Positions 1 through 54,680 of a stretch of DNA of 54,680 nt are shown here, piece by piece (positions within the stretch are counted from its first letter, which is position 1; the number at the start of each line of letters is the position of its first letter). The DNA lies in the NCBI GenBank assembly GCA_030266395.1, contig JAJDHX010000004.1:1-54680 (forward strand). The letters run 5' to 3'. The notes below the pieces were generated by a model, which had not been told where the DNA came from, made no database searches, and worked only from the letters and a program-made list of their open reading frames with translations. The DNA comes from Selenomonadales bacterium OttesenSCG-928-I06. GTDB lineage: Bacteria; Bacillota; Negativicutes; Sporomusales; Sporomusaceae. The position numbers and the translations under genes were made by a program.

Positions 1-79
1 ATTTTTCTCTTATATCCATACATAACATTCTACATAAAAAAACAATTTCCTTCTATAAGAAAGAGTCTGTAACAAATTA

Positions 80-105
80 AAAAGCCGTCATCTCTGACGG
101 CTTTT
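80..105 (-). terminator. Intrinsic terminator of the secreted-protein gene
   Basis: An 11-bp perfect stem with a 4-base loop reads, on the minus strand, AAAAGCCGTCA-loop-TGACGGCTTTTT and runs into a T-rich stretch. It lies just downstream of the stop of the minus-strand gene at 122-1054. Confidence 0.8.
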
Positions 106-121
106 GTGCTGTTTTTTTGAT

Positions 122-1054
122 TTATCTATCTATTAATATTCCGAATGCTTCTACATCTTCTTTTGTTTGAATGTACATTTCTGCACCTTCTTGAATATTA
201 ATGTTTTCACCATTTACAAAAGAACCACCTATAAAGCCAAATGGACCTAAAAGAATAGCTCCTGCTACACTTGCTCCTGCTGCTCTGGCAACAGATAAGG
301 TTTCTGCTTGTGCTTTATCACCCAAAACAGTTGGTATTTCTACATTATCAATAGCTTTTACACTATAAAAATCAATTTCAAGTTTCGCATCTCTGCCAAA
401 ACTCTTAGCAGGTTTTGTATTTACTATAACAGCAGAACCTTCTGCTCCACTTGGTATAACAAGAACATCACCAATAAATACATCTTGGCTAGCTTTTATT
501 CTTACTTTATCACCTTTTTTAGTATGCTTGGTATTTATAGTATCTAATATTTGTATTTTAACTAAAGTTTCTGCAGGCAAAATAACCGGTACAGCATTTA
601 TTGTATCAACATCAAAAGTCATTTCCAGAATTTTTTTCAATCTGGTATCTAAACAATCATCGCCAGCATTAAGACCTATCATCATTTCCAGGCTCTCAAT
701 TCTGCTTTCTATACTATTTTTAGAAACTTCTACTTCTTGAAGCAAACGCCATTCTGCCGCATTTACTTTAGCAAGCATGGATGGTGCATCATCACTGGTA
801 ACACAAACAAATATGTATAAAGAATGTGCTCTATCTATAATAGAACCATCAACAGGATAACCAAATATATTTTTTTCAACTTTATTTATTCTGTCAATCA
901 AGCTTCCTGGTGTTGGATCGCCATAAATCATAGTCTCTACTCTATCTAATTTAGCCGCTACAGAAAGTTCTTCATTTGCAAGAACAGGAGTATAAGCTAA
1001 TGTAGCTGCACAAAACAAAACCAAAACTAAACATGTTAAAAATTTTTTAAGCAC
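122..1054 (-). CDS. Secreted repeat-containing protein of unknown function
   Basis: This is a 310-residue exported protein that I do not recognise by name. Residues 1-26 form a signal peptide (KK, a hydrophobic core, then PVLA). The mature N-terminus carries a short tandem repeat of the form VE-x3-I-Y/F-G-x-P-x2-GS-L/I-IDR, and a weaker copy (RIESLEMMIG) follows at about residue 118. Residues 155-250 look beta-rich, with alternating V/I residues and the words IPSGAEG and SFGRDAKLEID. A glycine-rich hydrophobic segment (AGASVAGAILLGPFGFIGG) follows near 260-280. The start is GTG at 1054, six to seven bases after AAGGAGGG. No catalytic motif is visible. A structural role in the cell envelope is a guess from export and repeats only. 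Confidence 0.7.
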   Translation of the reverse strand: MLKKFLTCLVLVLFCAATLAYTPVLANEELSVAAKLDRVETMIYGDPTPGSLIDRINKVEKNIFGYPVDGSIIDRAHSLYIFVCVTSDDAPSMLAKVNAAEWRLLQEVEVSKNSIESRIESLEMMIGLNAGDDCLDTRLKKILEMTFDVDTINAVPVILPAETLVKIQILDTINTKHTKKGDKVRIKASQDVFIGDVLVIPSGAEGSAVIVNTKPAKSFGRDAKLEIDFYSVKAIDNVEIPTVLGDKAQAETLSVARAAGASVAGAILLGPFGFIGGSFVNGENINIQEGAEMYIQTKEDVEAFGILIDR

Positions 1055-1185
1055 AAAACACCCTCCTTTTTATTACCTTGTCTAATATTTTGCCACATAT
1101 TTTGACATTATTATTTTATTTTCGCGAATCTTTTTTTATCTCCTGCTAGAAAATATTTATTTTTATTAATCTTACATGTTTTTTT

Positions 1186-2472
1186 CTAATCTTTATCACC
1201 ATAAATACAAAACCCATCTTTCCCAATTTCCTTGACCTTATACAAAGCTATATCAGCATTTCTATATAATTGCTCAAATTCTCCCCCGTGTTTAGGATAT
1301 ATCGCAACACCTACACTACAGGAAATACTTACTTCACCTCGCGAATACTTATAAGTTCTCTTTATTAAAGAACAAACTTCCTCTGCTTTATTAATTACAA
1401 ATTCTCTGGAAACTGCCTCTTTTATAAATACCATAAACTCATCGCCGCCAACTCTACCTATAATATCAGTTCCCTTAAATACTGTTTTTAGCTTAGCAGC
1501 AACCTCAACTAAAACTTTATCCCCAAAAATATGTCCAACACTATCATTCAAGTTTTTAAAATTATCAATATCAAGGATTAACATTGCAGAATAAAGCTTA
1601 TCTTTTTCTTCTTTTTTTATCTCTAAAAACTCTGATATCTTTATTTCTGTTTCTCCTTTATTATATAACCTGGTTAACGGGTCTCTTTCTGCCTTAATTT
1701 GCAGTTCCAGAGTTTTCTTTTTCTCCTCTTCAACAACATATCGCATTACCCCGATTGCCTTTTTCTCTTTATCTTTATGATAGTTATTTAAAGCAAAGGT
1801 TGTCCAGACATATTCGCCGTTTTTTAATCTAATTCTTATATTACAAGTAGCTTTTCTATTACCTTGCATTATTTCATCAAAAACTCTTAAAAATTCGTTA
1901 ATATCTTCATGATAAACTATATCTTGCTTTATAAAATAACTAGGTGCATTATCCAAATAATTTTCTAGATAATCCAGCTTAGAACTAAGTTTTGTAAAAG
2001 ATAACGCTCTGCTGTCAATATCATAAATAAAAATTATATCAACCAAATTTTCCATGGTCATTCTATATACATCAGAATCTATATCAACTTCTAACCCTTT
2101 ATTAAACATATCCTTGCGTTTAATCTTTTCTAAAATCAAGCAACATAAGCCCTCGCCCACCTGATAACAAGAAGCAAAAAACTCGTTCTTATTACTTTTA
2201 TCATAAAAAACAAACTTTGTTTCCTGCCCTTCAAAGGCAGTCTTTTTAAAAAGCAAAAAAATCTCATGTGTTAAATCAGGAATTAAATGAGTATATGATT
2301 GTCCCAATATGTTTTTGCAATCAATACTGCCTATCTTTTCTTTACTTGAGTATCTAATCAAAAAATCTCTGGTTTTATCTTCTTTTACTACTCCCTCTAA
2401 AATCACAAAACAAAAAGATGCTTTTTGAATCAATTGCAAAAAATCAGCTTCTTTAAAAGTGTTAAAATTCAT
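1186..2472 (-). CDS. PAS-GGDEF diguanylate cyclase
   Basis: This 428-residue signalling protein probably makes cyclic di-GMP from two GTP. The C-terminal half is a GGDEF domain: it opens with DPLTRLYNK near residue 265, and the intact active-site motif GGDEF is at 342-346 within GRVGGDEFMVF. Upstream, residues about 140-255 look like a PAS sensor domain ending in the usual linker (GVMRYVVEEEKKK), and residues 1-130 may be a second, divergent PAS. There is no signal peptide or clear membrane helix, so it is probably cytosolic. The RxxD inhibitory site expected just before GGDEF reads KGTD, so product inhibition through that site seems absent. It is a single gene with no c-di-GMP riboswitch or EAL partner nearby. 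Confidence 0.88.
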   Translation of the reverse strand: MNFNTFKEADFLQLIQKASFCFVILEGVVKEDKTRDFLIRYSSKEKIGSIDCKNILGQSYTHLIPDLTHEIFLLFKKTAFEGQETKFVFYDKSNKNEFFASCYQVGEGLCCLILEKIKRKDMFNKGLEVDIDSDVYRMTMENLVDIIFIYDIDSRALSFTKLSSKLDYLENYLDNAPSYFIKQDIVYHEDINEFLRVFDEIMQGNRKATCNIRIRLKNGEYVWTTFALNNYHKDKEKKAIGVMRYVVEEEKKKTLELQIKAERDPLTRLYNKGETEIKISEFLEIKKEEKDKLYSAMLILDIDNFKNLNDSVGHIFGDKVLVEVAAKLKTVFKGTDIIGRVGGDEFMVFIKEAVSREFVINKAEEVCSLIKRTYKYSRGEVSISCSVGVAIYPKHGGEFEQLYRNADIALYKVKEIGKDGFCIYGDKD

Positions 2473-2546
2473 CTGCGATCAGTCCTTCTGAAATTATTAA
2501 AAAGATACATCTATAATTATTATTTTAACTCAAATGCTGCATAATG

Positions 2547-2578
2547 AAAATAGGAATGCAAAAATGCATTCCTATTTT
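2547..2578 (-). terminator. Terminator of the ilv-leu operon
   Basis: A 14-bp perfect inverted repeat, AAAATAGGAATGCA around an AAAA loop, abuts the ilvB stop codon. It ends in TTTT on the minus strand and should end the ilvN-to-ilvB transcription unit. Confidence 0.75.
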
Positions 2579-2579
2579 A

Positions 2580-4259
2580 TTACTCTAAATCATAAGTATC
2601 TAAATCGCTTTCCAACGATAACATCGGTCTTACAAGATGTTTTTCAGATATATCTACAACTATAAGACATGGTGATTTTTCTTGCCAAGCTGCATCAAAA
2701 GCTGTTCGAAATTGTTCTTTTGTAACAACATTATAAGCTCTTATACCATACGCTTTAGCTAAAGCAACATAATCAACTTTTGCTTCTAAATTAGACGCTA
2801 TAAAACGATCTTTATAAAATACTGTTTGAAGTTGTCTTATCATACCTAAAGTACTATTATTAACCACAATTGAAATAACAGGTAATTTTTCTGCCGCAAT
2901 AGTATAAAGCTCTGAGCCAGTCATTTTAAATCCGCCATCACCTGAAATACTAATAGCACGTTTTTCAGGAACTGCTATTTGAGCACCAATAGCCGCAGGC
3001 AAACCAAATCCCATTGTACCAAGACCGCCTGAAGAAATAAAACTTCTTATCTTGCTTATTTTTAGATTTTGAGCACACCACATTTGATGCTGACCAACAT
3101 CAGTAGTAAATATGGCTTCACCATCAATGTTGCGAGAATTTATTTCTTCCATTACCCAGCAAACATTCAATTCGTCATTATCTAAACCATCATTATTTTG
3201 AGATTTTGTTTCTCGAATTTTTTCAAACCAATCACTATGATCCCTTGGTTCTATATATTCATTTAACTTTTTAACTATATCAACTATATCGCCAACAAGA
3301 CCATATTTTATATTGACGTTTTTCTTTATCTCTGCCACATCTATATCTATATGAATTATCTTCTTGCCAGCAGCATAGTCTTTCCTGTTTCCTGTTATCC
3401 TGTCATTAAATCTACTGCCAATTACTATTAAAACATCAGCATTATGAACAGCACGATTTGCACACTTCAAACCATGCAGGCCTGTCATGCCTATATAATT
3501 TGGACCTGTTGTTGGATAAGAACCCAAACCCATCAGAGTACTTACCACTGGAATATTGCCATGTTCAGATAAATATTTTAATTCTTGATCCGCATTTGCC
3601 GAAACCACACCACCACCTGCCAAAATCACAGGCTTTTTAGCTTTGTTTATAATCTGGGCACTTTCCATTATCTTATCTTGAATTCCATTGGAACTTAAGA
3701 TGCGTTTTTTATAAATATCATCCTTCAATTTTCCCCAAAACTCTTCAGGAAAATCATATTCAGCAATCTGAATATCTCTAGGAATGTCTACTAAAACCGG
3801 GCCTGGACGGCCATGTTTGGCAATTGAAAATGCACTTTCAATAATCTGAGGCAATTTTTTAATGTCGTTTACTAAAAAATTATGTTTAGTTATAGGAAGT
3901 GTTATCCCAGTTATATCTATCTCCTGAAATGAATCTCTCCCTATAAGATCTGTTGATACTTGTCCTGTAATAGCTACTAAGGGAATAGAATCCAAAAAAG
4001 CATTTGCTATTCCTGTTACTAAATTAGTTGCTCCAGGACCAGATGTCGCAATACAGACACCTACTTTACCAGATGCTCTTGCATATCCATCTGCACTATG
4101 AGCAGCACCTTGCTCATGCACAGTTAAAACATGGCGAATTTTACTATCATAGAGAGCATCATAAAAAGGCAAAATTGCACCACCAGGATATCCAAATACT
4201 ATATCAACACCCTGTCTTTCAAGACATTTTACAATAATTTGTGCGCCTGACAGCAACAT
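2580..4259 (-). CDS. ilvB: Acetolactate synthase, large (catalytic) subunit
   Basis: This thiamine-diphosphate enzyme condenses two pyruvates to 2-acetolactate, or pyruvate with 2-oxobutyrate to acetohydroxybutyrate, as the first common step to valine, leucine and isoleucine. At 559 residues it has normal family length. The N-terminal TPP-binding domain holds the activating glutamate E49 in HEQGAAHSADGYARA. The central FAD/NAD-like domain contains GSRFNDRITG, and the C-terminal domain has the GDG...NN metal/TPP motif (SGDGGFKMTG to VVNNS). It is the last gene of the operon, eight bases after leuB, and the regulatory subunit ilvN is the first gene, about 4 kb upstream. Pyruvate-specific catabolic AlsS is an alternative, but the operon context argues for the biosynthetic enzyme. 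Confidence 0.96.
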   Translation of the reverse strand: MLLSGAQIIVKCLERQGVDIVFGYPGGAILPFYDALYDSKIRHVLTVHEQGAAHSADGYARASGKVGVCIATSGPGATNLVTGIANAFLDSIPLVAITGQVSTDLIGRDSFQEIDITGITLPITKHNFLVNDIKKLPQIIESAFSIAKHGRPGPVLVDIPRDIQIAEYDFPEEFWGKLKDDIYKKRILSSNGIQDKIMESAQIINKAKKPVILAGGGVVSANADQELKYLSEHGNIPVVSTLMGLGSYPTTGPNYIGMTGLHGLKCANRAVHNADVLIVIGSRFNDRITGNRKDYAAGKKIIHIDIDVAEIKKNVNIKYGLVGDIVDIVKKLNEYIEPRDHSDWFEKIRETKSQNNDGLDNDELNVCWVMEEINSRNIDGEAIFTTDVGQHQMWCAQNLKISKIRSFISSGGLGTMGFGLPAAIGAQIAVPEKRAISISGDGGFKMTGSELYTIAAEKLPVISIVVNNSTLGMIRQLQTVFYKDRFIASNLEAKVDYVALAKAYGIRAYNVVTKEQFRTAFDAAWQEKSPCLIVVDISEKHLVRPMLSLESDLDTYDLE

Positions 4260-4266
4260 TTTGAGA

Positions 4267-5343
4267 TCACCTCAATCCATCTATTATCCTACTTGCCATT
4301 TCTTCTGTAGAAACTCTTGTCATGCCTTGACCATAGATATCTCTTGTTCTATATCCATCTAAAAGAACATCTTCAACTGCTTCTTCAATCATAGAAGCAG
4401 CCATTTCGCAATCTAGAGAATGTCTGAATAAAAGAGCTCCAGATAAAATTGTACCTATAGGATTTGCAATACCTCTTCCTTTAATATCTGGCGCCGAACC
4501 GTGAATAGGTTCATAAAGACCAATACCGCCATCACCTAAACTTGCTGACGGAAGAAGCCCTATAGAACCAGTAATAACAGCAGCTTCATCACTTAAAATA
4601 TCACCAAACAAATTGCTTGTAACAATAACATCAAATTGTTTTGGTTGCAAAACTAATTGCATTGCACAATTATCTGCGTACATATGTTCAAGCGTTACTT
4701 CAGGATAATCTACAACTATTTCATCAGCAATTCTTCTCCACATACGAGCTGTTGCCAGTACATTTGATTTATCTACAGATGTAACTTTATTGGAACGTCC
4801 TTTGGCAATATTAAATGCCATTTTTACAATTCTTTCAATTTCAGGTCTAGTATATATTTCAAGATCTGTAGCTTGCTCAACACCATCCACAATGTGAGCT
4901 TCTTGTTTAGGTCCAAAATAAATACCGCCTGTTAATTCTCTTAAAATAAGGATATCAACATCACTAACCAACTCTTCTTTTAAAGGAGATTTTGAAGTAA
5001 GTGCTGAGAAAATTTTGATTGGTCTTAAGTTAGCATACAATCCCAAAGCTTTTCTAAGTCCTAAGATTGCTCTTTCTGCTCTTAATTCTGGTTTTACATT
5101 ATCCCATTTCGGGCCACCAACAGCACCCAAAAGCACTCCATTAGCTTTTTTACAAGCTTCTACTGTTTCATCTGGAAGAGGAACTCCATATTTATCTATA
5201 GCAGCTCCGCCTGCATACATTTTTTCAAAAGTAAATTTTATATTGCATTTTTCTGCAGCTGCTTTCATAACTTCAATTGCAGCAGTAGTAATTTCTTCAC
5301 CTATTCCATCACCAGGAATTACAACAATATGTTTCTCGCTCAT
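4267..5343 (-). CDS. leuB: 3-isopropylmalate dehydrogenase
   Basis: LeuB oxidises and decarboxylates 3-isopropylmalate to 2-oxoisocaproate with NAD, the third leucine-specific step. The 358 residues match the family length. The N-terminus shows the typical GDGIGEEI start, and a substrate-binding run of arginines follows near ERAILGLRKALGLYANLRP. The metal/NAD segment is TSNLFGDILSDEAA, with GSIGLLPSAS and the NAD-specific EPIHGSAPDI after it. A good ribosome-binding site (AGGAGG) precedes the ATG. The gene follows leuD by 18 bases and precedes ilvB by 7, so it is one transcript. Confidence 0.96.
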   Translation of the reverse strand: MSEKHIVVIPGDGIGEEITTAAIEVMKAAAEKCNIKFTFEKMYAGGAAIDKYGVPLPDETVEACKKANGVLLGAVGGPKWDNVKPELRAERAILGLRKALGLYANLRPIKIFSALTSKSPLKEELVSDVDILILRELTGGIYFGPKQEAHIVDGVEQATDLEIYTRPEIERIVKMAFNIAKGRSNKVTSVDKSNVLATARMWRRIADEIVVDYPEVTLEHMYADNCAMQLVLQPKQFDVIVTSNLFGDILSDEAAVITGSIGLLPSASLGDGGIGLYEPIHGSAPDIKGRGIANPIGTILSGALLFRHSLDCEMAASMIEEAVEDVLLDGYRTRDIYGQGMTRVSTEEMASRIIDGLR

Positions 5344-5361
5344 TTTATTTCCTCCTAATAA

Positions 5362-5862
5362 TTATTTATTTTTTATAAGTTCTTTCGTATATTGAACAAG
5401 TCCACCTTTTTTAGCGATTTCCTCAATAAAACCAGGTAATGGCTCAGTAGAAATTTTAACAGAACCAGTTTCATTTTCTACAGTACCTTCCAGGACATCG
5501 ACTTTTAAGATATCTCCTGTTTTTATTTCTTTGCTTATATTTTGACCTGTTTCTATTAGTGGCAGACCTATATTAATTGCATTTCTATAAAAAATTCTGG
5601 CAAAACTTTCAGCAACAACGCAAGTAATACCACTTTCTTTAATAACTGCCGGTGCATGTTCTCTGGAAGAACCACAACCAAAATTCTTGCCGGCAACAAT
5701 AATATCACCTGGCTGAACACCTTTAGCAAAAGACTTATCTATATCTTCCATAGCATGATTAGCAAGTTCTTTCATATCAACAATATTTAAATATCTTGCC
5801 GGAATAATAACATCTGTATCTACGTTATCTTCATATCTCCAAACTTTTCCTTCTAAAATCAT
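5362..5862 (-). CDS. leuD: 3-isopropylmalate dehydratase, small subunit
   Basis: LeuD pairs with LeuC to isomerise 2-isopropylmalate to 3-isopropylmalate. At 166 residues it belongs to the short LeuD class common in clostridia, Negativicutes and archaea, compared with about 200 residues in enterobacteria. The aconitase-swivel signature [10 protein letters not shown] is present, preceded by [14 protein letters not shown]. Its ATG overlaps the leuC stop by four bases, which suggests translational coupling and equal subunit output. Confidence 0.96.
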
Positions 5863-7148
5863 GCTTCTACCTCCTTCGGACTTGCTACTCTGCCTAAAAT
5901 AGCACTTGCTGCTGCTACTTCAGGATTTGCAAGATAAACCTCACTATCAACATGGCCCATTCTGCCTCTAAAATTGCGGTTTGTAGTGGCAACACAACGC
6001 TCGCCTTCTGCTAATATACCCATATAACCACCAAGACAAGGGCCGCAAGTTGGTGTGCTAACTACAGCACCTGCTTTTATAAATGTTTCTATATATCCTA
6101 AATTCATTGCTTTTAAATATACTTCCTGACTGCCAGGAATAACAATTGCTCTTACCTTAGGATGTACTTTTTTGTTTTTAAAAACAGCCGCCGCTTTCTC
6201 TAAATCTTCTAATCTGCCATTAGTACAAGATCCTATGACAACTTGTTGAATTTCTAAATCAACTATTTCTGTAACATTCTTTACATTCTCAGGTAAATGA
6301 GGCAAAGCCACTACAGGATTAAGCTCATCTAAATTAATTGAAATTGTTCTCACATATTCTGCCCCATCATCTGGGTAAACAGGAGTATACGGTCTTTTAG
6401 CTTTATCACTCAAATATTCTTCCGTAATTTCATCAACAGGGAAAATACCATTTTTAGCCCCTGCTTCTATTGCCATATTAGAAATAGTGAGTCTGTCTGA
6501 CATTGTCAAGCTCTTTACACCATCGCCACAAAATTCTAATGATTGATATCTGGCACCATCAACACCGATTTTCCCAATCAGAGTTAAAATGACATCTTTA
6601 CCACTAACCCATTTAGGTAATTTTCCACTAAGTTCAACTTTAATTGTTTCAGGTACTTTAAACCAAGTTTCTCCAACTGCCATACTTGCAGCCATATCAG
6701 TAGATCCAATTCCTGTAGCAAATGCTCCCAAAGCTCCATATGTACATGTATGAGAATCTGCACCTATTATAACTTCACCTGGTAAAGTAAGCCCTTCTTC
6801 AGGTAAAATAACATGTTCAATACCCATTTTGCCTACTTCAAAATAATTAGTTATTTCATGTTTATAAGCAAACTCCCTTACCGCTTTGGCCATTTGAGCT
6901 GACTTAATATCTTTACTAGGAGAAAAATGATCTGGAACTAAAGCTATTTTATCTTTGTCAAACACTTTATCACTAATACGCTCAAACTCTTTAATAGCAG
7001 GAGGAGTTGTTATATCATTTCCTAATACTAAATCCACTTTACAAGTTATTAACTGCCCAGGACGAACTTCTTCTAGCCCTGCATGACGAGCCAATATTTT
7101 TTCAGTCATAGTCATCATTCTTGTCATAAGCCTATTTGCCACTCCCAT
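5859..7148 (-). CDS. leuC: 3-isopropylmalate dehydratase, large subunit
   Basis: LeuC is the iron-sulfur catalytic subunit of isopropylmalate isomerase. The 4Fe-4S ligand cysteines are visible in GSCTNGR and PTCGPCLGG, and [18 protein letters not shown] is the conserved aconitase segment. The 429 residues fit the short LeuC class paired with short LeuD. The start is uncertain: several in-frame ATGs lie in the first 14 codons ([17 protein letters not shown]), none has a strong ribosome-binding site, and homologues usually begin close to [10 protein letters not shown] candidate promoter and a small hairpin precede the gene, so it may be transcribed both by read-through from ilvC and on its own. 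Confidence 0.95.
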
Positions 7149-7228
7149 ACTTTGATTTCTATATTTAAATAATTTCCATAATCAAACTTGCCAAAAATAT
7201 CTTTAAAAGAGAATATCCTCTTTTGAAG

Positions 7229-7258
7229 ATTCTACTACACATACTGATTCTTTCGCAA
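7229..7258 (-). promoter_or_regulatory. Candidate promoter of leuCDB-ilvB
   Basis: On the minus strand TTGCGA, an 18-base spacer and TAGAAT resemble a sigma-A promoter. It lies after the ilvC terminator and about 80 bases before leuC. A small hairpin (AAAAGAG/CTCTTTT, 7205-7224) follows in the leader. Confidence 0.4.
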
Positions 7259-7313
7259 GCTAAATTAAAGAAATTATCTAACATTCTTTCTTAAATTATA
7301 ATATAAATAAAAC

Positions 7314-7413
7314 AAAAAACCTCAGGGTAAGCCCTTCAACCCCCCTTAAAAGGACTAATTACCTTCTAAATATTTGCTAAAGGGATTGGAGGTAGCTTTG
7401 CCCCCGAGGTTTT
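7314..7413 (-). terminator. Large hairpin terminator between ilvC and leuC
   Basis: The ends pair as AAAACCTC with GAGGTTTT on the minus strand, and G/C-rich inner arms pair imperfectly. The structure closes with GAGG followed by six T. It is about 100 bases long, much larger than the other terminators here. It sits 18 bases after the ilvC stop and would split the operon at least partly. Confidence 0.65.
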
Positions 7414-7431
7414 AATTTTTAAAAATGAATC

Positions 7432-8430
7432 TTAGCGTTCTTTAAGCCAAGGCATCATATCGCGAAGTTCTTTACCAACTTTCTCGATTCTATGTTCTGC
7501 TTCATGAGCGCGAAGAAGATTAAAGCTAGGACGACCAGTTTTATTCTCGATAATCCATTTTTTCGCAAACTCTCCGTTTTGTACTTCTTGAAGCATTTTC
7601 TTCATTTCTTTTCTTGTTTCTTCAGTAACTATTCTCTTACCGCTTTCATAATCGCCATACTCTGCAGTATCACTGATTGAATGACGCATTTCTGCAAAGC
7701 CGCCTTCATAAATAAGATCAACGATAAGTTTAAGTTCATGTAAACACTCGAAATAAGCTGATTCTGGTTGATATCCAGCATCTACTAAAGTATCAAATGC
7801 TGCTTTAATAAGTTCAGCAACACCACCACAAAGAACAGCTTGTTCGCCGAAAATATCAGTTTCTGTTTCTTCTTTAAATGTAGTAGCAAGAACCCCTGCT
7901 CTACCTCCACCAATACCTCTAGCATAAGCAAGTGCTAAATCTTGACACTCACCACTAAAGTCTTGGTATATAGCCATTAGGCAAGGTACACCTTTACCTT
8001 CTTCAAAAATTCTGCGAACTAAATGACCAGGACCTTTAGGAGCGATCATGAATACGTCCACATTTTTTGGAGGTTTAATTTGGTTGAAATGAATATTAAA
8101 ACCATGAGCAAATGCAAGTGCTGAACCAGGTCTTAAATTAGCTTCAATTTCTGCTTTGTAAACATCGCCTTGTCTTTCATCTGGAATAAGTATCATTGTT
8201 ACATCAGCTTTAGCTGTAGCTTCAGCTACTGAGAAAACTTCAAAGCCATCTTTTTGAGCTTTTTTAACAGTAGGGCTGTCTGTTCTTAAACCAATTATTA
8301 CTTTTGCTCCACTTTCTTTTAAGTTTAAAGCGTGAGCATGTCCTTGGCTACCATAGCCTAAAATAGCAATAGTCTTATCCTTGATGATCTGCCAATTAGC
8401 ATCATGTTCATAATAAAGTTTTTTAATCAT
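7432..8430 (-). CDS. ilvC: Ketol-acid reductoisomerase (class I)
   Basis: IlvC carries out the Mg-dependent alkyl migration and NAD(P)H reduction of acetolactate or acetohydroxybutyrate to the dihydroxy acid. The 332 residues mark it as the short class I enzyme. The N-terminal Rossmann domain shows [17 protein letters not shown]. The knotted C-terminal domain shows the metal-site words [12 protein letters not shown] and SDTAEYG. The ATG overlaps the end of ilvN by four bases (coupled translation), and a large terminator follows. The next pathway enzyme, IlvD, is not in this window. Confidence 0.97.
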
Positions 8431-8945
8431 GTTGTTTCTCTCTCCTCGTTTTCATTATTATAGATTGTATTTTCACCCCGCTCTAGCGCGACAACGCCAG
8501 TGCGGATTGTTTCCAAAAGACCATAGGGCTTTAAAATATCTTGAAAAGCCTCTATCTTATTATCATCACCAGTTATCTCAAAAGTAATCGTAGTATCTTT
8601 TATATCAACTACAGAAGCTCTAAAAACATCTGATAATTTTAATATCTCATTACGGTTTTCATTTGTTCTTACCTTTAAAAGAGCCATACTTCTGGCAACT
8701 TTACCATTTGGAGGCAATATTTTAACTGATTCAACTTCCACAAGTTTACTAATTTGATTTTTAACTTGTTCAATAAAATCTTCATCGCCAGTTACAGTAA
8801 CAGTTATTCTAGAATACTTAGGATCGTGAGTGACGCCTACAGTAAGACTATCAATATTAAATCCCCTGCGAGCAAAAAGACCTGCAACCCTAACTAAAAC
8901 ACCAGGCTGATTTTCAACTAATATTGAAATAACATTCTGCACCAC
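8427..8945 (-). CDS. ilvN: Acetolactate synthase, small (regulatory) subunit
   Basis: This subunit activates IlvB and confers valine feedback inhibition. Residues about 4-75 form an ACT domain ([26 protein letters not shown] in outline, with GVTHDP), and the rest is the C-terminal ALS small-subunit domain. At 172 residues it is full length. The start is one of two tandem GTG codons at 8945 and 8942, both close to AAAGGAGAG. It is the first gene after the T-box leader, so leucine status should set expression of the whole operon. Confidence 0.95.
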
Positions 8946-9000
8946 TTACTCTCCTTTCTGCAAACAGCTCAAATAGTACGTTAATTATTTCTCACAAACT

Positions 9001-9327
9001 AAAAACGCTCCTATCGGCAAACACTTACCAATAGGGGCGACTTAAACCGCGGTACCACCCTACATTATACTCTAATCAACCATACTTACATTAAAACTGC
9101 CTTTAAGGCCTGTCTTTTTAGTAGGCTTTCTAATTAACGCTTAGAAAACGCTTTTACCTATTTGCGTATGTATACACTTTAAGCAAAAGAGTTCATGGGT
9201 GAGTATTGAACTTAAGGTCCGCATCGATTTTCACCAAACATCGACTCTCTGAGGCGGTTTCACTAAAGTGTTTATCCCAATCATCACTTTTTTCGTTTTT
9301 TTATGTCAAAGATACTCTAAAGTATTG
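9001..9327 (-). promoter_or_regulatory. T-box leader, probably leucine-specific
   Basis: The universal T-box sequence AGGGTGGTACCGCG is exact at 9061-9048 on the minus strand. It is followed by a terminator stem (CGCCCCTATTGG with CCGATAGGAGCG) and a five-T run at 9039-9001. Upstream is a stem-I-like region with CAGAGAGTCGATG and TTGGTGAAAATCGATG. The sequence GAA-CTC at 9194-9189 matches the specifier-loop arrangement in which GAA precedes the codon, giving CUC (Leu). Uncharged tRNA-Leu should favour the antiterminator and switch on ilvN-ilvC and the genes beyond. The specifier was read by eye and is less certain than the T-box itself. Confidence 0.93.
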
Positions 9328-9333
9328 TAATAT

Positions 9334-9362
9334 ATTATGCCAACACACAAGTGCTTTGTCAA
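9334..9362 (-). promoter_or_regulatory. Sigma-A promoter of the T-box/ilv-leu operon
   Basis: TTGACA (9362-9357), exactly 17 bases, then CATAAT (9339-9334) on the minus strand. The start of transcription would be near 9327, giving a leader of about 380 bases to ilvN. Confidence 0.75.
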
Positions 9363-9468
9363 GCTTTTTTATGTTTTTTAATAGTAAGCAAAATCTAACA
9401 ATTAAAACTCAAAACCAAATATTTTAAATAAAACATGTTAACCTTCTATTAAAAACCTCTGAATTGTG

Positions 9469-9613
9469 CCAATAGGATTAAAACGAATGAGAAATGTGCA
9501 GATGCAAGGCGAAAAAATTTGTAAGGTCAGGCGCGTACTAGACGTACGTAACTGACCTTACAAATTTTTTCAACGCAGCAGATGTGCGTTTATCATTCGT
9601 TTTAGCCTATTGC
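9469..9613. repeat. Long imperfect palindromic element
   Basis: About 145 bases fold on themselves. The outer arms are CAATAGG-x-T-x-AAAACGAATGA against TCATTCGTTTTAGCCTATTG. The middle arms are AGATGCAAGGCGAAAAAATT against the CAACGCAGCAGAT side. The inner arm AAATTTGTAAGGTCAG pairs perfectly with CTGACCTTACAAATTT around a core GCGCGTACTAGACGTACGTAA. The base composition is more GC-rich than the flanks. There is no coding potential. It lies directly after the tRNA operon (minus direction) and could also stop its transcription. I see no second copy in the window. Confidence 0.7.
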
Positions 9614-9637
9614 CTCGTTCAAAGCCTCAAAACTAAA

Positions 9638-9713
<76 letters not shown>

Positions 9714-9717
9714 ATAT

Positions 9718-9792
9718 TGGTGACCCGTAGGGGATTCGAACCCCTGTTACCGCCGTGAAAGGGCGGTGTCTTAACCGCTTGACCAACGGGCC
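9718..9792 (-). tRNA. tRNA-Glu (UUC)
   Basis: Cloverleaf on the minus strand with acceptor GGCCCGT/ACGGGTC (one G-U pair), anticodon stem CCGCC/GGCGG, loop CTTTCAC (anticodon TTC), T-loop GGTTCGAATCC and an encoded CCA. It is the second gene of the tRNA operon. Confidence 0.97.
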
Positions 9793-9797
9793 TTATT

Positions 9798-9873
9798 TGG
9801 CTCCTCGAGTAGGACTCGAACCTACAACAACTCGGTTAACAGCCGAGTGCTCTACCGATTGAGCTATCGAGGA
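9798..9873 (-). tRNA. tRNA-Asn (GUU)
   Basis: Cloverleaf on the minus strand with acceptor TCCTCGA/TCGAGGA, D-arm TAGCTCAATCGGTAGAGCA, anticodon loop CTGTTAA (anticodon GTT), T-loop GGTTCGAGTCC and an encoded CCA. It is the first gene of the operon, about ten bases after the promoter -10 box. Confidence 0.97.
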
Positions 9874-9887
9874 ATAGTACAAAGTGA

Positions 9888-9916
9888 ATTATATACTATA
9901 GAATACAAAAATGCAA
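9888..9916 (-). promoter_or_regulatory. Promoter of the tRNA Asn-Glu-Val operon
   Basis: TTGCAT (9916-9911), a 17-base spacer and a perfect TATAAT (9893-9888) on the minus strand, directly upstream of tRNA-Asn. Confidence 0.75.
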
Positions 9917-10050
9917 GTTGATTTTTTCAAAAAAATTAAACAACATATGTTTATATTGCCTTTGGGTTACCATAATTGCTTCCATTGTCTTTACATATTT
10001 CCTTAATATATGATAAATTATATTAAGATGATGAAAAAAAAGGTGAAAAA

Positions 10051-11049
10051 ATGAAAGAACCATTAATCTCAGTAATTGTCCCTGTATACAAAGTAGAATC
10101 CTATTTAAAAAGATGTATTGACAGTATTATAGAGCAAACATATCCTAACCTTGAAATCATTTTAATAAATGACGGTTCTCCTGATAAATGCGGTGATATT
10201 TGTAACGAATATAAGAAAAAGGATAATAGAATAATTGTTATCCATCAAGACAATCAAGGACAAAGTAGTGCTCGTAATAATGGGGTTAAAATTGCAACAG
10301 GAGATTTTATCTCTTTTGTTGATGCTGATGATTATTTAGATATAACAGTTTACGAAAAAATAGTTGATTTCATATTAGAAAACAATTTAGACATTGCCGG
10401 GTTTGGATACTATAACGTGTTTTCCAATAAAGCAACTAAAACTTTTCTCTCGGAAATCAAATTTTTCACTGGCAGACAAGCTTTAATTGCCAGCTTAAAA
10501 TATGAACTCGATGATGTAATTTGGAATAAAGTTTATAAAGCTGATATTGTAAAAAAATGTCCCTTACCGCTAGGAAAAAATCACGAAGATACCGCCACAG
10601 TTTATAAGTATTTTTCTTTAGCCAATAAAATTGGGGTTTTAAATATCCCTCTTTATTATTATTATCAAAACAACCCTAATTCTATAATGACTCAATCTTA
10701 TAAATCAAAAACAATGAGTTTTAAAGCCAGATATGATCGTTTCCTTATAAGTAAAGAAAGATACGAATTCATTATTAAATACAATTTAAAAGAAGCTTTA
10801 GAGATATGTTATTTAGAAACAATTAAAGATGCTATTGCTGCCACAACTGCAATCTACAGTTCTGATACAAACATTGATGATAATGTTTATAATCTCGAAG
10901 TTTTTCTAAATACAGCATATGGTTCATCCATATATAACAAATTAAACACTAAAAACAAAATACGACTATATTCGTTTTTAAAATTAAAAAACATGCATAA
11001 ACTTTTATCTGCAGTGTCGTCATTACACAAAAAAATTAAAAATAAATAA
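10051..11049 (+). CDS. Family 2 glycosyltransferase
   Basis: This 332-residue GT-A-fold enzyme transfers a sugar from a nucleotide-sugar donor; the acceptor cannot be told. The N-terminus has the GT2 opening SVIVPVYKVESYLKRCIDSI, then EIILINDGSPD (UDP-sugar site), QSSARNNG and the DxD-type metal motif VDADDYLD near residue 90. The C-terminal 200 residues are less conserved, and there is no obvious membrane helix. The start ATG follows AAAAAGGTGAAAAA. It is a lone glycosyltransferase with no capsule, teichoic acid or LPS cluster around it. The nearest downstream gene is a peptidase 49 bases away, so a functional link is doubtful. Confidence 0.9.
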   Translation: MKEPLISVIVPVYKVESYLKRCIDSIIEQTYPNLEIILINDGSPDKCGDICNEYKKKDNRIIVIHQDNQGQSSARNNGVKIATGDFISFVDADDYLDITVYEKIVDFILENNLDIAGFGYYNVFSNKATKTFLSEIKFFTGRQALIASLKYELDDVIWNKVYKADIVKKCPLPLGKNHEDTATVYKYFSLANKIGVLNIPLYYYYQNNPNSIMTQSYKSKTMSFKARYDRFLISKERYEFIIKYNLKEALEICYLETIKDAIAATTAIYSSDTNIDDNVYNLEVFLNTAYGSSIYNKLNTKNKIRLYSFLKLKNMHKLLSAVSSLHKKIKNK

Positions 11050-11098
11050 ACCAACCATACAAAGAAAAAATTTAATCTTTTTTCTCACAGGAGGCCAA

Positions 11099-12211
11099 AT
11101 GGACGAAAGAATACAAACTCTTGCTTACAATCTTATAAACTATTCAACAAAATTACAAAAAAACGAGAAAATTCTCATCGAAGTCTTTGATGATGCTTAT
11201 CCACTCGCTATAGCTCTAATAGAAGAATCATATAAAAAAAGCGCCATTCCATTCTTAAATTTAAAAAACAATAAACTTCAGCGCACACTACTTAAAGGTG
11301 CATATCAAGAGCAAATGTCTTTATTAGGCGATTATGAATCATTTATTATGAACAAAATGGATGCCTACATTGGAATAAGAGCTAGCAATAATATTAGTGA
11401 ATTTTCTGATATACCTACAGAAAAAATGAATCTATATCAAAATTTTTGGGCAAAAAAAGTTCATACAGACATAAGAGTGAAAAATACTAAATGGTGTGTT
11501 ATGAGGTATCCTAATGAATCAATGGCTCAACTTGCTAACATGAGCACAGAAGCTTTTGAAGATTTTTATTATAATGTATGTAATTTAGACTATGCAAAAA
11601 TGGCAAAAGCAATGATTCCTCTTATTAATTTAATGAACAATACAGATAAAGTCAGGATAACAGGTCCAAATACAGATCTTTCTTTTTCCATAAAAAAAAT
11701 AGGTGCTGTTCCCTGTTCCGGACTTAGAAATATACCTGATGGTGAAGTTTACACCGCTCCTATAAAAAATTCAGTAAATGGTCATATCTTATACAATACT
11801 CCTTCTGTTTATCAAGGAACTGTTTTTGAAAATGTGTACTTGGAATTTAAGGAAGGAAAAATCACAAAAGCTACAGCCAATGAAACCGAAAAACTTAATA
11901 GAATTTTAGATACAGATGAAGGTGCACGTTATATTGGAGAATTCGCCCTGGGCATCAACCCATATATAGAAAAACCGATGAAAGATATTTTATTTGACGA
12001 AAAAATCAAAGGAAGCTTTCATTTTACTCCTGGCAGCTGCTACGACAGTGCTTCAAACGGAAATCAATCAGCCGTACACTGGGATTTGGTATTTATTCAA
12101 ACAAAAGAATATGGCGGCGGAGAAATCTTTTTTGATGATAAATTAATTAGAAAAGACGGTATCTTTGTTATACCAGAACTCGAAGGATTAAATCCAGAAA
12201 ATTTAATATAG
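11099..12211 (+). CDS. M29-family aminopeptidase (AmpS/PepS-like)
   Basis: This is a cytosolic dinuclear-metal leucyl-type aminopeptidase of MEROPS family M29, 370 residues. The C-terminal metal-binding region is visible: the Glu-containing segment ARYIGEFALGINP, then GSFHFTPGSCYDSASNGNQS and the metal ligands in AVHWDLV. N-terminal words such as LAYNLINYSTKLQKNEKILIEV also fit the family. The ATG follows AGGAGGCCAA at close spacing. It lies between a glycosyltransferase and, convergently, pyrophosphatase, and probably recycles peptides. I am sure of the family and unsure of the specificity. Confidence 0.88.
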   Translation: MDERIQTLAYNLINYSTKLQKNEKILIEVFDDAYPLAIALIEESYKKSAIPFLNLKNNKLQRTLLKGAYQEQMSLLGDYESFIMNKMDAYIGIRASNNISEFSDIPTEKMNLYQNFWAKKVHTDIRVKNTKWCVMRYPNESMAQLANMSTEAFEDFYYNVCNLDYAKMAKAMIPLINLMNNTDKVRITGPNTDLSFSIKKIGAVPCSGLRNIPDGEVYTAPIKNSVNGHILYNTPSVYQGTVFENVYLEFKEGKITKATANETEKLNRILDTDEGARYIGEFALGINPYIEKPMKDILFDEKIKGSFHFTPGSCYDSASNGNQSAVHWDLVFIQTKEYGGGEIFFDDKLIRKDGIFVIPELEGLNPENLI

Positions 12212-12223
12212 TAAAAATAAAAC

Positions 12224-12257
12224 GTGGAGCATTTGCTTATTTGCAAAAATGCTCCAC
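12224..12257. terminator. Bidirectional terminator between the M29 peptidase and ppa
   Basis: GTGGAGCATTT pairs with AAATGCTCCAC with TTGC/GCAA pairing inside. It overlaps the last codons and stop of ppa and serves both converging genes. U-tracts are weak on both sides. Confidence 0.6.
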
Positions 12258-12770
12258 ATATCTTTCCAGCGCTTCTTCTATTATTCTTATTGCCGTATCT
12301 CTGTCTTTAACTTCATCTACTGCCGTATCTTTACCTTCCAGATTTTTATAAACACTAAAGAAATGAGACATCTCATCAAATACGTGTTTCGGCAATTCGC
12401 TGATATCTCTATAAGTGTTATAATTCGGGTCACTAAAAGGGATAGCAATAATTTTTTCATCACCCCGACCACTGTCTATCATAGAAATAACACCTATTGG
12501 ATAACATCTAACCAAAGTAAGAGGTTCCAGCATTTCACTACATAATACAAGTGCATCTAATGGATCCAGGTCATCGCCATATGTTCTGGGAATAAAGCCA
12601 TAATTAGCAGGATAATGGGTAGACGTATGTAAAATTCGATCTAACATAATTAATCCTGTTTCTTTATCTAACTCGTACTTTTTCTTACTTCCTTTTGGAA
12701 TTTCAACTACAGTAATGAAATCTGTAGAAGTAATTCTTTTAGGGTTAATATCATGCCAAATATTACGCAA
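12237..12770 (-). CDS. ppa: Family I inorganic pyrophosphatase
   Basis: This soluble enzyme hydrolyses pyrophosphate to two phosphates with Mg and pulls biosynthetic reactions forward. The signature D-x-D-P-L-D-A is present in GDDLDPLDALVL near residue 68. The active-site lysine/tyrosine region (KGSKKKYELD, HYPANYGFIPRTYGDD) and the conserved tail segment KDRDTAIRIIEEA are also present. At 177 residues it is a normal bacterial length. Most Bacillota use the unrelated family II (PpaC) enzyme, so a family I enzyme here is mildly informative about lineage. It stands alone and converges on the M29 peptidase. Confidence 0.95.
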   Translation of the reverse strand: MRNIWHDINPKRITSTDFITVVEIPKGSKKKYELDKETGLIMLDRILHTSTHYPANYGFIPRTYGDDLDPLDALVLCSEMLEPLTLVRCYPIGVISMIDSGRGDEKIIAIPFSDPNYNTYRDISELPKHVFDEMSHFFSVYKNLEGKDTAVDEVKDRDTAIRIIEEALERYVEHFCK

Positions 12771-12849
12771 AATATCCCTCCTTACATTCTTTTTGTTAAT
12801 TACACTTTATCACTTTTTCAGCAACAAATCTACTGTATTTATTTTAAAA

Positions 12850-13674
12850 TTACTTATTCTCTACTGTAGACACACCTGTTTCAGCAAATGTTTTCATGTT
12901 TTTTGATAAATTTAGAGACATTTTAAGTAGAAATAAAAACAAAAGACCACCTGTTCCGTTAAGCTTGGTAAATTCAAAATCCAAACATGGAGCTATTTTT
13001 AATTTCTGTAAAATTAATTTGTAAATTGGATTATCAAGCTTACTTGGCATAAATAAAAACTCTTTAACCAGAGGACATATTTCGGTAGCAACTAAGGCAG
13101 CTATACTTGCAGCAACTGAATCAATTATAATCAAAGTTCTTTTTTCTGCCGCTTTTAAAATAATTCCAATCATAATTACTATTTCAAAGTTTCCCATATT
13201 GTTCAGCAAATCCACAGGTTCAACGTTTTCTTTAATTAAACTAATATCTAATTTTAAAATGCCCTCTCCTAAAACATCACTTAAACAAATAACATTGCAT
13301 TCTTCAGATACTTCTCTTTCTAAAAACTGAGCACCTTTGTCTATTAACCTTAAAATATCTTCCTGTTTTGTAATGTCACAATCTTTAAAATCCTCATTAA
13401 ATAAAACAATATCAGTGTTCTGTTTTTCTGCCAGAAAAGCCAAAAAAGATTCTTTAAAATCAGAGGCTTTCTTGTCTGAAGTCGCAACTAAAATTAATTC
13501 TGATTTTAAAAAACAAAAATGATCACAAGATAATATACCAGCAAGCCTCACTGATAACTGTTCTAAAATTCCTAAACTATTGATAGGCTTGATAAGATTA
13601 TCCCATCTTTCCTGACAATTTTTTAAAGAACTTTTATCTAAAGGCTCTGTTTTTTTTATAGTACCGATTAACAT
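12850..13674 (-). CDS. Degenerate CobT-family protein (ArsB-like subunit)
   Basis: This 274-residue protein is a CobT homologue by its C-terminal half. It aligns with the neighbouring CobT through the stretch FEIVIMIGIILKAAEKRT, then IIIDSVAASIAALVA and PLVKEFLF. It is about 60 residues shorter and has lost key features. The MGIGNTT phosphate-binding loop reads DVLGEGIL, and the GE pair holding the catalytic glutamate is replaced (KLNGTGG). It starts five bases after the stop of the intact CobT, so the two are almost certainly co-expressed. In Sporomusa ovata ArsAB, two CobT homologues form a heterodimer in which only ArsA is catalytic. This gene fits the ArsB role. A decaying duplicate is the alternative. 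Confidence 0.72.
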   Translation of the reverse strand: MLIGTIKKTEPLDKSSLKNCQERWDNLIKPINSLGILEQLSVRLAGILSCDHFCFLKSELILVATSDKKASDFKESFLAFLAEKQNTDIVLFNEDFKDCDITKQEDILRLIDKGAQFLEREVSEECNVICLSDVLGEGILKLDISLIKENVEPVDLLNNMGNFEIVIMIGIILKAAEKRTLIIIDSVAASIAALVATEICPLVKEFLFMPSKLDNPIYKLILQKLKIAPCLDFEFTKLNGTGGLLFLFLLKMSLNLSKNMKTFAETGVSTVENK

Positions 13675-13679
13675 GATTA

Positions 13680-14696
13680 TCAGTCCTTATTTAAAAAACT
13701 TAAAAACATTTCTAAAAACTCAATTGTAATAGCTGAACCCACAGATTCACCTATTCTCATATTTAAACTAAGATAAGGCTTAAGTTCTAAAATATTCAGC
13801 ATAAGACTATGCGCCTTTTCTGATGATAACTGTGAAGCTAATAAATATTCCTTAACCATTGGCTGCAAATTATAGGCTAATAAAGCTGCCACACTAGAGT
13901 TAAAGCCATCTATAATAACAACTGCTCTGTTTGCCGCTACTGCCAAAATAACACCTACCAGAAATCCTGTTTCATATCCTCCTAATTTCATCAAAACATC
14001 AAGGGGGTCGTTTATATCTGGATTATTTATCGCAATTGCCTTTTCAACTACCGCTACTTTGTTTTTGCGCTGTGTCTCAGAAATCCCGCTGCCATATCCT
14101 GTCGCTTCATCAGCCGAAATTTCACAAAGAACAGCAGTAACAGCAGCGTTTGAAGTAGTATTTCCTATCCCCATTTCACTCAAACTAAAACAATTATAAC
14201 CTTCTTTTATTCTTTCTGTTGCAAATTTGATTCCTAATTCAATAGACTTTATAGCATCTTCAAAAAGCATAGCAGGACCTTGAGTAATATCTTGGGTACC
14301 AGATGCTATTTTTTTATTGAAAATACCAGGCAAATAAGATATATCTTTCTCTGCCCCCACATCAACTACAAATAAATCAGCTTTACAGAAATCAGAAGCA
14401 ACATTAACCGCTGCACCTTTATCAATCAAATAGCTTCTGGTCATTTGAATAGTTGTTTCAGGCGGGTAAGCACTCACTCCTAAATGAGCCACACCATGGT
14501 CAGCAACAGCAGTAATTATACATTTCTTTAAAGAAATTTTCTCTGTTCCCATAATCTCTGTCAGCTTAACTACCATCTTTTCTAAATCTTTTGGCAGATC
14601 TCCGGCAAAATTATTTTGTAGTTTTAAAGCCGGCATCTCAGCTGTATTTTTCTCAGGTGAAATTATTTTTTTTATTGTCTTAAAAAGAAGTTCCAC
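13680..14696 (-). CDS. cobT: Nicotinate-nucleotide:base phosphoribosyltransferase (CobT; ArsA-like)
   Basis: CobT-family enzymes move phosphoribose from nicotinate mononucleotide to the lower-ligand base of cobamides (dimethylbenzimidazole, adenine, or phenol/p-cresol in the ArsA case). At 338 residues it has full length. The conserved features are AVADHGVAHLGVSAYP in the N-terminal half, GSGTQDITQGPAM-like residues in the middle, the loop EMGIGNTTSNAA, GFNSSVAALLA, and a terminal RIGESVGSA with the candidate catalytic glutamate at residue 317. A shortened homologue follows after five bases, which suggests a phenol-type ArsAB heterodimer rather than a plain CobT homodimer. No other cobamide gene and no B12 riboswitch was seen nearby. 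Confidence 0.88.
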   Translation of the reverse strand: MELLFKTIKKIISPEKNTAEMPALKLQNNFAGDLPKDLEKMVVKLTEIMGTEKISLKKCIITAVADHGVAHLGVSAYPPETTIQMTRSYLIDKGAAVNVASDFCKADLFVVDVGAEKDISYLPGIFNKKIASGTQDITQGPAMLFEDAIKSIELGIKFATERIKEGYNCFSLSEMGIGNTTSNAAVTAVLCEISADEATGYGSGISETQRKNKVAVVEKAIAINNPDINDPLDVLMKLGGYETGFLVGVILAVAANRAVVIIDGFNSSVAALLAYNLQPMVKEYLLASQLSSEKAHSLMLNILELKPYLSLNMRIGESVGSAITIEFLEMFLSFLNKD

Positions 14697-14942
14697 TTTA
14701 CCCCTTCTTCCTATATAAAAAAGCTTCTTAAAAAGATAATTTAAGAAGTTTACTAAATCATATTTTGCAAATATTTTAAAGTTATATTTTGCACTATTTG
14801 TTTAAATATGTTACATTCTAGATTGGTAATATCTTTACCTTTTATTTTTTCGAAAATTTTTCTTAATAAAAGGTTTATAATTAAACATAAAATTGGTAAG
14901 ATAAATAAAAAAACAAATTAACACATAAATAAGGTGAAAGTT

Positions 14943-16340
14943 ATGAGTATAATTAATCAAGAAGATACTATCAGTGCAATAGCAACACCTGTCGGGTTAG
15001 GCGGTATAGGGATTATACGCCTTAGTGGCAAAAATGCCATTGAAATTGCAGATACTATCTTTTTCTCTAAAAAGGGTAAAAAAATCAAAGATATGCCCTC
15101 TTATACTGCTCTTTATGGAGAAATAAAAGAAAATGAAAACAGTGCTACTATAGATGAAGTGCTTATTCTTCTTATGCGTTCACCTTATTCTTATACTTGC
15201 GAAGATGTAGTTGAAATTCATTGTCATGCCGGAGCAGTACCATTAAAAGAAATCCTTCTTTTAACTCTTAAAAATGGTGCTCGTCTGGCAGAACCAGGTG
15301 AATTTACTAAAAGAGCCTTTTTAAACGGCAGAATAGATCTAACTCAAGCTGAGGCAGTTATAGATGTTATTTCTGCAAAAACAGCGTCCTCCCTAAAAGC
15401 AGCTACAAACAATTTGTCAGGACAATTAAGAGATAAAGTTAATATCACAAGACAAAATATTTTAGAGATTATCGCTCATTTAGAAGCAGTTATTGATTTT
15501 CCGGAAGAAGATATTGAAGATGTTAGTGCAGCTGCCGCTCTTGAAAAAATCAATATAGAAAAAGAAAATATTTCAAATATACTTTCCACAGCCAAGACTG
15601 GTAAAATCCTGAGAGAAGGTCTTAAAACCGCAATCATAGGTAAACCTAATGTAGGCAAATCCAGTTTATTAAACTCTCTTATTGGCGAAGATAAAGCAAT
15701 TGTAACTGATATTGCAGGAACAACAAGAGATGTTATTGAAGAATATTTAAATATCGAAGGAATTCCGCTTAGAATAATGGATACTGCCGGAATAAGAAAA
15801 ACTACTGATAAAGTAGAAAAAATCGGTATTGATTTAGCTAAAAAAACTTCTGAAGAGGCAGACTTAAGATTGCTTATACTTGATAGCAGTATGCCACTAG
15901 AAGACTTAGATATAGAACTTATTAAAGATTTTAAAAATGAAAATACAATTGTTCTTTTAAACAAAAGCGATTTAGAACAAAAAATAGATTTAGATACATT
16001 AGAAAAACTTTTAGACTCTCAATCAATTTTACAAATTTCCATAAAGACAAATTCTGGTCTTGATGAATTAAAAAAAGAAATTATTGAACTTGTTTATGAA
16101 AATGGCGAAAACAATGCTCCTGAAGCAAATTTTGTAAGCAACGCTCGCCAGATAAACTTATTAGAAGAAACTATAACTCATTTAGATGATGCAGCAATAG
16201 CTGCCAACTCTCAAATGCCTATTGATTGTATTGTGGTTGATATAAAACTTGCTTGGGAGACACTTGGTAAAATAACAGGAGATTCCCTTGAAGAAGATAT
16301 TATTGATCAGATCTTTAGTCAGTTTTGCATAGGCAAATAG
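14943..16340 (+). CDS. mnmE: tRNA modification GTPase MnmE
   Basis: With MnmG, MnmE builds the carboxymethylaminomethyl group at U34 of tRNAs that read split codon boxes. The N-terminal folate-binding domain is followed by a Ras-like G domain: G1 GKPNVGKSS at 233-241, G2 GTTRD, G3 DTAG, G4 NKSD. The protein ends with the conserved C-terminal CIGK whose cysteine is needed for modification. I place the start at ATG 14943, six bases after AAGGTG, rather than at an upstream in-frame GTG at 14934. The protein is then 465 residues. The mnmG start follows 26 bases after the stop. Confidence 0.97.
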
Positions 16341-16366
16341 ATTTAAAATATTCAGAAGGTGAAAAA

Positions 16367-18262
16367 ATGACAGAGAAAAACTTTTATGACGTAATTGTAG
16401 TCGGAGCAGGTCATGCTGGTTGTGAAGCAGCTCTTGCTGCAGCAAGACTTGGCGCTAAAACCCTGCTTACAACTTTAAATTTAGATAATATAGCTCTAAT
16501 GCCATGTAATCCTTCTATAGGAGGACCTGCCAAAGGACATCTGGTCAGAGAAATTGATGCACTTGGCGGTCAAATGGGAATAACAATAGACAAAGCAGCA
16601 ATTCAAATGAGAATGCTCAACACAGGAAAAGGACCTGCAGTCCATGCCATCAGAGCGCAGGCAGATAAAAACGTTTATCAGCAACTTATGAAACAAACTG
16701 TTTTTGAACAAGAAAACCTTGATGTAAAACAACTCTTAATAGAAGATATTCTAACTGAAGATGGCAAAGCAACTGGAGTAGTAACTGAGTTTGGCGAAAA
16801 TTATTACTCTAAATGCGTTATTATAGCTGCCGGAACATATTTAAGAGGTAAAATCTTAATAGGCCCTGTTAGTTATTCTGCTGGTCCTAATGGTCAACGC
16901 TCTGCCGAAAAACTCTCTGAATCATTAAAGAAGTTAAATCTACCAATAATGCGCTTTAAAACAGGAACACCGGCAAGGGTAGATAAAAAAAGCATAGATT
17001 ATTCTAAAACTCTTATTCAACCAGGCGACGAAACTGTCCATAATTTTTCTCATATGAGCGAGATAACTCATAGAGAACAATTACCATGCTGGCTTACATA
17101 TACAAATGAAAAAACACATGATGTTATCAGAGCTAATCTGGATAAAGCACCTATGTATATGGGAATTATCGAAGGAACAGGTGCAAGATATTGTCCTTCT
17201 ATTGAAGATAAAGTAGTTCGATTTGCTGATAAACAAGCTCATCAAGTATTTATAGAACCTGAAGGACTACATAATTCAGAAATGTATATTCAAGGCATGT
17301 CTACAAGTCTACCAATAGATATTCAATTAGAATTTCTCAGAACTATTCCCGGGTTAGAAAACGCCGAGATAATCCGCCCGGCATATGCCATAGAATATGA
17401 TTGTGTAGATCCGCTTTGTTTAAAAGCATCTTTAGAAACTAAAGATATAGAAGGTTTATTCTGTGCAGGTCAGACAAATGGCACTTCCGGTTATGAAGAA
17501 GCTGCTGCCCAAGGTTTAATGTCAGGCATAAATGCAGTACGTAAAATTGAAGGAAAACCTGCTTTTATCTTAACAAGATCTGATGGTTATATTGGTGTTT
17601 TAATAGACGATTTAATAACCAAAGGAACAAATGAACCATATAGAATGATGACTTCGCGTTCTGAATATCGCCTTATTTTAAGACAAGACAACGCAGACCT
17701 GCGACTAACTGAAAAAGGTAAAGAAGTAGGTCTTGTTTCAGATGAAAGATATAAAAAATTCAAAGAAAAGAAAGATGCTATAGATAAAACTTTAGAACTA
17801 CTGCATCAAACTACAATCACACCATCTGCTTCTATAAATGAAAAATTAGAATCAATTGGTACAAGTAATATAAAAACTCTTGTCAGCTTATATAATTTGC
17901 TCAAACGCCCTGAAATTAACTATGATTTGCTTTGCGATCATTTTGATATGCCAAAAGTAGAATCCAAAGTTAAAGAACAAGTTGAAATACTTGCTAAGTA
18001 TGAAGGATATATTAAAAAACAAATTGATCATGTAGAAAAAACAGCTAAACTGGAAAGTAAATACTTGCCGCAAGAATTGGATTATTCTTTATTAAAAGGA
18101 CTTTCTACTGAAGCACAACAAAAATTAAACAAAGTAAAACCTCTTTCTATAGGACAAGCTTCTCGCATCTCTGGAGTATCTCCAGCTGATATAACTATAT
18201 TAATGATTTATTTAGAACAAAATCGCCGTTTGGAATCGCAAGAAAATGCTAATATCAATTAA
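16367..18262 (+). CDS. mnmG: tRNA uridine-5-carboxymethylaminomethyl synthesis enzyme MnmG
   Basis: MnmG is the FAD and NADH-dependent partner of MnmE in wobble-uridine modification. The dinucleotide-binding motif GAGHAG lies at the N-terminus ([21 protein letters not shown]). The family signatures [16 protein letters not shown] and [25 protein letters not shown] are both intact, and the C-terminal helical domain ends the protein. The start at ATG 16367 is chosen because AGAAGGTG precedes it; the protein is 631 residues. It follows mnmE closely and precedes rsmG by 17 bases, the usual mnmE-mnmG-rsmG order. Confidence 0.97.
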
Positions 18263-18279
18263 ATTCTAGGAGTTGTATT

Positions 18280-19032
18280 ATGACTGACTTTATAAATATA
18301 CTTGATACAAAAAGTCGAGAATATGGTATAAAGCTATCACAAGAGCAATTAGCTGCTTTTGATATTTACTATAATTTATTAATTGAATTTAACCAAAAAG
18401 TAAATCTAACTGCTTTAACTGCTCCTGAAGATGTTGCAGTAAAACACATAATAGATTCTTTATCTTGTTTTGATAAAGATCTATTTTTAGATCAAACTAC
18501 TGTTTTGGATCTTGGCACAGGTGCCGGTTTTCCTGGCATGCCTTTAAAGATATTTTATCCAAACCTAAAACTTACCTTAGTAGACTCTTTAAAAAAACGG
18601 CTTAATTTTTTAGAAGAAGTAATCAGCACTTTGCAAAAAACAAATAATCTTGGTGATATTGCAAAAGGTATGAACGAAATAACTCTAGTCCACAGCAGAG
18701 CAGAAACACTAGGCAAAAATAAGACCTATAGAGAAAGTCAGGATATAGTTGTTTCAAGAGCAGTAGCAAAACTTAGTGTCCTTTCTGAATATTGCTTGCC
18801 ATTAGTAAAACAAAATGGCTGTTTTGTCGCTCTAAAAGGTGCTAATTTAGAAGAAGAACTGAAAGAAGCTGAAAAAGCAATAAATATTTTAGGTGGTACT
18901 GTATTTAAAACACAAAATATTGTCTTGCCTGATTTGCCTGATAAAAGATTTATAGTTTATATAAAAAAAATAAAAGAAACTCCTTCTCAATATCCACGCA
19001 GAGAAGGAATTCCTGAAAAAAAATCTTTATAA
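18280..19032 (+). CDS. rsmG: 16S rRNA (guanine-527-N7)-methyltransferase
   Basis: RsmG (GidB) methylates N7 of G527 in 16S rRNA using S-adenosylmethionine. The SAM-binding loop DLGTGAGFPGMPL and the following acidic residue in TLVDSLKKR are clear, and the C-terminus YPRREGIPEKK is typical of the family. The 250 residues include a short insertion (near TNNLGDIAKG) relative to a core of about 240. The ribosome-binding site is TAGGAG. It ends the mnmE-mnmG-rsmG set; the next gene is 23 bases on. Confidence 0.96.
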   Translation: MTDFINILDTKSREYGIKLSQEQLAAFDIYYNLLIEFNQKVNLTALTAPEDVAVKHIIDSLSCFDKDLFLDQTTVLDLGTGAGFPGMPLKIFYPNLKLTLVDSLKKRLNFLEEVISTLQKTNNLGDIAKGMNEITLVHSRAETLGKNKTYRESQDIVVSRAVAKLSVLSEYCLPLVKQNGCFVALKGANLEEELKEAEKAINILGGTVFKTQNIVLPDLPDKRFIVYIKKIKETPSQYPRREGIPEKKSL

Positions 19033-19055
19033 ATTAAAATAACAGAGGGAAATTT

Positions 19056-20180
19056 ATGCTGAAAACAAACAACAAATCAGAATGTTCAGGCTGTCAAGCC
19101 TGTTATAATGCTTGCCCACAATCTTGTATTATCATGGAACAGGATACAGAAGGATTTAAATATCCTTTAGTTGATGAAACAAAGTGCAATCAATGTGATT
19201 TATGCGAAAATGTTTGCCCTAATATGAACAGTATTAATAAAACAAGTATGCCGCCGTTAGCATTTGCGGCATATAACAAAGATGAAAACATAAGAACAAA
19301 AAGCTCCTCAGGTGGTATTTTTTCCATCATAGCTGAACAAATCATTAAAAAAGGCGGGCTTGTTTACGGAGCAGCTTTTGATGAAAACTTTAACGTGCAG
19401 CACCAAGGTGTTGCAAACATTGATTCTTTAGAAATATTACGAGGCAACAAATATTCAGAAAGCAATATCGGCTATACATATAAAGAAATCAAAGAAAATC
19501 TGGAAAACAATTTGTTTGTTCTTTTCTCCGGAACACCTTGCCAGGTACAAGGGTTAAAAACCTATTTAAACAAAGAATATGATAATTTGTTTTGTATCGA
19601 TATAATTTGTCATGGCATACCTTCACCAATTGTCTGGCATGAATATATAACACAAAACAAGAAAAAAACCTATCCTCTCTGGAAAAAATCTTCGTTTAGT
19701 ATCCAGTATTTAGATACATTTGAATATACAACTTCAACAAATTATACAATCACTCATAATGAAGATGCTTTCATGAAAGGCTTTTTAGCTAATTTATATC
19801 TCAGACCTTCCTGCTATAAATGCAATTTTAAAACAGCAAACAGAGTAAGCGACTTTACCCTCGCAACTTTTTGGGGAATAGAACACATTGCCCCAGAACT
19901 TGATGATGATAAAGGGATGTCATTAGTTATGATTCATTCTTCAAAAGCAATAGATTTATGGGAAAATATTAAAGATGAAATTTTTTCCAAACAAGTTGAT
20001 TTACAACAAGCCTTAATTTATAATCCCTCAATGACAAACTCTGCAAAGCCACATGAAAATAGAAGTAAATTCTTTGCAGATTTTAACCAACAAAAATCTA
20101 ATATTAACTTCCACATTAGCTATAATATTGCCAATTCTAAATCTGAAAAAATAAAAGTTTACCTTAAAAAATTTTTATAA
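19056..20180 (+). CDS. FrhB-family iron-sulfur protein (coenzyme F420 hydrogenase/dehydrogenase beta-subunit-like)
   Basis: This 374-residue protein has two N-terminal 4Fe-4S ferredoxin motifs: cysteines 10, 13, 16, 20 (CSGCQACYNACP) and 44, 47, 50, 54 (CNQCDLCENVCP). An FrhB-type domain follows, with KSSSGGIFSIIAEQII, GTPCQVQGLK and CIDIICHGIPSP. These are features of the flavin-binding FrhB family. Bacterial members without F420 often sit in polysaccharide clusters beside pyruvyl transferases, but none is here. The gene is wedged between rsmG and noc with short spacing, so it is probably co-transcribed with them. Electron transfer to an unknown oxidoreductase is the most that can be said. 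Confidence 0.82.
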   Translation: MLKTNNKSECSGCQACYNACPQSCIIMEQDTEGFKYPLVDETKCNQCDLCENVCPNMNSINKTSMPPLAFAAYNKDENIRTKSSSGGIFSIIAEQIIKKGGLVYGAAFDENFNVQHQGVANIDSLEILRGNKYSESNIGYTYKEIKENLENNLFVLFSGTPCQVQGLKTYLNKEYDNLFCIDIICHGIPSPIVWHEYITQNKKKTYPLWKKSSFSIQYLDTFEYTTSTNYTITHNEDAFMKGFLANLYLRPSCYKCNFKTANRVSDFTLATFWGIEHIAPELDDDKGMSLVMIHSSKAIDLWENIKDEIFSKQVDLQQALIYNPSMTNSAKPHENRSKFFADFNQQKSNINFHISYNIANSKSEKIKVYLKKFL

Positions 20181-20258
20181 GCCACTTAAATCTTATAAAG
20201 GATATTTATAGTAAATGCAGAATTTATTTGTATCAAAACTTTTAAAGCGAGGTACGAA

Positions 20259-21203
20259 ATGAAAGGCTTAGCTAAACTATTTGGTATTAAATCTAAAGAA
20301 GAGCCACAACAAAATGAATACATATCAGATGCAGATAACAGCCAAGCTAACCAAGAAAGCTCTTTGGCATCTACAACAGAGCCTGTGAGCGAAACAGAAA
20401 AAGATCAATCTATTTCTGTTCTAACCTCTGCCATTGTACCTAACCCTTTTCAACCTCGCAAAGTTTTTACTGATGAAAACTTGCAGGAACTTGCGGCATC
20501 AATCAAAGAATTTGGTATATTACAACCCCTAATTGTAAGAAAACATGGCACTGCTTATCAACTTATTGCAGGCGAAAGACGCCTTAGAGCAGCTACAATC
20601 GCTGGTCTTTCTCTAGTTCCTGTCATTGTTAAAGATATAAACGAACAAGAAATGGCTGAAATAGCCATGATAGAAAATCTGCAAAGAGAAGATTTAAATT
20701 ACTGGGAAGAAGCAGAAGGATTGCTTAAACTCACAGAAACATTTAATTTCACCCAAGAACAATTAGCAAAAAGAATTGGCAGAAACCAATCTACAATAGC
20801 TAATAAATTGCGTTTATTAAAACTTGCACCAAAAGTTAAAAGTGAACTTTATAATAACAATTTAAGCGAAAGACATGCCAGAGCTCTTCTAAAACTCAAT
20901 GATGAAAATATTCAATTGGAAGTTTTAAACTCTGTCATAAAAAATAATTTAAATGTCAGACAAACAGAAGATCTTATTGAAACATATTTAAAAAATGCAT
21001 TAGCAGAAAAAGAAGAGCCTGAAAAAAACAAGCAAAATTTTAGAAAAATCGTAAAAGATGTTCGCATTTTTTTAAATACTATTAACAGTGTTGCAACTCA
21101 AATGAAGAAAAGCGGTTTGAAGATTAAATATGATCAACAAATTGAAGATGATTATGTAATTATAACTATGAAAGTTAAAAATGATAAAGCAATTTCTAAA
21201 TAA
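20259..21203 (+). CDS. noc: ParB-family nucleoid occlusion protein (Noc-like)
   Basis: This 314-residue ParB-family protein would bind a palindromic site and spread with CTP. The N-domain has NPFQPRKVF and the CTP-motif words LIAGERRLRAA and AMIENLQREDLN. A central helix-turn-helix follows (FTQEQLAKRIGRNQSTIANKL). The first residues MKGLAKLFGIKSK can form a short amphipathic helix like the membrane-targeting helix of Noc. That, and its place after rsmG, favour Noc over chromosomal ParB. An acidic, glutamine-rich linker of about 45 residues follows the helix. No parA neighbour is present, which also favours Noc. The start follows GAGGTACGAA. A bidirectional terminator lies just downstream. Confidence 0.88.
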   Translation: MKGLAKLFGIKSKEEPQQNEYISDADNSQANQESSLASTTEPVSETEKDQSISVLTSAIVPNPFQPRKVFTDENLQELAASIKEFGILQPLIVRKHGTAYQLIAGERRLRAATIAGLSLVPVIVKDINEQEMAEIAMIENLQREDLNYWEEAEGLLKLTETFNFTQEQLAKRIGRNQSTIANKLRLLKLAPKVKSELYNNNLSERHARALLKLNDENIQLEVLNSVIKNNLNVRQTEDLIETYLKNALAEKEEPEKNKQNFRKIVKDVRIFLNTINSVATQMKKSGLKIKYDQQIEDDYVIITMKVKNDKAISK

Positions 21204-21220
21204 ACCTGTTATAACTAAAA

Positions 21221-21256
21221 AAAGTCTGGATTTAGAGAACTCTAAACCTAGACTTT
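21221..21256. terminator. Bidirectional terminator between noc and the AlkD-like gene
   Basis: AAAGTCTGGATTTAGAG pairs with CTCTAAACCTAGACTTT (two mismatches) with A-rich DNA before and T-rich DNA after, so it can act on both strands. Confidence 0.8.
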
Positions 21257-21264
21257 TATTTTTT

Positions 21265-21960
21265 TCAGCGCCGTCTCATTTGCGAAACTAATTCTTTATC
21301 TGCTTTTTCCACTCTATATGACTCTATTATCTTCTGAATACTTTTATTATGTGTAAATTTATCCAAATTATTATTCTTTAAAAATTCCAAAGTTAAATCT
21401 GGAAATTTAACATAACAAACTGATATTGCCCAGGCAATAGCCATTTTAGCATAATAATCTTCATGATTAACTTTATTTAAAATCTCCAAAACTTTTTTTA
21501 TGTATTCTTCCTCAATATAAAAACTTAAAAACATTACAATCGCAAATCGAACTTCAAACTCTTTGTCAGAAGAAAAATATTTCTTTAGAAAATTAAAGAC
21601 AATTTCTTTATTTTCTTTAGCAAATTTAAGACCTGTAACAAATATATCACAAACTGCCCAATTATTAATTTTAGGAACAAAGCTATCTATATAATTTAAC
21701 CTCTCATCTACAGACATTTTCGCATATCCTATAACCATGCCTTCAAGCATTATCTCTTCAAAATATTTATTGCGTACATTTTGCAAATAAGTCTGCCAAT
21801 CTCCTTTGGCAAGTTCTTTTGCCATTTTGCGTAATAAAGGAATTTTAACACCTAAAACATTTCCGGCGTTTGGGGTAAGAGAACTTGTGAATTTTTTATG
21901 TTTTTCCTCTGAAAACACAGAAAGTTTTGCAAAAATTTCATCATTTAAATCTTTTTTCAT
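21265..21960 (-). CDS. AlkD-like DNA alkylation repair protein
   Basis: This 231-residue all-helical HEAT-repeat-like protein belongs to the AlkD/AlkC superfamily of glycosylases that remove N3- or N7-alkylated bases. The recognisable pattern is N-terminal GVKIPLLRKMAKELAKGDW, then EEIMLEGMVIGYAK, INNWAVCDIF, EVRFAIVMFLSFYI and YYAKMAIAWAISVCYVKFP, matching AlkD spacing of Trp/Asp residues. A strong GGGAGGAG site precedes the ATG. It is 27 bases downstream of nfo, so a base-excision repair pair is likely: glycosylase, then AP endonuclease. Confidence 0.85.
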   Translation of the reverse strand: MKKDLNDEIFAKLSVFSEEKHKKFTSSLTPNAGNVLGVKIPLLRKMAKELAKGDWQTYLQNVRNKYFEEIMLEGMVIGYAKMSVDERLNYIDSFVPKINNWAVCDIFVTGLKFAKENKEIVFNFLKKYFSSDKEFEVRFAIVMFLSFYIEEEYIKKVLEILNKVNHEDYYAKMAIAWAISVCYVKFPDLTLEFLKNNNLDKFTHNKSIQKIIESYRVEKADKELVSQMRRR

Positions 21961-21987
21961 AAAATTCTCCTCCCATTATAGCTGCAA

Positions 21988-22821
21988 TTACTTCTTGTAA
22001 AGACTTCTTAAAAGAGCGATTTCTTTGCCATAGCCTTCTACATCATTTGGAGTTTCTAATATAAATATACAATCTTTCAATTTGGGATGATTAATTACAT
22101 TTACGATAGGATCCAACCCTAAAAATCCTTCCCCGATTTTTTGATGGCGATCCTTCTTGCTGCCAATTTGATTCATGCTATCATTTAAATGAATAAAATG
22201 AAGTCTTTCTAAACCAATTACTGCATCAAATTCACGAACAACTTCATCAAGGTTATTTATAATATCATACCCTGCATCATAAATATGACAAGTATCTAAA
22301 CAAACACCCAGTTTTTCTTTTAAATGAACTCTATCTATGATTTCTTTTATTTCTTCAAACTTACTGCCAACTTCCGACCCTTTGCCTGACATTGTTTCTA
22401 ATAAAACAGTAGTTGTTTGTTCCTCAGTTAATATCTCATTAAGCAAATCTACTATATGATTTATTCCTTCTTCTACACCTTGTCCAACATGATTCCCTGG
22501 ATGAAAATTGTAAAAGTTATATGGAACATATTCCATTCTCATTAAATCATCTTTCATAGTCATTAACGCAAACTCTCTTATTCTTTTATCGCTAGAGCAA
22601 GCATTAAGAGTATATGGTGCATGAGCAAGAATAGGTCTGAACTTTTCTTTTTTAAATATATCTAAAAATTTTTCTATATCTTTACTATCTAAATCTTTAG
22701 CTTTACTTCCTCTAGGATTACGAGTAAAAAATTGAAATGTATTAGCATCTATACTAATAGCCTCTTGAATCATACTTTCAAAACCTTTGGAAGAAGATAG
22801 ATGACAACCTATATTAAGCAT
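21988..22821 (-). CDS. nfo: Endonuclease IV (AP endonuclease)
   Basis: Nfo cuts 5' to abasic sites using three zinc ions. The 277 residues show the family order: [11 protein letters not shown] with [12 protein letters not shown], the metal-binding [11 protein letters not shown] and [15 protein letters not shown], then [13 protein letters not shown], the signature [24 protein letters not shown]-like residues with [16 protein letters not shown], and the terminal ILETPND. It follows an XRE regulator by 12 bases and precedes the AlkD-like gene, giving a small DNA-repair operon that the regulator may control. Confidence 0.96.
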
Positions 22822-22833
22822 AATGTACCTCTT

Positions 22834-23271
22834 TTAATATTTTATATTTCTGGATTTTTGTTTATCTTTTTGAAGTAAAAACTCATAAAAATCTTGTAAC
22901 TCTTTTTTAGATTCTTTACTTAATTCGTTGTTTTGCAACATATATTCCAAGTCTGATTCTGTGCAAACATCTTCTGCATCATAATTAGTTTCTTTCTCAA
23001 AAACATAATTAGGAACTGGTTTTTTATCATAAGAAACTTTTTTGGCAGAAGCACTAAATAATCCTGCTGCATCTTCAACTGTTAAATCAAAGTAATCCAA
23101 CAACGCATCAATAAGATTAATAGTTAAATTAGTTCTTACATTTAACTCTATCATACTTATATATGCTGCTGAGACCCTTACATTATACTTGCTTCTAATA
23201 ACATCAGCCAAACTGCCCTGACTCATTTTTCTCTCTTCTCTATTTTTCTTAATTATATTTCCGAAGTTCAT
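22834..23271 (-). CDS. XRE-family transcriptional regulator (paralogue 1)
   Basis: This 145-residue regulator has an N-terminal Cro/C1-type helix-turn-helix (residues about 5-65). Recognition-helix words are VRVSAAYISMIE and NVRTNLTINLIDALLDYFDL. The C-terminal tail is acidic and shares the ending SKESKKELQDFYEFLL with a second regulator at 35248-35676. I start it at ATG 23271, which follows GAAGGAGAATATT, rather than at an in-frame ATG eight codons upstream without a site. It leads the nfo/AlkD-like operon. Control of DNA repair is suggested by position only. Confidence 0.85.
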   Translation of the reverse strand: MNFGNIIKKNREERKMSQGSLADVIRSKYNVRVSAAYISMIELNVRTNLTINLIDALLDYFDLTVEDAAGLFSASAKKVSYDKKPVPNYVFEKETNYDAEDVCTESDLEYMLQNNELSKESKKELQDFYEFLLQKDKQKSRNIKY

Positions 23272-23464
23272 AATATTCTCCTTCAAAAAAATCACTACAT
23301 AATTTTACTATTTTTTTTATATAAGATAACTCCTTTTAACTGTAGGTAAAATTTATTAGATTTATTAACTGGTAGTTTTTTGGAAATATTCGTTCTTCTA
23401 ATATATCCTCTTTATGTATGAATTTTATATTTTATTGAAAAAATATTTATGATAGCTAAATTGT

Positions 23465-23493
23465 TTGCAAGCAAATTAAAATTAAAGTAGAAT
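23465..23493 (+). promoter_or_regulatory. Candidate promoter of ispE
   Basis: TTGCAA, a 17-base spacer and TAGAAT lie about 45 bases before ispE, in an otherwise AT-rich gap between the divergent XRE gene and ispE. Confidence 0.5.
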
Positions 23494-23538
23494 ATAGATA
23501 AATATTTTCATATTACTAAAATATGTAAGGACTAAAAA

Positions 23539-24426
23539 ATGCAAAAAAACGACATTTTATCTATAAAAGCTTATGCTAAAATTAACTTAGCTATAGATGT
23601 TATTAGAAAAAGACCTGATAACTACCATGAAGTAAAGATGATTATGCAATCAATAGATTTATTTGATATAATAAATCTAAAAGATTATGATAATGATATT
23701 AAAATAACCTCTGAGAATAAAGACGTCCCTTTAGATGAAACTAATTTAGCTTATAAAGCAGCTCAGATTCTAAAAGAATATACAAACATCTCTCAAGGTG
23801 TTCAGATAAACATTGATAAAAAAATTCCTATTGCAGCCGGACTTGCCGGAGGAAGTGCCGATGCAGCAGCTGTTCTCATAGGATTAAACAAACTTTGGAA
23901 TCTTAACCTTGATCTAGACATACTTATGAAACTTGGGGCAACGCTCGGCTCAGATGTTCCTTTTTGTTTAAAAGGCGGAACTATACTGGCAACAGGACGA
24001 GGAGAAATCCTTACACCTCTAAACAATTTACCAGACCTTTTTGTTATTTTGGTAAAACCAAAATTTGATGTTTCTACAGCTTGGGTATATAACAATTTTG
24101 CCAGAAATAAAGTTAAAAAAACACCTAATATAGAAAACATGATTATAGGTTTAAAAGAAAACAACATAACTAAAATAGTTGAAAACTCAGCAAATGTTCT
24201 TGAATCTGTAACTATAGAAAAATATCCTGAAATTGAAAAAATTAAAGAAATTCTAAATAATGAAGAATCTTTACTAACTCTAATGTCTGGCAGCGGACCA
24301 ACAGTCTTTGCCTTGATTGACAATTTGGCAAAAGCAACCGCGATTGTTGAACAACTTAAATCTAAAGCAGATTTTAATCACGAAATATTCTTAGTAAAGA
24401 CTACAAAAAGAGGATATTTTATCTAA
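23539..24426 (+). CDS. ispE: 4-diphosphocytidyl-2-C-methyl-D-erythritol kinase
   Basis: IspE phosphorylates CDP-methylerythritol with ATP in the non-mevalonate isoprenoid pathway. The GHMP-kinase glycine-rich loop PIAAGLAGGSADAAAVL sits near residue 95, the N-terminal AKINLAIDVIRKRPDNYHEV carries the substrate lysine and histidine, and the C-terminal MSGSGPTVFAL completes the active site. At 295 residues it is full length. A nucleotidyltransferase gene follows after 30 bases. Confidence 0.96.
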   Translation: MQKNDILSIKAYAKINLAIDVIRKRPDNYHEVKMIMQSIDLFDIINLKDYDNDIKITSENKDVPLDETNLAYKAAQILKEYTNISQGVQINIDKKIPIAAGLAGGSADAAAVLIGLNKLWNLNLDLDILMKLGATLGSDVPFCLKGGTILATGRGEILTPLNNLPDLFVILVKPKFDVSTAWVYNNFARNKVKKTPNIENMIIGLKENNITKIVENSANVLESVTIEKYPEIEKIKEILNNEESLLTLMSGSGPTVFALIDNLAKATAIVEQLKSKADFNHEIFLVKTTKRGYFI

Positions 24427-24456
24427 TCACTGTTTCTAAATTAAAAGGAGATAAAT

Positions 24457-25221
24457 ATGCTTGATGCTGTTATTGTAGCAGGCGGAAAAAACAATAGTTT
24501 TTTAAGCACAGATTATAAAGAGCCGTATGAAGCTTTAATTAAAATAAATGACATACATATGATCTCTTTTGTAGCTGATGCCCTATATAAAAGTCAATAC
24601 ATAAAAAAGATAATAATAGCTGGTCCCAAAACAGAATTATCTAAATGCATTTTACCACCTTCAACCATAATAGTGGAAGGTGGCGAAACAATTATAGAAA
24701 CCACAAAACGTGCAGTTGACATACTCAACCATAATGAAAGATTTCTGGTAGCCGCAACAGACATCCCATTTTTAACTGTTGAAGCAATAAATGATTTCAT
24801 CATGCAATGTTCAACCAAAACAGCTGATCTCTTCTATCCAATAATAACAAAAGAAGTCTTTGAATCTAAGTTTCCAGGCAACAAAAGAACTTATGCCACT
24901 TTAAAAGAAGGCATATTTACCGGCGGAAATATTTTTATAATGAAACCGGCAGTAGTTAATGAATGCTCGGCTATAGCTGAACAAATGATTTCCAACAGAA
25001 AAAGTGTATTCAGGCTTTGCTCTCTTTTAGGTTGGAACTTTGTAATAAAATTTTGTTTAAAAATACTTAAAATAGAAGAAGTTGAAAAAAGAGTAAGTGA
25101 GCTGCTCAATGCTAAAGGTAGCGCTATAATCTCTAACTATCCTGAACTTGGAATAGATGTAGACAAACCTAGTGATTTGGATTTCGCTAGAAGTATACTC
25201 AAAAATAAAAACTTATTATAA
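24457..25221 (+). CDS. MobA-like nucleotidyltransferase of unknown substrate
   Basis: This 254-residue protein has the NTP-transferase Rossmann-like fold. It opens with DAVIVAGGKNNSFLSTD, where most members have AAGxGxRM; the arginine that grips the triphosphate is missing. Conserved-looking words that follow are EPYEALIKINDIHMISFV, IIIAGPKTEL, VEGGETIIETTKRAVD and FLVAATDIPFLT (metal-binding D-x-P). The final GIDVDKPSDLDFAR resembles the C-terminal Asp motif of such enzymes. Its place between ispE and ilvA-glmU suggests a housekeeping role. A molybdenum-cofactor guanylyltransferase role is possible but no other moco gene is nearby. Confidence 0.75.
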   Translation: MLDAVIVAGGKNNSFLSTDYKEPYEALIKINDIHMISFVADALYKSQYIKKIIIAGPKTELSKCILPPSTIIVEGGETIIETTKRAVDILNHNERFLVAATDIPFLTVEAINDFIMQCSTKTADLFYPIITKEVFESKFPGNKRTYATLKEGIFTGGNIFIMKPAVVNECSAIAEQMISNRKSVFRLCSLLGWNFVIKFCLKILKIEEVEKRVSELLNAKGSAIISNYPELGIDVDKPSDLDFARSILKNKNLL

Positions 25222-25265
25222 AATACCTCTTAAACTTCTTAAATAATAAATTAATGGAGGTCCAT

Positions 25266-26504
25266 ATGTCTTTAACTAAAAACAAATTTGATTTATCTTT
25301 AAAAGATATTAAAGAAGCTTCTTTTCTAATGAAAAATGCAATTCATTATACAGCTCTTGAATCCAGCAGAACTTTTAGTGAAATTACTGGTGTAAATACA
25401 TACTTAAAGTTAGAAAATTTGCAGAAAACCGGTTCATTTAAAATAAGAGGAGCTTATTGTAAAATCAATTCTCTTTCAGAAGCAGAAAAAAACAAAGGTG
25501 TTATTGCAGCTTCTGCTGGAAATCATGCCCAGGGAGTGGCGTACGCTGCAAACTTAGCTAACATCCCCTCCATTATTGTCATGCCTCAAGATGCTCCTTT
25601 AGCAAAAATTGCCGCTACAAAAAGTTATGGAGCTGAAGTTATATTACAAGGTCATGTTTATGACGAAGCATACCAAAAAGCTAAAGAAATTCAAAAAGAA
25701 AAAGACATGACATATATTCATGCCTTTAATGATCCTCATGTTATAGCTGGACAAGGTACTATCGGTCTTGAAATATTGGAACAACTAGAAGATATCGATT
25801 CTATAATAGTTCCTGTAGGCGGCGGCGGATTATTAGCAGGTGTTGCTTTAGCTGTAAAAGAAATTAAACCTAGTATAAAAATATATGGGGTGCAATCTAA
25901 AGGCGCCCAAGCAATGTATTTATCCAAAAAGAATTCCACTCTTACCAGTTCTGAAATAACAGATACATTTGCAGACGGTATTTTAGTAGAATCTCCTGGT
26001 GATCTAACTTTTGAAATTATCAATAAATATGTAGATGATATCCAAATAGTAGATGATGAAGAAATAGCCAGAGCTATTTTGATGCTTTTAGAACGCAGCA
26101 AACTTATGGTAGAAGGCGCTGGAGCTGTAAGTTTGGCAGCACTTATTCACAATAAATTCTCTTTAAAAGGAAATGTAGCTTGCATAATATCTGGAGGTAA
26201 TGTTGATGTCAACTTTATTTCAAGAATTATAGAAAGAGGATTAGTGCGTTCTGGCAGAAGAGTTTGTCTACCTACTATAGTTCCAGATAGACCTGGCAGT
26301 TTGCAAACATTACTTGCGATAATTGCAAAATTACAAGCAAATGTATTAAGTATTTCTTTAGACAGACTTGGCAGAAACGTTCCAATAGGTCATGCCTTTG
26401 TTTTAGTTAGACTTGAAACAAAAGATGCTAAACATACCCAAGAAATTTTTGACCATCTTAAAAACTGCGGTTATAGCATAGATATCGACAATTCTTGTAG
26501 TTGA
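25266..26504 (+). CDS. ilvA: Threonine ammonia-lyase
   Basis: This PLP enzyme deaminates threonine to 2-oxobutyrate, the entry to isoleucine. The PLP lysine is K59 in KTGSFKIRGAY, the phosphate-binding glycine loop is VPVGGGGLLAG, and SAGNHAQGVAYAA is the substrate loop. A C-terminal ACT-type domain (VPDRPGSLQTLLAIIAKL, residues about 335-410) marks the short form of about 410 residues related to TdcB-type enzymes; biosynthetic or catabolic use is not settled. The chosen ATG 25266 follows GGAGG by five bases; an ATG four codons earlier has no site. The isoleucine branch here is physically separate from the T-box operon. Confidence 0.93.
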   Translation: MSLTKNKFDLSLKDIKEASFLMKNAIHYTALESSRTFSEITGVNTYLKLENLQKTGSFKIRGAYCKINSLSEAEKNKGVIAASAGNHAQGVAYAANLANIPSIIVMPQDAPLAKIAATKSYGAEVILQGHVYDEAYQKAKEIQKEKDMTYIHAFNDPHVIAGQGTIGLEILEQLEDIDSIIVPVGGGGLLAGVALAVKEIKPSIKIYGVQSKGAQAMYLSKKNSTLTSSEITDTFADGILVESPGDLTFEIINKYVDDIQIVDDEEIARAILMLLERSKLMVEGAGAVSLAALIHNKFSLKGNVACIISGGNVDVNFISRIIERGLVRSGRRVCLPTIVPDRPGSLQTLLAIIAKLQANVLSISLDRLGRNVPIGHAFVLVRLETKDAKHTQEIFDHLKNCGYSIDIDNSCS

Positions 26505-26510
26505 AAAATC

Positions 26511-26540
26511 AGATTCAAAAGAGTTAATTCTTTTGAATCT
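26511..26540 (+). terminator. Terminator after ilvA
   Basis: AGATTCAAAAGA and TCTTTTGAATCT form a perfect 12-bp stem with a six-base loop, followed by ATTTTATT. Confidence 0.8.
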
Positions 26541-26697
26541 ATTTTATTATAATAAAAGAACCTTATTCGGAGAAAATTATAATATATTAGAGAAAATTAT
26601 TTTTTATTTGTCTTTAAAAAGGAGATTTTATCTATATCTAGAATAATTTTCTTTATTGTTAAAGTTAAAAATTTTTACATTTTTTAGGAGTAAGCAA

Positions 26698-28068
26698 ATG
26701 ACAGAAAAAAACTTTCTATCTATAATTTTAGCTGCCGGTAAAGGTACCAGAATGAAATCCAAATTACCAAAAGCACTTCATGAAGTAGGCGGCAAGCCTA
26801 TGATACAACACGTTCTGGACGCAGCTAAAAATGCTCAAGCTAGCAAACAAATAGTTATTACTGGTTTTGAAGCAGACATGATTAAAGCTGCTGTTGGAAC
26901 TCAGGCTGAATGTGTTTTTCAAGAAGAACAATTAGGTACAGGTCATGCAGTTAAAACAGCTAAAGAAAAAATCAGTTCTTTTACTGGTTCAACAATTATG
27001 GTATTGTGTTGCGACACACCACTTTTAACAGATTCTCTTTTAGCTAAGTTATATGAACATCATATATCTTCAAATGCGAAAGCAACTATTCTAACAGCCC
27101 TTGCCCCAGACCCAACTGGATATGGCAGAATTATAAGAGATTCAAATGATCTTGTAAGCAAGATTGTAGAACATAAAGATGCTTCACCTCTTGAACTAAA
27201 AGTAAATGAAATAAACACAGGAATTTATTGTTTTGAAAAAATCGAATTGCTTGAAGCTCTTGATTCTTTAACTTGCGATAATGCAAACAAAGAATATTAT
27301 TTAACAGATGTTATAGAAATGTTTAAAAATAAAAATCTGCCTATAGTATCAATGATTTCCCCTTCTTTTGAAGAAACTCTTGGTATTAACTCCAGACTTC
27401 AACTTGCAGAAGCTGAGAAATTTTTTAATAGACGCAAATTGCTGTCTCTGTTAGATAATGGGGTTACTATCTTAGATTTAGACAGTGTATTTATCTCACC
27501 AGAAGCAATTATAGGTCAAGATACTATTATTCATCCCTTTACATTTATAGAAGGAAATACTGTTATAGGCTCTGATTGTGAAATTGGACCTAATACTAAA
27601 ATAGACAATAGCGTTATAGGTAATGGTGTATATATTTATTTCAGTTATTTAAACGAATGTAAAATCAAAAACAATGTCAAAGTAGGACCATATGTCCAAA
27701 TCAGACCTGACAGTGTTCTGGAAGACAACGCCAAAATAGGTAACTTTGTTGAAATAAAAAATTCTATTATAGGCGAAGATAGCAAAGTTCCTCATTTAAG
27801 TTATATTGGCGATACCGACCTTGGTAAAAAAGTTAATATTGGTTCAGGCACAATAACTGTAAATTATGACGGTAAAAATAAATCCAGAACAACAATTAAA
27901 GATATGGCATTTATAGGCTGTAATTGCAATCTTATAGCACCTGTTGTAATAGAAGAAGGTGCCTTCATTGGTGCAGGATCAACTATTACAAAAAATGTTC
28001 CTGCCTGGTCTTTAGCTGTAGAAAGATCAAATTTAAAATGTATAAAAGACTGGAGAAAACCTGAATAG
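26698..28068 (+). CDS. glmU: Bifunctional UDP-N-acetylglucosamine pyrophosphorylase / glucosamine-1-phosphate acetyltransferase
   Basis: GlmU makes UDP-GlcNAc for peptidoglycan and other envelope polymers. The N-terminal uridylyltransferase domain has LAAGKGTRMKSKLPKALHEVGGKPM and CCDTPLL. The C-terminal half is a left-handed beta-helix of hexapeptide repeats ending in IGDTDLGKKVNIGSGTITVNYDGKNK and FIGAGSTITKNVPAWSL. The start ATG 26698 follows TAGGAG by seven bases; an earlier in-frame ATG lacks a site. The protein is 456 residues, full length. It sits just before prs as in many Bacillota; the usual intervening spoVG is not seen. Confidence 0.97.
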   Translation: MTEKNFLSIILAAGKGTRMKSKLPKALHEVGGKPMIQHVLDAAKNAQASKQIVITGFEADMIKAAVGTQAECVFQEEQLGTGHAVKTAKEKISSFTGSTIMVLCCDTPLLTDSLLAKLYEHHISSNAKATILTALAPDPTGYGRIIRDSNDLVSKIVEHKDASPLELKVNEINTGIYCFEKIELLEALDSLTCDNANKEYYLTDVIEMFKNKNLPIVSMISPSFEETLGINSRLQLAEAEKFFNRRKLLSLLDNGVTILDLDSVFISPEAIIGQDTIIHPFTFIEGNTVIGSDCEIGPNTKIDNSVIGNGVYIYFSYLNECKIKNNVKVGPYVQIRPDSVLEDNAKIGNFVEIKNSIIGEDSKVPHLSYIGDTDLGKKVNIGSGTITVNYDGKNKSRTTIKDMAFIGCNCNLIAPVVIEEGAFIGAGSTITKNVPAWSLAVERSNLKCIKDWRKPE

Positions 28069-28090
28069 ACCTTTGTAAAACAAATTAGAC

Positions 28091-28119
28091 TTGAAATTAA
28101 TCGTATAAAGGGCTATAAT
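28091..28119 (+). promoter_or_regulatory. Promoter of prs
   Basis: TTGAAA, a 17-base spacer and a perfect TATAAT give a strong candidate sigma-A promoter, leaving a leader of about 120 bases before prs. Confidence 0.7.
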
Positions 28120-28245
28120 ACGTTTGGAATAAAATTTAATTTTATCCAATATGCCACTTAATTTCATTTCAATAATTTTTCTTTTATCTTTAAAAGAAAA
28201 GTTGTTTTAAATAAAAGATTTTTATTTTAAGGGTAGAGGTGCAAA

Positions 28246-29202
28246 ATGAGAATAATCGAAAGCCACAAAAGGCTTAGACTGTTTAGTGGTAACGCAAATA
28301 TAGCTCTTGCTACAGAAGTTGCCGAATATTTAGATATAAAACTCGGCAATGCTTTTGTCGGCAAGTTTAATAATGATGAAATTCAGATATGTATAGAAGA
28401 AAGTGTAAGAGGTAGTGATGCATTCATTATCCAACCTACCTGTGCACCTGTAAGTGACAACATAATGGAGCTCCTAATTTTAATAGATGCTTTAAAAAGA
28501 GCTTCTGCCAGAACAATCACAGCAGTTGTTCCTTATTATGCCTATGGACGTCAAGACCGTAAAAGCAGAGGCAGAGAACCAATATCTGCTAAATTAATGG
28601 CAAATCTATTGACAACAGCAGGGGCAACAAGAGTTGTAACTATTGACTTACACGCACCTCAAATTCAAGGGTTTTTTGACATTCCAATGGACAACCTACC
28701 TGGTGTTCCTGTATTAGGTGATTATATATTAACTAAAAATCTTTCTGATATAGTTGTAGTAAGTCCTGATTTAGGCGGAGTTTCAAGAGCAAGAGAAATG
28801 GCAGATAGATTGCAAACTTCTATTGCTATTATAGAAAAAAGAAGACCACAACCAGGCGTAGCAGAAGTTATGAATATAATCGGAGATGTTAAAGGAAAAA
28901 CTGCAGTAATCGTAGATGATATGGTAGACACTGCCGGTTCATTAACAGAGGGAGCTAAAATACTAACTGAGTATGGTGCTAAAGAAATTTATGCTTGTTG
29001 TACTCATCCGGTTCTAAGTTATCCAGCTGTAGAACGTCTAGCTAACTCAACCTTTACTGAAATAGTTGTAACAAATACACTTCCAATTCCGCCAGAAAAA
29101 CAATTACCTAATTTAAAAGTTTTATCTGTAGCTTCTTTAATAGGGGAAGCTGTCATTAGAATATTTGGTGAACTTTCTATTAGTAAGCTATTTGATAATT
29201 AA
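28246..29202 (+). CDS. prs: Ribose-phosphate pyrophosphokinase (PRPP synthetase)
   Basis: Prs makes PRPP from ribose-5-phosphate and ATP for nucleotide, histidine and NAD synthesis. The 318 residues are full length. Motifs in order are VGKFNNDEIQICIEESVRG, the ATP-site segment YYAYGRQDRKSRGREPISAK, VTIDLHAPQIQGFFDIP, VVSPDLGGVSRAR, and the PRPP-binding VDDMVDTAGSL. The start follows GGTAGAGGTGCAAA. A terminator follows, so it is probably monocistronic from its own promoter. Confidence 0.97.
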   Translation: MRIIESHKRLRLFSGNANIALATEVAEYLDIKLGNAFVGKFNNDEIQICIEESVRGSDAFIIQPTCAPVSDNIMELLILIDALKRASARTITAVVPYYAYGRQDRKSRGREPISAKLMANLLTTAGATRVVTIDLHAPQIQGFFDIPMDNLPGVPVLGDYILTKNLSDIVVVSPDLGGVSRAREMADRLQTSIAIIEKRRPQPGVAEVMNIIGDVKGKTAVIVDDMVDTAGSLTEGAKILTEYGAKEIYACCTHPVLSYPAVERLANSTFTEIVVTNTLPIPPEKQLPNLKVLSVASLIGEAVIRIFGELSISKLFDN

Positions 29203-29224
29203 AAAATTTTTTATGAAATAATTT

Positions 29225-29259
29225 AAAGACTTAAACGCTAAACGTTTAAGTCTTTTTAT
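29225..29259 (+). terminator. Terminator after prs
   Basis: AAAGACTTAAACG and CGTTTAAGTCTTT form a perfect 13-bp stem with a five-base loop and a following T run. Confidence 0.85.
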
Positions 29260-29317
29260 AATTCTAAAAAGATATTGACTCATATATTTAAAATTCAAGA
29301 ATATAATTTTTTAATGA

Positions 29318-29346
29318 TTGTCTCGATTTTTATATTTAAATAAAAT
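29318..29346 (+). promoter_or_regulatory. Candidate promoter of the first deacetylase gene
   Basis: TTGTCT, a 17-base spacer and TAAAAT lie about 70 bases before the gene at 29414. Confidence 0.4.
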
Positions 29347-29413
29347 TTTTTCTATGTTAAAATGATTTGGTAAAGTTTAAAAATTCGATATTCAATAAAA
29401 ATTGAGGTTTTCT

Positions 29414-30211
29414 ATGTTTAAAACTGTAACTTTTAAAAGTTTTTTATTTGCAATATGGGCAATTATTTTAACTAATATTTTTTTGCATCAATTTGGTAAT
29501 TTTACCATTAGCAATGCTTTTTTTATTAGTATCATACTAGTAGCAGGCATTATTTTGCTGTTTAGAACTATCAGAAAAAAAATGATGTCACGCAGAATAA
29601 TATCTTCTGGCATTAAAGGTAAAAAAACTGCTGCACTTACTTTTGATGATGGACCTTATTCCCCTTACACAGAACAAATTTTAGATTTACTTAAAGAAAA
29701 AAACGTTAAAGCTACTTTTTTTGTTTTAGGTTATCATGCTGAAAGAAATCCAGAAATAATAAAAAGAATAGTCAGCGAAGGACATCAACTAGGAAATCAC
29801 TCATACACTCATCTCAACTTTAAAAAAATTACCAGAGAAAAAGTAATAGAAGAGATAAATACCACTAATAAGATTTTATTTGAAATTACTGGTCAAAACA
29901 TCAAAATTATGCGACCTCCTTATGGGGGCAAAAATCTTAATGTTCTTGACACAATTGAGAATTTAGGCTTTAAAGTAGTTCTTTGGTCTGCTGCTGGTCA
30001 AGATTGGGCTAACCATGGTGTAAATAAAACTGTAGAAAAAACACTGAGAGAATTTAAAGATGGCGGAATTATCTTGCTACATGATGGCGACTCTTTAGAA
30101 CCAAAAGAACCAAGAGAACAAACAATAGAGATCACCAAAACATTAATAGATAGACTTACTGCTGAAGGATATTCATTCTTAACAATTGATGAATTATTAG
30201 CATTAAATTAG
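29414..30211 (+). CDS. Membrane-anchored polysaccharide deacetylase (NodB family), copy 1
   Basis: NodB-type deacetylases remove acetyl groups from GlcNAc or MurNAc in cell-wall glycans. Two hydrophobic segments in the first 60 residues should anchor the protein with its catalytic domain outside. The catalytic motifs are TFDDGP (base and metal Asp), NHSYTH (two metal histidines), RPPYG, and LLHDGD. Motif 4 reads WSAAGQDW, lacking the first Asp that its neighbour has (WSVDGKDW). The start ATG 29414 follows TTGAGG; an in-frame TTG lies four codons upstream within that site. The 265 residues are strongly similar to the next gene, indicating tandem duplication. Confidence 0.88.
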   Translation: MFKTVTFKSFLFAIWAIILTNIFLHQFGNFTISNAFFISIILVAGIILLFRTIRKKMMSRRIISSGIKGKKTAALTFDDGPYSPYTEQILDLLKEKNVKATFFVLGYHAERNPEIIKRIVSEGHQLGNHSYTHLNFKKITREKVIEEINTTNKILFEITGQNIKIMRPPYGGKNLNVLDTIENLGFKVVLWSAAGQDWANHGVNKTVEKTLREFKDGGIILLHDGDSLEPKEPREQTIEITKTLIDRLTAEGYSFLTIDELLALN

Positions 30212-30236
30212 GTTTACTATAACAAAATCTTTCAAG

Positions 30237-30265
30237 TTGTTTACTGGTAAGTTATTTGATATAAT
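30237..30265 (+). promoter_or_regulatory. Promoter of the second deacetylase gene
   Basis: TTGTTT, a 17-base spacer and a perfect TATAAT lie about 100 bases before the gene at 30369. Confidence 0.6.
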
Positions 30266-30368
30266 GAATATTGTTATTATAAAAAGTTGAGGCTTAGACA
30301 TAGAAAGTGTTTAAGCCACTTAAATTTATTTAGGATATATTCCCTAGAAAAGAGAAGGGTATTTTCAT

Positions 30369-31187
30369 ATGTTTGAAAATTTTAGGTTAATAAATTTTTT
30401 AACTGTTTTATCTGCAATTGTACTTGTTAGTTTATTTTTAAATTATTTTAAAGCTTTTAAAAAAGTAAAAATTATATCTCTTACTATAGCAATATTCGGA
30501 ATATTTATAGGCACTACCTTCTTATTAAATGCCGTCTTACCAAACAATAATTTTTATGGGCCAATAGTTTCACATGGCTCATCTAATGAGAAAATAATTG
30601 CACTTACTTTTGATGATGGACCTTATTCCCCTTATACTGAACAAATTCTAGATGTACTTAAAGAAAAAAATGTTAAAGCCACTTTTTTCATAGTAGGTCA
30701 CAATGCAGCAAGTAACCCTGAAATTGTCAAAAGAATAGTATCAGAAGGACATCAAATAGGAAATCACACTTACAATCATATAGATCTCTTAAAGACTTCA
30801 AACAAAGAAATGATTGAAGAGCTGAGCTCTACTAATAAAATTTTATTTGAAATTACCGGTCAAGAAGTTAAAATTATGCGTCCCCCTTTTGGAGCCAAAG
30901 ATGCCAATGTGGTAAAAACTGCTCAAGAAAAAGGACTGCAAGTTATTACTTGGTCTGTTGACGGAAAAGACTGGTTAAATCGCGGTGTAGATATAACATC
31001 AAATGAAATTTTAACTAAAGCCACAAGTGGTGACATCATCCTTTTGCATGACGGTGATGAAGTTAAATCTGAAAACTCAAGAGAACAAACTGTAATTGTT
31101 ACTAAAATAATAGTAGATGAATTGATAAAACAAGGATATGAATTAACTACAGTTGATAAACTTTTAGAAAAAAGGATATCTAATTAA
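30369..31187 (+). CDS. Membrane-anchored polysaccharide deacetylase (NodB family), copy 2
   Basis: This 272-residue paralogue of the previous gene has two N-terminal hydrophobic segments (residues about 10-28 and 38-58) and a complete set of motifs: TFDDGP, NHTYNH, RPPFG, WSVDGKDW and LLHDGDE. The DNA around the first motif is nearly identical in both copies for about 60 bases, pointing to a fairly recent duplication. The gene starts at an ATG after AGAAGGGTATTTTCAT. The stop is directly followed by the pth start (TAAAATG), so it is co-transcribed with pth. The likely substrate is peptidoglycan, but polysaccharide export cannot be excluded. Confidence 0.9.
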   Translation: MFENFRLINFLTVLSAIVLVSLFLNYFKAFKKVKIISLTIAIFGIFIGTTFLLNAVLPNNNFYGPIVSHGSSNEKIIALTFDDGPYSPYTEQILDVLKEKNVKATFFIVGHNAASNPEIVKRIVSEGHQIGNHTYNHIDLLKTSNKEMIEELSSTNKILFEITGQEVKIMRPPFGAKDANVVKTAQEKGLQVITWSVDGKDWLNRGVDITSNEILTKATSGDIILLHDGDEVKSENSREQTVIVTKIIVDELIKQGYELTTVDKLLEKRISN

Positions 31188-31188
31188 A

Positions 31189-31770
31189 ATGAAACTTATA
31201 GTAGGGCTTGGAAATCCAGGCAAAGAATATCAAAATACCAGGCATAATATAGGATTTATGGCAATTGACAAACTAGCTGCAAAATTTAATGCATCTACTT
31301 GGCAAGAAAAGAAAAATTATGTCCAAGCAGAATGCCTGAGTGTTATTAGTGAGAAAATATTGCTTTTAAAACCACTTACCTATATGAACCTGAGCGGCGA
31401 TGCAGTACAAGCAGTAATGAATTGGTATAAGCTTTCTTTAGATGACATTATAGTGATTTATGATGATTTAGATCTAGAAATAGGCAGAATAAGACTTAGA
31501 CAAAAAGGAAGTTCTGCTGGACATAAAGGTATAGAATCTATAATCTATACTCTTAATTCTGATGTCTTTAAAAGAATAAAAATAGGTATAGGCAGACCTT
31601 CAAATAAAAACTTTGCTATAAATAACTTTGTCTTAAGTAAATTCTCTTCAGAAGAAGAGTCTTTAATAAATGAAGCTTTAGAAAAAACTTGTGATGCTGT
31701 AGAATGTATCTTGAAAAAAGATATTATTAGTGCCATGAATATATTTAATCCAAATGAATCTAAAAATTAA
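31189..31770 (+). CDS. pth: Peptidyl-tRNA hydrolase
   Basis: Pth frees stalled peptides from tRNA. The N-terminus GLGNPGKEYQNTRHNIGFMA holds the catalytic histidine at residue 19. Two other family signatures are present: KPLTYMNLSGDAV, and the catalytic-Asp segment YDDLDLEIGRIRLRQKGSSAGHKG. At 193 residues it is full length. It follows glmU-prs as in many Bacillota, with two deacetylase genes inserted in between. mfd, often the next gene, is absent here. Confidence 0.96.
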   Translation: MKLIVGLGNPGKEYQNTRHNIGFMAIDKLAAKFNASTWQEKKNYVQAECLSVISEKILLLKPLTYMNLSGDAVQAVMNWYKLSLDDIIVIYDDLDLEIGRIRLRQKGSSAGHKGIESIIYTLNSDVFKRIKIGIGRPSNKNFAINNFVLSKFSSEEESLINEALEKTCDAVECILKKDIISAMNIFNPNESKN

Positions 31771-31803
31771 TTCTCAAGAAGCATTTAGCTTCTTGAGAAT
31801 TTT
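31771..31803 (+). terminator. Terminator after pth
   Basis: TTCTCAAGAAGC and GCTTCTTGAGAA form a perfect 12-bp stem with a five-base loop followed by TTTTA. Confidence 0.85.
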
Positions 31804-31820
31804 ATAAGAAGGAGTTTTTT

Positions 31821-33047
31821 ATGATTACCACACTTTATGCAGATATAAACGGCAACATATATGATGCTCCTTTTAAGCAAGCATTGGGACAAAATGGCAA
31901 AGATCATTACATACTCAAAAAAGAAGATTTAATAAAACTGCCAAAAGGTGCTTCTTTAACTTATTTGCCCGGACACGAAGCTCTCTACGAAAATACTGGG
32001 AAAATATCTGCATTAAAAGAAAAGTTTGCAGTAGCTGCTCTACTCCCTTTAGGCTATACCAGAACATTTCTGCCAGCTTCCCGCAAATCTAAAAACTCCC
32101 CCATTCTCCCTCTCTATGGTTATACTGCTGTGGCTTTATACAAAGATGAAATTTATGTGACTGCCATTAAACACAATGATAATGAAAAATGGGATCCTAA
32201 AAATTATGATACTGCCGCTTTAAAGAAGAATATCAAACTCCTAAAAACTCTTTTTCCTAAAAACAGACTAGTAAATCACTTAGAAAACTGTTCTCTTAAG
32301 TGGCATTGTTATACAGCCCAAAATTTATTCTACAATCGCTGGGAGATGGGCATACCTGTTTCAAAATCTTGTAATGCAAATTGTCTTGGTTGTATTTCTC
32401 TGCAAACATCTGAATGCTGCCAAGCACCTCAATCCAGAATAACCTTTACTCCTACGCCAGAAGAAATTGCAGAACTTGGTATCTATCACTTAAAAACAGC
32501 TTCTCAAGGCATAGTAAGTTTTGGACAAGGCTGCGAAGGTGAACCTTCTTTAGAATTCGAAATAATTGCTAAAGCAATCAAGCAAATACGAAATAAGACA
32601 AAATTAAATCAAATAAATATAAATACAAATGCTGGCTTTACTTTAGGTATTAAAGAAATAGTAAATGCTGGCCTTGATAGTATGAGAGTCAGTATAATTA
32701 GTGCAAATGAAGACATTTATAAATCTTATTATAGATGTAATTATTCCTTAAATGATGTTATTGAATCAATTAAATATGCCAAGAAAAATAATATCCATGT
32801 TTCTTTAAACATGCTACTATTCCCTGGTCTCAACGACCAGAAAGAAGAACTTAAATCATGGATTGAATTTCTTCAAGAAACTAAAGTTGATATGATTCAA
32901 TTACGCAACTTAAATTTTGATCCAAATTTGTTTCTAGAAATGATACCGCCAAAAGAAACTTCTGTCGGTATAAATAATTTCATAGAAAGTTTAAACAAAA
33001 ATATTCCCAATATTAAAATCGGAAGTTTCACTGAATATATAAAATAA
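31821..33047 (+). CDS. Radical SAM protein of unknown function
   Basis: This 408-residue protein has the radical SAM cluster motif C184-x3-C188-x2-C191 (SCNANCLGC) unusually far from the N-terminus. Before it is a separate domain of about 175 residues without recognisable motifs (GHEALYENTGK, LPLYGYTAVALY). After it are the barrel motifs: FGQGCEGEPSL (SAM-binding GGE equivalent), NINTNAG and SMRVSIISANEDIYKSYYR, with MLLFPGLND near the end. A second cysteine group (CISLQTSECCQ) directly follows the cluster motif. Strong site AAGGAGTTTTTT before the ATG. It stands alone between two terminators. It could act on a peptide, RNA or cofactor; nothing nearby decides. Confidence 0.83.
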   Translation: MITTLYADINGNIYDAPFKQALGQNGKDHYILKKEDLIKLPKGASLTYLPGHEALYENTGKISALKEKFAVAALLPLGYTRTFLPASRKSKNSPILPLYGYTAVALYKDEIYVTAIKHNDNEKWDPKNYDTAALKKNIKLLKTLFPKNRLVNHLENCSLKWHCYTAQNLFYNRWEMGIPVSKSCNANCLGCISLQTSECCQAPQSRITFTPTPEEIAELGIYHLKTASQGIVSFGQGCEGEPSLEFEIIAKAIKQIRNKTKLNQININTNAGFTLGIKEIVNAGLDSMRVSIISANEDIYKSYYRCNYSLNDVIESIKYAKKNNIHVSLNMLLFPGLNDQKEELKSWIEFLQETKVDMIQLRNLNFDPNLFLEMIPPKETSVGINNFIESLNKNIPNIKIGSFTEYIK

Positions 33048-33090
33048 AAAGACCTAATTCTATTACAAATTTTAGAGTTAAGTCTTTTTT
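33046..33090 (+). terminator. Terminator after the radical SAM gene
   Basis: AAAAAGACCTAATTCT pairs imperfectly with AGAGTTAAGTCTTTTT around a loop of about 12 bases; a seven-T run follows. Confidence 0.7.
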
Positions 33091-33191
33091 TGCACATTTT
33101 AAAACTTTTAAATTGCCTATCAACAAACATATGATATAATTATGATATTCAACTATGTATTTCCTTTTCACCTAATAAAGGAGTTTTATAA

Positions 33192-34808
33192 ATGACTAAA
33201 AACAATGTCTATGGCAGCATTAGTTCATTTTTCGAAGAAAATGCACAATTAGATATTCTTATAAATCAAGAAGACATCGAAGGCTTTTTGCGTCAAAAAG
33301 CCTGGCAAGGGAAAACTGATAAAGACTTAAAAGATATCTTTGATAAATTACAAATGTTTCTCTCCTATGTTTTCTATACAAATATCTCAAATCTTGAAGA
33401 ACTCAGCGCTTCCGAATATAGCCTTGCTATAGAGTGGATGGAAGTGCAATTTGAATTTGAAGCTAACTTTACCTCTGTAAATGACTTTTTTATAATATTA
33501 AAAGATTTCTATGATTATTTAATTAAGAAAAAAGTTATTGTGAATAAACTGGAGTTAGAAAAAGCATCTGCCTTAATGACAATAGGTAAACAACTTAATT
33601 TTATAGAACCTTCATTACAATATTTTTATAATACATATTTAAATGATGATGAAGATATAAAAAGATTACCTGACAAAAAGATTTCAGTCTTGCCAAATAT
33701 AGTTTCTGAAGATATCAGCGAACAAATTAAAGAAATAGTAGAAAGATTAATGCTAAAATTTAGTTCTTATTTTCAAAAACAAGAATTTGAAGATGATATT
33801 GATCGTGCCATTACCTTATATACAGGTCCGGTAAATGAAATTCCGGAAGACACTCCTGAATTGCCTGACGGAAATTTTTGGATTGGTTTTTGGGACTATT
33901 TTCTGTTTGATTATCACCTGCTGGAAAATGATTTAACTCCTTTAGAACATTTTAAAAATAATTTTAATAATCTTTCCCGCGATGAAAAAGTTTTTTTAGA
34001 AGATATTGCCACAGCAAAATTTACTGTCTTTCATGTAGAAAAGATAATAGATAATGATTGGTTAGAATGTATAAATTTATTAACAGAAGAAACATTCAAA
34101 ATTCCTAATCCTGATTTTGATTATACATTTATTAAAAAAGCACTCTTTTTTGGTCATATATTTTTCAAACAATGCGGTAAAGAAATTATCATGATTAACT
34201 TCATAACTAGTATTGACGTGAGTTCAAAACTCAAAGTTAGAATAAAAGAGGAAATAGAAAAACAAAAAACAATTTTTCAAATTCAAGAACCTAATGCCTC
34301 CTGGGATGATTTTCTGCAAAGACATTCCAACTTAGTTCGTCACACTATAGATTTACTTTCAACATATGCAAAAGTAAATGTTACACCGCATATATATGAA
34401 AACAAGTCTTCTAATAGCAAAAGAACAAAACAACTTAAAGAAAGTCCTTTATATTTAGATATAAACCGTTTTATTGGTGAATATCTTCCTAAAATCGCAT
34501 GTTCCAAACATGATATCAAACTAACTCAAAAACTCTGGAAAGACTATTATCTTAGCGATGAGAAAAAGCTGCAAGAAACAACAAATCCTTTTAGTGTAAC
34601 AGCAGCTTTAATATTCACATATCTTCAAATTAATACAGATGATGAGACAACAAAAAATAGTCTTTTAGCTATTTTAGAACAAGAGATAAATATAAAAAGA
34701 GAAGTAATAGTGCAAATAAGTAATAAAATACAAAAGAAAATGAAAATTAAACAATTTGATCCTCGTTACCTAAACGAAGAAGGATTTTTGTATATGCTTT
34801 ATCAATAA
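33192..34808 (+). CDS. Unrecognised 538-residue cytosolic protein
   Basis: I do not recognise this protein. It has no signal peptide, membrane helix, nucleotide-binding loop or cysteine cluster. The first 240 residues are acidic and probably helical (FEENAQLDILINQEDIEGFL, FYDYLIKKKVIVNKLELEK). A central part near 235-345 looks mixed alpha/beta, with LDWLECINLLTEETFKIPNPDFD-like character. A helical C-terminus ends the protein (NTDDETTKNSLLAILEQEIN). The words 'W-x-E-C-x-x-L-L-T-E-E' look like a small conserved core, but I cannot name a family. A good AAAGGAG site precedes the ATG. A small zinc-ribbon membrane protein follows 64 bases after its stop. Confidence 0.7.
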   Translation: MTKNNVYGSISSFFEENAQLDILINQEDIEGFLRQKAWQGKTDKDLKDIFDKLQMFLSYVFYTNISNLEELSASEYSLAIEWMEVQFEFEANFTSVNDFFIILKDFYDYLIKKKVIVNKLELEKASALMTIGKQLNFIEPSLQYFYNTYLNDDEDIKRLPDKKISVLPNIVSEDISEQIKEIVERLMLKFSSYFQKQEFEDDIDRAITLYTGPVNEIPEDTPELPDGNFWIGFWDYFLFDYHLLENDLTPLEHFKNNFNNLSRDEKVFLEDIATAKFTVFHVEKIIDNDWLECINLLTEETFKIPNPDFDYTFIKKALFFGHIFFKQCGKEIIMINFITSIDVSSKLKVRIKEEIEKQKTIFQIQEPNASWDDFLQRHSNLVRHTIDLLSTYAKVNVTPHIYENKSSNSKRTKQLKESPLYLDINRFIGEYLPKIACSKHDIKLTQKLWKDYYLSDEKKLQETTNPFSVTAALIFTYLQINTDDETTKNSLLAILEQEINIKREVIVQISNKIQKKMKIKQFDPRYLNEEGFLYMLYQ

Positions 34809-34872
34809 AATATCTTTGTACTTCTTAATTTTCACTATAATTCTTTCTGAAAAACAATTAGGAGGGATTTAA

Positions 34873-35220
34873 ATGAAATGCCAGCTTTGTGGCAAACCTA
34901 TAGAAAATGGTGAAACTTGTGATTCTTGCTTTAATGAAGGCTCTGTAAGAGTTCTTACCAGAACTGAGAGAGATTTTTATGAAGGCGAAACTATAGATGC
35001 TTCTAACGACTCTGAAAAGCAAAACTATTACAACTACTCCAACCAAAATAATAACATGTTCTTTAAAGTGCGAAGCTTCAATTTAGTTCCTAAAAGCTTT
35101 CTTGGCAAATTAACTCTAATACTTATAATAGGATTACTAATCTTAATTTCTATTCCTTTAGTGCTCCTAATATTTTTACTTGGCGCCATTTCCTGGTTCT
35201 TTTTTAAAAGAAAATATTAA
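34873..35220 (+). CDS. Small zinc-ribbon membrane protein
   Basis: This 115-residue protein starts with a four-cysteine zinc ribbon (C3, C6, C16, C19: CQLCGKPIENGETCDSC), then has a polar, Asn/Tyr-rich linker, and ends with about 35 hydrophobic residues (one long or two short membrane helices) closing on KRKY. The ribbon probably faces the cytosol. The ATG follows TTAGGAGGGATTTAA. It may be co-transcribed with the 538-residue protein before it, and a bidirectional terminator follows. Function unknown. Confidence 0.75.
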   Translation: MKCQLCGKPIENGETCDSCFNEGSVRVLTRTERDFYEGETIDASNDSEKQNYYNYSNQNNNMFFKVRSFNLVPKSFLGKLTLILIIGLLILISIPLVLLIFLLGAISWFFFKRKY

Positions 35221-35224
35221 AATA

Positions 35225-35249
35225 AAAAACCTAGTATAACTAGGTTTTT
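35225..35249. terminator. Bidirectional terminator
   Basis: AAAAACCTAGT and ACTAGGTTTTT form a perfect 11-bp stem with a three-base loop between two converging genes. Confidence 0.85.
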
Positions 35250-35676
35250 ATTTTGACTTATTTTTTTGTTCTTTTAATAATAAAAAATCATAGAAATCCT
35301 TCAGTGCTCTTTTGGATTCTGCACTTAAAGTACTTTGCTTTTGCAAATAGCTTGATTCTAAGTTATTACAGGAACCTTCAATTTCATAAGCCAGTTCCTG
35401 TTCTGCAACAAGCTCTTTTTTGTTCTTATAATTATAAGAAACATCATATAAAGAACTTTTAAACAAACTCTTAGTATCTTCTATAGACAAATCAAAATAA
35501 TCCAACAATGAATTTAGAAGATTTACTGTTAAATTTGTACGCACATTTGATTCTATCATACTTATATAAGCAGCAGACATTCTAACATGATATTTCTCTC
35601 TTATAATTTTAGCTAAACTTTCTTGACTTAACTTTCTTGCTTCTCTGTTTCTCTTAATAATTTCGCCAAATGTCAT
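35248..35676 (-). CDS. XRE-family transcriptional regulator (paralogue 2)
   Basis: This 142-residue regulator is a clear paralogue of the one at 22834-23271. The helix-turn-helix region shares VRMSAAYISMIESNVRTNL and LLDYFDLSIED, and the tail shares SAESKRALKDFYDFLL. The acidic middle differs. The start follows AAGAGGTGATATAA. It stands alone and converges on the zinc-ribbon gene. Its targets cannot be told, but two nearly identical recognition helices suggest shared operators. Confidence 0.85.
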   Translation of the reverse strand: MTFGEIIKRNREARKLSQESLAKIIREKYHVRMSAAYISMIESNVRTNLTVNLLNSLLDYFDLSIEDTKSLFKSSLYDVSYNYKNKKELVAEQELAYEIEGSCNNLESSYLQKQSTLSAESKRALKDFYDFLLLKEQKNKSK

Positions 35677-35756
35677 TTATATCACCTCTTAACAAAACTA
35701 CTCTTACCTTTGCAAAAATAGTTTTTAACTATCAGTGAATCGATAATATAACATTC

Positions 35757-37949
35757 TTACTTCTTAACCTTTTTTAAACTTAAAGCAATTCTATTTCTTT
35801 CTTCATCTACATTTATAACCATTACATCTATAACATCACCAACTGAAACTACATCTACAGGATGTCTAAATGGTTTATCACTAAGTTCTGATCTATGGAT
35901 AAGACCATTAACTTTTATCCCTATATCTACAAAAACGCCAAAATCCACTATATTTTGAACAGTGCCTTTAACAACAGACTCTTTTTGAATATCAGAAAGT
36001 TTCACTATATTTTGACGCAAAACCGGTACAGGCATCTCATCACGAGGGTCTCTGCCAGGTTTTTTTAATGCATCAATAATATCTCTTACAGTAGGTTCGC
36101 CTGCATCAAGCTCCTTTGCCAGTACTGTAGCATCTACTTTTAATATTTCTGAATTTATTTTTTCTAAACTAGATCTATCCAATAAATCACTTAAAGAAAA
36201 TCCTAATTTATCTAATATTTTTTCAGCTAAAGGATATGACTCTGGATGAACTTGCGTATTATCTAGAGGATTCTTAGCATTCACTATTCTTAAAAAACCT
36301 GCACATTGAGTAAATGCTGCCGCGCCCAAACGAGGTACTTTCATTAATTTTTTTCTATCTTGAAAAACACCATTTTCATTGCGATATGTAACAATATTTT
36401 TTGCCAAGCCAGAATTAATTCCCGAAACATAGGTAAGAAGAGCTGCTGAAGCAGTATTAATATCTACTCCTACATAATTCACACAAGATTCAACAACTGT
36501 TGCTAAGGCTGATCCCAGCTCTTTTTGATTAACATCATGTTGATATTGTCCCACACCAATTGACTTAGGGTCTATTTTAACCAGCTCTGACAAAGGATCT
36601 TGAACTCTTCTGGCTATAGATACTGCACCTCTTAAAGAAACATCTATATCAGGCATCTCTTCTTTAGCAAGTTTGGAGGCAGAATAAACAGATGCACCTG
36701 CTTCATTAACAACAATATAGTTAATTCCTAGTTTATTTTCATTTATTAAGGTTGCGGCAAACTGTTCTGTTTCATAAGATGCTGTTCCGTTGCCTATTGA
36801 GATTAAAGTTACTTTAAACTTCTTTATAAGTTCAAGCATTCTTACTTTGGCTTCATTAGCTTTACCTTCACCAGTAGTAAGATAAAAAACATCTGTATGA
36901 ATAAGCGCACCTGTAGCATCTACAATTGCAGCTTTACAACCTGTACGATAACCAGGATCAAGACCTAAGACCACATATCCTGAAAGTGGTGCTTGCAGCA
37001 AAAGTTGTCTTAAATTAATACCAAAAACCTTAATTGCTTGTTTTTCAGCATTTTCAGTTAGGACTGATCTTATTTCTCTTTCTATTGACGGAAATAATAA
37101 TCGTTTATAACCATCTTTAATTGCATCAAATATTAACTCTTTAAAAATTGATTCACCTGTTATAATTTTTTGAGCTATATTGCTTATATTAGCCTCATGG
37201 TTTATTTCCAAGGTGACTTTAAGTGCGTCCTTGTCTTCACCACGATTAACTGCAAGCACTCTATGAGACGGAATTCGTTTCACAGGTTCTATGTATTCTT
37301 TATATGTCAAAAATTCTCTTAAAATTCTTTCGTTATCTTCACTGGCAGCTTCTTTTTCGTTGAATTTTGTGGATATCTGACCATTTTGCCAAATAAGTCT
37401 TCTGACTAATGCTCTTATATCACTTCTCTCTGCCATAACCTCAGCAATTATATCTTGCGCTCCTGCCAAAACAGCTTCTGTTGTTTCAAGCTCATTTTCA
37501 GCATTGATATATTCTGAAGCAATTGCCTCTATATCCCCTTCTTGCAGCGTTTGTGATAACATCAAAACACTTAGAGGCTCCAGTCCTTTTTCTCTGGCAA
37601 CTTGAGCTCTTGTTCTTTTCTTAGGTTTATAAGGCAGATATAAGTCCTCTAATTCTTGCAGTTTTATAGTTTTATTAATCATTTCTTGAAGCTCTGGAGT
37701 TAATTTTTCTTGGGCTTCAATACTAGCAATAATCTCTTCTTGCCTTTTAACTATATTTTTTAAATATTGACTTCTTTCTTTTATATTTAATATCTTTTCT
37801 TCGTCAAGCTCACCTGTAGCTTCTTTTCTATATCTAGCTATAAAAGGTACAGTATTCCCTTCTTCTAAAAGGTCTTCTACTGCCTTTACTTGAAAAGGCT
37901 TAACAGACAACTCTTTTGCAATTAAATCATTAACTTCAGTAAGAAGCAT
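35757..37949 (-). CDS. tex: Tex-family RNA-binding protein
   Basis: Tex is a conserved multi-domain nucleic-acid-binding protein of 730 residues. The N-terminal helical domain starts VNDLIAKELSVKPFQVKAVEDLLEEGNTVPFIARYRKEATG. The YqgF/RNase H-like domain has VLGLDPGYRTGCKAAIVD. The helix-hairpin-helix region has ASAALLTYVSGINSGLAKNIV and KVPRLGAAAFTQCAGFLRI. A C-terminal S1 domain begins at KGTVQNIVDFGVFVDIG and ends NRIALSLKKV. All the usual domains are intact. It is a single-gene unit running with the replication fork. Confidence 0.95.
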   Translation of the reverse strand: MLLTEVNDLIAKELSVKPFQVKAVEDLLEEGNTVPFIARYRKEATGELDEEKILNIKERSQYLKNIVKRQEEIIASIEAQEKLTPELQEMINKTIKLQELEDLYLPYKPKKRTRAQVAREKGLEPLSVLMLSQTLQEGDIEAIASEYINAENELETTEAVLAGAQDIIAEVMAERSDIRALVRRLIWQNGQISTKFNEKEAASEDNERILREFLTYKEYIEPVKRIPSHRVLAVNRGEDKDALKVTLEINHEANISNIAQKIITGESIFKELIFDAIKDGYKRLLFPSIEREIRSVLTENAEKQAIKVFGINLRQLLLQAPLSGYVVLGLDPGYRTGCKAAIVDATGALIHTDVFYLTTGEGKANEAKVRMLELIKKFKVTLISIGNGTASYETEQFAATLINENKLGINYIVVNEAGASVYSASKLAKEEMPDIDVSLRGAVSIARRVQDPLSELVKIDPKSIGVGQYQHDVNQKELGSALATVVESCVNYVGVDINTASAALLTYVSGINSGLAKNIVTYRNENGVFQDRKKLMKVPRLGAAAFTQCAGFLRIVNAKNPLDNTQVHPESYPLAEKILDKLGFSLSDLLDRSSLEKINSEILKVDATVLAKELDAGEPTVRDIIDALKKPGRDPRDEMPVPVLRQNIVKLSDIQKESVVKGTVQNIVDFGVFVDIGIKVNGLIHRSELSDKPFRHPVDVVSVGDVIDVMVINVDEERNRIALSLKKVKK

Positions 37950-38157
37950 AAATAAAATTCACCATCTTTTCTTGTTTATCAACTATTCTTTTTATTATAC
38001 CTTATAAAATCACTTGATAACAAGCATTTTGTATATTTAACATAAATATTGTCTCTAAAATCTTTTACTAAAATTATTCCTCTAACTAGCTTTTCTTGCA
38101 TATATTTGCCTTACTTTAGGAAACATAATTATGAGTAAAACGAAAGGAGGCAATAAA

Positions 38158-38355
38158 ATGTTAACAGCAAAAGAGCTTATGGGCATAGAAGACTTTCTTG
38201 GTTCAATGCAAAACAATATTAACACAATGAATTATTTTGCATCAAATATTCAAGACAGCCAGGCTAAACAATTGTTACAACAATTAGCCCAAAAAGGACA
38301 ACAACACTTTCAAACAATTGGCAAACATTTAAATGCCGGACAATCTTTACAATAA
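38158..38355 (+). CDS. Small CotF-like spore-coat family protein 1
   Basis: This 65-residue helical protein (LTAKELMGIEDFLGSMQNNI, then AKQLLQQLAQKGQQHFQTIGKHL) resembles the short 'spore coat protein' partners found in clostridia and Negativicutes. I use ATG 38158, which follows AAAGGAGG by seven bases; an upstream in-frame ATG has no site. It is encoded 20 bases before a second CotF-like gene, as an operon. Such pairs also occur in non-sporulating relatives, so it does not prove sporulation. Confidence 0.78.
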   Translation: MLTAKELMGIEDFLGSMQNNINTMNYFASNIQDSQAKQLLQQLAQKGQQHFQTIGKHLNAGQSLQ

Positions 38356-38375
38356 TAACTAAAGAGGTGAATAAA

Positions 38376-38690
38376 GTGGCACAACAAAGTAACCAAACAA
38401 GCCAGTCTTCTCAACAAATGTCAGGACAAAATACATCTTTATCTGATAAAGATATACTGCAGCTATCTTTAACTTGTTTTAAACATATGGCAAGTTCAAT
38501 AAATACTTTTGCTTTAGAATCAAGCGATAACACACTAAGAAGAGATTACTTAAGCGTCTTGGGAGAAGTTCAAGGTGCAGGCAAACAATTATTTGATCTA
38601 ATGAATCAAAAAGGATTCTACAATGTTAAAAATGCAACTCCGCAAGATATTAATCAAACCAGATCATCTTTTAGCCAACAACTATCATAA
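38376..38690 (+). CDS. CotF-like spore-coat family protein 2
   Basis: This 104-residue protein resembles the Coat F domain: LSDKDILQLSLTCFKHMASSINTFALESSDNTLRRDY, then GKQLFDLMNQKGFYNV. A Gln/Ser-rich N-terminal tail precedes it. The start is probably GTG 38376, six bases after GAGGTG; the upstream in-frame GTG 38367 lies inside that site. A terminator follows. Paired with the 65-residue gene before it, it may form a heteromeric coat or ferritin-like helical assembly. Confidence 0.8.
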   Translation: MAQQSNQTSQSSQQMSGQNTSLSDKDILQLSLTCFKHMASSINTFALESSDNTLRRDYLSVLGEVQGAGKQLFDLMNQKGFYNVKNATPQDINQTRSSFSQQLS

Positions 38691-38694
38691 TAAG

Positions 38695-38723
38695 AAAAGA
38701 GAGGATAATTCCTCTCTTTTTTT
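38695..38723 (+). terminator. Terminator of the CotF-like pair
   Basis: AAAAGAGAGGA and TCCTCTCTTTT form a perfect stem with a four-base loop, followed by a T run. Confidence 0.85.
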
Positions 38724-38752
38724 ATTTTATCTATAATTTTTTATGTAATTTC

Positions 38753-38781
38753 TTGACTTTAGTAAAATTTTGATTTATCAT
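38753..38781 (+). promoter_or_regulatory. Promoter of perR
   Basis: TTGACT, a 17-base spacer and TATCAT. The operator-like sequence at 38786-38800 begins just downstream of the -10 box, across the likely transcription start. Confidence 0.55.
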
Positions 38782-38785
38782 GATA

Positions 38786-38800
38786 TTATAATAATTATTA
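38786..38800 (+). promoter_or_regulatory. PerR box (autoregulatory operator)
   Basis: TTATAATAATTATTA matches the Bacillus PerR-box consensus TTATAATNATTATAA at all but one position. It lies between the perR -10 box and its ribosome-binding site, where bound repressor would block transcription. Confidence 0.65.
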
Positions 38801-38832
38801 ATTAGTATTTTCTATTGAGAAGGAGCATCGCC

Positions 38833-39252
38833 ATGAAAAAAAATGTTACAACGCTACTGCGAGATAAAGGCTTTAAGGTAACCCCTCAAAGGATTGCAAT
38901 ATATAATGCTCTGTTGTCAACAAAAGAACATCCTAAAGCTGAAACTATTTATAACAAACTTTTACCTTTATATCCAACTATGAGTTTGGCAACTGTATAC
39001 AAAACTTTAGAAACTCTTAGTAATCTAAATTTAATTCAAGTTCTTAACCTTGGAGAAGATAGTTTCCGTTATGATGCTGATATGTCTACACATCATCATA
39101 TACGTTGTCTAAAATGTGATAAAGTAGAAGATTTACATGGTATAGATGCACAAACATTTATAAATGAAGTTACAGATAAAACAAATTATACTTTGCAAAG
39201 ACAACAATTTTATTTCTTTGGAGTTTGCCCTAATTGTCAAAAATCTCACTAA
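38833..39252 (+). CDS. perR: Peroxide-responsive repressor PerR (Fur family)
   Basis: This 139-residue Fur-family regulator has the metal ligands of Bacillus PerR at a constant offset of four. H33, D81, H87, H89 and D100 would form the Fe/Mn sensing site (B. subtilis H37, D85, H91, H93, D104), and C92, C95, C132, C135 the structural zinc site. The N-terminal winged helix has VTPQRIAIYNALL and MSLATVYKTLETL. The ATG 38833 follows AGAAGGAG. An upstream PerR box supports the assignment and autoregulation. Plain Fur or Zur is less likely given the aspartates at 81 and 100 and the box. No peroxide-defence gene is adjacent. Confidence 0.88.
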   Translation: MKKNVTTLLRDKGFKVTPQRIAIYNALLSTKEHPKAETIYNKLLPLYPTMSLATVYKTLETLSNLNLIQVLNLGEDSFRYDADMSTHHHIRCLKCDKVEDLHGIDAQTFINEVTDKTNYTLQRQQFYFFGVCPNCQKSH

Positions 39253-39264
39253 TTAATAAAAATT

Positions 39265-39290
39265 AAAGAACCTTAATGGTTCTTTTTTTA
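39265..39290 (+). terminator. Terminator after perR
   Basis: AAAGAACC and GGTTCTTT around TTAAT, then a T run. Confidence 0.75.
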
Positions 39291-39344
39291 TTTCAATACA
39301 TAAGCAAGATAATTTGGGATAAAATATCTCTTGGAGGGATAATA

Positions 39345-39761
39345 ATGTTATATAATAATATTTCAAATGATATGGCAGTCTGTGCCAATTGCTTTCAAAG
39401 TATTGAAGAAAATTCAAGCAACTGCCCTGCTTGTGGGACAAATGTTATTTTTGATGGTGAAAACAAGTCTGTAATAGATCGGATAGAACCAAATTGTCTT
39501 ATTCACCGTTATGAAGGTTCTGATTTACTTGAGCCTGCTTTTTTAATCAAAGAGGCAAGAGCTAACTGCAAAGTAGCTACAAGACTTAAGGAATATCCTA
39601 AGCCCATAACAGTTCCTAAAAGCAAAGTATATAAATTTGACGATAAAATATTAGGATCTGTCAAAGCCTTAAGAAATGAACGTACTGCTACAATGTATCG
39701 CTATGATCAACTTATTGGAAAACACTTTGAAAAATTACAGCCTTTTAATAATGACAACTAA
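39345..39761 (+). CDS. Zinc-ribbon protein of unknown function
   Basis: This 138-residue soluble protein has an N-terminal zinc ribbon (C13, C16, C27, C30: CANCFQSIEENSSNCPACG). A basic-acidic mixed region follows, with RIEPNCLIHRYEGSDLLEPAFLIKEARANCKVATRL and a C-terminal VKALRNERTATMYRYDQLIG. I do not recognise the second part. ATG 39345 follows TTGGAGGG. It converges directly on the deacetylase gene with no gap between stop codons. Confidence 0.72.
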   Translation: MLYNNISNDMAVCANCFQSIEENSSNCPACGTNVIFDGENKSVIDRIEPNCLIHRYEGSDLLEPAFLIKEARANCKVATRLKEYPKPITVPKSKVYKFDDKILGSVKALRNERTATMYRYDQLIGKHFEKLQPFNNDN

Positions 39762-40478
39762 TTACTTTCGAACTTCATAATATTTTAAAAGTTCACTTAC
39801 TGTTAACAATTCATACCCTTCTTCTCTTAATTTATCAATTATAGTTGGCAGAGCTTTCATAGTATTAATTGGATATTGTCCATCATGAAATAAAATAATA
39901 TCCCCTGGTTTAATATTTTTCACCACATTATTAATTATTGTTACTTCAGAAACCAAAGACCAATCAGAACTATCAACAGACCAAAGCACAGTTATATAAC
40001 CTTTTTGTTTAATAATCTCTAAAGAATTATCATTATAAGTTCCAAAAGGCGGTCTAAATAAAATAGGTTTTACCCCAACACTCTCCAGCATCTGTTCTGT
40101 GATATTCAGCTCTTTTAAAATGTTTTCTGAAGTCAATTTACTAAAATCCTTGTGACTATAACCATGATTAGCAAGCTCATGTCCCTGTTCTGCTTCTTGT
40201 TTTAAAATATCCATATTCTTCTCAGCATTTACCCCTAAAATAAAAAAAGTTGCCTTAACATTTTTTTCTTGTAATACTTGCAAAATTTCAGGAGTTGTTT
40301 TGGCATGCGGACCATCATCAATTGTAATTGCGACTACTTTATGAGTAGTCGGTATTTTTTTTATCACCGATTTATCAGTAGTCAAATTCTGCATTGTATT
40401 AAAAGACAGCCCAAAGACAACTGCCATAAGCAAAATCGCAATACTAAAAAACCCTTTTTTGATCCACCGAACTTTAAT
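39762..40478 (-). CDS. Polysaccharide deacetylase (NodB family), copy 3, probable ATT start
   Basis: The catalytic domain has all motifs: TIDDGP, NHGYSH, RPPFG, WSVDSSDW and LFHDGQ. No ATG, GTG or TTG has a usable ribosome-binding site; the outermost TTG (40433) would cut a hydrophobic helix in half. Extending upstream gives an ATT codon at 40478, eight bases after AGGAAGGAG and directly after an in-frame TAA. From ATT the protein is 238 residues and begins with a textbook signal anchor: Lys, Arg, Lys, Lys, then FFSIAILLMAVVFGLSF. I infer a rare ATT start. A simple base-call error is the alternative. It is more divergent from the two tandem copies at 29.4-31.2 kb than they are from each other. 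Confidence 0.85.
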   Translation of the reverse strand: MKVRWIKKGFFSIAILLMAVVFGLSFNTMQNLTTDKSVIKKIPTTHKVVAITIDDGPHAKTTPEILQVLQEKNVKATFFILGVNAEKNMDILKQEAEQGHELANHGYSHKDFSKLTSENILKELNITEQMLESVGVKPILFRPPFGTYNDNSLEIIKQKGYITVLWSVDSSDWSLVSEVTIINNVVKNIKPGDIILFHDGQYPINTMKALPTIIDKLREEGYELLTVSELLKYYEVRK

Positions 40479-40629
40479 TTAAAACACTCCTTCCTGGTTT
40501 TATGATTTGTTTTAAAAATATAAAGGTATAATTTAAAAATTTCAGACTAAAAATATCTTATAACTGTATTTTAATCTTACGAAAAAAAAGAAAAGTATAT
40601 ACCAAGTTTTACTTAAAAGGGAGAATAAA

Positions 40630-41796
40630 ATGCATAGAAACTTATTGCGATTTGTAAGTTGCTTTCTTCTGGTAATTTTATTATCTTGTTCTATAGTAAT
40701 ACCAATATACAGTAAAGATATTAAAATCTCTGCTAAATCAGCAATTTTAATGGATGCCGAAACAGGTCAAATTTTATATGAAAAAGATATAAATCAAAAA
40801 TTGCCACCAGCCAGCACTACAAAAATATTAACTGCGATTATTGCCCTGGAAAGTGGCAGACTTGATGAAATTGTAACTGTAAGTCATAGTGCAGCTTCTA
40901 CAAAGGGCTCTACACTACATCTCTATTCTGGTCAAATGATTTCTTTAAGAGAGCTTATTACAGGACTGCTTCTACGATCAGGCAACGATGCTGCAGAAGC
41001 AATCGCAGAACACCTGGCAGGCTCTGTAGAAAATTTTGCTGTTCTTATGAATACAAAAGCAACTTTATTAGGAGCAAAAAACAGCAATTTTATTAACCCC
41101 CATGGTTTACCAGAAAATGATCATCTGACTACTACACTAGATTTAGCTATTATAACTCGTTATGCCCTAAGCAACTCTGAATTCTCCCAAATAGTAAGTA
41201 CAAAAGAAACAGACATTAAATGGGTTGATGAAAGCGGACAAATAAAAGAAGGCAGTATTAGAAATACCAATAAACTCCTTTGGATGATGCCTATAGCTGA
41301 TGGTGTAAAAACAGGTACAACTTCAGCAGCAGGGCCCTGTCTGGTTGCCAGTGCCAAAAAAAATGGTCAGAGACTTATCGCAGTTGTCTTAAATGATCGC
41401 TCAAGATGGCGAGATTCCTTCAATCTTTTACAATACGGCTTTCAAAATTTTGAATGTATTGAGTTTTCACCAGAAGGAGCTGTAATTTCAACAATACCTG
41501 TAAAAAAAGGGATGTCTCCTATGCTTAATATAATCACTAATGAAAAAGCTTCTGTAACAATAAAAAAAGAAGATTATCCTTTTTTAAAAACAGATATGAA
41601 CTTACCTGAAGAAATTATTGCCCCTATTTATAAAGGTCAAAAAATAGGTGAATTAACCTTCTATTTGCATGATAAAAATATAAGAACAGTTGATTTAGTA
41701 GCAGACAAAGATATAGCAGAAAGATCTTTGAAAAACTTGTTTTTAGAAAATATTATGATCCTTTCCAGAAAATTGTCTCAAATAGGAATCCTCTAA
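40630..41796 (+). CDS. D-alanyl-D-alanine carboxypeptidase (S11, DacA/DacF type)
   Basis: This penicillin-binding protein trims the terminal D-Ala from peptidoglycan stem peptides. A signal peptide fills residues 1-29. The three active-site motifs are S62-T-T-K65, S117-G-N119 and K227-T-G229. The C-terminal PBP5-type domain follows, with TIPVKKGMSPM, and the protein ends in a weakly amphipathic helix (FLENIMILSRKLSQ) of the kind that tethers these enzymes to the membrane. At 388 residues it is full length. It is divergent from the neighbouring deacetylase, so two cell-wall enzymes share a 150-base control region. A terminator follows. Confidence 0.94.
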   Translation: MHRNLLRFVSCFLLVILLSCSIVIPIYSKDIKISAKSAILMDAETGQILYEKDINQKLPPASTTKILTAIIALESGRLDEIVTVSHSAASTKGSTLHLYSGQMISLRELITGLLLRSGNDAAEAIAEHLAGSVENFAVLMNTKATLLGAKNSNFINPHGLPENDHLTTTLDLAIITRYALSNSEFSQIVSTKETDIKWVDESGQIKEGSIRNTNKLLWMMPIADGVKTGTTSAAGPCLVASAKKNGQRLIAVVLNDRSRWRDSFNLLQYGFQNFECIEFSPEGAVISTIPVKKGMSPMLNIITNEKASVTIKKEDYPFLKTDMNLPEEIIAPIYKGQKIGELTFYLHDKNIRTVDLVADKDIAERSLKNLFLENIMILSRKLSQIGIL

Positions 41797-41799
41797 AAT

Positions 41800-41853
41800 A
41801 ATAGCTTGGTTTTTAAGAAATATAAATTTCCTTAAGAACCAAGCTATTGTTTT
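41800..41853 (+). terminator. Terminator after the D,D-carboxypeptidase gene
   Basis: AATAGCTTGGTTTTTAAG pairs with CTTAAGAACCAAGCTATT (one mismatch) and is followed by GTTTTATT. Confidence 0.85.
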
Positions 41854-41854
41854 A

Positions 41855-41883
41855 TTGCCTTAACTATTATTTTTTGTTAAAAT
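41855..41883 (+). promoter_or_regulatory. Candidate promoter of the ABC transporter operon
   Basis: TTGCCT, a 17-base spacer and TAAAAT. The implied leader is under 40 bases, too short for a riboswitch. Confidence 0.45.
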
Positions 41884-41926
41884 TAAATGAATGTGTAAAA
41901 ATAGCAATTTTATGGAGGATCAATAT

Positions 41927-42868
41927 ATGAAAAAAATTCTAGCTTTAATGCTTGCTTTAATTATGATATTTTCCCTTGGTGGATGTGCAAAAAAAGAAGA
42001 TTCAGGCTCAACTGCCAAGAAAAAAATAGTTATTGGTATTATGCCTGATATAGACTCTATTCCAATCATAATAGCTGCTGAAAAAGGATACTTTAAAGAA
42101 GAGAATATCACAGTAGAAATTCAACTTTTCAAAAGTGCTATGGAACGCGATAGTGCATTGCAAAGCGGCAATTTAGATGGTACAATATCTGATGTTTTGG
42201 CCATTGCTTTTGCTAAAGAAGGTGGCTTTGATTTAAAAATAACTTCTGCAACAGTGGGAAGTTATAAACTCGTTGCAGCAAAAAATCAAAATGCTTCCCA
42301 AATAACAGATCTCAAAGGTAAAGATATAGCTATTTCCAAAAACACTATTATAGAATTTGTAACAGACAAAATTATTGAAGAGCAAAATATGAAAGAATCA
42401 GACTTCAAAAAAGTAATTATACCTCAAATTCCTACAAGACTAGAAATGCTGCAAAATGGCAACTTAGCCGCAGCAACTCTTCCGGAACCTTTAGCAAGTG
42501 CTGCTATTCATAAAGGAGGCACACTAGTAAGCAGTTCTGATATTTTAAAGATCAATCCTGGAGTAATGATTTTCACTAATAAATCCTTAACTGAAAAAGA
42601 ACAAGAAATAAAAGCTTTTTATCGTGCTTATAACAAAGCTATTAATTACATAGAAAAAGAACCTCTAAATAATTATATTGATCTTTTAATTGATAAACTT
42701 GGATTTCCTAATGCTACAAAAGACTATTTAGTTTTACCTGAATTTGAAAAAGCTGCATTGCCTACAGAAAAAGATTTTAATGATTGCATAAAATGGCTTT
42801 TAGATAAAAACCTTATTAAGAAAAATTTTGTTTATCAAGATCTTGTTGATGGAAGATTTGTAGAGTAA
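41927..42868 (+). CDS. ABC transporter substrate-binding lipoprotein (SsuA/ThiY-like)
   Basis: This extracytoplasmic solute receptor has a lipoprotein signal peptide with lipobox L-G-G-C, the lipidated cysteine being residue 20. The mature domain has the nitrate/sulfonate/taurine/thiamin-precursor fold: IGIMPDIDSIPIIIAAEKGYFKEENI, then DGTISDVLAIAFA and LKGKDIAISKNTIIEFVTDKII. The 313 residues start at ATG 41927 after TGGAGGAT. ATPase and permease genes follow directly. Substrate candidates are a sulfonate, nitrate or a thiamin pyrimidine; no TPP element or metabolic gene nearby decides. Confidence 0.9.
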   Translation: MKKILALMLALIMIFSLGGCAKKEDSGSTAKKKIVIGIMPDIDSIPIIIAAEKGYFKEENITVEIQLFKSAMERDSALQSGNLDGTISDVLAIAFAKEGGFDLKITSATVGSYKLVAAKNQNASQITDLKGKDIAISKNTIIEFVTDKIIEEQNMKESDFKKVIIPQIPTRLEMLQNGNLAAATLPEPLASAAIHKGGTLVSSSDILKINPGVMIFTNKSLTEKEQEIKAFYRAYNKAINYIEKEPLNNYIDLLIDKLGFPNATKDYLVLPEFEKAALPTEKDFNDCIKWLLDKNLIKKNFVYQDLVDGRFVE

Positions 42869-42874
42869 AAAATC

Positions 42875-43630
42875 ATGATTGAAATAAAAGATTTATCTGT
42901 AACGTATCATTCTAATAAAGAATTTTATAAAGTTTTTACTGATATAAATTTAACAATTCCTACAGGCTCAACTTGTGCTCTTATAGGACCTTCTGGTTCT
43001 GGGAAATCAACTATATTAAAAGCCTTAGCCGGAATTATTACAGATTTTGAGGGATCTATTGCAATAAATGATGTCCCTCTTTCTCCTACTATGCAAACTA
43101 TAGGTTTTATACCCCAAAATTATGGGCTTCTGCCTTGGAAAAACGTATATGAAAACATTTGTCTGGGAGTAAAAATTAAAAACAAAAAAGTCAAGATAGA
43201 CAAGAACGCTGTCAAATCAATAATGCATAATCTTGGAATTGCAGGTCTTGAACATCGTTATCCTAATGAATTAAGTGGCGGTCAACAACAGCGAGTAAGT
43301 TTGGCACGTTCATTTTTACTGAAACCAGATTTGCTTTTGATGGATGAGCCTTTTTCTGCACTTGACGCAATTACTCGCGAAGAAATACAAGATGCCTTTT
43401 TAATTCTTTGGAAAAGATATTCTCCGCTTACAGTACTTGTTACACATTATGTAGAAGAAGCAGTTTATCTGGGGCAAAAAATTGTTATCTTATCTACAAA
43501 TCCCAGAAGAATCAGTAAAGTTATAGATAACCCTATTTTCGGAGTTAAAAATATTAGAAAGCAAAAAGAGTTCTTTGAACTTTGTTCAACTATAAGAAAC
43601 TTTATTAAAGAGGATTGGACAACATGTTAG
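42875..43630 (+). CDS. ABC transporter ATPase (SsuB/TauB/ThiZ-like)
   Basis: This 251-residue ATPase powers uptake. Walker A is GPSGSGKST at 38-46, the Q-loop is FIPQNYGLLPW, the ABC signature is LSGGQQQRVSLARSF, Walker B is LLLMDEPFSALD, and the H-loop is VLVTHYVEEAV. It lies six bases after the binding-protein gene and overlaps the permease start, so the three proteins are made together. Confidence 0.95.
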   Translation: MIEIKDLSVTYHSNKEFYKVFTDINLTIPTGSTCALIGPSGSGKSTILKALAGIITDFEGSIAINDVPLSPTMQTIGFIPQNYGLLPWKNVYENICLGVKIKNKKVKIDKNAVKSIMHNLGIAGLEHRYPNELSGGQQQRVSLARSFLLKPDLLLMDEPFSALDAITREEIQDAFLILWKRYSPLTVLVTHYVEEAVYLGQKIVILSTNPRRISKVIDNPIFGVKNIRKQKEFFELCSTIRNFIKEDWTTC

Positions 43631-44370
43631 AAAAAAGAACTTTCTACGGATATATTTCAGCAATTATTATTTTATTTGCAATCTGGCACCTCGTTGCTGT
43701 AATTTTGGATTTACCTATAATTCCTCAACCATTCATGGTTTTAGATAATTTAACAGCAATATTTATTGATGAAATAGCTATTCACGGTCTTTACAGTATT
43801 TGGCGAATAATTGCAGGTGTATTTCTAGCAATTATAGTAGGAGTACCTATCGGTGTATTAATGGGGTATTTTGATAAGTTTGATCGTTTTTTAGCCCCTA
43901 TTATATACCTTACCTATCCTATACCTAAAATAGCTTTATTGCCTATCTTAATGCTTCTCTGTGGCTTAGGAGAGATGTCTAAAATAATTATGATATTTCT
44001 AATTATTGTCTTTCAGGTAGTTGTTTCTGTCAGAGATGGTATTAGAAGCATTCCTAAAGAAATCTACTACCCTCTTTACTCTCTTGGTGCTAATTTCATG
44101 GATATCTTTAAAGAAGTTTTATTTAATGCATCTATGCCAAACTTTTTAACATCAATCAGAATAGCTTTAGCAACTTCTATTTCTGTTTTATTTTTTACTG
44201 AAACTTTCGGATCACAATATGGTATGGGTTATTTTATAATGGATGCCTGGCTCAGAGTAAATTATCTGGAAATGTATTCAGGAATAATAGTACTTAGTTT
44301 TATAGGTCTGATATTATTTGTTTTTACTGACTTTTTAGAGAAAAAAATATGTCGCTGGCAATATAAATAA
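43624..44370 (+). CDS. ABC transporter permease (SsuC/TauC/ThiX-like)
   Basis: This 248-residue inner-membrane protein has about six hydrophobic helices. The EAA loop that docks the ATPase is visible as YSLGANFMDIFKEVLFNASMPNFLTSIRIALATS in outline (short words: SLGAN, PNFLTSIR). I start it at ATG 43624 within the end of the ATPase gene, eight bases after AGAGG. An in-frame TTG three codons earlier is less likely. It ends the operon, and a bidirectional terminator separates it from gyrB. Confidence 0.93.
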   Translation: MLEKRTFYGYISAIIILFAIWHLVAVILDLPIIPQPFMVLDNLTAIFIDEIAIHGLYSIWRIIAGVFLAIIVGVPIGVLMGYFDKFDRFLAPIIYLTYPIPKIALLPILMLLCGLGEMSKIIMIFLIIVFQVVVSVRDGIRSIPKEIYYPLYSLGANFMDIFKEVLFNASMPNFLTSIRIALATSISVLFFTETFGSQYGMGYFIMDAWLRVNYLEMYSGIIVLSFIGLILFVFTDFLEKKICRWQYK

Positions 44371-44371
44371 A

Positions 44372-44407
44372 AAAACCTTTAGCTTTTAAAGCTAAAGGTT
44401 TTAATTT
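44372..44407. terminator. Bidirectional terminator between the permease gene and gyrB
   Basis: AAACCTTTAGC and GCTAAAGGTTT form a perfect stem around TTTTAAA with an A run before and T-rich DNA after. Confidence 0.85.
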
Positions 44408-44408
44408 T

Positions 44409-46337
<1,929 letters not shown>

Positions 46338-46388
46338 TTATTTACACATAAAAAAATAAACTTTATTTTGCAATTTGAATTTTTATTA

Positions 46389-46631
46389 TTATAAATTTAA
46401 AGTTCTCTTCTTTAAAGTTTGAGAAGATATCGCTGAGAAATATATCTCCTTATCAGTCACAATAAAACTTTTGGGATCATTCTCAGACACATCAATTATT
46501 TTTAAATTTTTATTTTTATAAGCTTTTTTGAAATATTGGTCATTAATAGACAATTTTGAGATTTTAACATCCAAAATAGCAATAACACTTGAAAATGGGA
46601 TAATTTTGTCTATTCCTATATGTAAAAACAT
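46389..46631 (-). CDS. remB: RemA/RemB-like DUF370 regulator
   Basis: This 80-residue protein belongs to the DUF370 family. It begins MFLHIGIDKIIPFSSVIAILD, matching Bacillus YaaB (RemB), which lies between recF and gyrB there too. RemA-type homologues bind DNA to regulate matrix genes. RemB's own role is poorly known. I start at ATG 46631, after AAGGAAG; a longer reading begins seven codons earlier inside the dciA end without its own site. The tail (SSQTLKKRTLNL) is typical. Confidence 0.87.
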   Translation of the reverse strand: MFLHIGIDKIIPFSSVIAILDVKISKLSINDQYFKKAYKNKNLKIIDVSENDPKSFIVTDKEIYFSAISSQTLKKRTLNL

Positions 46632-46632
46632 T

Positions 46633-47535
46633 CTATTCTTCCTTTTTCCCAAACTTTTTCTTTAATTTATCAATAACTTCAGAAATCTGTTTTTCATTTA
46701 AATCTTCAACCTTATTTTTACTAACAAGCATAACTATAATAGCTTCAAATTCTTTGTCACTTTTATAATCTTCTGTCAGCAAAATTCTTAATAACTTAAA
46801 AAATAAAGATTTCTTTATAATATTATATTCTTCTTCACTTAACTCAAAATATCTATTCAAATCTTTATAAGAAAAATAAGGCTTTCTTATAAGAAATTCC
46901 TCAATCTTACCAGATCTATTTTGATTTAAATTTAAATTACAATTAAAACAATACTTGCTTTCTGGTGCAACTAGAGTATCACATAACAAACATTTGCTCC
47001 AACCATTTGCTTCTTTAGCTTTTTCCAAAGCTTTTTGTTTTATGATAATATAATCCAATTTACTCTTTATTTTTTTATCTTTTAATTTCTTAGTACTTTT
47101 TTTAATTTCTTCTATTTCAGAATTATTTAAAACAATTGGCTGGATAGTATTTTCCAGGATATTATCTATATTATCCTCTATTAGATATTTCTTTTTTTCT
47201 CCATAATATCCTGCACTAAAAAAAATATCTTTAACTAAATTTTCATTGATATAACTATTAATTTTCTGAATTACTTCTTTTTTCATCATCATTAAATGAT
47301 GACTCCAGGCAGAATTTTTTACTTTTAGTTTTAAAATCCCTTTATCTATAGAAACCGGAAAGCAATTCTCTGATATTTGACTGCCAACTATTTTATCCCA
47401 ACTAACCAAAACTACATTGGCATTATATTTTTTCTTTATTCCATATTTTTTAAACACTTTTTTTATAACATCTTCAAGCGGAAACTCATGGTTATCTAAA
47501 TTTTTCTTGGATTTATTATTTATATCATCACTCAT
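46633..47535 (-). CDS. dciA: DciA-like (DUF721) protein with zinc-ribbon extension
   Basis: Residues about 15-112 form a DUF721/DciA domain (EDVIKKVFKKYGI, VVLVSWDKIVGSQISENCFP, KGILKLKVKNSAWSHHLMMM), the family of replicative-helicase loaders. The rest is unusual. A basic linker of about 65 residues leads to a zinc ribbon (C182, C185, C196, C199: CLLC, then CFNC) and a helical domain ending in KKKFGKKEE. At 300 residues it is about twice the length of a typical DUF721 protein. Its start overlaps the recF stop by four bases, and its end reaches the remB start, so it is tightly embedded in the replication operon. Confidence 0.8.
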   Translation of the reverse strand: MSDDINNKSKKNLDNHEFPLEDVIKKVFKKYGIKKKYNANVVLVSWDKIVGSQISENCFPVSIDKGILKLKVKNSAWSHHLMMMKKEVIQKINSYINENLVKDIFFSAGYYGEKKKYLIEDNIDNILENTIQPIVLNNSEIEEIKKSTKKLKDKKIKSKLDYIIIKQKALEKAKEANGWSKCLLCDTLVAPESKYCFNCNLNLNQNRSGKIEEFLIRKPYFSYKDLNRYFELSEEEYNIIKKSLFFKLLRILLTEDYKSDKEFEAIIVMLVSKNKVEDLNEKQISEVIDKLKKKFGKKEE

Positions 47536-48635
47536 TCTATTACTCTACCTTCTTTTATCTTATAAAATTTAGCTGATAAATCTTTTGGGAAATATCTTTC
47601 ATCTGTAGTAGTAATAAATGTCTGTACTCTTTCCTTTAAAAAAAACAACAATTCATTTCTTCTTTTTTCATCAAGTTCGCTCATAATATCATCTAAAAGC
47701 AGTATCGGATATTCACCTGTTTCTGATTTTAAAAACTCTAATTCTGCTAATTTCAAGGCTAATATCCCTGTTCTCTGCTGACCTTGAGAACCAAAACTTT
47801 TTAAATTATAATCATTAATTAAAAATATCAGATCATCTCTGTGAGGACCAATAGAAGTAATGCCTTTATAAATATCTTCTTTTTCATTTTCTTTTAGTTT
47901 TTCATAATACCATTGTTGTATATTGACTATATCTTTAATTTCACCACTTAAACCTTGCAAAAAATAACTAATAGATAAACTCTCTTTATTTAAAGTAAGT
48001 TTTCTATGATATAAGTTGGCAATCATATTTAATTTTTTAAGTGATTCCATTCTTTTTAAAAAAATCAAAGACGCTTTTTTTACTAATTGTTCATTCCAAG
48101 CATCTAACATTTTTTTATTTTCTCTATTTTCTCTTATATTTTTTAGAAGATTATTTCTTTGAATTACTATTCTATTATAATCTAAAAGATTTTTATAATA
48201 TGAAGGACTTGCCTGAGAAATTTCATTATCTAAAAAACGCCGGCGCAATGCCGGCGCTCCCTTTACTATCAATAAATCTTCAGGAGAAAACAGAACTGCT
48301 GTTAGTGAACCTATGACTTCTTTTAATGAATAACTGTAATTATTGTATATAATCTCTTTATTTTTACTACCCATTAACCTTATTTTTAAAAGGTTTTTAA
48401 CTTGTTTTCTAAAAAACACAATACTAATTACAGCTTCTTCTTTATCCCAATTTATCAATTCCTGCTCAGAAAAAATTCTATGAGAACGAGCCATAGCTCC
48501 AAGATAAATTGCCTCTAAAAGATTAGTCTTTCCTTGAGCATTGTCACCAACAAATATATTTATATTATTGGAAAAACTTAAATTTAAATTTAAATAATTT
48601 CTAAAATTTAAAAGAGTAATAGTATCTATCTGCAT
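47532..48635 (-). CDS. recF: DNA replication and repair protein RecF
   Basis: RecF is an SMC-like ATPase that helps load RecA at gaps. Walker A is GDNAQGKT at 30-37, the signature motif region has SFGSQGQQRTGILALKLAE, Walker B is PILLLDDIMSELD, and TTTDERYF is the terminal motif. At 367 residues it is full length. Codons 127-133 (Ala-Pro-Ala-Leu-Arg-Arg-Arg) are unusually GC-rich and form a terminator-like hairpin (see 48232-48256). It overlaps dciA downstream and follows yaaA by 32 bases. Confidence 0.96.
   Translation of the reverse strand: MQIDTITLLNFRNYLNLNLSFSNNINIFVGDNAQGKTNLLEAIYLGAMARSHRIFSEQELINWDKEEAVISIVFFRKQVKNLLKIRLMGSKNKEIIYNNYSYSLKEVIGSLTAVLFSPEDLLIVKGAPALRRRFLDNEISQASPSYYKNLLDYNRIVIQRNNLLKNIRENRENKKMLDAWNEQLVKKASLIFLKRMESLKKLNMIANLYHRKLTLNKESLSISYFLQGLSGEIKDIVNIQQWYYEKLKENEKEDIYKGITSIGPHRDDLIFLINDYNLKSFGSQGQQRTGILALKLAELEFLKSETGEYPILLLDDIMSELDEKRRNELLFFLKERVQTFITTTDERYFPKDLSAKFYKIKEGRVIE
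48232..48256 (-). terminator. Terminator-shaped hairpin inside recF
   Basis: On the minus (coding) strand CGCCGGC, a five-base loop and GCCGGCG form a perfect 7-bp all-G/C stem followed at once by six T (48237-48232). It lies within recF codons 127-135. Its GC-only stem stands out from DNA that is two thirds A+T. It has the form of an intrinsic terminator, but action inside a required gene is unproven. Confidence 0.5.
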
Positions 48636-48667
48636 AAAAAACTCCTATTACAATTTTCACTATACTA

Positions 48668-48886
48668 TTAAACTTCGTTTATTACCTTTAATACTGCTAC
48701 TCCCTCTATTTTAACTACATCTCCAGGATAGATTTTCTTTCTTCTCTCACTAATAACAACATCATTAACTAATATTAGTTTTTCTTCTAAAAGTTGGATA
48801 ACTTGTCCATTACTTTCAATCAATCCTGAAAATTTTAGTAACTGATCCACATTTATATACGGAGTTTTTATCTCTATTATTTCCAT
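48668..48886 (-). CDS. yaaA: S4-domain RNA-binding protein YaaA
   Basis: This 72-residue protein is a single S4 domain (INVDQLLKFSGLIESNGQVIQLLEEKLILVNDVV in outline; short words VDQLLKFSG and VNDVVISERRKKIYPGD). It is encoded between dnaN and recF as in Bacillus. It probably binds structured RNA or the ribosome. The gene starts eight bases after the dnaN stop. Confidence 0.92.
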   Translation of the reverse strand: MEIIEIKTPYINVDQLLKFSGLIESNGQVIQLLEEKLILVNDVVISERRKKIYPGDVVKIEGVAVLKVINEV

Positions 48887-48894
48887 AGCAGATC

Positions 48895-50052
48895 CTATAA
48901 AGTCCTAACAGGTGTAACTATATATATATAATCCTCATCATCAAGAGGCATTATACAAGCTGCACTTAAAGGGCCATTAAGTGAAAAAACTATCTCTTCT
49001 TTTTCAATATTTTTTAGTATTTCTATTACATATGTAGCATTAAAAGAGATTTCTATTTCTTCTCCTTCAGTTTTTAAAGGAATAGACTCAAAAGCTTTAC
49101 CAACTTCCGGATTATTTGAAGTTATATTAATCTCATTTTCTTTAAAGTAAAACTTTACTATATTATAATCTCTTTCTTTAGCTATTAAAGAGACCCTTTC
49201 AACAGCATCTTGAAATAATGCTGTATTTATAACAGATTTAGTTTTAAACTCTTTAGGAATAACTTTACTGTAATCAGGATATTTTCCTTCTATTAACCTA
49301 CATTCAAAGTAAACATTATCAAATATAAAATACACTTTACTTTTTTCAAAATATATTTTTACTTCAGTAGGAACTTCAGAATTTAAAAGCCTTGAAAGTT
49401 CATTTAAATATTTATATGGAATTATTATTTGAGAAACTTCTTCTTCATTTTCTTGAGGTAAGTCTAAATTTTCTTCATGTTTGCTTTTTTTCACTGCCAT
49501 TCTGTGAGTATTTGTAGCAACCATTCTTATTTCTTTATTGTCATTTTCTAATAAAACCCCTGTATATATAGGTTTTATTTCTTCAGTAGCACAAGCAAAA
49601 CTTGTCTTTTTTATTAAATCTTTTAAAACATTATCTTTAACTACTATACTTTTATCTGCTATTTTTTCTAAATGACTTTGATCAAAAGCAGATTTTAGAA
49701 CCGGAAATTCCTCATAAGGCATCATAAGGAGATTAAAATCTGAAGAGAGAGATGATATTTTCATACTTCTTTCTTCTTTATTTTGAGAGACTTCAACATT
49801 TTCACCTGGAAGTCTTCTAACAAGTTCCTGAAAATATCTGCCATACAATACTACTTTACCTTCTGATTCAACATTGGCTTCTATAGTGCAACTTATCCCT
49901 AAATTATAGTCTGTTGCTTGTAATGTTACTTTATCACCTTCTGCCATGATAAATATTCCTGATAATATTGGCATTGTATTTTTGCTGGATATTGCTTTTT
50001 GAACTGTTTGAACTGCATTATTAAGGCTTTCTTTTGAACATGTAAATTTCAT
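48895..50052 (-). CDS. dnaN: DNA polymerase III sliding clamp (beta subunit)
   Basis: DnaN forms the ring that tethers the polymerase. The 385 residues contain the three clamp repeats: N-terminal MKFTCSKESLNNAVQTVQKAIS with LQATDYNLGISCTIEA; middle TGVLLENDNKEIRMVATNTHRMAVKK; and the C-terminal NATYVIEILKNIEKEEI. The end SAACIMPLDDEDYIYIVTPVRTL holds the usual P-V-R peptide-binding tail. It is slightly longer than usual because of a charged insertion near residue 200. The start follows AAGGAGGTAACTTTATCAAA. It lies downstream of dnaA across the origin gap. Confidence 0.96.
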   Translation of the reverse strand: MKFTCSKESLNNAVQTVQKAISSKNTMPILSGIFIMAEGDKVTLQATDYNLGISCTIEANVESEGKVVLYGRYFQELVRRLPGENVEVSQNKEERSMKISSLSSDFNLLMMPYEEFPVLKSAFDQSHLEKIADKSIVVKDNVLKDLIKKTSFACATEEIKPIYTGVLLENDNKEIRMVATNTHRMAVKKSKHEENLDLPQENEEEVSQIIIPYKYLNELSRLLNSEVPTEVKIYFEKSKVYFIFDNVYFECRLIEGKYPDYSKVIPKEFKTKSVINTALFQDAVERVSLIAKERDYNIVKFYFKENEINITSNNPEVGKAFESIPLKTEGEEIEISFNATYVIEILKNIEKEEIVFSLNGPLSAACIMPLDDEDYIYIVTPVRTL

Positions 50053-50186
50053 TTTGATAAAGTTACCTCCTTATGTTAAGGTTCTTTTTTTATTGTACCA
50101 TTTTTTGAATCTGATGTGAATTGACTTTTTATTTATTTTATTAAAGTTTTCTAATATTGTTTTTAAAAGATTAAATTAATAAAAAA

Positions 50187-50372
50187 AATAGTAGTAATAG
50201 TAGTAGAGACTGTAGATATGTAGATATGTATTTATGATAGTGAAAAACCAACTGATTATAGCTGTGAATAATATGTTAATAACTTTTTGTAAGTTATCTA
50301 CATGTTATAAAAAAATGTAGATAACAATTTTATTTACATTTTATCTACATTTTTATACATAAGTTATCCACA
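50187..50372. other. oriC, dnaA-dnaN side: DnaA boxes and DnaA-trio-like repeat
   Basis: The 330-base gap between dnaA and dnaN holds one perfect DnaA box TTATCCACA (50364-50372) and three TTATCTACA boxes (50341-50349 and 50294-50302 on plus; 50316-50324 on minus). One-mismatch boxes lie at 50263-50271, 50219-50227 and 50211-50219. Next to the last is TAGTAGTAATAGTAGTAG (50189-50206). On its own strand read 3'-to-5' this is a run of GAT triplets like the DnaA-trio of the Bacillus origin. AT-rich DNA (50130-50188) follows toward dnaN, as expected for the unwinding site. Confidence 0.8.
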
Positions 50373-50382
50373 ATAGACAAAA

Positions 50383-51897
50383 TTATTTTGATTCGATCTT
50401 TTTTATGAGACTATTGATACAGTTATTTAACTTTATATCAGAACTTTTATCTTTGTTTATTTTCTCGTGAGCGTAAATTACAGTTGTGTGGTCTCTGCCG
50501 CCAAATTGTTCTCCTATTTTAGGAAGAGATGTTTGAGTTAACTCTCTGCAAAGATACATAGCGATTTGTCTTGGATAAGCAATATTTCTAGTTCTGTTTT
50601 TAGCTGACAGATCTTCAACTTTAATTTTAAAATAAGATGATACTACTTCTTTTATATGGTTGATTGTTATTTGTTTATTTTGTTCATCTGGGAATATATC
50701 TTTTAAAGCTTCTATTGTAAGTTCTATATCTATTTGTTTGTTACACAAAGAAGAATAAGCTAAAACTCTTATAAAGGCTCCTTCAAGTTCTCTTATATTA
50801 TTTTCGATTCTGCTGGCAATATATAAAATAACTTCATTGGGAACTTCAATTTTATGTATCTGGGCTTTTTTTCTTAAAACTGCAATTCTTGTCTCCAAAT
50901 CAGGTGTCTGAATATCTGTTATAAGTCCCCATTCAAACCTTGAACGCAGCCTGTCTTCGAGTGTTTGAATTTCTCTTGGCGGTCTGTCGCTTGATAATAT
51001 AATTTGTTTATTAGCGCCATGAAGAATATTAAAGGTATGAAAAAATTCTTCTTGAGTTCGTTCTTTTTTGGCCAAAAACTGAATATCATCAACTAAAAGG
51101 ACATCTATGTATCTGTATCTTTGACGAAAACTTTCCGGATTGCCGTCGCGAATTGATGTTATAAGTTCATTTGTGAATTTTTCGGTTGAAATGTATGCTA
51201 CTTTAAGATGTGGATAATTTTTTCTGATACTGTGTCCTATAGCATGCATTAAATGAGTTTTGCCAAGACCTACTCCACCATAGATAAAAAAAGGATTGTA
51301 TATTTGAGCAGGAGCTTCTGCAACTGCCATTGATGCAGCATGTGCTAATCTATTAGAATTTCCTATAACAAAAGTAGAAAAGACATATTTGGGATTTAGT
51401 GAATAAGAGCTGTCATCAACTGATAAATTATTTGTAGCTATTGTTACAGGAGTATCGATTTCTTCGTTTTCCTTATTTGGTTCTTTATTAATTAATTGGA
51501 TTTCTTCTTTTGTAAATTCTATCTCTAATTCATTAATCTCTGAGTCTATGACTTCTGAAAATTCTGCTTGATTATTATCTGGTTTTTTAGTTTCAGGCAA
51601 GGAATCATTTATGGTGATATTTTCAGTGTCTTCCAGATCCATATTTATAAAGATTATATCAAAATCTTTATCAGTAGCAGATTTTAAAGCTTCTTTAAAT
51701 ATTGATAAATAACGATTCTCAAACCAGTCTTTAATGAATTTTTTTGGTGTGCCTAATTCAATTGTTGTTTCACTTATAGCTAAGGGGATTGTTTCTTTTA
51801 CCCAAGTTTCATATAGCTGATTATTAAATGATTTTTCTAAATATGATAAAGTTTTTTGCCAAACTGTTGCCAAATAGGCAGTATCATTGCTGTTCAT
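50383..51897 (-). CDS. dnaA: Chromosomal replication initiator protein DnaA
   Basis: DnaA binds DnaA boxes and opens the origin. The N-terminal domain (WQKTLSYLEKSFNNQLYETWV) is followed by a long acidic linker (residues about 85-165). The AAA+ domain comes next, with Walker A GGVGLGKT near 207-214, Walker B VLLVDDIQFL and sensor words (SSDRPPREI, RLRSRFEWGL). The C-terminal duplex-binding domain has the signature GGRDHTTVIYAHEKI. I start at ATG 51897 (MNSNDTAYLATVWQ), which follows AAAGGACGAGCC; a reading 18 codons longer is open but does not look like DnaA. The protein is 504 residues. It is flanked on both sides by DnaA-box clusters. Confidence 0.96.
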   Translation of the reverse strand: MNSNDTAYLATVWQKTLSYLEKSFNNQLYETWVKETIPLAISETTIELGTPKKFIKDWFENRYLSIFKEALKSATDKDFDIIFINMDLEDTENITINDSLPETKKPDNNQAEFSEVIDSEINELEIEFTKEEIQLINKEPNKENEEIDTPVTIATNNLSVDDSSYSLNPKYVFSTFVIGNSNRLAHAASMAVAEAPAQIYNPFFIYGGVGLGKTHLMHAIGHSIRKNYPHLKVAYISTEKFTNELITSIRDGNPESFRQRYRYIDVLLVDDIQFLAKKERTQEEFFHTFNILHGANKQIILSSDRPPREIQTLEDRLRSRFEWGLITDIQTPDLETRIAVLRKKAQIHKIEVPNEVILYIASRIENNIRELEGAFIRVLAYSSLCNKQIDIELTIEALKDIFPDEQNKQITINHIKEVVSSYFKIKVEDLSAKNRTRNIAYPRQIAMYLCRELTQTSLPKIGEQFGGRDHTTVIYAHEKINKDKSSDIKLNNCINSLIKKIESK

Positions 51898-51982
51898 TAA
51901 AGGCTCGTCCTTTCTTTTGAGGCTAGTTAACGAAAAGTGATGTTTTGTCAATATTTTTGCTTAAAATTGTTAGTAAGTTATT

Positions 51983-52011
51983 ATTCTAGCAAATACGGGG
52001 ATTATTGCCAT
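51983..52011 (-). promoter_or_regulatory. Candidate dnaA promoter
   Basis: On the minus strand ATGGCA, a 17-base spacer and TAGAAT lie about 85 bases before dnaA. The -35 box is weak, and DnaA boxes lie just upstream, which would allow autoregulation. Confidence 0.4.
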
Positions 52012-52052
52012 CCCTTTTTTTGTAAAAATGCTTAAAAATAAAGAAAATAAAG

Positions 52053-52193
52053 TTATCAACTGTTGTTGATAATTTTGTGGATAACTTTTTAAAATTAATT
52101 TATCTTGTGGATAACTCATATTTTACTCACAATACACATAGAGGTTTTGCTGTCTATTTTTAATATTAACAAATAAAATGACAATTATCAACA
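52053..52193. other. oriC, dnaA-rpmH side: DnaA-box cluster
   Basis: The 540-base gap between dnaA and rpmH holds two perfect boxes TGTGGATAA (52076-52084 and 52106-52114, 30 bases apart, same orientation). TTATCAACA-type boxes lie at 52064-52072 (minus) and 52185-52193 (plus), and a TTATCAACT at 52053-52061. Most of the remaining gap is AT-rich with no coding potential. Divergent transcription of dnaA and rpmH starts from this gap. Confidence 0.8.
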
Positions 52194-52291
52194 AGATGTT
52201 TCATAATAAAATAAAGGTAATGATGTTATTAAGTAGCAATACGTTCTAAAATTGAGTCAGAAAAAATAAAATAATGTTTATCCCAGATTTC

Positions 52292-52320
52292 TTGACACGC
52301 CACCTAAGCTGCGATATAAT
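52292..52320 (+). promoter_or_regulatory. Consensus promoter of rpmH
   Basis: TTGACA, exactly 17 bases and TATAAT: a perfect sigma-A promoter, about 118 bases before rpmH. Confidence 0.85.
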
Positions 52321-52437
52321 TTTAACTGATACTTTTTAAATAGTTAAAAATGCTTGTATATTGCTTATATATATTAATTGAAAGCAATTGAAATAATTTT
52401 GTTAAAAACTTAAGAAACTATAAGGAGTTGTAAAATA

Positions 52438-52572
52438 ATGAAACGGACTTATCAACCGAATACTCTTTGGAGAAAAAGAACTCATGGATTTCGTGAGCGC
52501 ATGAAAACTAGAGGCGGCAGAATGGTACTTAAAAGAAGACGCGCTAGAGGCAGAAAATTAATATCAGCATAA
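52438..52572 (+). CDS. rpmH: 50S ribosomal protein L34
   Basis: This 44-residue ribosomal protein reads [18 protein letters not shown], then [26 protein letters not shown], the full L34 pattern. TAAGGAG precedes the ATG. It is the first gene on the right-hand side of the origin, driven by a consensus promoter, and is followed by a small hairpin and rnpA as in nearly all bacteria. Confidence 0.97.
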
Positions 52573-52581
52573 ATTAGTGTT

Positions 52582-52606
52582 TAGGCCGCTGGAGCGGTCT
52601 ATTTTC
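52582..52606 (+). terminator. Small hairpin between rpmH and rnpA
   Basis: TAGGCCGC, loop TGGA and GCGGTCTA (one G-U pair) followed by TTTTCC. The T run is short, so partial termination could give more L34 than RnpA message. Confidence 0.5.
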
Positions 52607-52702
52607 CATTAAGTAAAAATTTTTTGTAATAATATTAGCTTCAGTTAAGAAAAGTCATATTAATAAATTAAATATGAAAAATATTTAATATATAGGATTT
52701 TT

Positions 52703-53044
52703 ATGAAAAAATACACTCTCTCTAAAAAAAGAAAGCTATCTAGTAAAAAATTTCAAAAGGTTTATAAAAATGGAAAGTCTTATGCCAATAAATATCTTGT
52801 TCTTTATGTGTTTAAGAGCGAAAAGAATTTAGTTGGTTTTGCTGCAGGTAAAAAACTTGGTTCAGCAGTTGTCAGAAATAAAGTCAAACGAAGATTAAGA
52901 GAAATTTATAGACTAAATCAAACTAATATTTCTCGAAATTACAGTTTAATTTTAGTTGGGCGAAAATATGTAATTAAAGCTAATTATAAATTAGTAGAAG
53001 ATGCATTTTTAGATTTGGTATATAAAGCTGGTTTAGTGAAATAA
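52703..53044 (+). CDS. rnpA: Ribonuclease P protein component
   Basis: This 113-residue basic protein assists the RNase P RNA in tRNA 5'-end maturation. The N-terminus has [29 protein letters not shown], and the RNR signature is [27 protein letters not shown]. The start has only a weak upstream site (ATAGGATTTTT). It lies 130 bases after rpmH and 32 before yidD. Confidence 0.95.
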
Positions 53045-53076
53045 ATATATGTATAAGAGTTATACATAAACGTGAG

Positions 53077-53301
53077 ATGAAAGAAATGACCTTTTTAAAA
53101 ATAATAGCAATACAGTTAATAAAATTTTATCGCAATTTTATATCACCAATGAAAAAACCTTGTTGTATATTTATTCCTACTTGTTCTGAATATGCACTAA
53201 TGGCTTTTGAAAAACATGGTTTCATTAAAGGTATGCAGCTTACTTTAAAACGTATTTTAAAGTGTCATCCTTTTAATCCAGGTGGTTATGATCCTATTTA
53301 G
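53077..53301 (+). CDS. yidD: Membrane protein insertion efficiency factor YidD
   Basis: This 74-residue YidD protein has an N-terminal amphipathic helix ([18 protein letters not shown]) and the cysteine-rich core [20 protein letters not shown], then [18 protein letters not shown]. Two ATGs, at 53077 and 53086, are possible starts; neither has a strong site. It works with YidC, encoded next. Confidence 0.95.
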
Positions 53302-53376
53302 TGCAGGCTGAATTTGAATTGTAATTTATGAAAACCTCATAAATAGAATTAATAGTAAAGATTTGGAGGGAGTTTT

Positions 53377-54027
53377 TTGGATTTTATTATAGATGCAATG
53401 GCAAGCATTTTAATGTTTTTTTATAGTGTTACAGAAATGGTTGGTTACCCTAATTTCGGATTAGCAATCATTTTATTTACAATTGTAATTAAAATAATTT
53501 TATATCCTATGACTGTTAAGCAAACTCGTTCAATGAAAGCAATTCAAGACATACAACCTAAGGTAAAAGCAATACAAGACAAGTATAAAGGTGATTCAGA
53601 AAAATTAGGCAGAGAAATGACCAAGTTATATAAAGAATCTGGTATAAATCCTATAGCTGGGTGTTTGCCTCTATTAGTTCAGATGCCTTTTTTGATTATA
53701 ATATTTTGGGCACTTAAAGACTTTAATTATGCCGGAGTAATAAACGGTTTTATCTGGATTACTGATTTATCTTTGCCAGATCCTTTTTACATATTGCCAG
53801 TACTGGCTGTTGTAACTACATTTGTGCAACAAAAACAAGTTATGTCTAATGCAACAGGCTCAAGTAAAATGATGTTATATATGATGCCTCTTTTCATAGG
53901 CTGGATAAGTGTGACATTTCCTTCAGGGCTTGTTATTTATTGGGTAACAAATAATATTTTGCAAATAATTCAACAATGGTATATAAATAGAGGAGACGCT
54001 GCTCTTGTGAGTAAGGAGGCCAAATAG
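53377..54027 (+). CDS. yidC: Membrane protein insertase YidC/SpoIIIJ family
   Basis: YidC inserts membrane proteins alone or with SecYEG. The 216-residue protein is the short Gram-positive-type form with five hydrophobic helices, but without the usual signal-peptide lipobox. The conserved cytosolic hairpin (QTRSMKAIQDIQPKVKAIQDKYKGD in outline), NPIAGCLPLLVQMPFLIIIFWAL and FPSGLVIYWVTNNILQIIQQW are clear. The start is TTG 53377, after GGAGGGAGTTTT. The last codons contain the ribosome-binding site of jag. Confidence 0.95.
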   Translation: MDFIIDAMASILMFFYSVTEMVGYPNFGLAIILFTIVIKIILYPMTVKQTRSMKAIQDIQPKVKAIQDKYKGDSEKLGREMTKLYKESGINPIAGCLPLLVQMPFLIIIFWALKDFNYAGVINGFIWITDLSLPDPFYILPVLAVVTTFVQQKQVMSNATGSSKMMLYMMPLFIGWISVTFPSGLVIYWVTNNILQIIQQWYINRGDAALVSKEAK

Positions 54028-54030
54028 AAA

Positions 54031-54680
54031 ATGACTTTTGATAGTGATAAAAAGAATGATTTTATAGAAGCTACCGGCAAAACAGTAGAAGAAGCTTTAA
54101 GTAAAGCTTTACAAGAGTTGAATGTTACTGAAGATCGAATTAATTATGAAATATTAGAAAAACCAAGCAAAGGTATTTTGGGTTTTGGTTCTAAAGTAGC
54201 TAAAATTAGAGTTACCTTATTAGTAAAAGATCCTATTGATAAAGCTACTGACTTTTTAAAAGAAATTTTTGAAACACTAAAAATAGATGTTTCTTTTGAT
54301 GTAGTAAAAAAAGAAGTGGCATATGAAGAAGATTATAAAAACTTATCCAGAGATGACGACAACAAAAAAGATAATTCTAAATACAATAAAGAGAGAAGTC
54401 ACTATGTTATTAATTTAAAAGGTAATAATATAGGTATGATGATAGGTAAACATGGGCAAACTTTAGATGCGCTTAATTATTTGACTAGTATAGTTGCAAA
54501 TAATGAATCTGATGAGAGAATAAGAGTAGTTCTTGATATAGAAGGATATAGATCAAGAAGAGAAGATACTTTAAGAAAATTAGCATTAAGGTTAGCAGAT
54601 AAAGTTAAGAATCGGATGGGAAAAGTCGTTTTGGAGCCTATGAATCCACAAGAAAGAAAAATCATTCATACTGCACTTCA
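54031..54680 (+). CDS. jag: RNA-binding protein Jag/KhpB (partial, runs off the window)
   Basis: Jag (SpoIIIJ-associated, KhpB) is an RNA-binding protein linked to cell elongation and division. Visible are the Jag-N domain (FIEATGKTVEEALSKALQEL, then KPSKGILGFGSKVAKI), a charged linker (about residues 105-127), the KH domain with GMMIGKHGQTLDALNYL, and the start of R3H (YRSRREDTLRKLALRLADKV, NPQERKIIHTAL). About 216 codons are present, and the 3' end is beyond the window. ATG 54031 follows AAGGAGG inside the yidC end. In many Bacillota mnmE follows jag; here mnmE is about 39 kb away on the other side of the origin. Confidence 0.95.
   Translation, partial: MTFDSDKKNDFIEATGKTVEEALSKALQELNVTEDRINYEILEKPSKGILGFGSKVAKIRVTLLVKDPIDKATDFLKEIFETLKIDVSFDVVKKEVAYEEDYKNLSRDDDNKKDNSKYNKERSHYVINLKGNNIGMMIGKHGQTLDALNYLTSIVANNESDERIRVVLDIEGYRSRREDTLRKLALRLADKVKNRMGKVVLEPMNPQERKIIHTAL

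Follow-up and report, generated by a model that had tools for sequence, protein, structure and literature searches.

A conserved terminator-like hairpin in the recF reading frame of Negativicutes

Does a hairpin with the look of a transcription terminator lie inside the reading frame of recF by chance, and if not, what might it do there? The question arises from a 54.7-kb stretch of DNA, hereafter the window, that belongs to a 1.33-Mb genome bin, 72% complete, and carries on its minus strand the gene order dnaA-dnaN-yaaA-recF-dciA-remB-gyrB. The host gene of the hairpin is a clear recF (47532–48635, minus strand; TIGR00611, E 9e-104, 347 bits against a cut-off of 172). Downstream of the hairpin on the same strand lie a dciA/DUF721 gene (46633–47535), named from its place in the gene order and from a weak NCBIfam match that falls short of the curated cut-off, remB (46389–46652; NF046065) and gyrB (44409–46328; TIGR01059), which is the last gene before a strong terminator (44372–44402) whose stem core lies 11 nt beyond the stop codon. 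The window's only candidate promoter before gyrB is TTTAAA-17-TATAAT (46388–46416, minus strand), a consensus-level match (10/12) from a consensus scan that falls between the hairpin and gyrB. Elsewhere, a perfect TTGACA-17-TATAAT match is found upstream of an rnpA-like gene (52292–52320, plus strand).

The hairpin in the recF of the window

Read on the sense (minus) strand, the site is GGGAG-CGCCGGC-ATTGC-GCCGGCG-TTTTTT-AGAT. As the preliminary description had it, a perfect stem of 7 bp, all G/C, closes a loop of 5 nt (CGCCGGC-ATTGC-GCCGGCG, 48238–48256, codons 127–133) and is adjoined by six T (48232–48237, within the codons CGT TTT TTA). Codons 127–135 are GCG CCG GCA TTG CGC CGG CGT TTT TTA and encode A127 P128 A129 L130 R131 R132 R133 F134 L135. 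The stem-loop folds at -15.1 kcal/mol (z -3.5 against dinucleotide shuffles), its pair probabilities in context are near 1, and a G·U pair at G48257 lengthens it to 8 bp. The preceding GGGAG (48257–48261; K125-G126-A127, AAG GGA GCG) takes part in a larger structure, seen in the consensus fold of the family as well, in which GGGA pairs with the T run to give a 13-bp stem of -20.5 kcal/mol; pairing of the U-tract in this way may alter the efficiency of the site.

The site thus has both hallmarks of an intrinsic terminator, a stable GC-rich stem-loop and, directly 3′ of it on the same strand, a U-tract (T6 in the window). Of all hairpin-plus-T sites in the 54.7 kb, it ranks second by a d'Aubenton-Carafa-type score. 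The remaining sites scoring above 6 are all intergenic and the further intragenic sites scoring above 0 are weak and antisense only; the recF site is the sole terminator-like site on the sense strand within any gene of the window, and the dnaA-gyrB region of most carriers has no other intragenic site of this type. A generic terminator scan, which permits G-T pairs, does not return it, probably because the T run is counted as part of the stem through its pairing with GGGA. Searched against Rfam, the hairpin has no family near gathering score, and it would add a conserved structured RNA that is absent from that collection. Two genomes depart from the usual arrangement: one Selenomonas (G277, locus L194) has an additional, weaker hairpin with T6 in recF at +323 to +343, and another locus (L197) is without the stem at codons 127–135 and has a terminator-like site elsewhere in recF.

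The T run also creates a slippery heptamer, U UUU UUA, in frame (48231–48237, minus strand). Programmed -1 frameshifting was rejected: the hairpin is upstream of the heptamer, not downstream, and the heptamer is not conserved, with most family members having C UUU UUG. Its occurrence in the window is probably incidental.

Conservation through synonymous codons

The structure depends on unusual codons. Among the 104 arginine codons of the seven operon genes (AGA 76, CGT 13, AGG 9, CGC 3, CGA 2, CGG 1), the single CGG is the one in the recF stem, which bears out the initial remark that CGC-CGG-CGT stands where AGA is the common choice; GCG accounts for 4 of the 107 alanine codons. Random synonymous choice at the operon's codon usage yields an 8-bp helix with a probability of about 4e-5 and a 7-bp helix with 2e-3. 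When recF was shuffled synonymously, the mean folding energy at the site was -5.7 ± 2.1 kcal/mol, against the observed -20.5 (z = -6.9), and the hairpin window was the strongest of 354 in the gene. The hairpin is not a product of chance.

Relatives within the Sporomusaceae give the same picture. Together with the window, ten same-family relatives in which recF was found (Sporomusa and kin, including Sporomusa ovata, S. silvacetica and Sporomusa sp. KB1) form a set of 11, the ten RecF proteins being 58–63% identical to that of the window. The stem is kept in 11 of 11 genes, at GC3 values from 0.16 to 0.42; all ten relatives retain GCG CCG ... CGY CGG CGY TTT TTG, with U5–6 behind the stem. Each family hairpin has a z below -3.1 in synonymous shuffles and is the top window of its recF, and the variants that occur preserve pairing (G-C, G·U or A-U at the top of the stem, G·U or G-C at the bottom). 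In the family, no other 11-codon window of recF is as strongly conserved at synonymous sites as codons 126–136 (z 3.9).

Across the class Negativicutes, we searched 381 genomes with a pattern that ignored third positions and the U-tract; seven rows of the resulting class-wide table derive from a separate locus set. Complete helices occur in 8 families and 16 genera. In rows not selected for having the stem, complete 8-bp helices were present in 13.9 of 50 genera, compared with 3.4 ± 1.5 when the 3′ arms were permuted among genera. Compensatory changes include CCG/CGG to CCT/AGG and G-C to A-U, with GC and UA pairs at P3:R2(1) and GC, GU and AU pairs at the helix ends; where Met (AUG) replaces Ala in some relatives, it still pairs. 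In 22 distinct stem holders, 97.7% of cells are paired and the covariation score (0.346, against 0.209 in shuffles) exceeds all shuffles and slides, an illustration rather than an independent test as these rows were picked for holding the stem. Pairing is therefore kept through compensatory changes, as in conserved structured cis-RNA. In the Selenomonadaceae, the hairpin codons form the second cluster of synonymous constraint in recF (z 3.7). The comparative sequence evidence shows the element to be a cis-acting RNA hairpin inside recF, kept by selection on synonymous codons; the original premise, that the structure rests on which synonymous codons are used for a conserved protein motif, gains strong support from the synonymous constraint, the arm permutation and the compensatory changes.

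The stem is far from universal. Many Negativicutes are without it and have AGA/AGG or CGN codons at the site, and its presence and absence require at least 11 changes on the tree. Relatives that use AGA and have no hairpin, which the preliminary description regarded as counting against a role, thus do exist outside the family, among many Negativicutes, and not within it. Operon context was rejected as an explanation of this distribution, carriers and non-carriers having identical gene order. In a sample of 251 Bacilli genomes the stem is absent, mostly because a Ser(AGY)-Pro-Gln motif at the site breaks it, and inspection by eye of 20 genomes of the class to which locus L082 belongs found no 8-bp stem with a U-tract. 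One bin labelled Paenibacillaceae, outside the Negativicutes, has the full stem with TTTTTA in its recF (L075/L156; z -5.5); mis-binning, transfer or convergence are possible sources.

Termination and its alternatives

What does the hairpin do? The best reading of the sequence is that it would tune how much transcript reaches recF and the genes downstream, and we consider it fairly probable that it works as an intragenic intrinsic terminator of partial efficiency, which reduces the amount of full-length recF mRNA compared with that of dnaA and dnaN. In the Sporomusaceae and the Selenomonas ruminantium/Mitsuokella clade, stem and U-tract together would form the intragenic terminator. Of the polymerases arriving from dnaA-dnaN-yaaA, some would leave the template about 400 nt into recF, and full-length recF mRNA and read-through to dciA, remB and gyrB would amount to a fraction of dnaN mRNA. 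Against such termination stands the fact that a stop in mid-gene makes mRNA with no stop codon, which needs ribosome rescue.

Termination is favoured by the U-run found on the sense strand immediately after the stem. T5–6 is found in all family relatives and all Selenomonas/Mitsuokella relatives (g24/g38), and Mitsuokella, at GC3 0.83–0.85, has TTT TTA at the site though TTA should be rare there. In counts that leave out loci from a scan requiring stem plus U-tract, stem and T5 are marginally associated when each genus casts one vote (p 0.05) and not significantly so on independent tree pairs; a pooled table that includes those loci is biased for the U-tract and was not relied on. Once phylogeny is controlled, the link to the U-tract is weak. 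Moreover, one lineage (f20; L016 and L198) has at GC3 0.19 a very strong stem in recF codons 127–135, with a CCT/AGG pair and about -24 kcal/mol with flanks, followed by TTCCTT instead of a U-tract, so that the hairpin may serve some purpose in addition to termination. We regard the stem as firmly supported and, because the association is marginal to non-significant and the f20 stem has no U-tract, termination at it as likely but unproven.

The same observations bear on an effect on translation. The hairpin could slow the ribosome after it has made the N-terminal half of RecF, serving folding or output, with the U-run as incidental Phe-Leu coding. This would fit a stem that is more widely conserved than the U-tract and that some lineages (L016, L138) keep or strengthen without U. 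We nevertheless think it unlikely: ribosomes normally unwind a 7-bp GC stem, and the two clades sampled best retain T5–6, even where GC3 reaches 0.85.

Ribosomes could instead govern termination. In a translation-sensitive attenuator, the leading ribosome would mask the stem, and termination would follow only if translation of recF failed or stalled, for example at rare Arg or Pro codons. The stem is indeed made of Pro and three Arg codons, and in E. coli coupled ribosomes suppress such sites (PMC5021804). The window, on the other hand, bears signs of uncoupling. Eight gene-end terminators in it start 1–26 nt past the stop codon, 6 of 8 within 13 nt (those at 44372–44402, 38689–38726, 35227–35247 and 31771–31799 start 1–13 nt from stop codons), and the purine content of the operon's coding strands is 57.7%. 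Such spacing and purine bias characterise runaway transcription, in which terminators go unprotected by ribosomes (PMC7858274, PMC13323073) and to which the Bacillota have been assigned (PMC13323073). From these marks, polymerases appear to outrun ribosomes in the window's lineage, and under runaway transcription the recF stem would release some of the polymerases irrespective of the ribosomes. A riboswitch-like or antiterminator form of attenuation was rejected, as the consensus fold of codons 95–150 has no competing conserved fold upstream. With runaway signs present and no conserved alternative fold, attenuation is improbable, and the early suggestion that the site reacts to translation of recF has become less likely. 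Because polymerases appear to outrun ribosomes, the terminator would act as a constant partial brake, not as a sensor of translation.

The stem might also act on the finished message, blocking exonucleases or being cut so as to part dnaN from gyrB messages. Conservation of the stem with or without the U-tract would agree with this, as would a conserved promoter-like site further downstream in Selenomonadaceae; a U-run right next to the stem, and only on its sense side, suits termination better, and we give processing or stability little credence. Least credible of all is a functionless by-product of the A-P-x-x-R-R-R motif and codon bias: codons for Ala-Pro and for Arg-Arg are by nature half complementary and many Negativicutes do without the stem, but the synonymous-shuffle z, the synonymous conservation, the arm permutation and the compensatory changes all speak against it.

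RecF dosage and known systems

A partial terminator at this place would hold RecF, an excess of which is toxic in E. coli, at low abundance beside the plentiful clamp DnaN. Sandler and Clark reportedly found in 1990 that sequences within E. coli recF reduce its expression at both the transcriptional and the translational level. E. coli holds about 50 copies of RecF per cell; near 700 copies, about 14-fold more, the protein is toxic through loss of the replisome (PMC10287930). In E. coli, too, recF contains the promoter of gyrB, at its 3′ end (PMC10287930).

If the terminator acts as we predict, transcription of gyrB would be renewed from promoters farther downstream. Selenomonadaceae have a conserved candidate within recF itself, a promoter-like GTGACA/ATGACA-18-TGGTATAAT on the sense strand at about +699 (+693 to +735 from the recF start in L194, about 4018–4048, and in L195, L196 and L207). 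The stretch that contains it is under the strongest synonymous constraint of the whole gene; the site lies ~300 nt 3′ of the hairpin and is present also in L207, a genome without the stem. In Selenomonadaceae, GTGACA-18-TGG-TATAAT would restart transcription toward gyrB. Tentatively, recF may hold a class-wide ancestral control point. Synonymous codons would there encode a terminator in the N-terminal half and, in Selenomonadaceae, also a promoter 300 nt further along; between them, the two would divide the dnaA-dnaN-recF and gyrB transcription units within a reading frame and keep RecF from reaching a toxic level. If this is true, a housekeeping repair gene carries a conserved brake in its own reading frame, written in the codons of a needed motif, which would explain how low-copy RecF can share an operon with an abundant clamp. 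The site would also offer a natural test of ribosome protection of terminators in bacteria with runaway transcription, and codon optimisation of recF would strip out a control element.

An intrinsic terminator and an internal promoter are each of a known kind; their place is unusual and conserved. A literature search found no paper on an intragenic recF terminator, and neither Rfam nor the literature searched contained a conserved terminator-like hairpin kept by synonymous selection in a repair gene. In E. coli, recF expression is reportedly held down from within the gene, and the gyrB promoter lies inside it; the sequence and the phylum are different. With intrinsic (Rho-independent) terminators the recF site shares the GC-rich stem, the short loop and the adjoining U-tract, on the sense strand only, and its score equals that of the best gene-end terminators of the window; unlike them, it is situated midway through an open reading frame, where codon choice maintains it. 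Partial terminators between genes set stoichiometry within Bacillus operons; the recF site would likewise lower the mRNA of distal genes relative to proximal ones but, unlike them, would truncate a reading frame. Intragenic terminators whose efficiency depends on the proximity of the ribosome have been examined under both coupled and uncoupled transcription (reviewed in PMC7858274). Like them, the recF site lies within an open reading frame; unlike those reporter inserts, it is natural and phylogenetically conserved.
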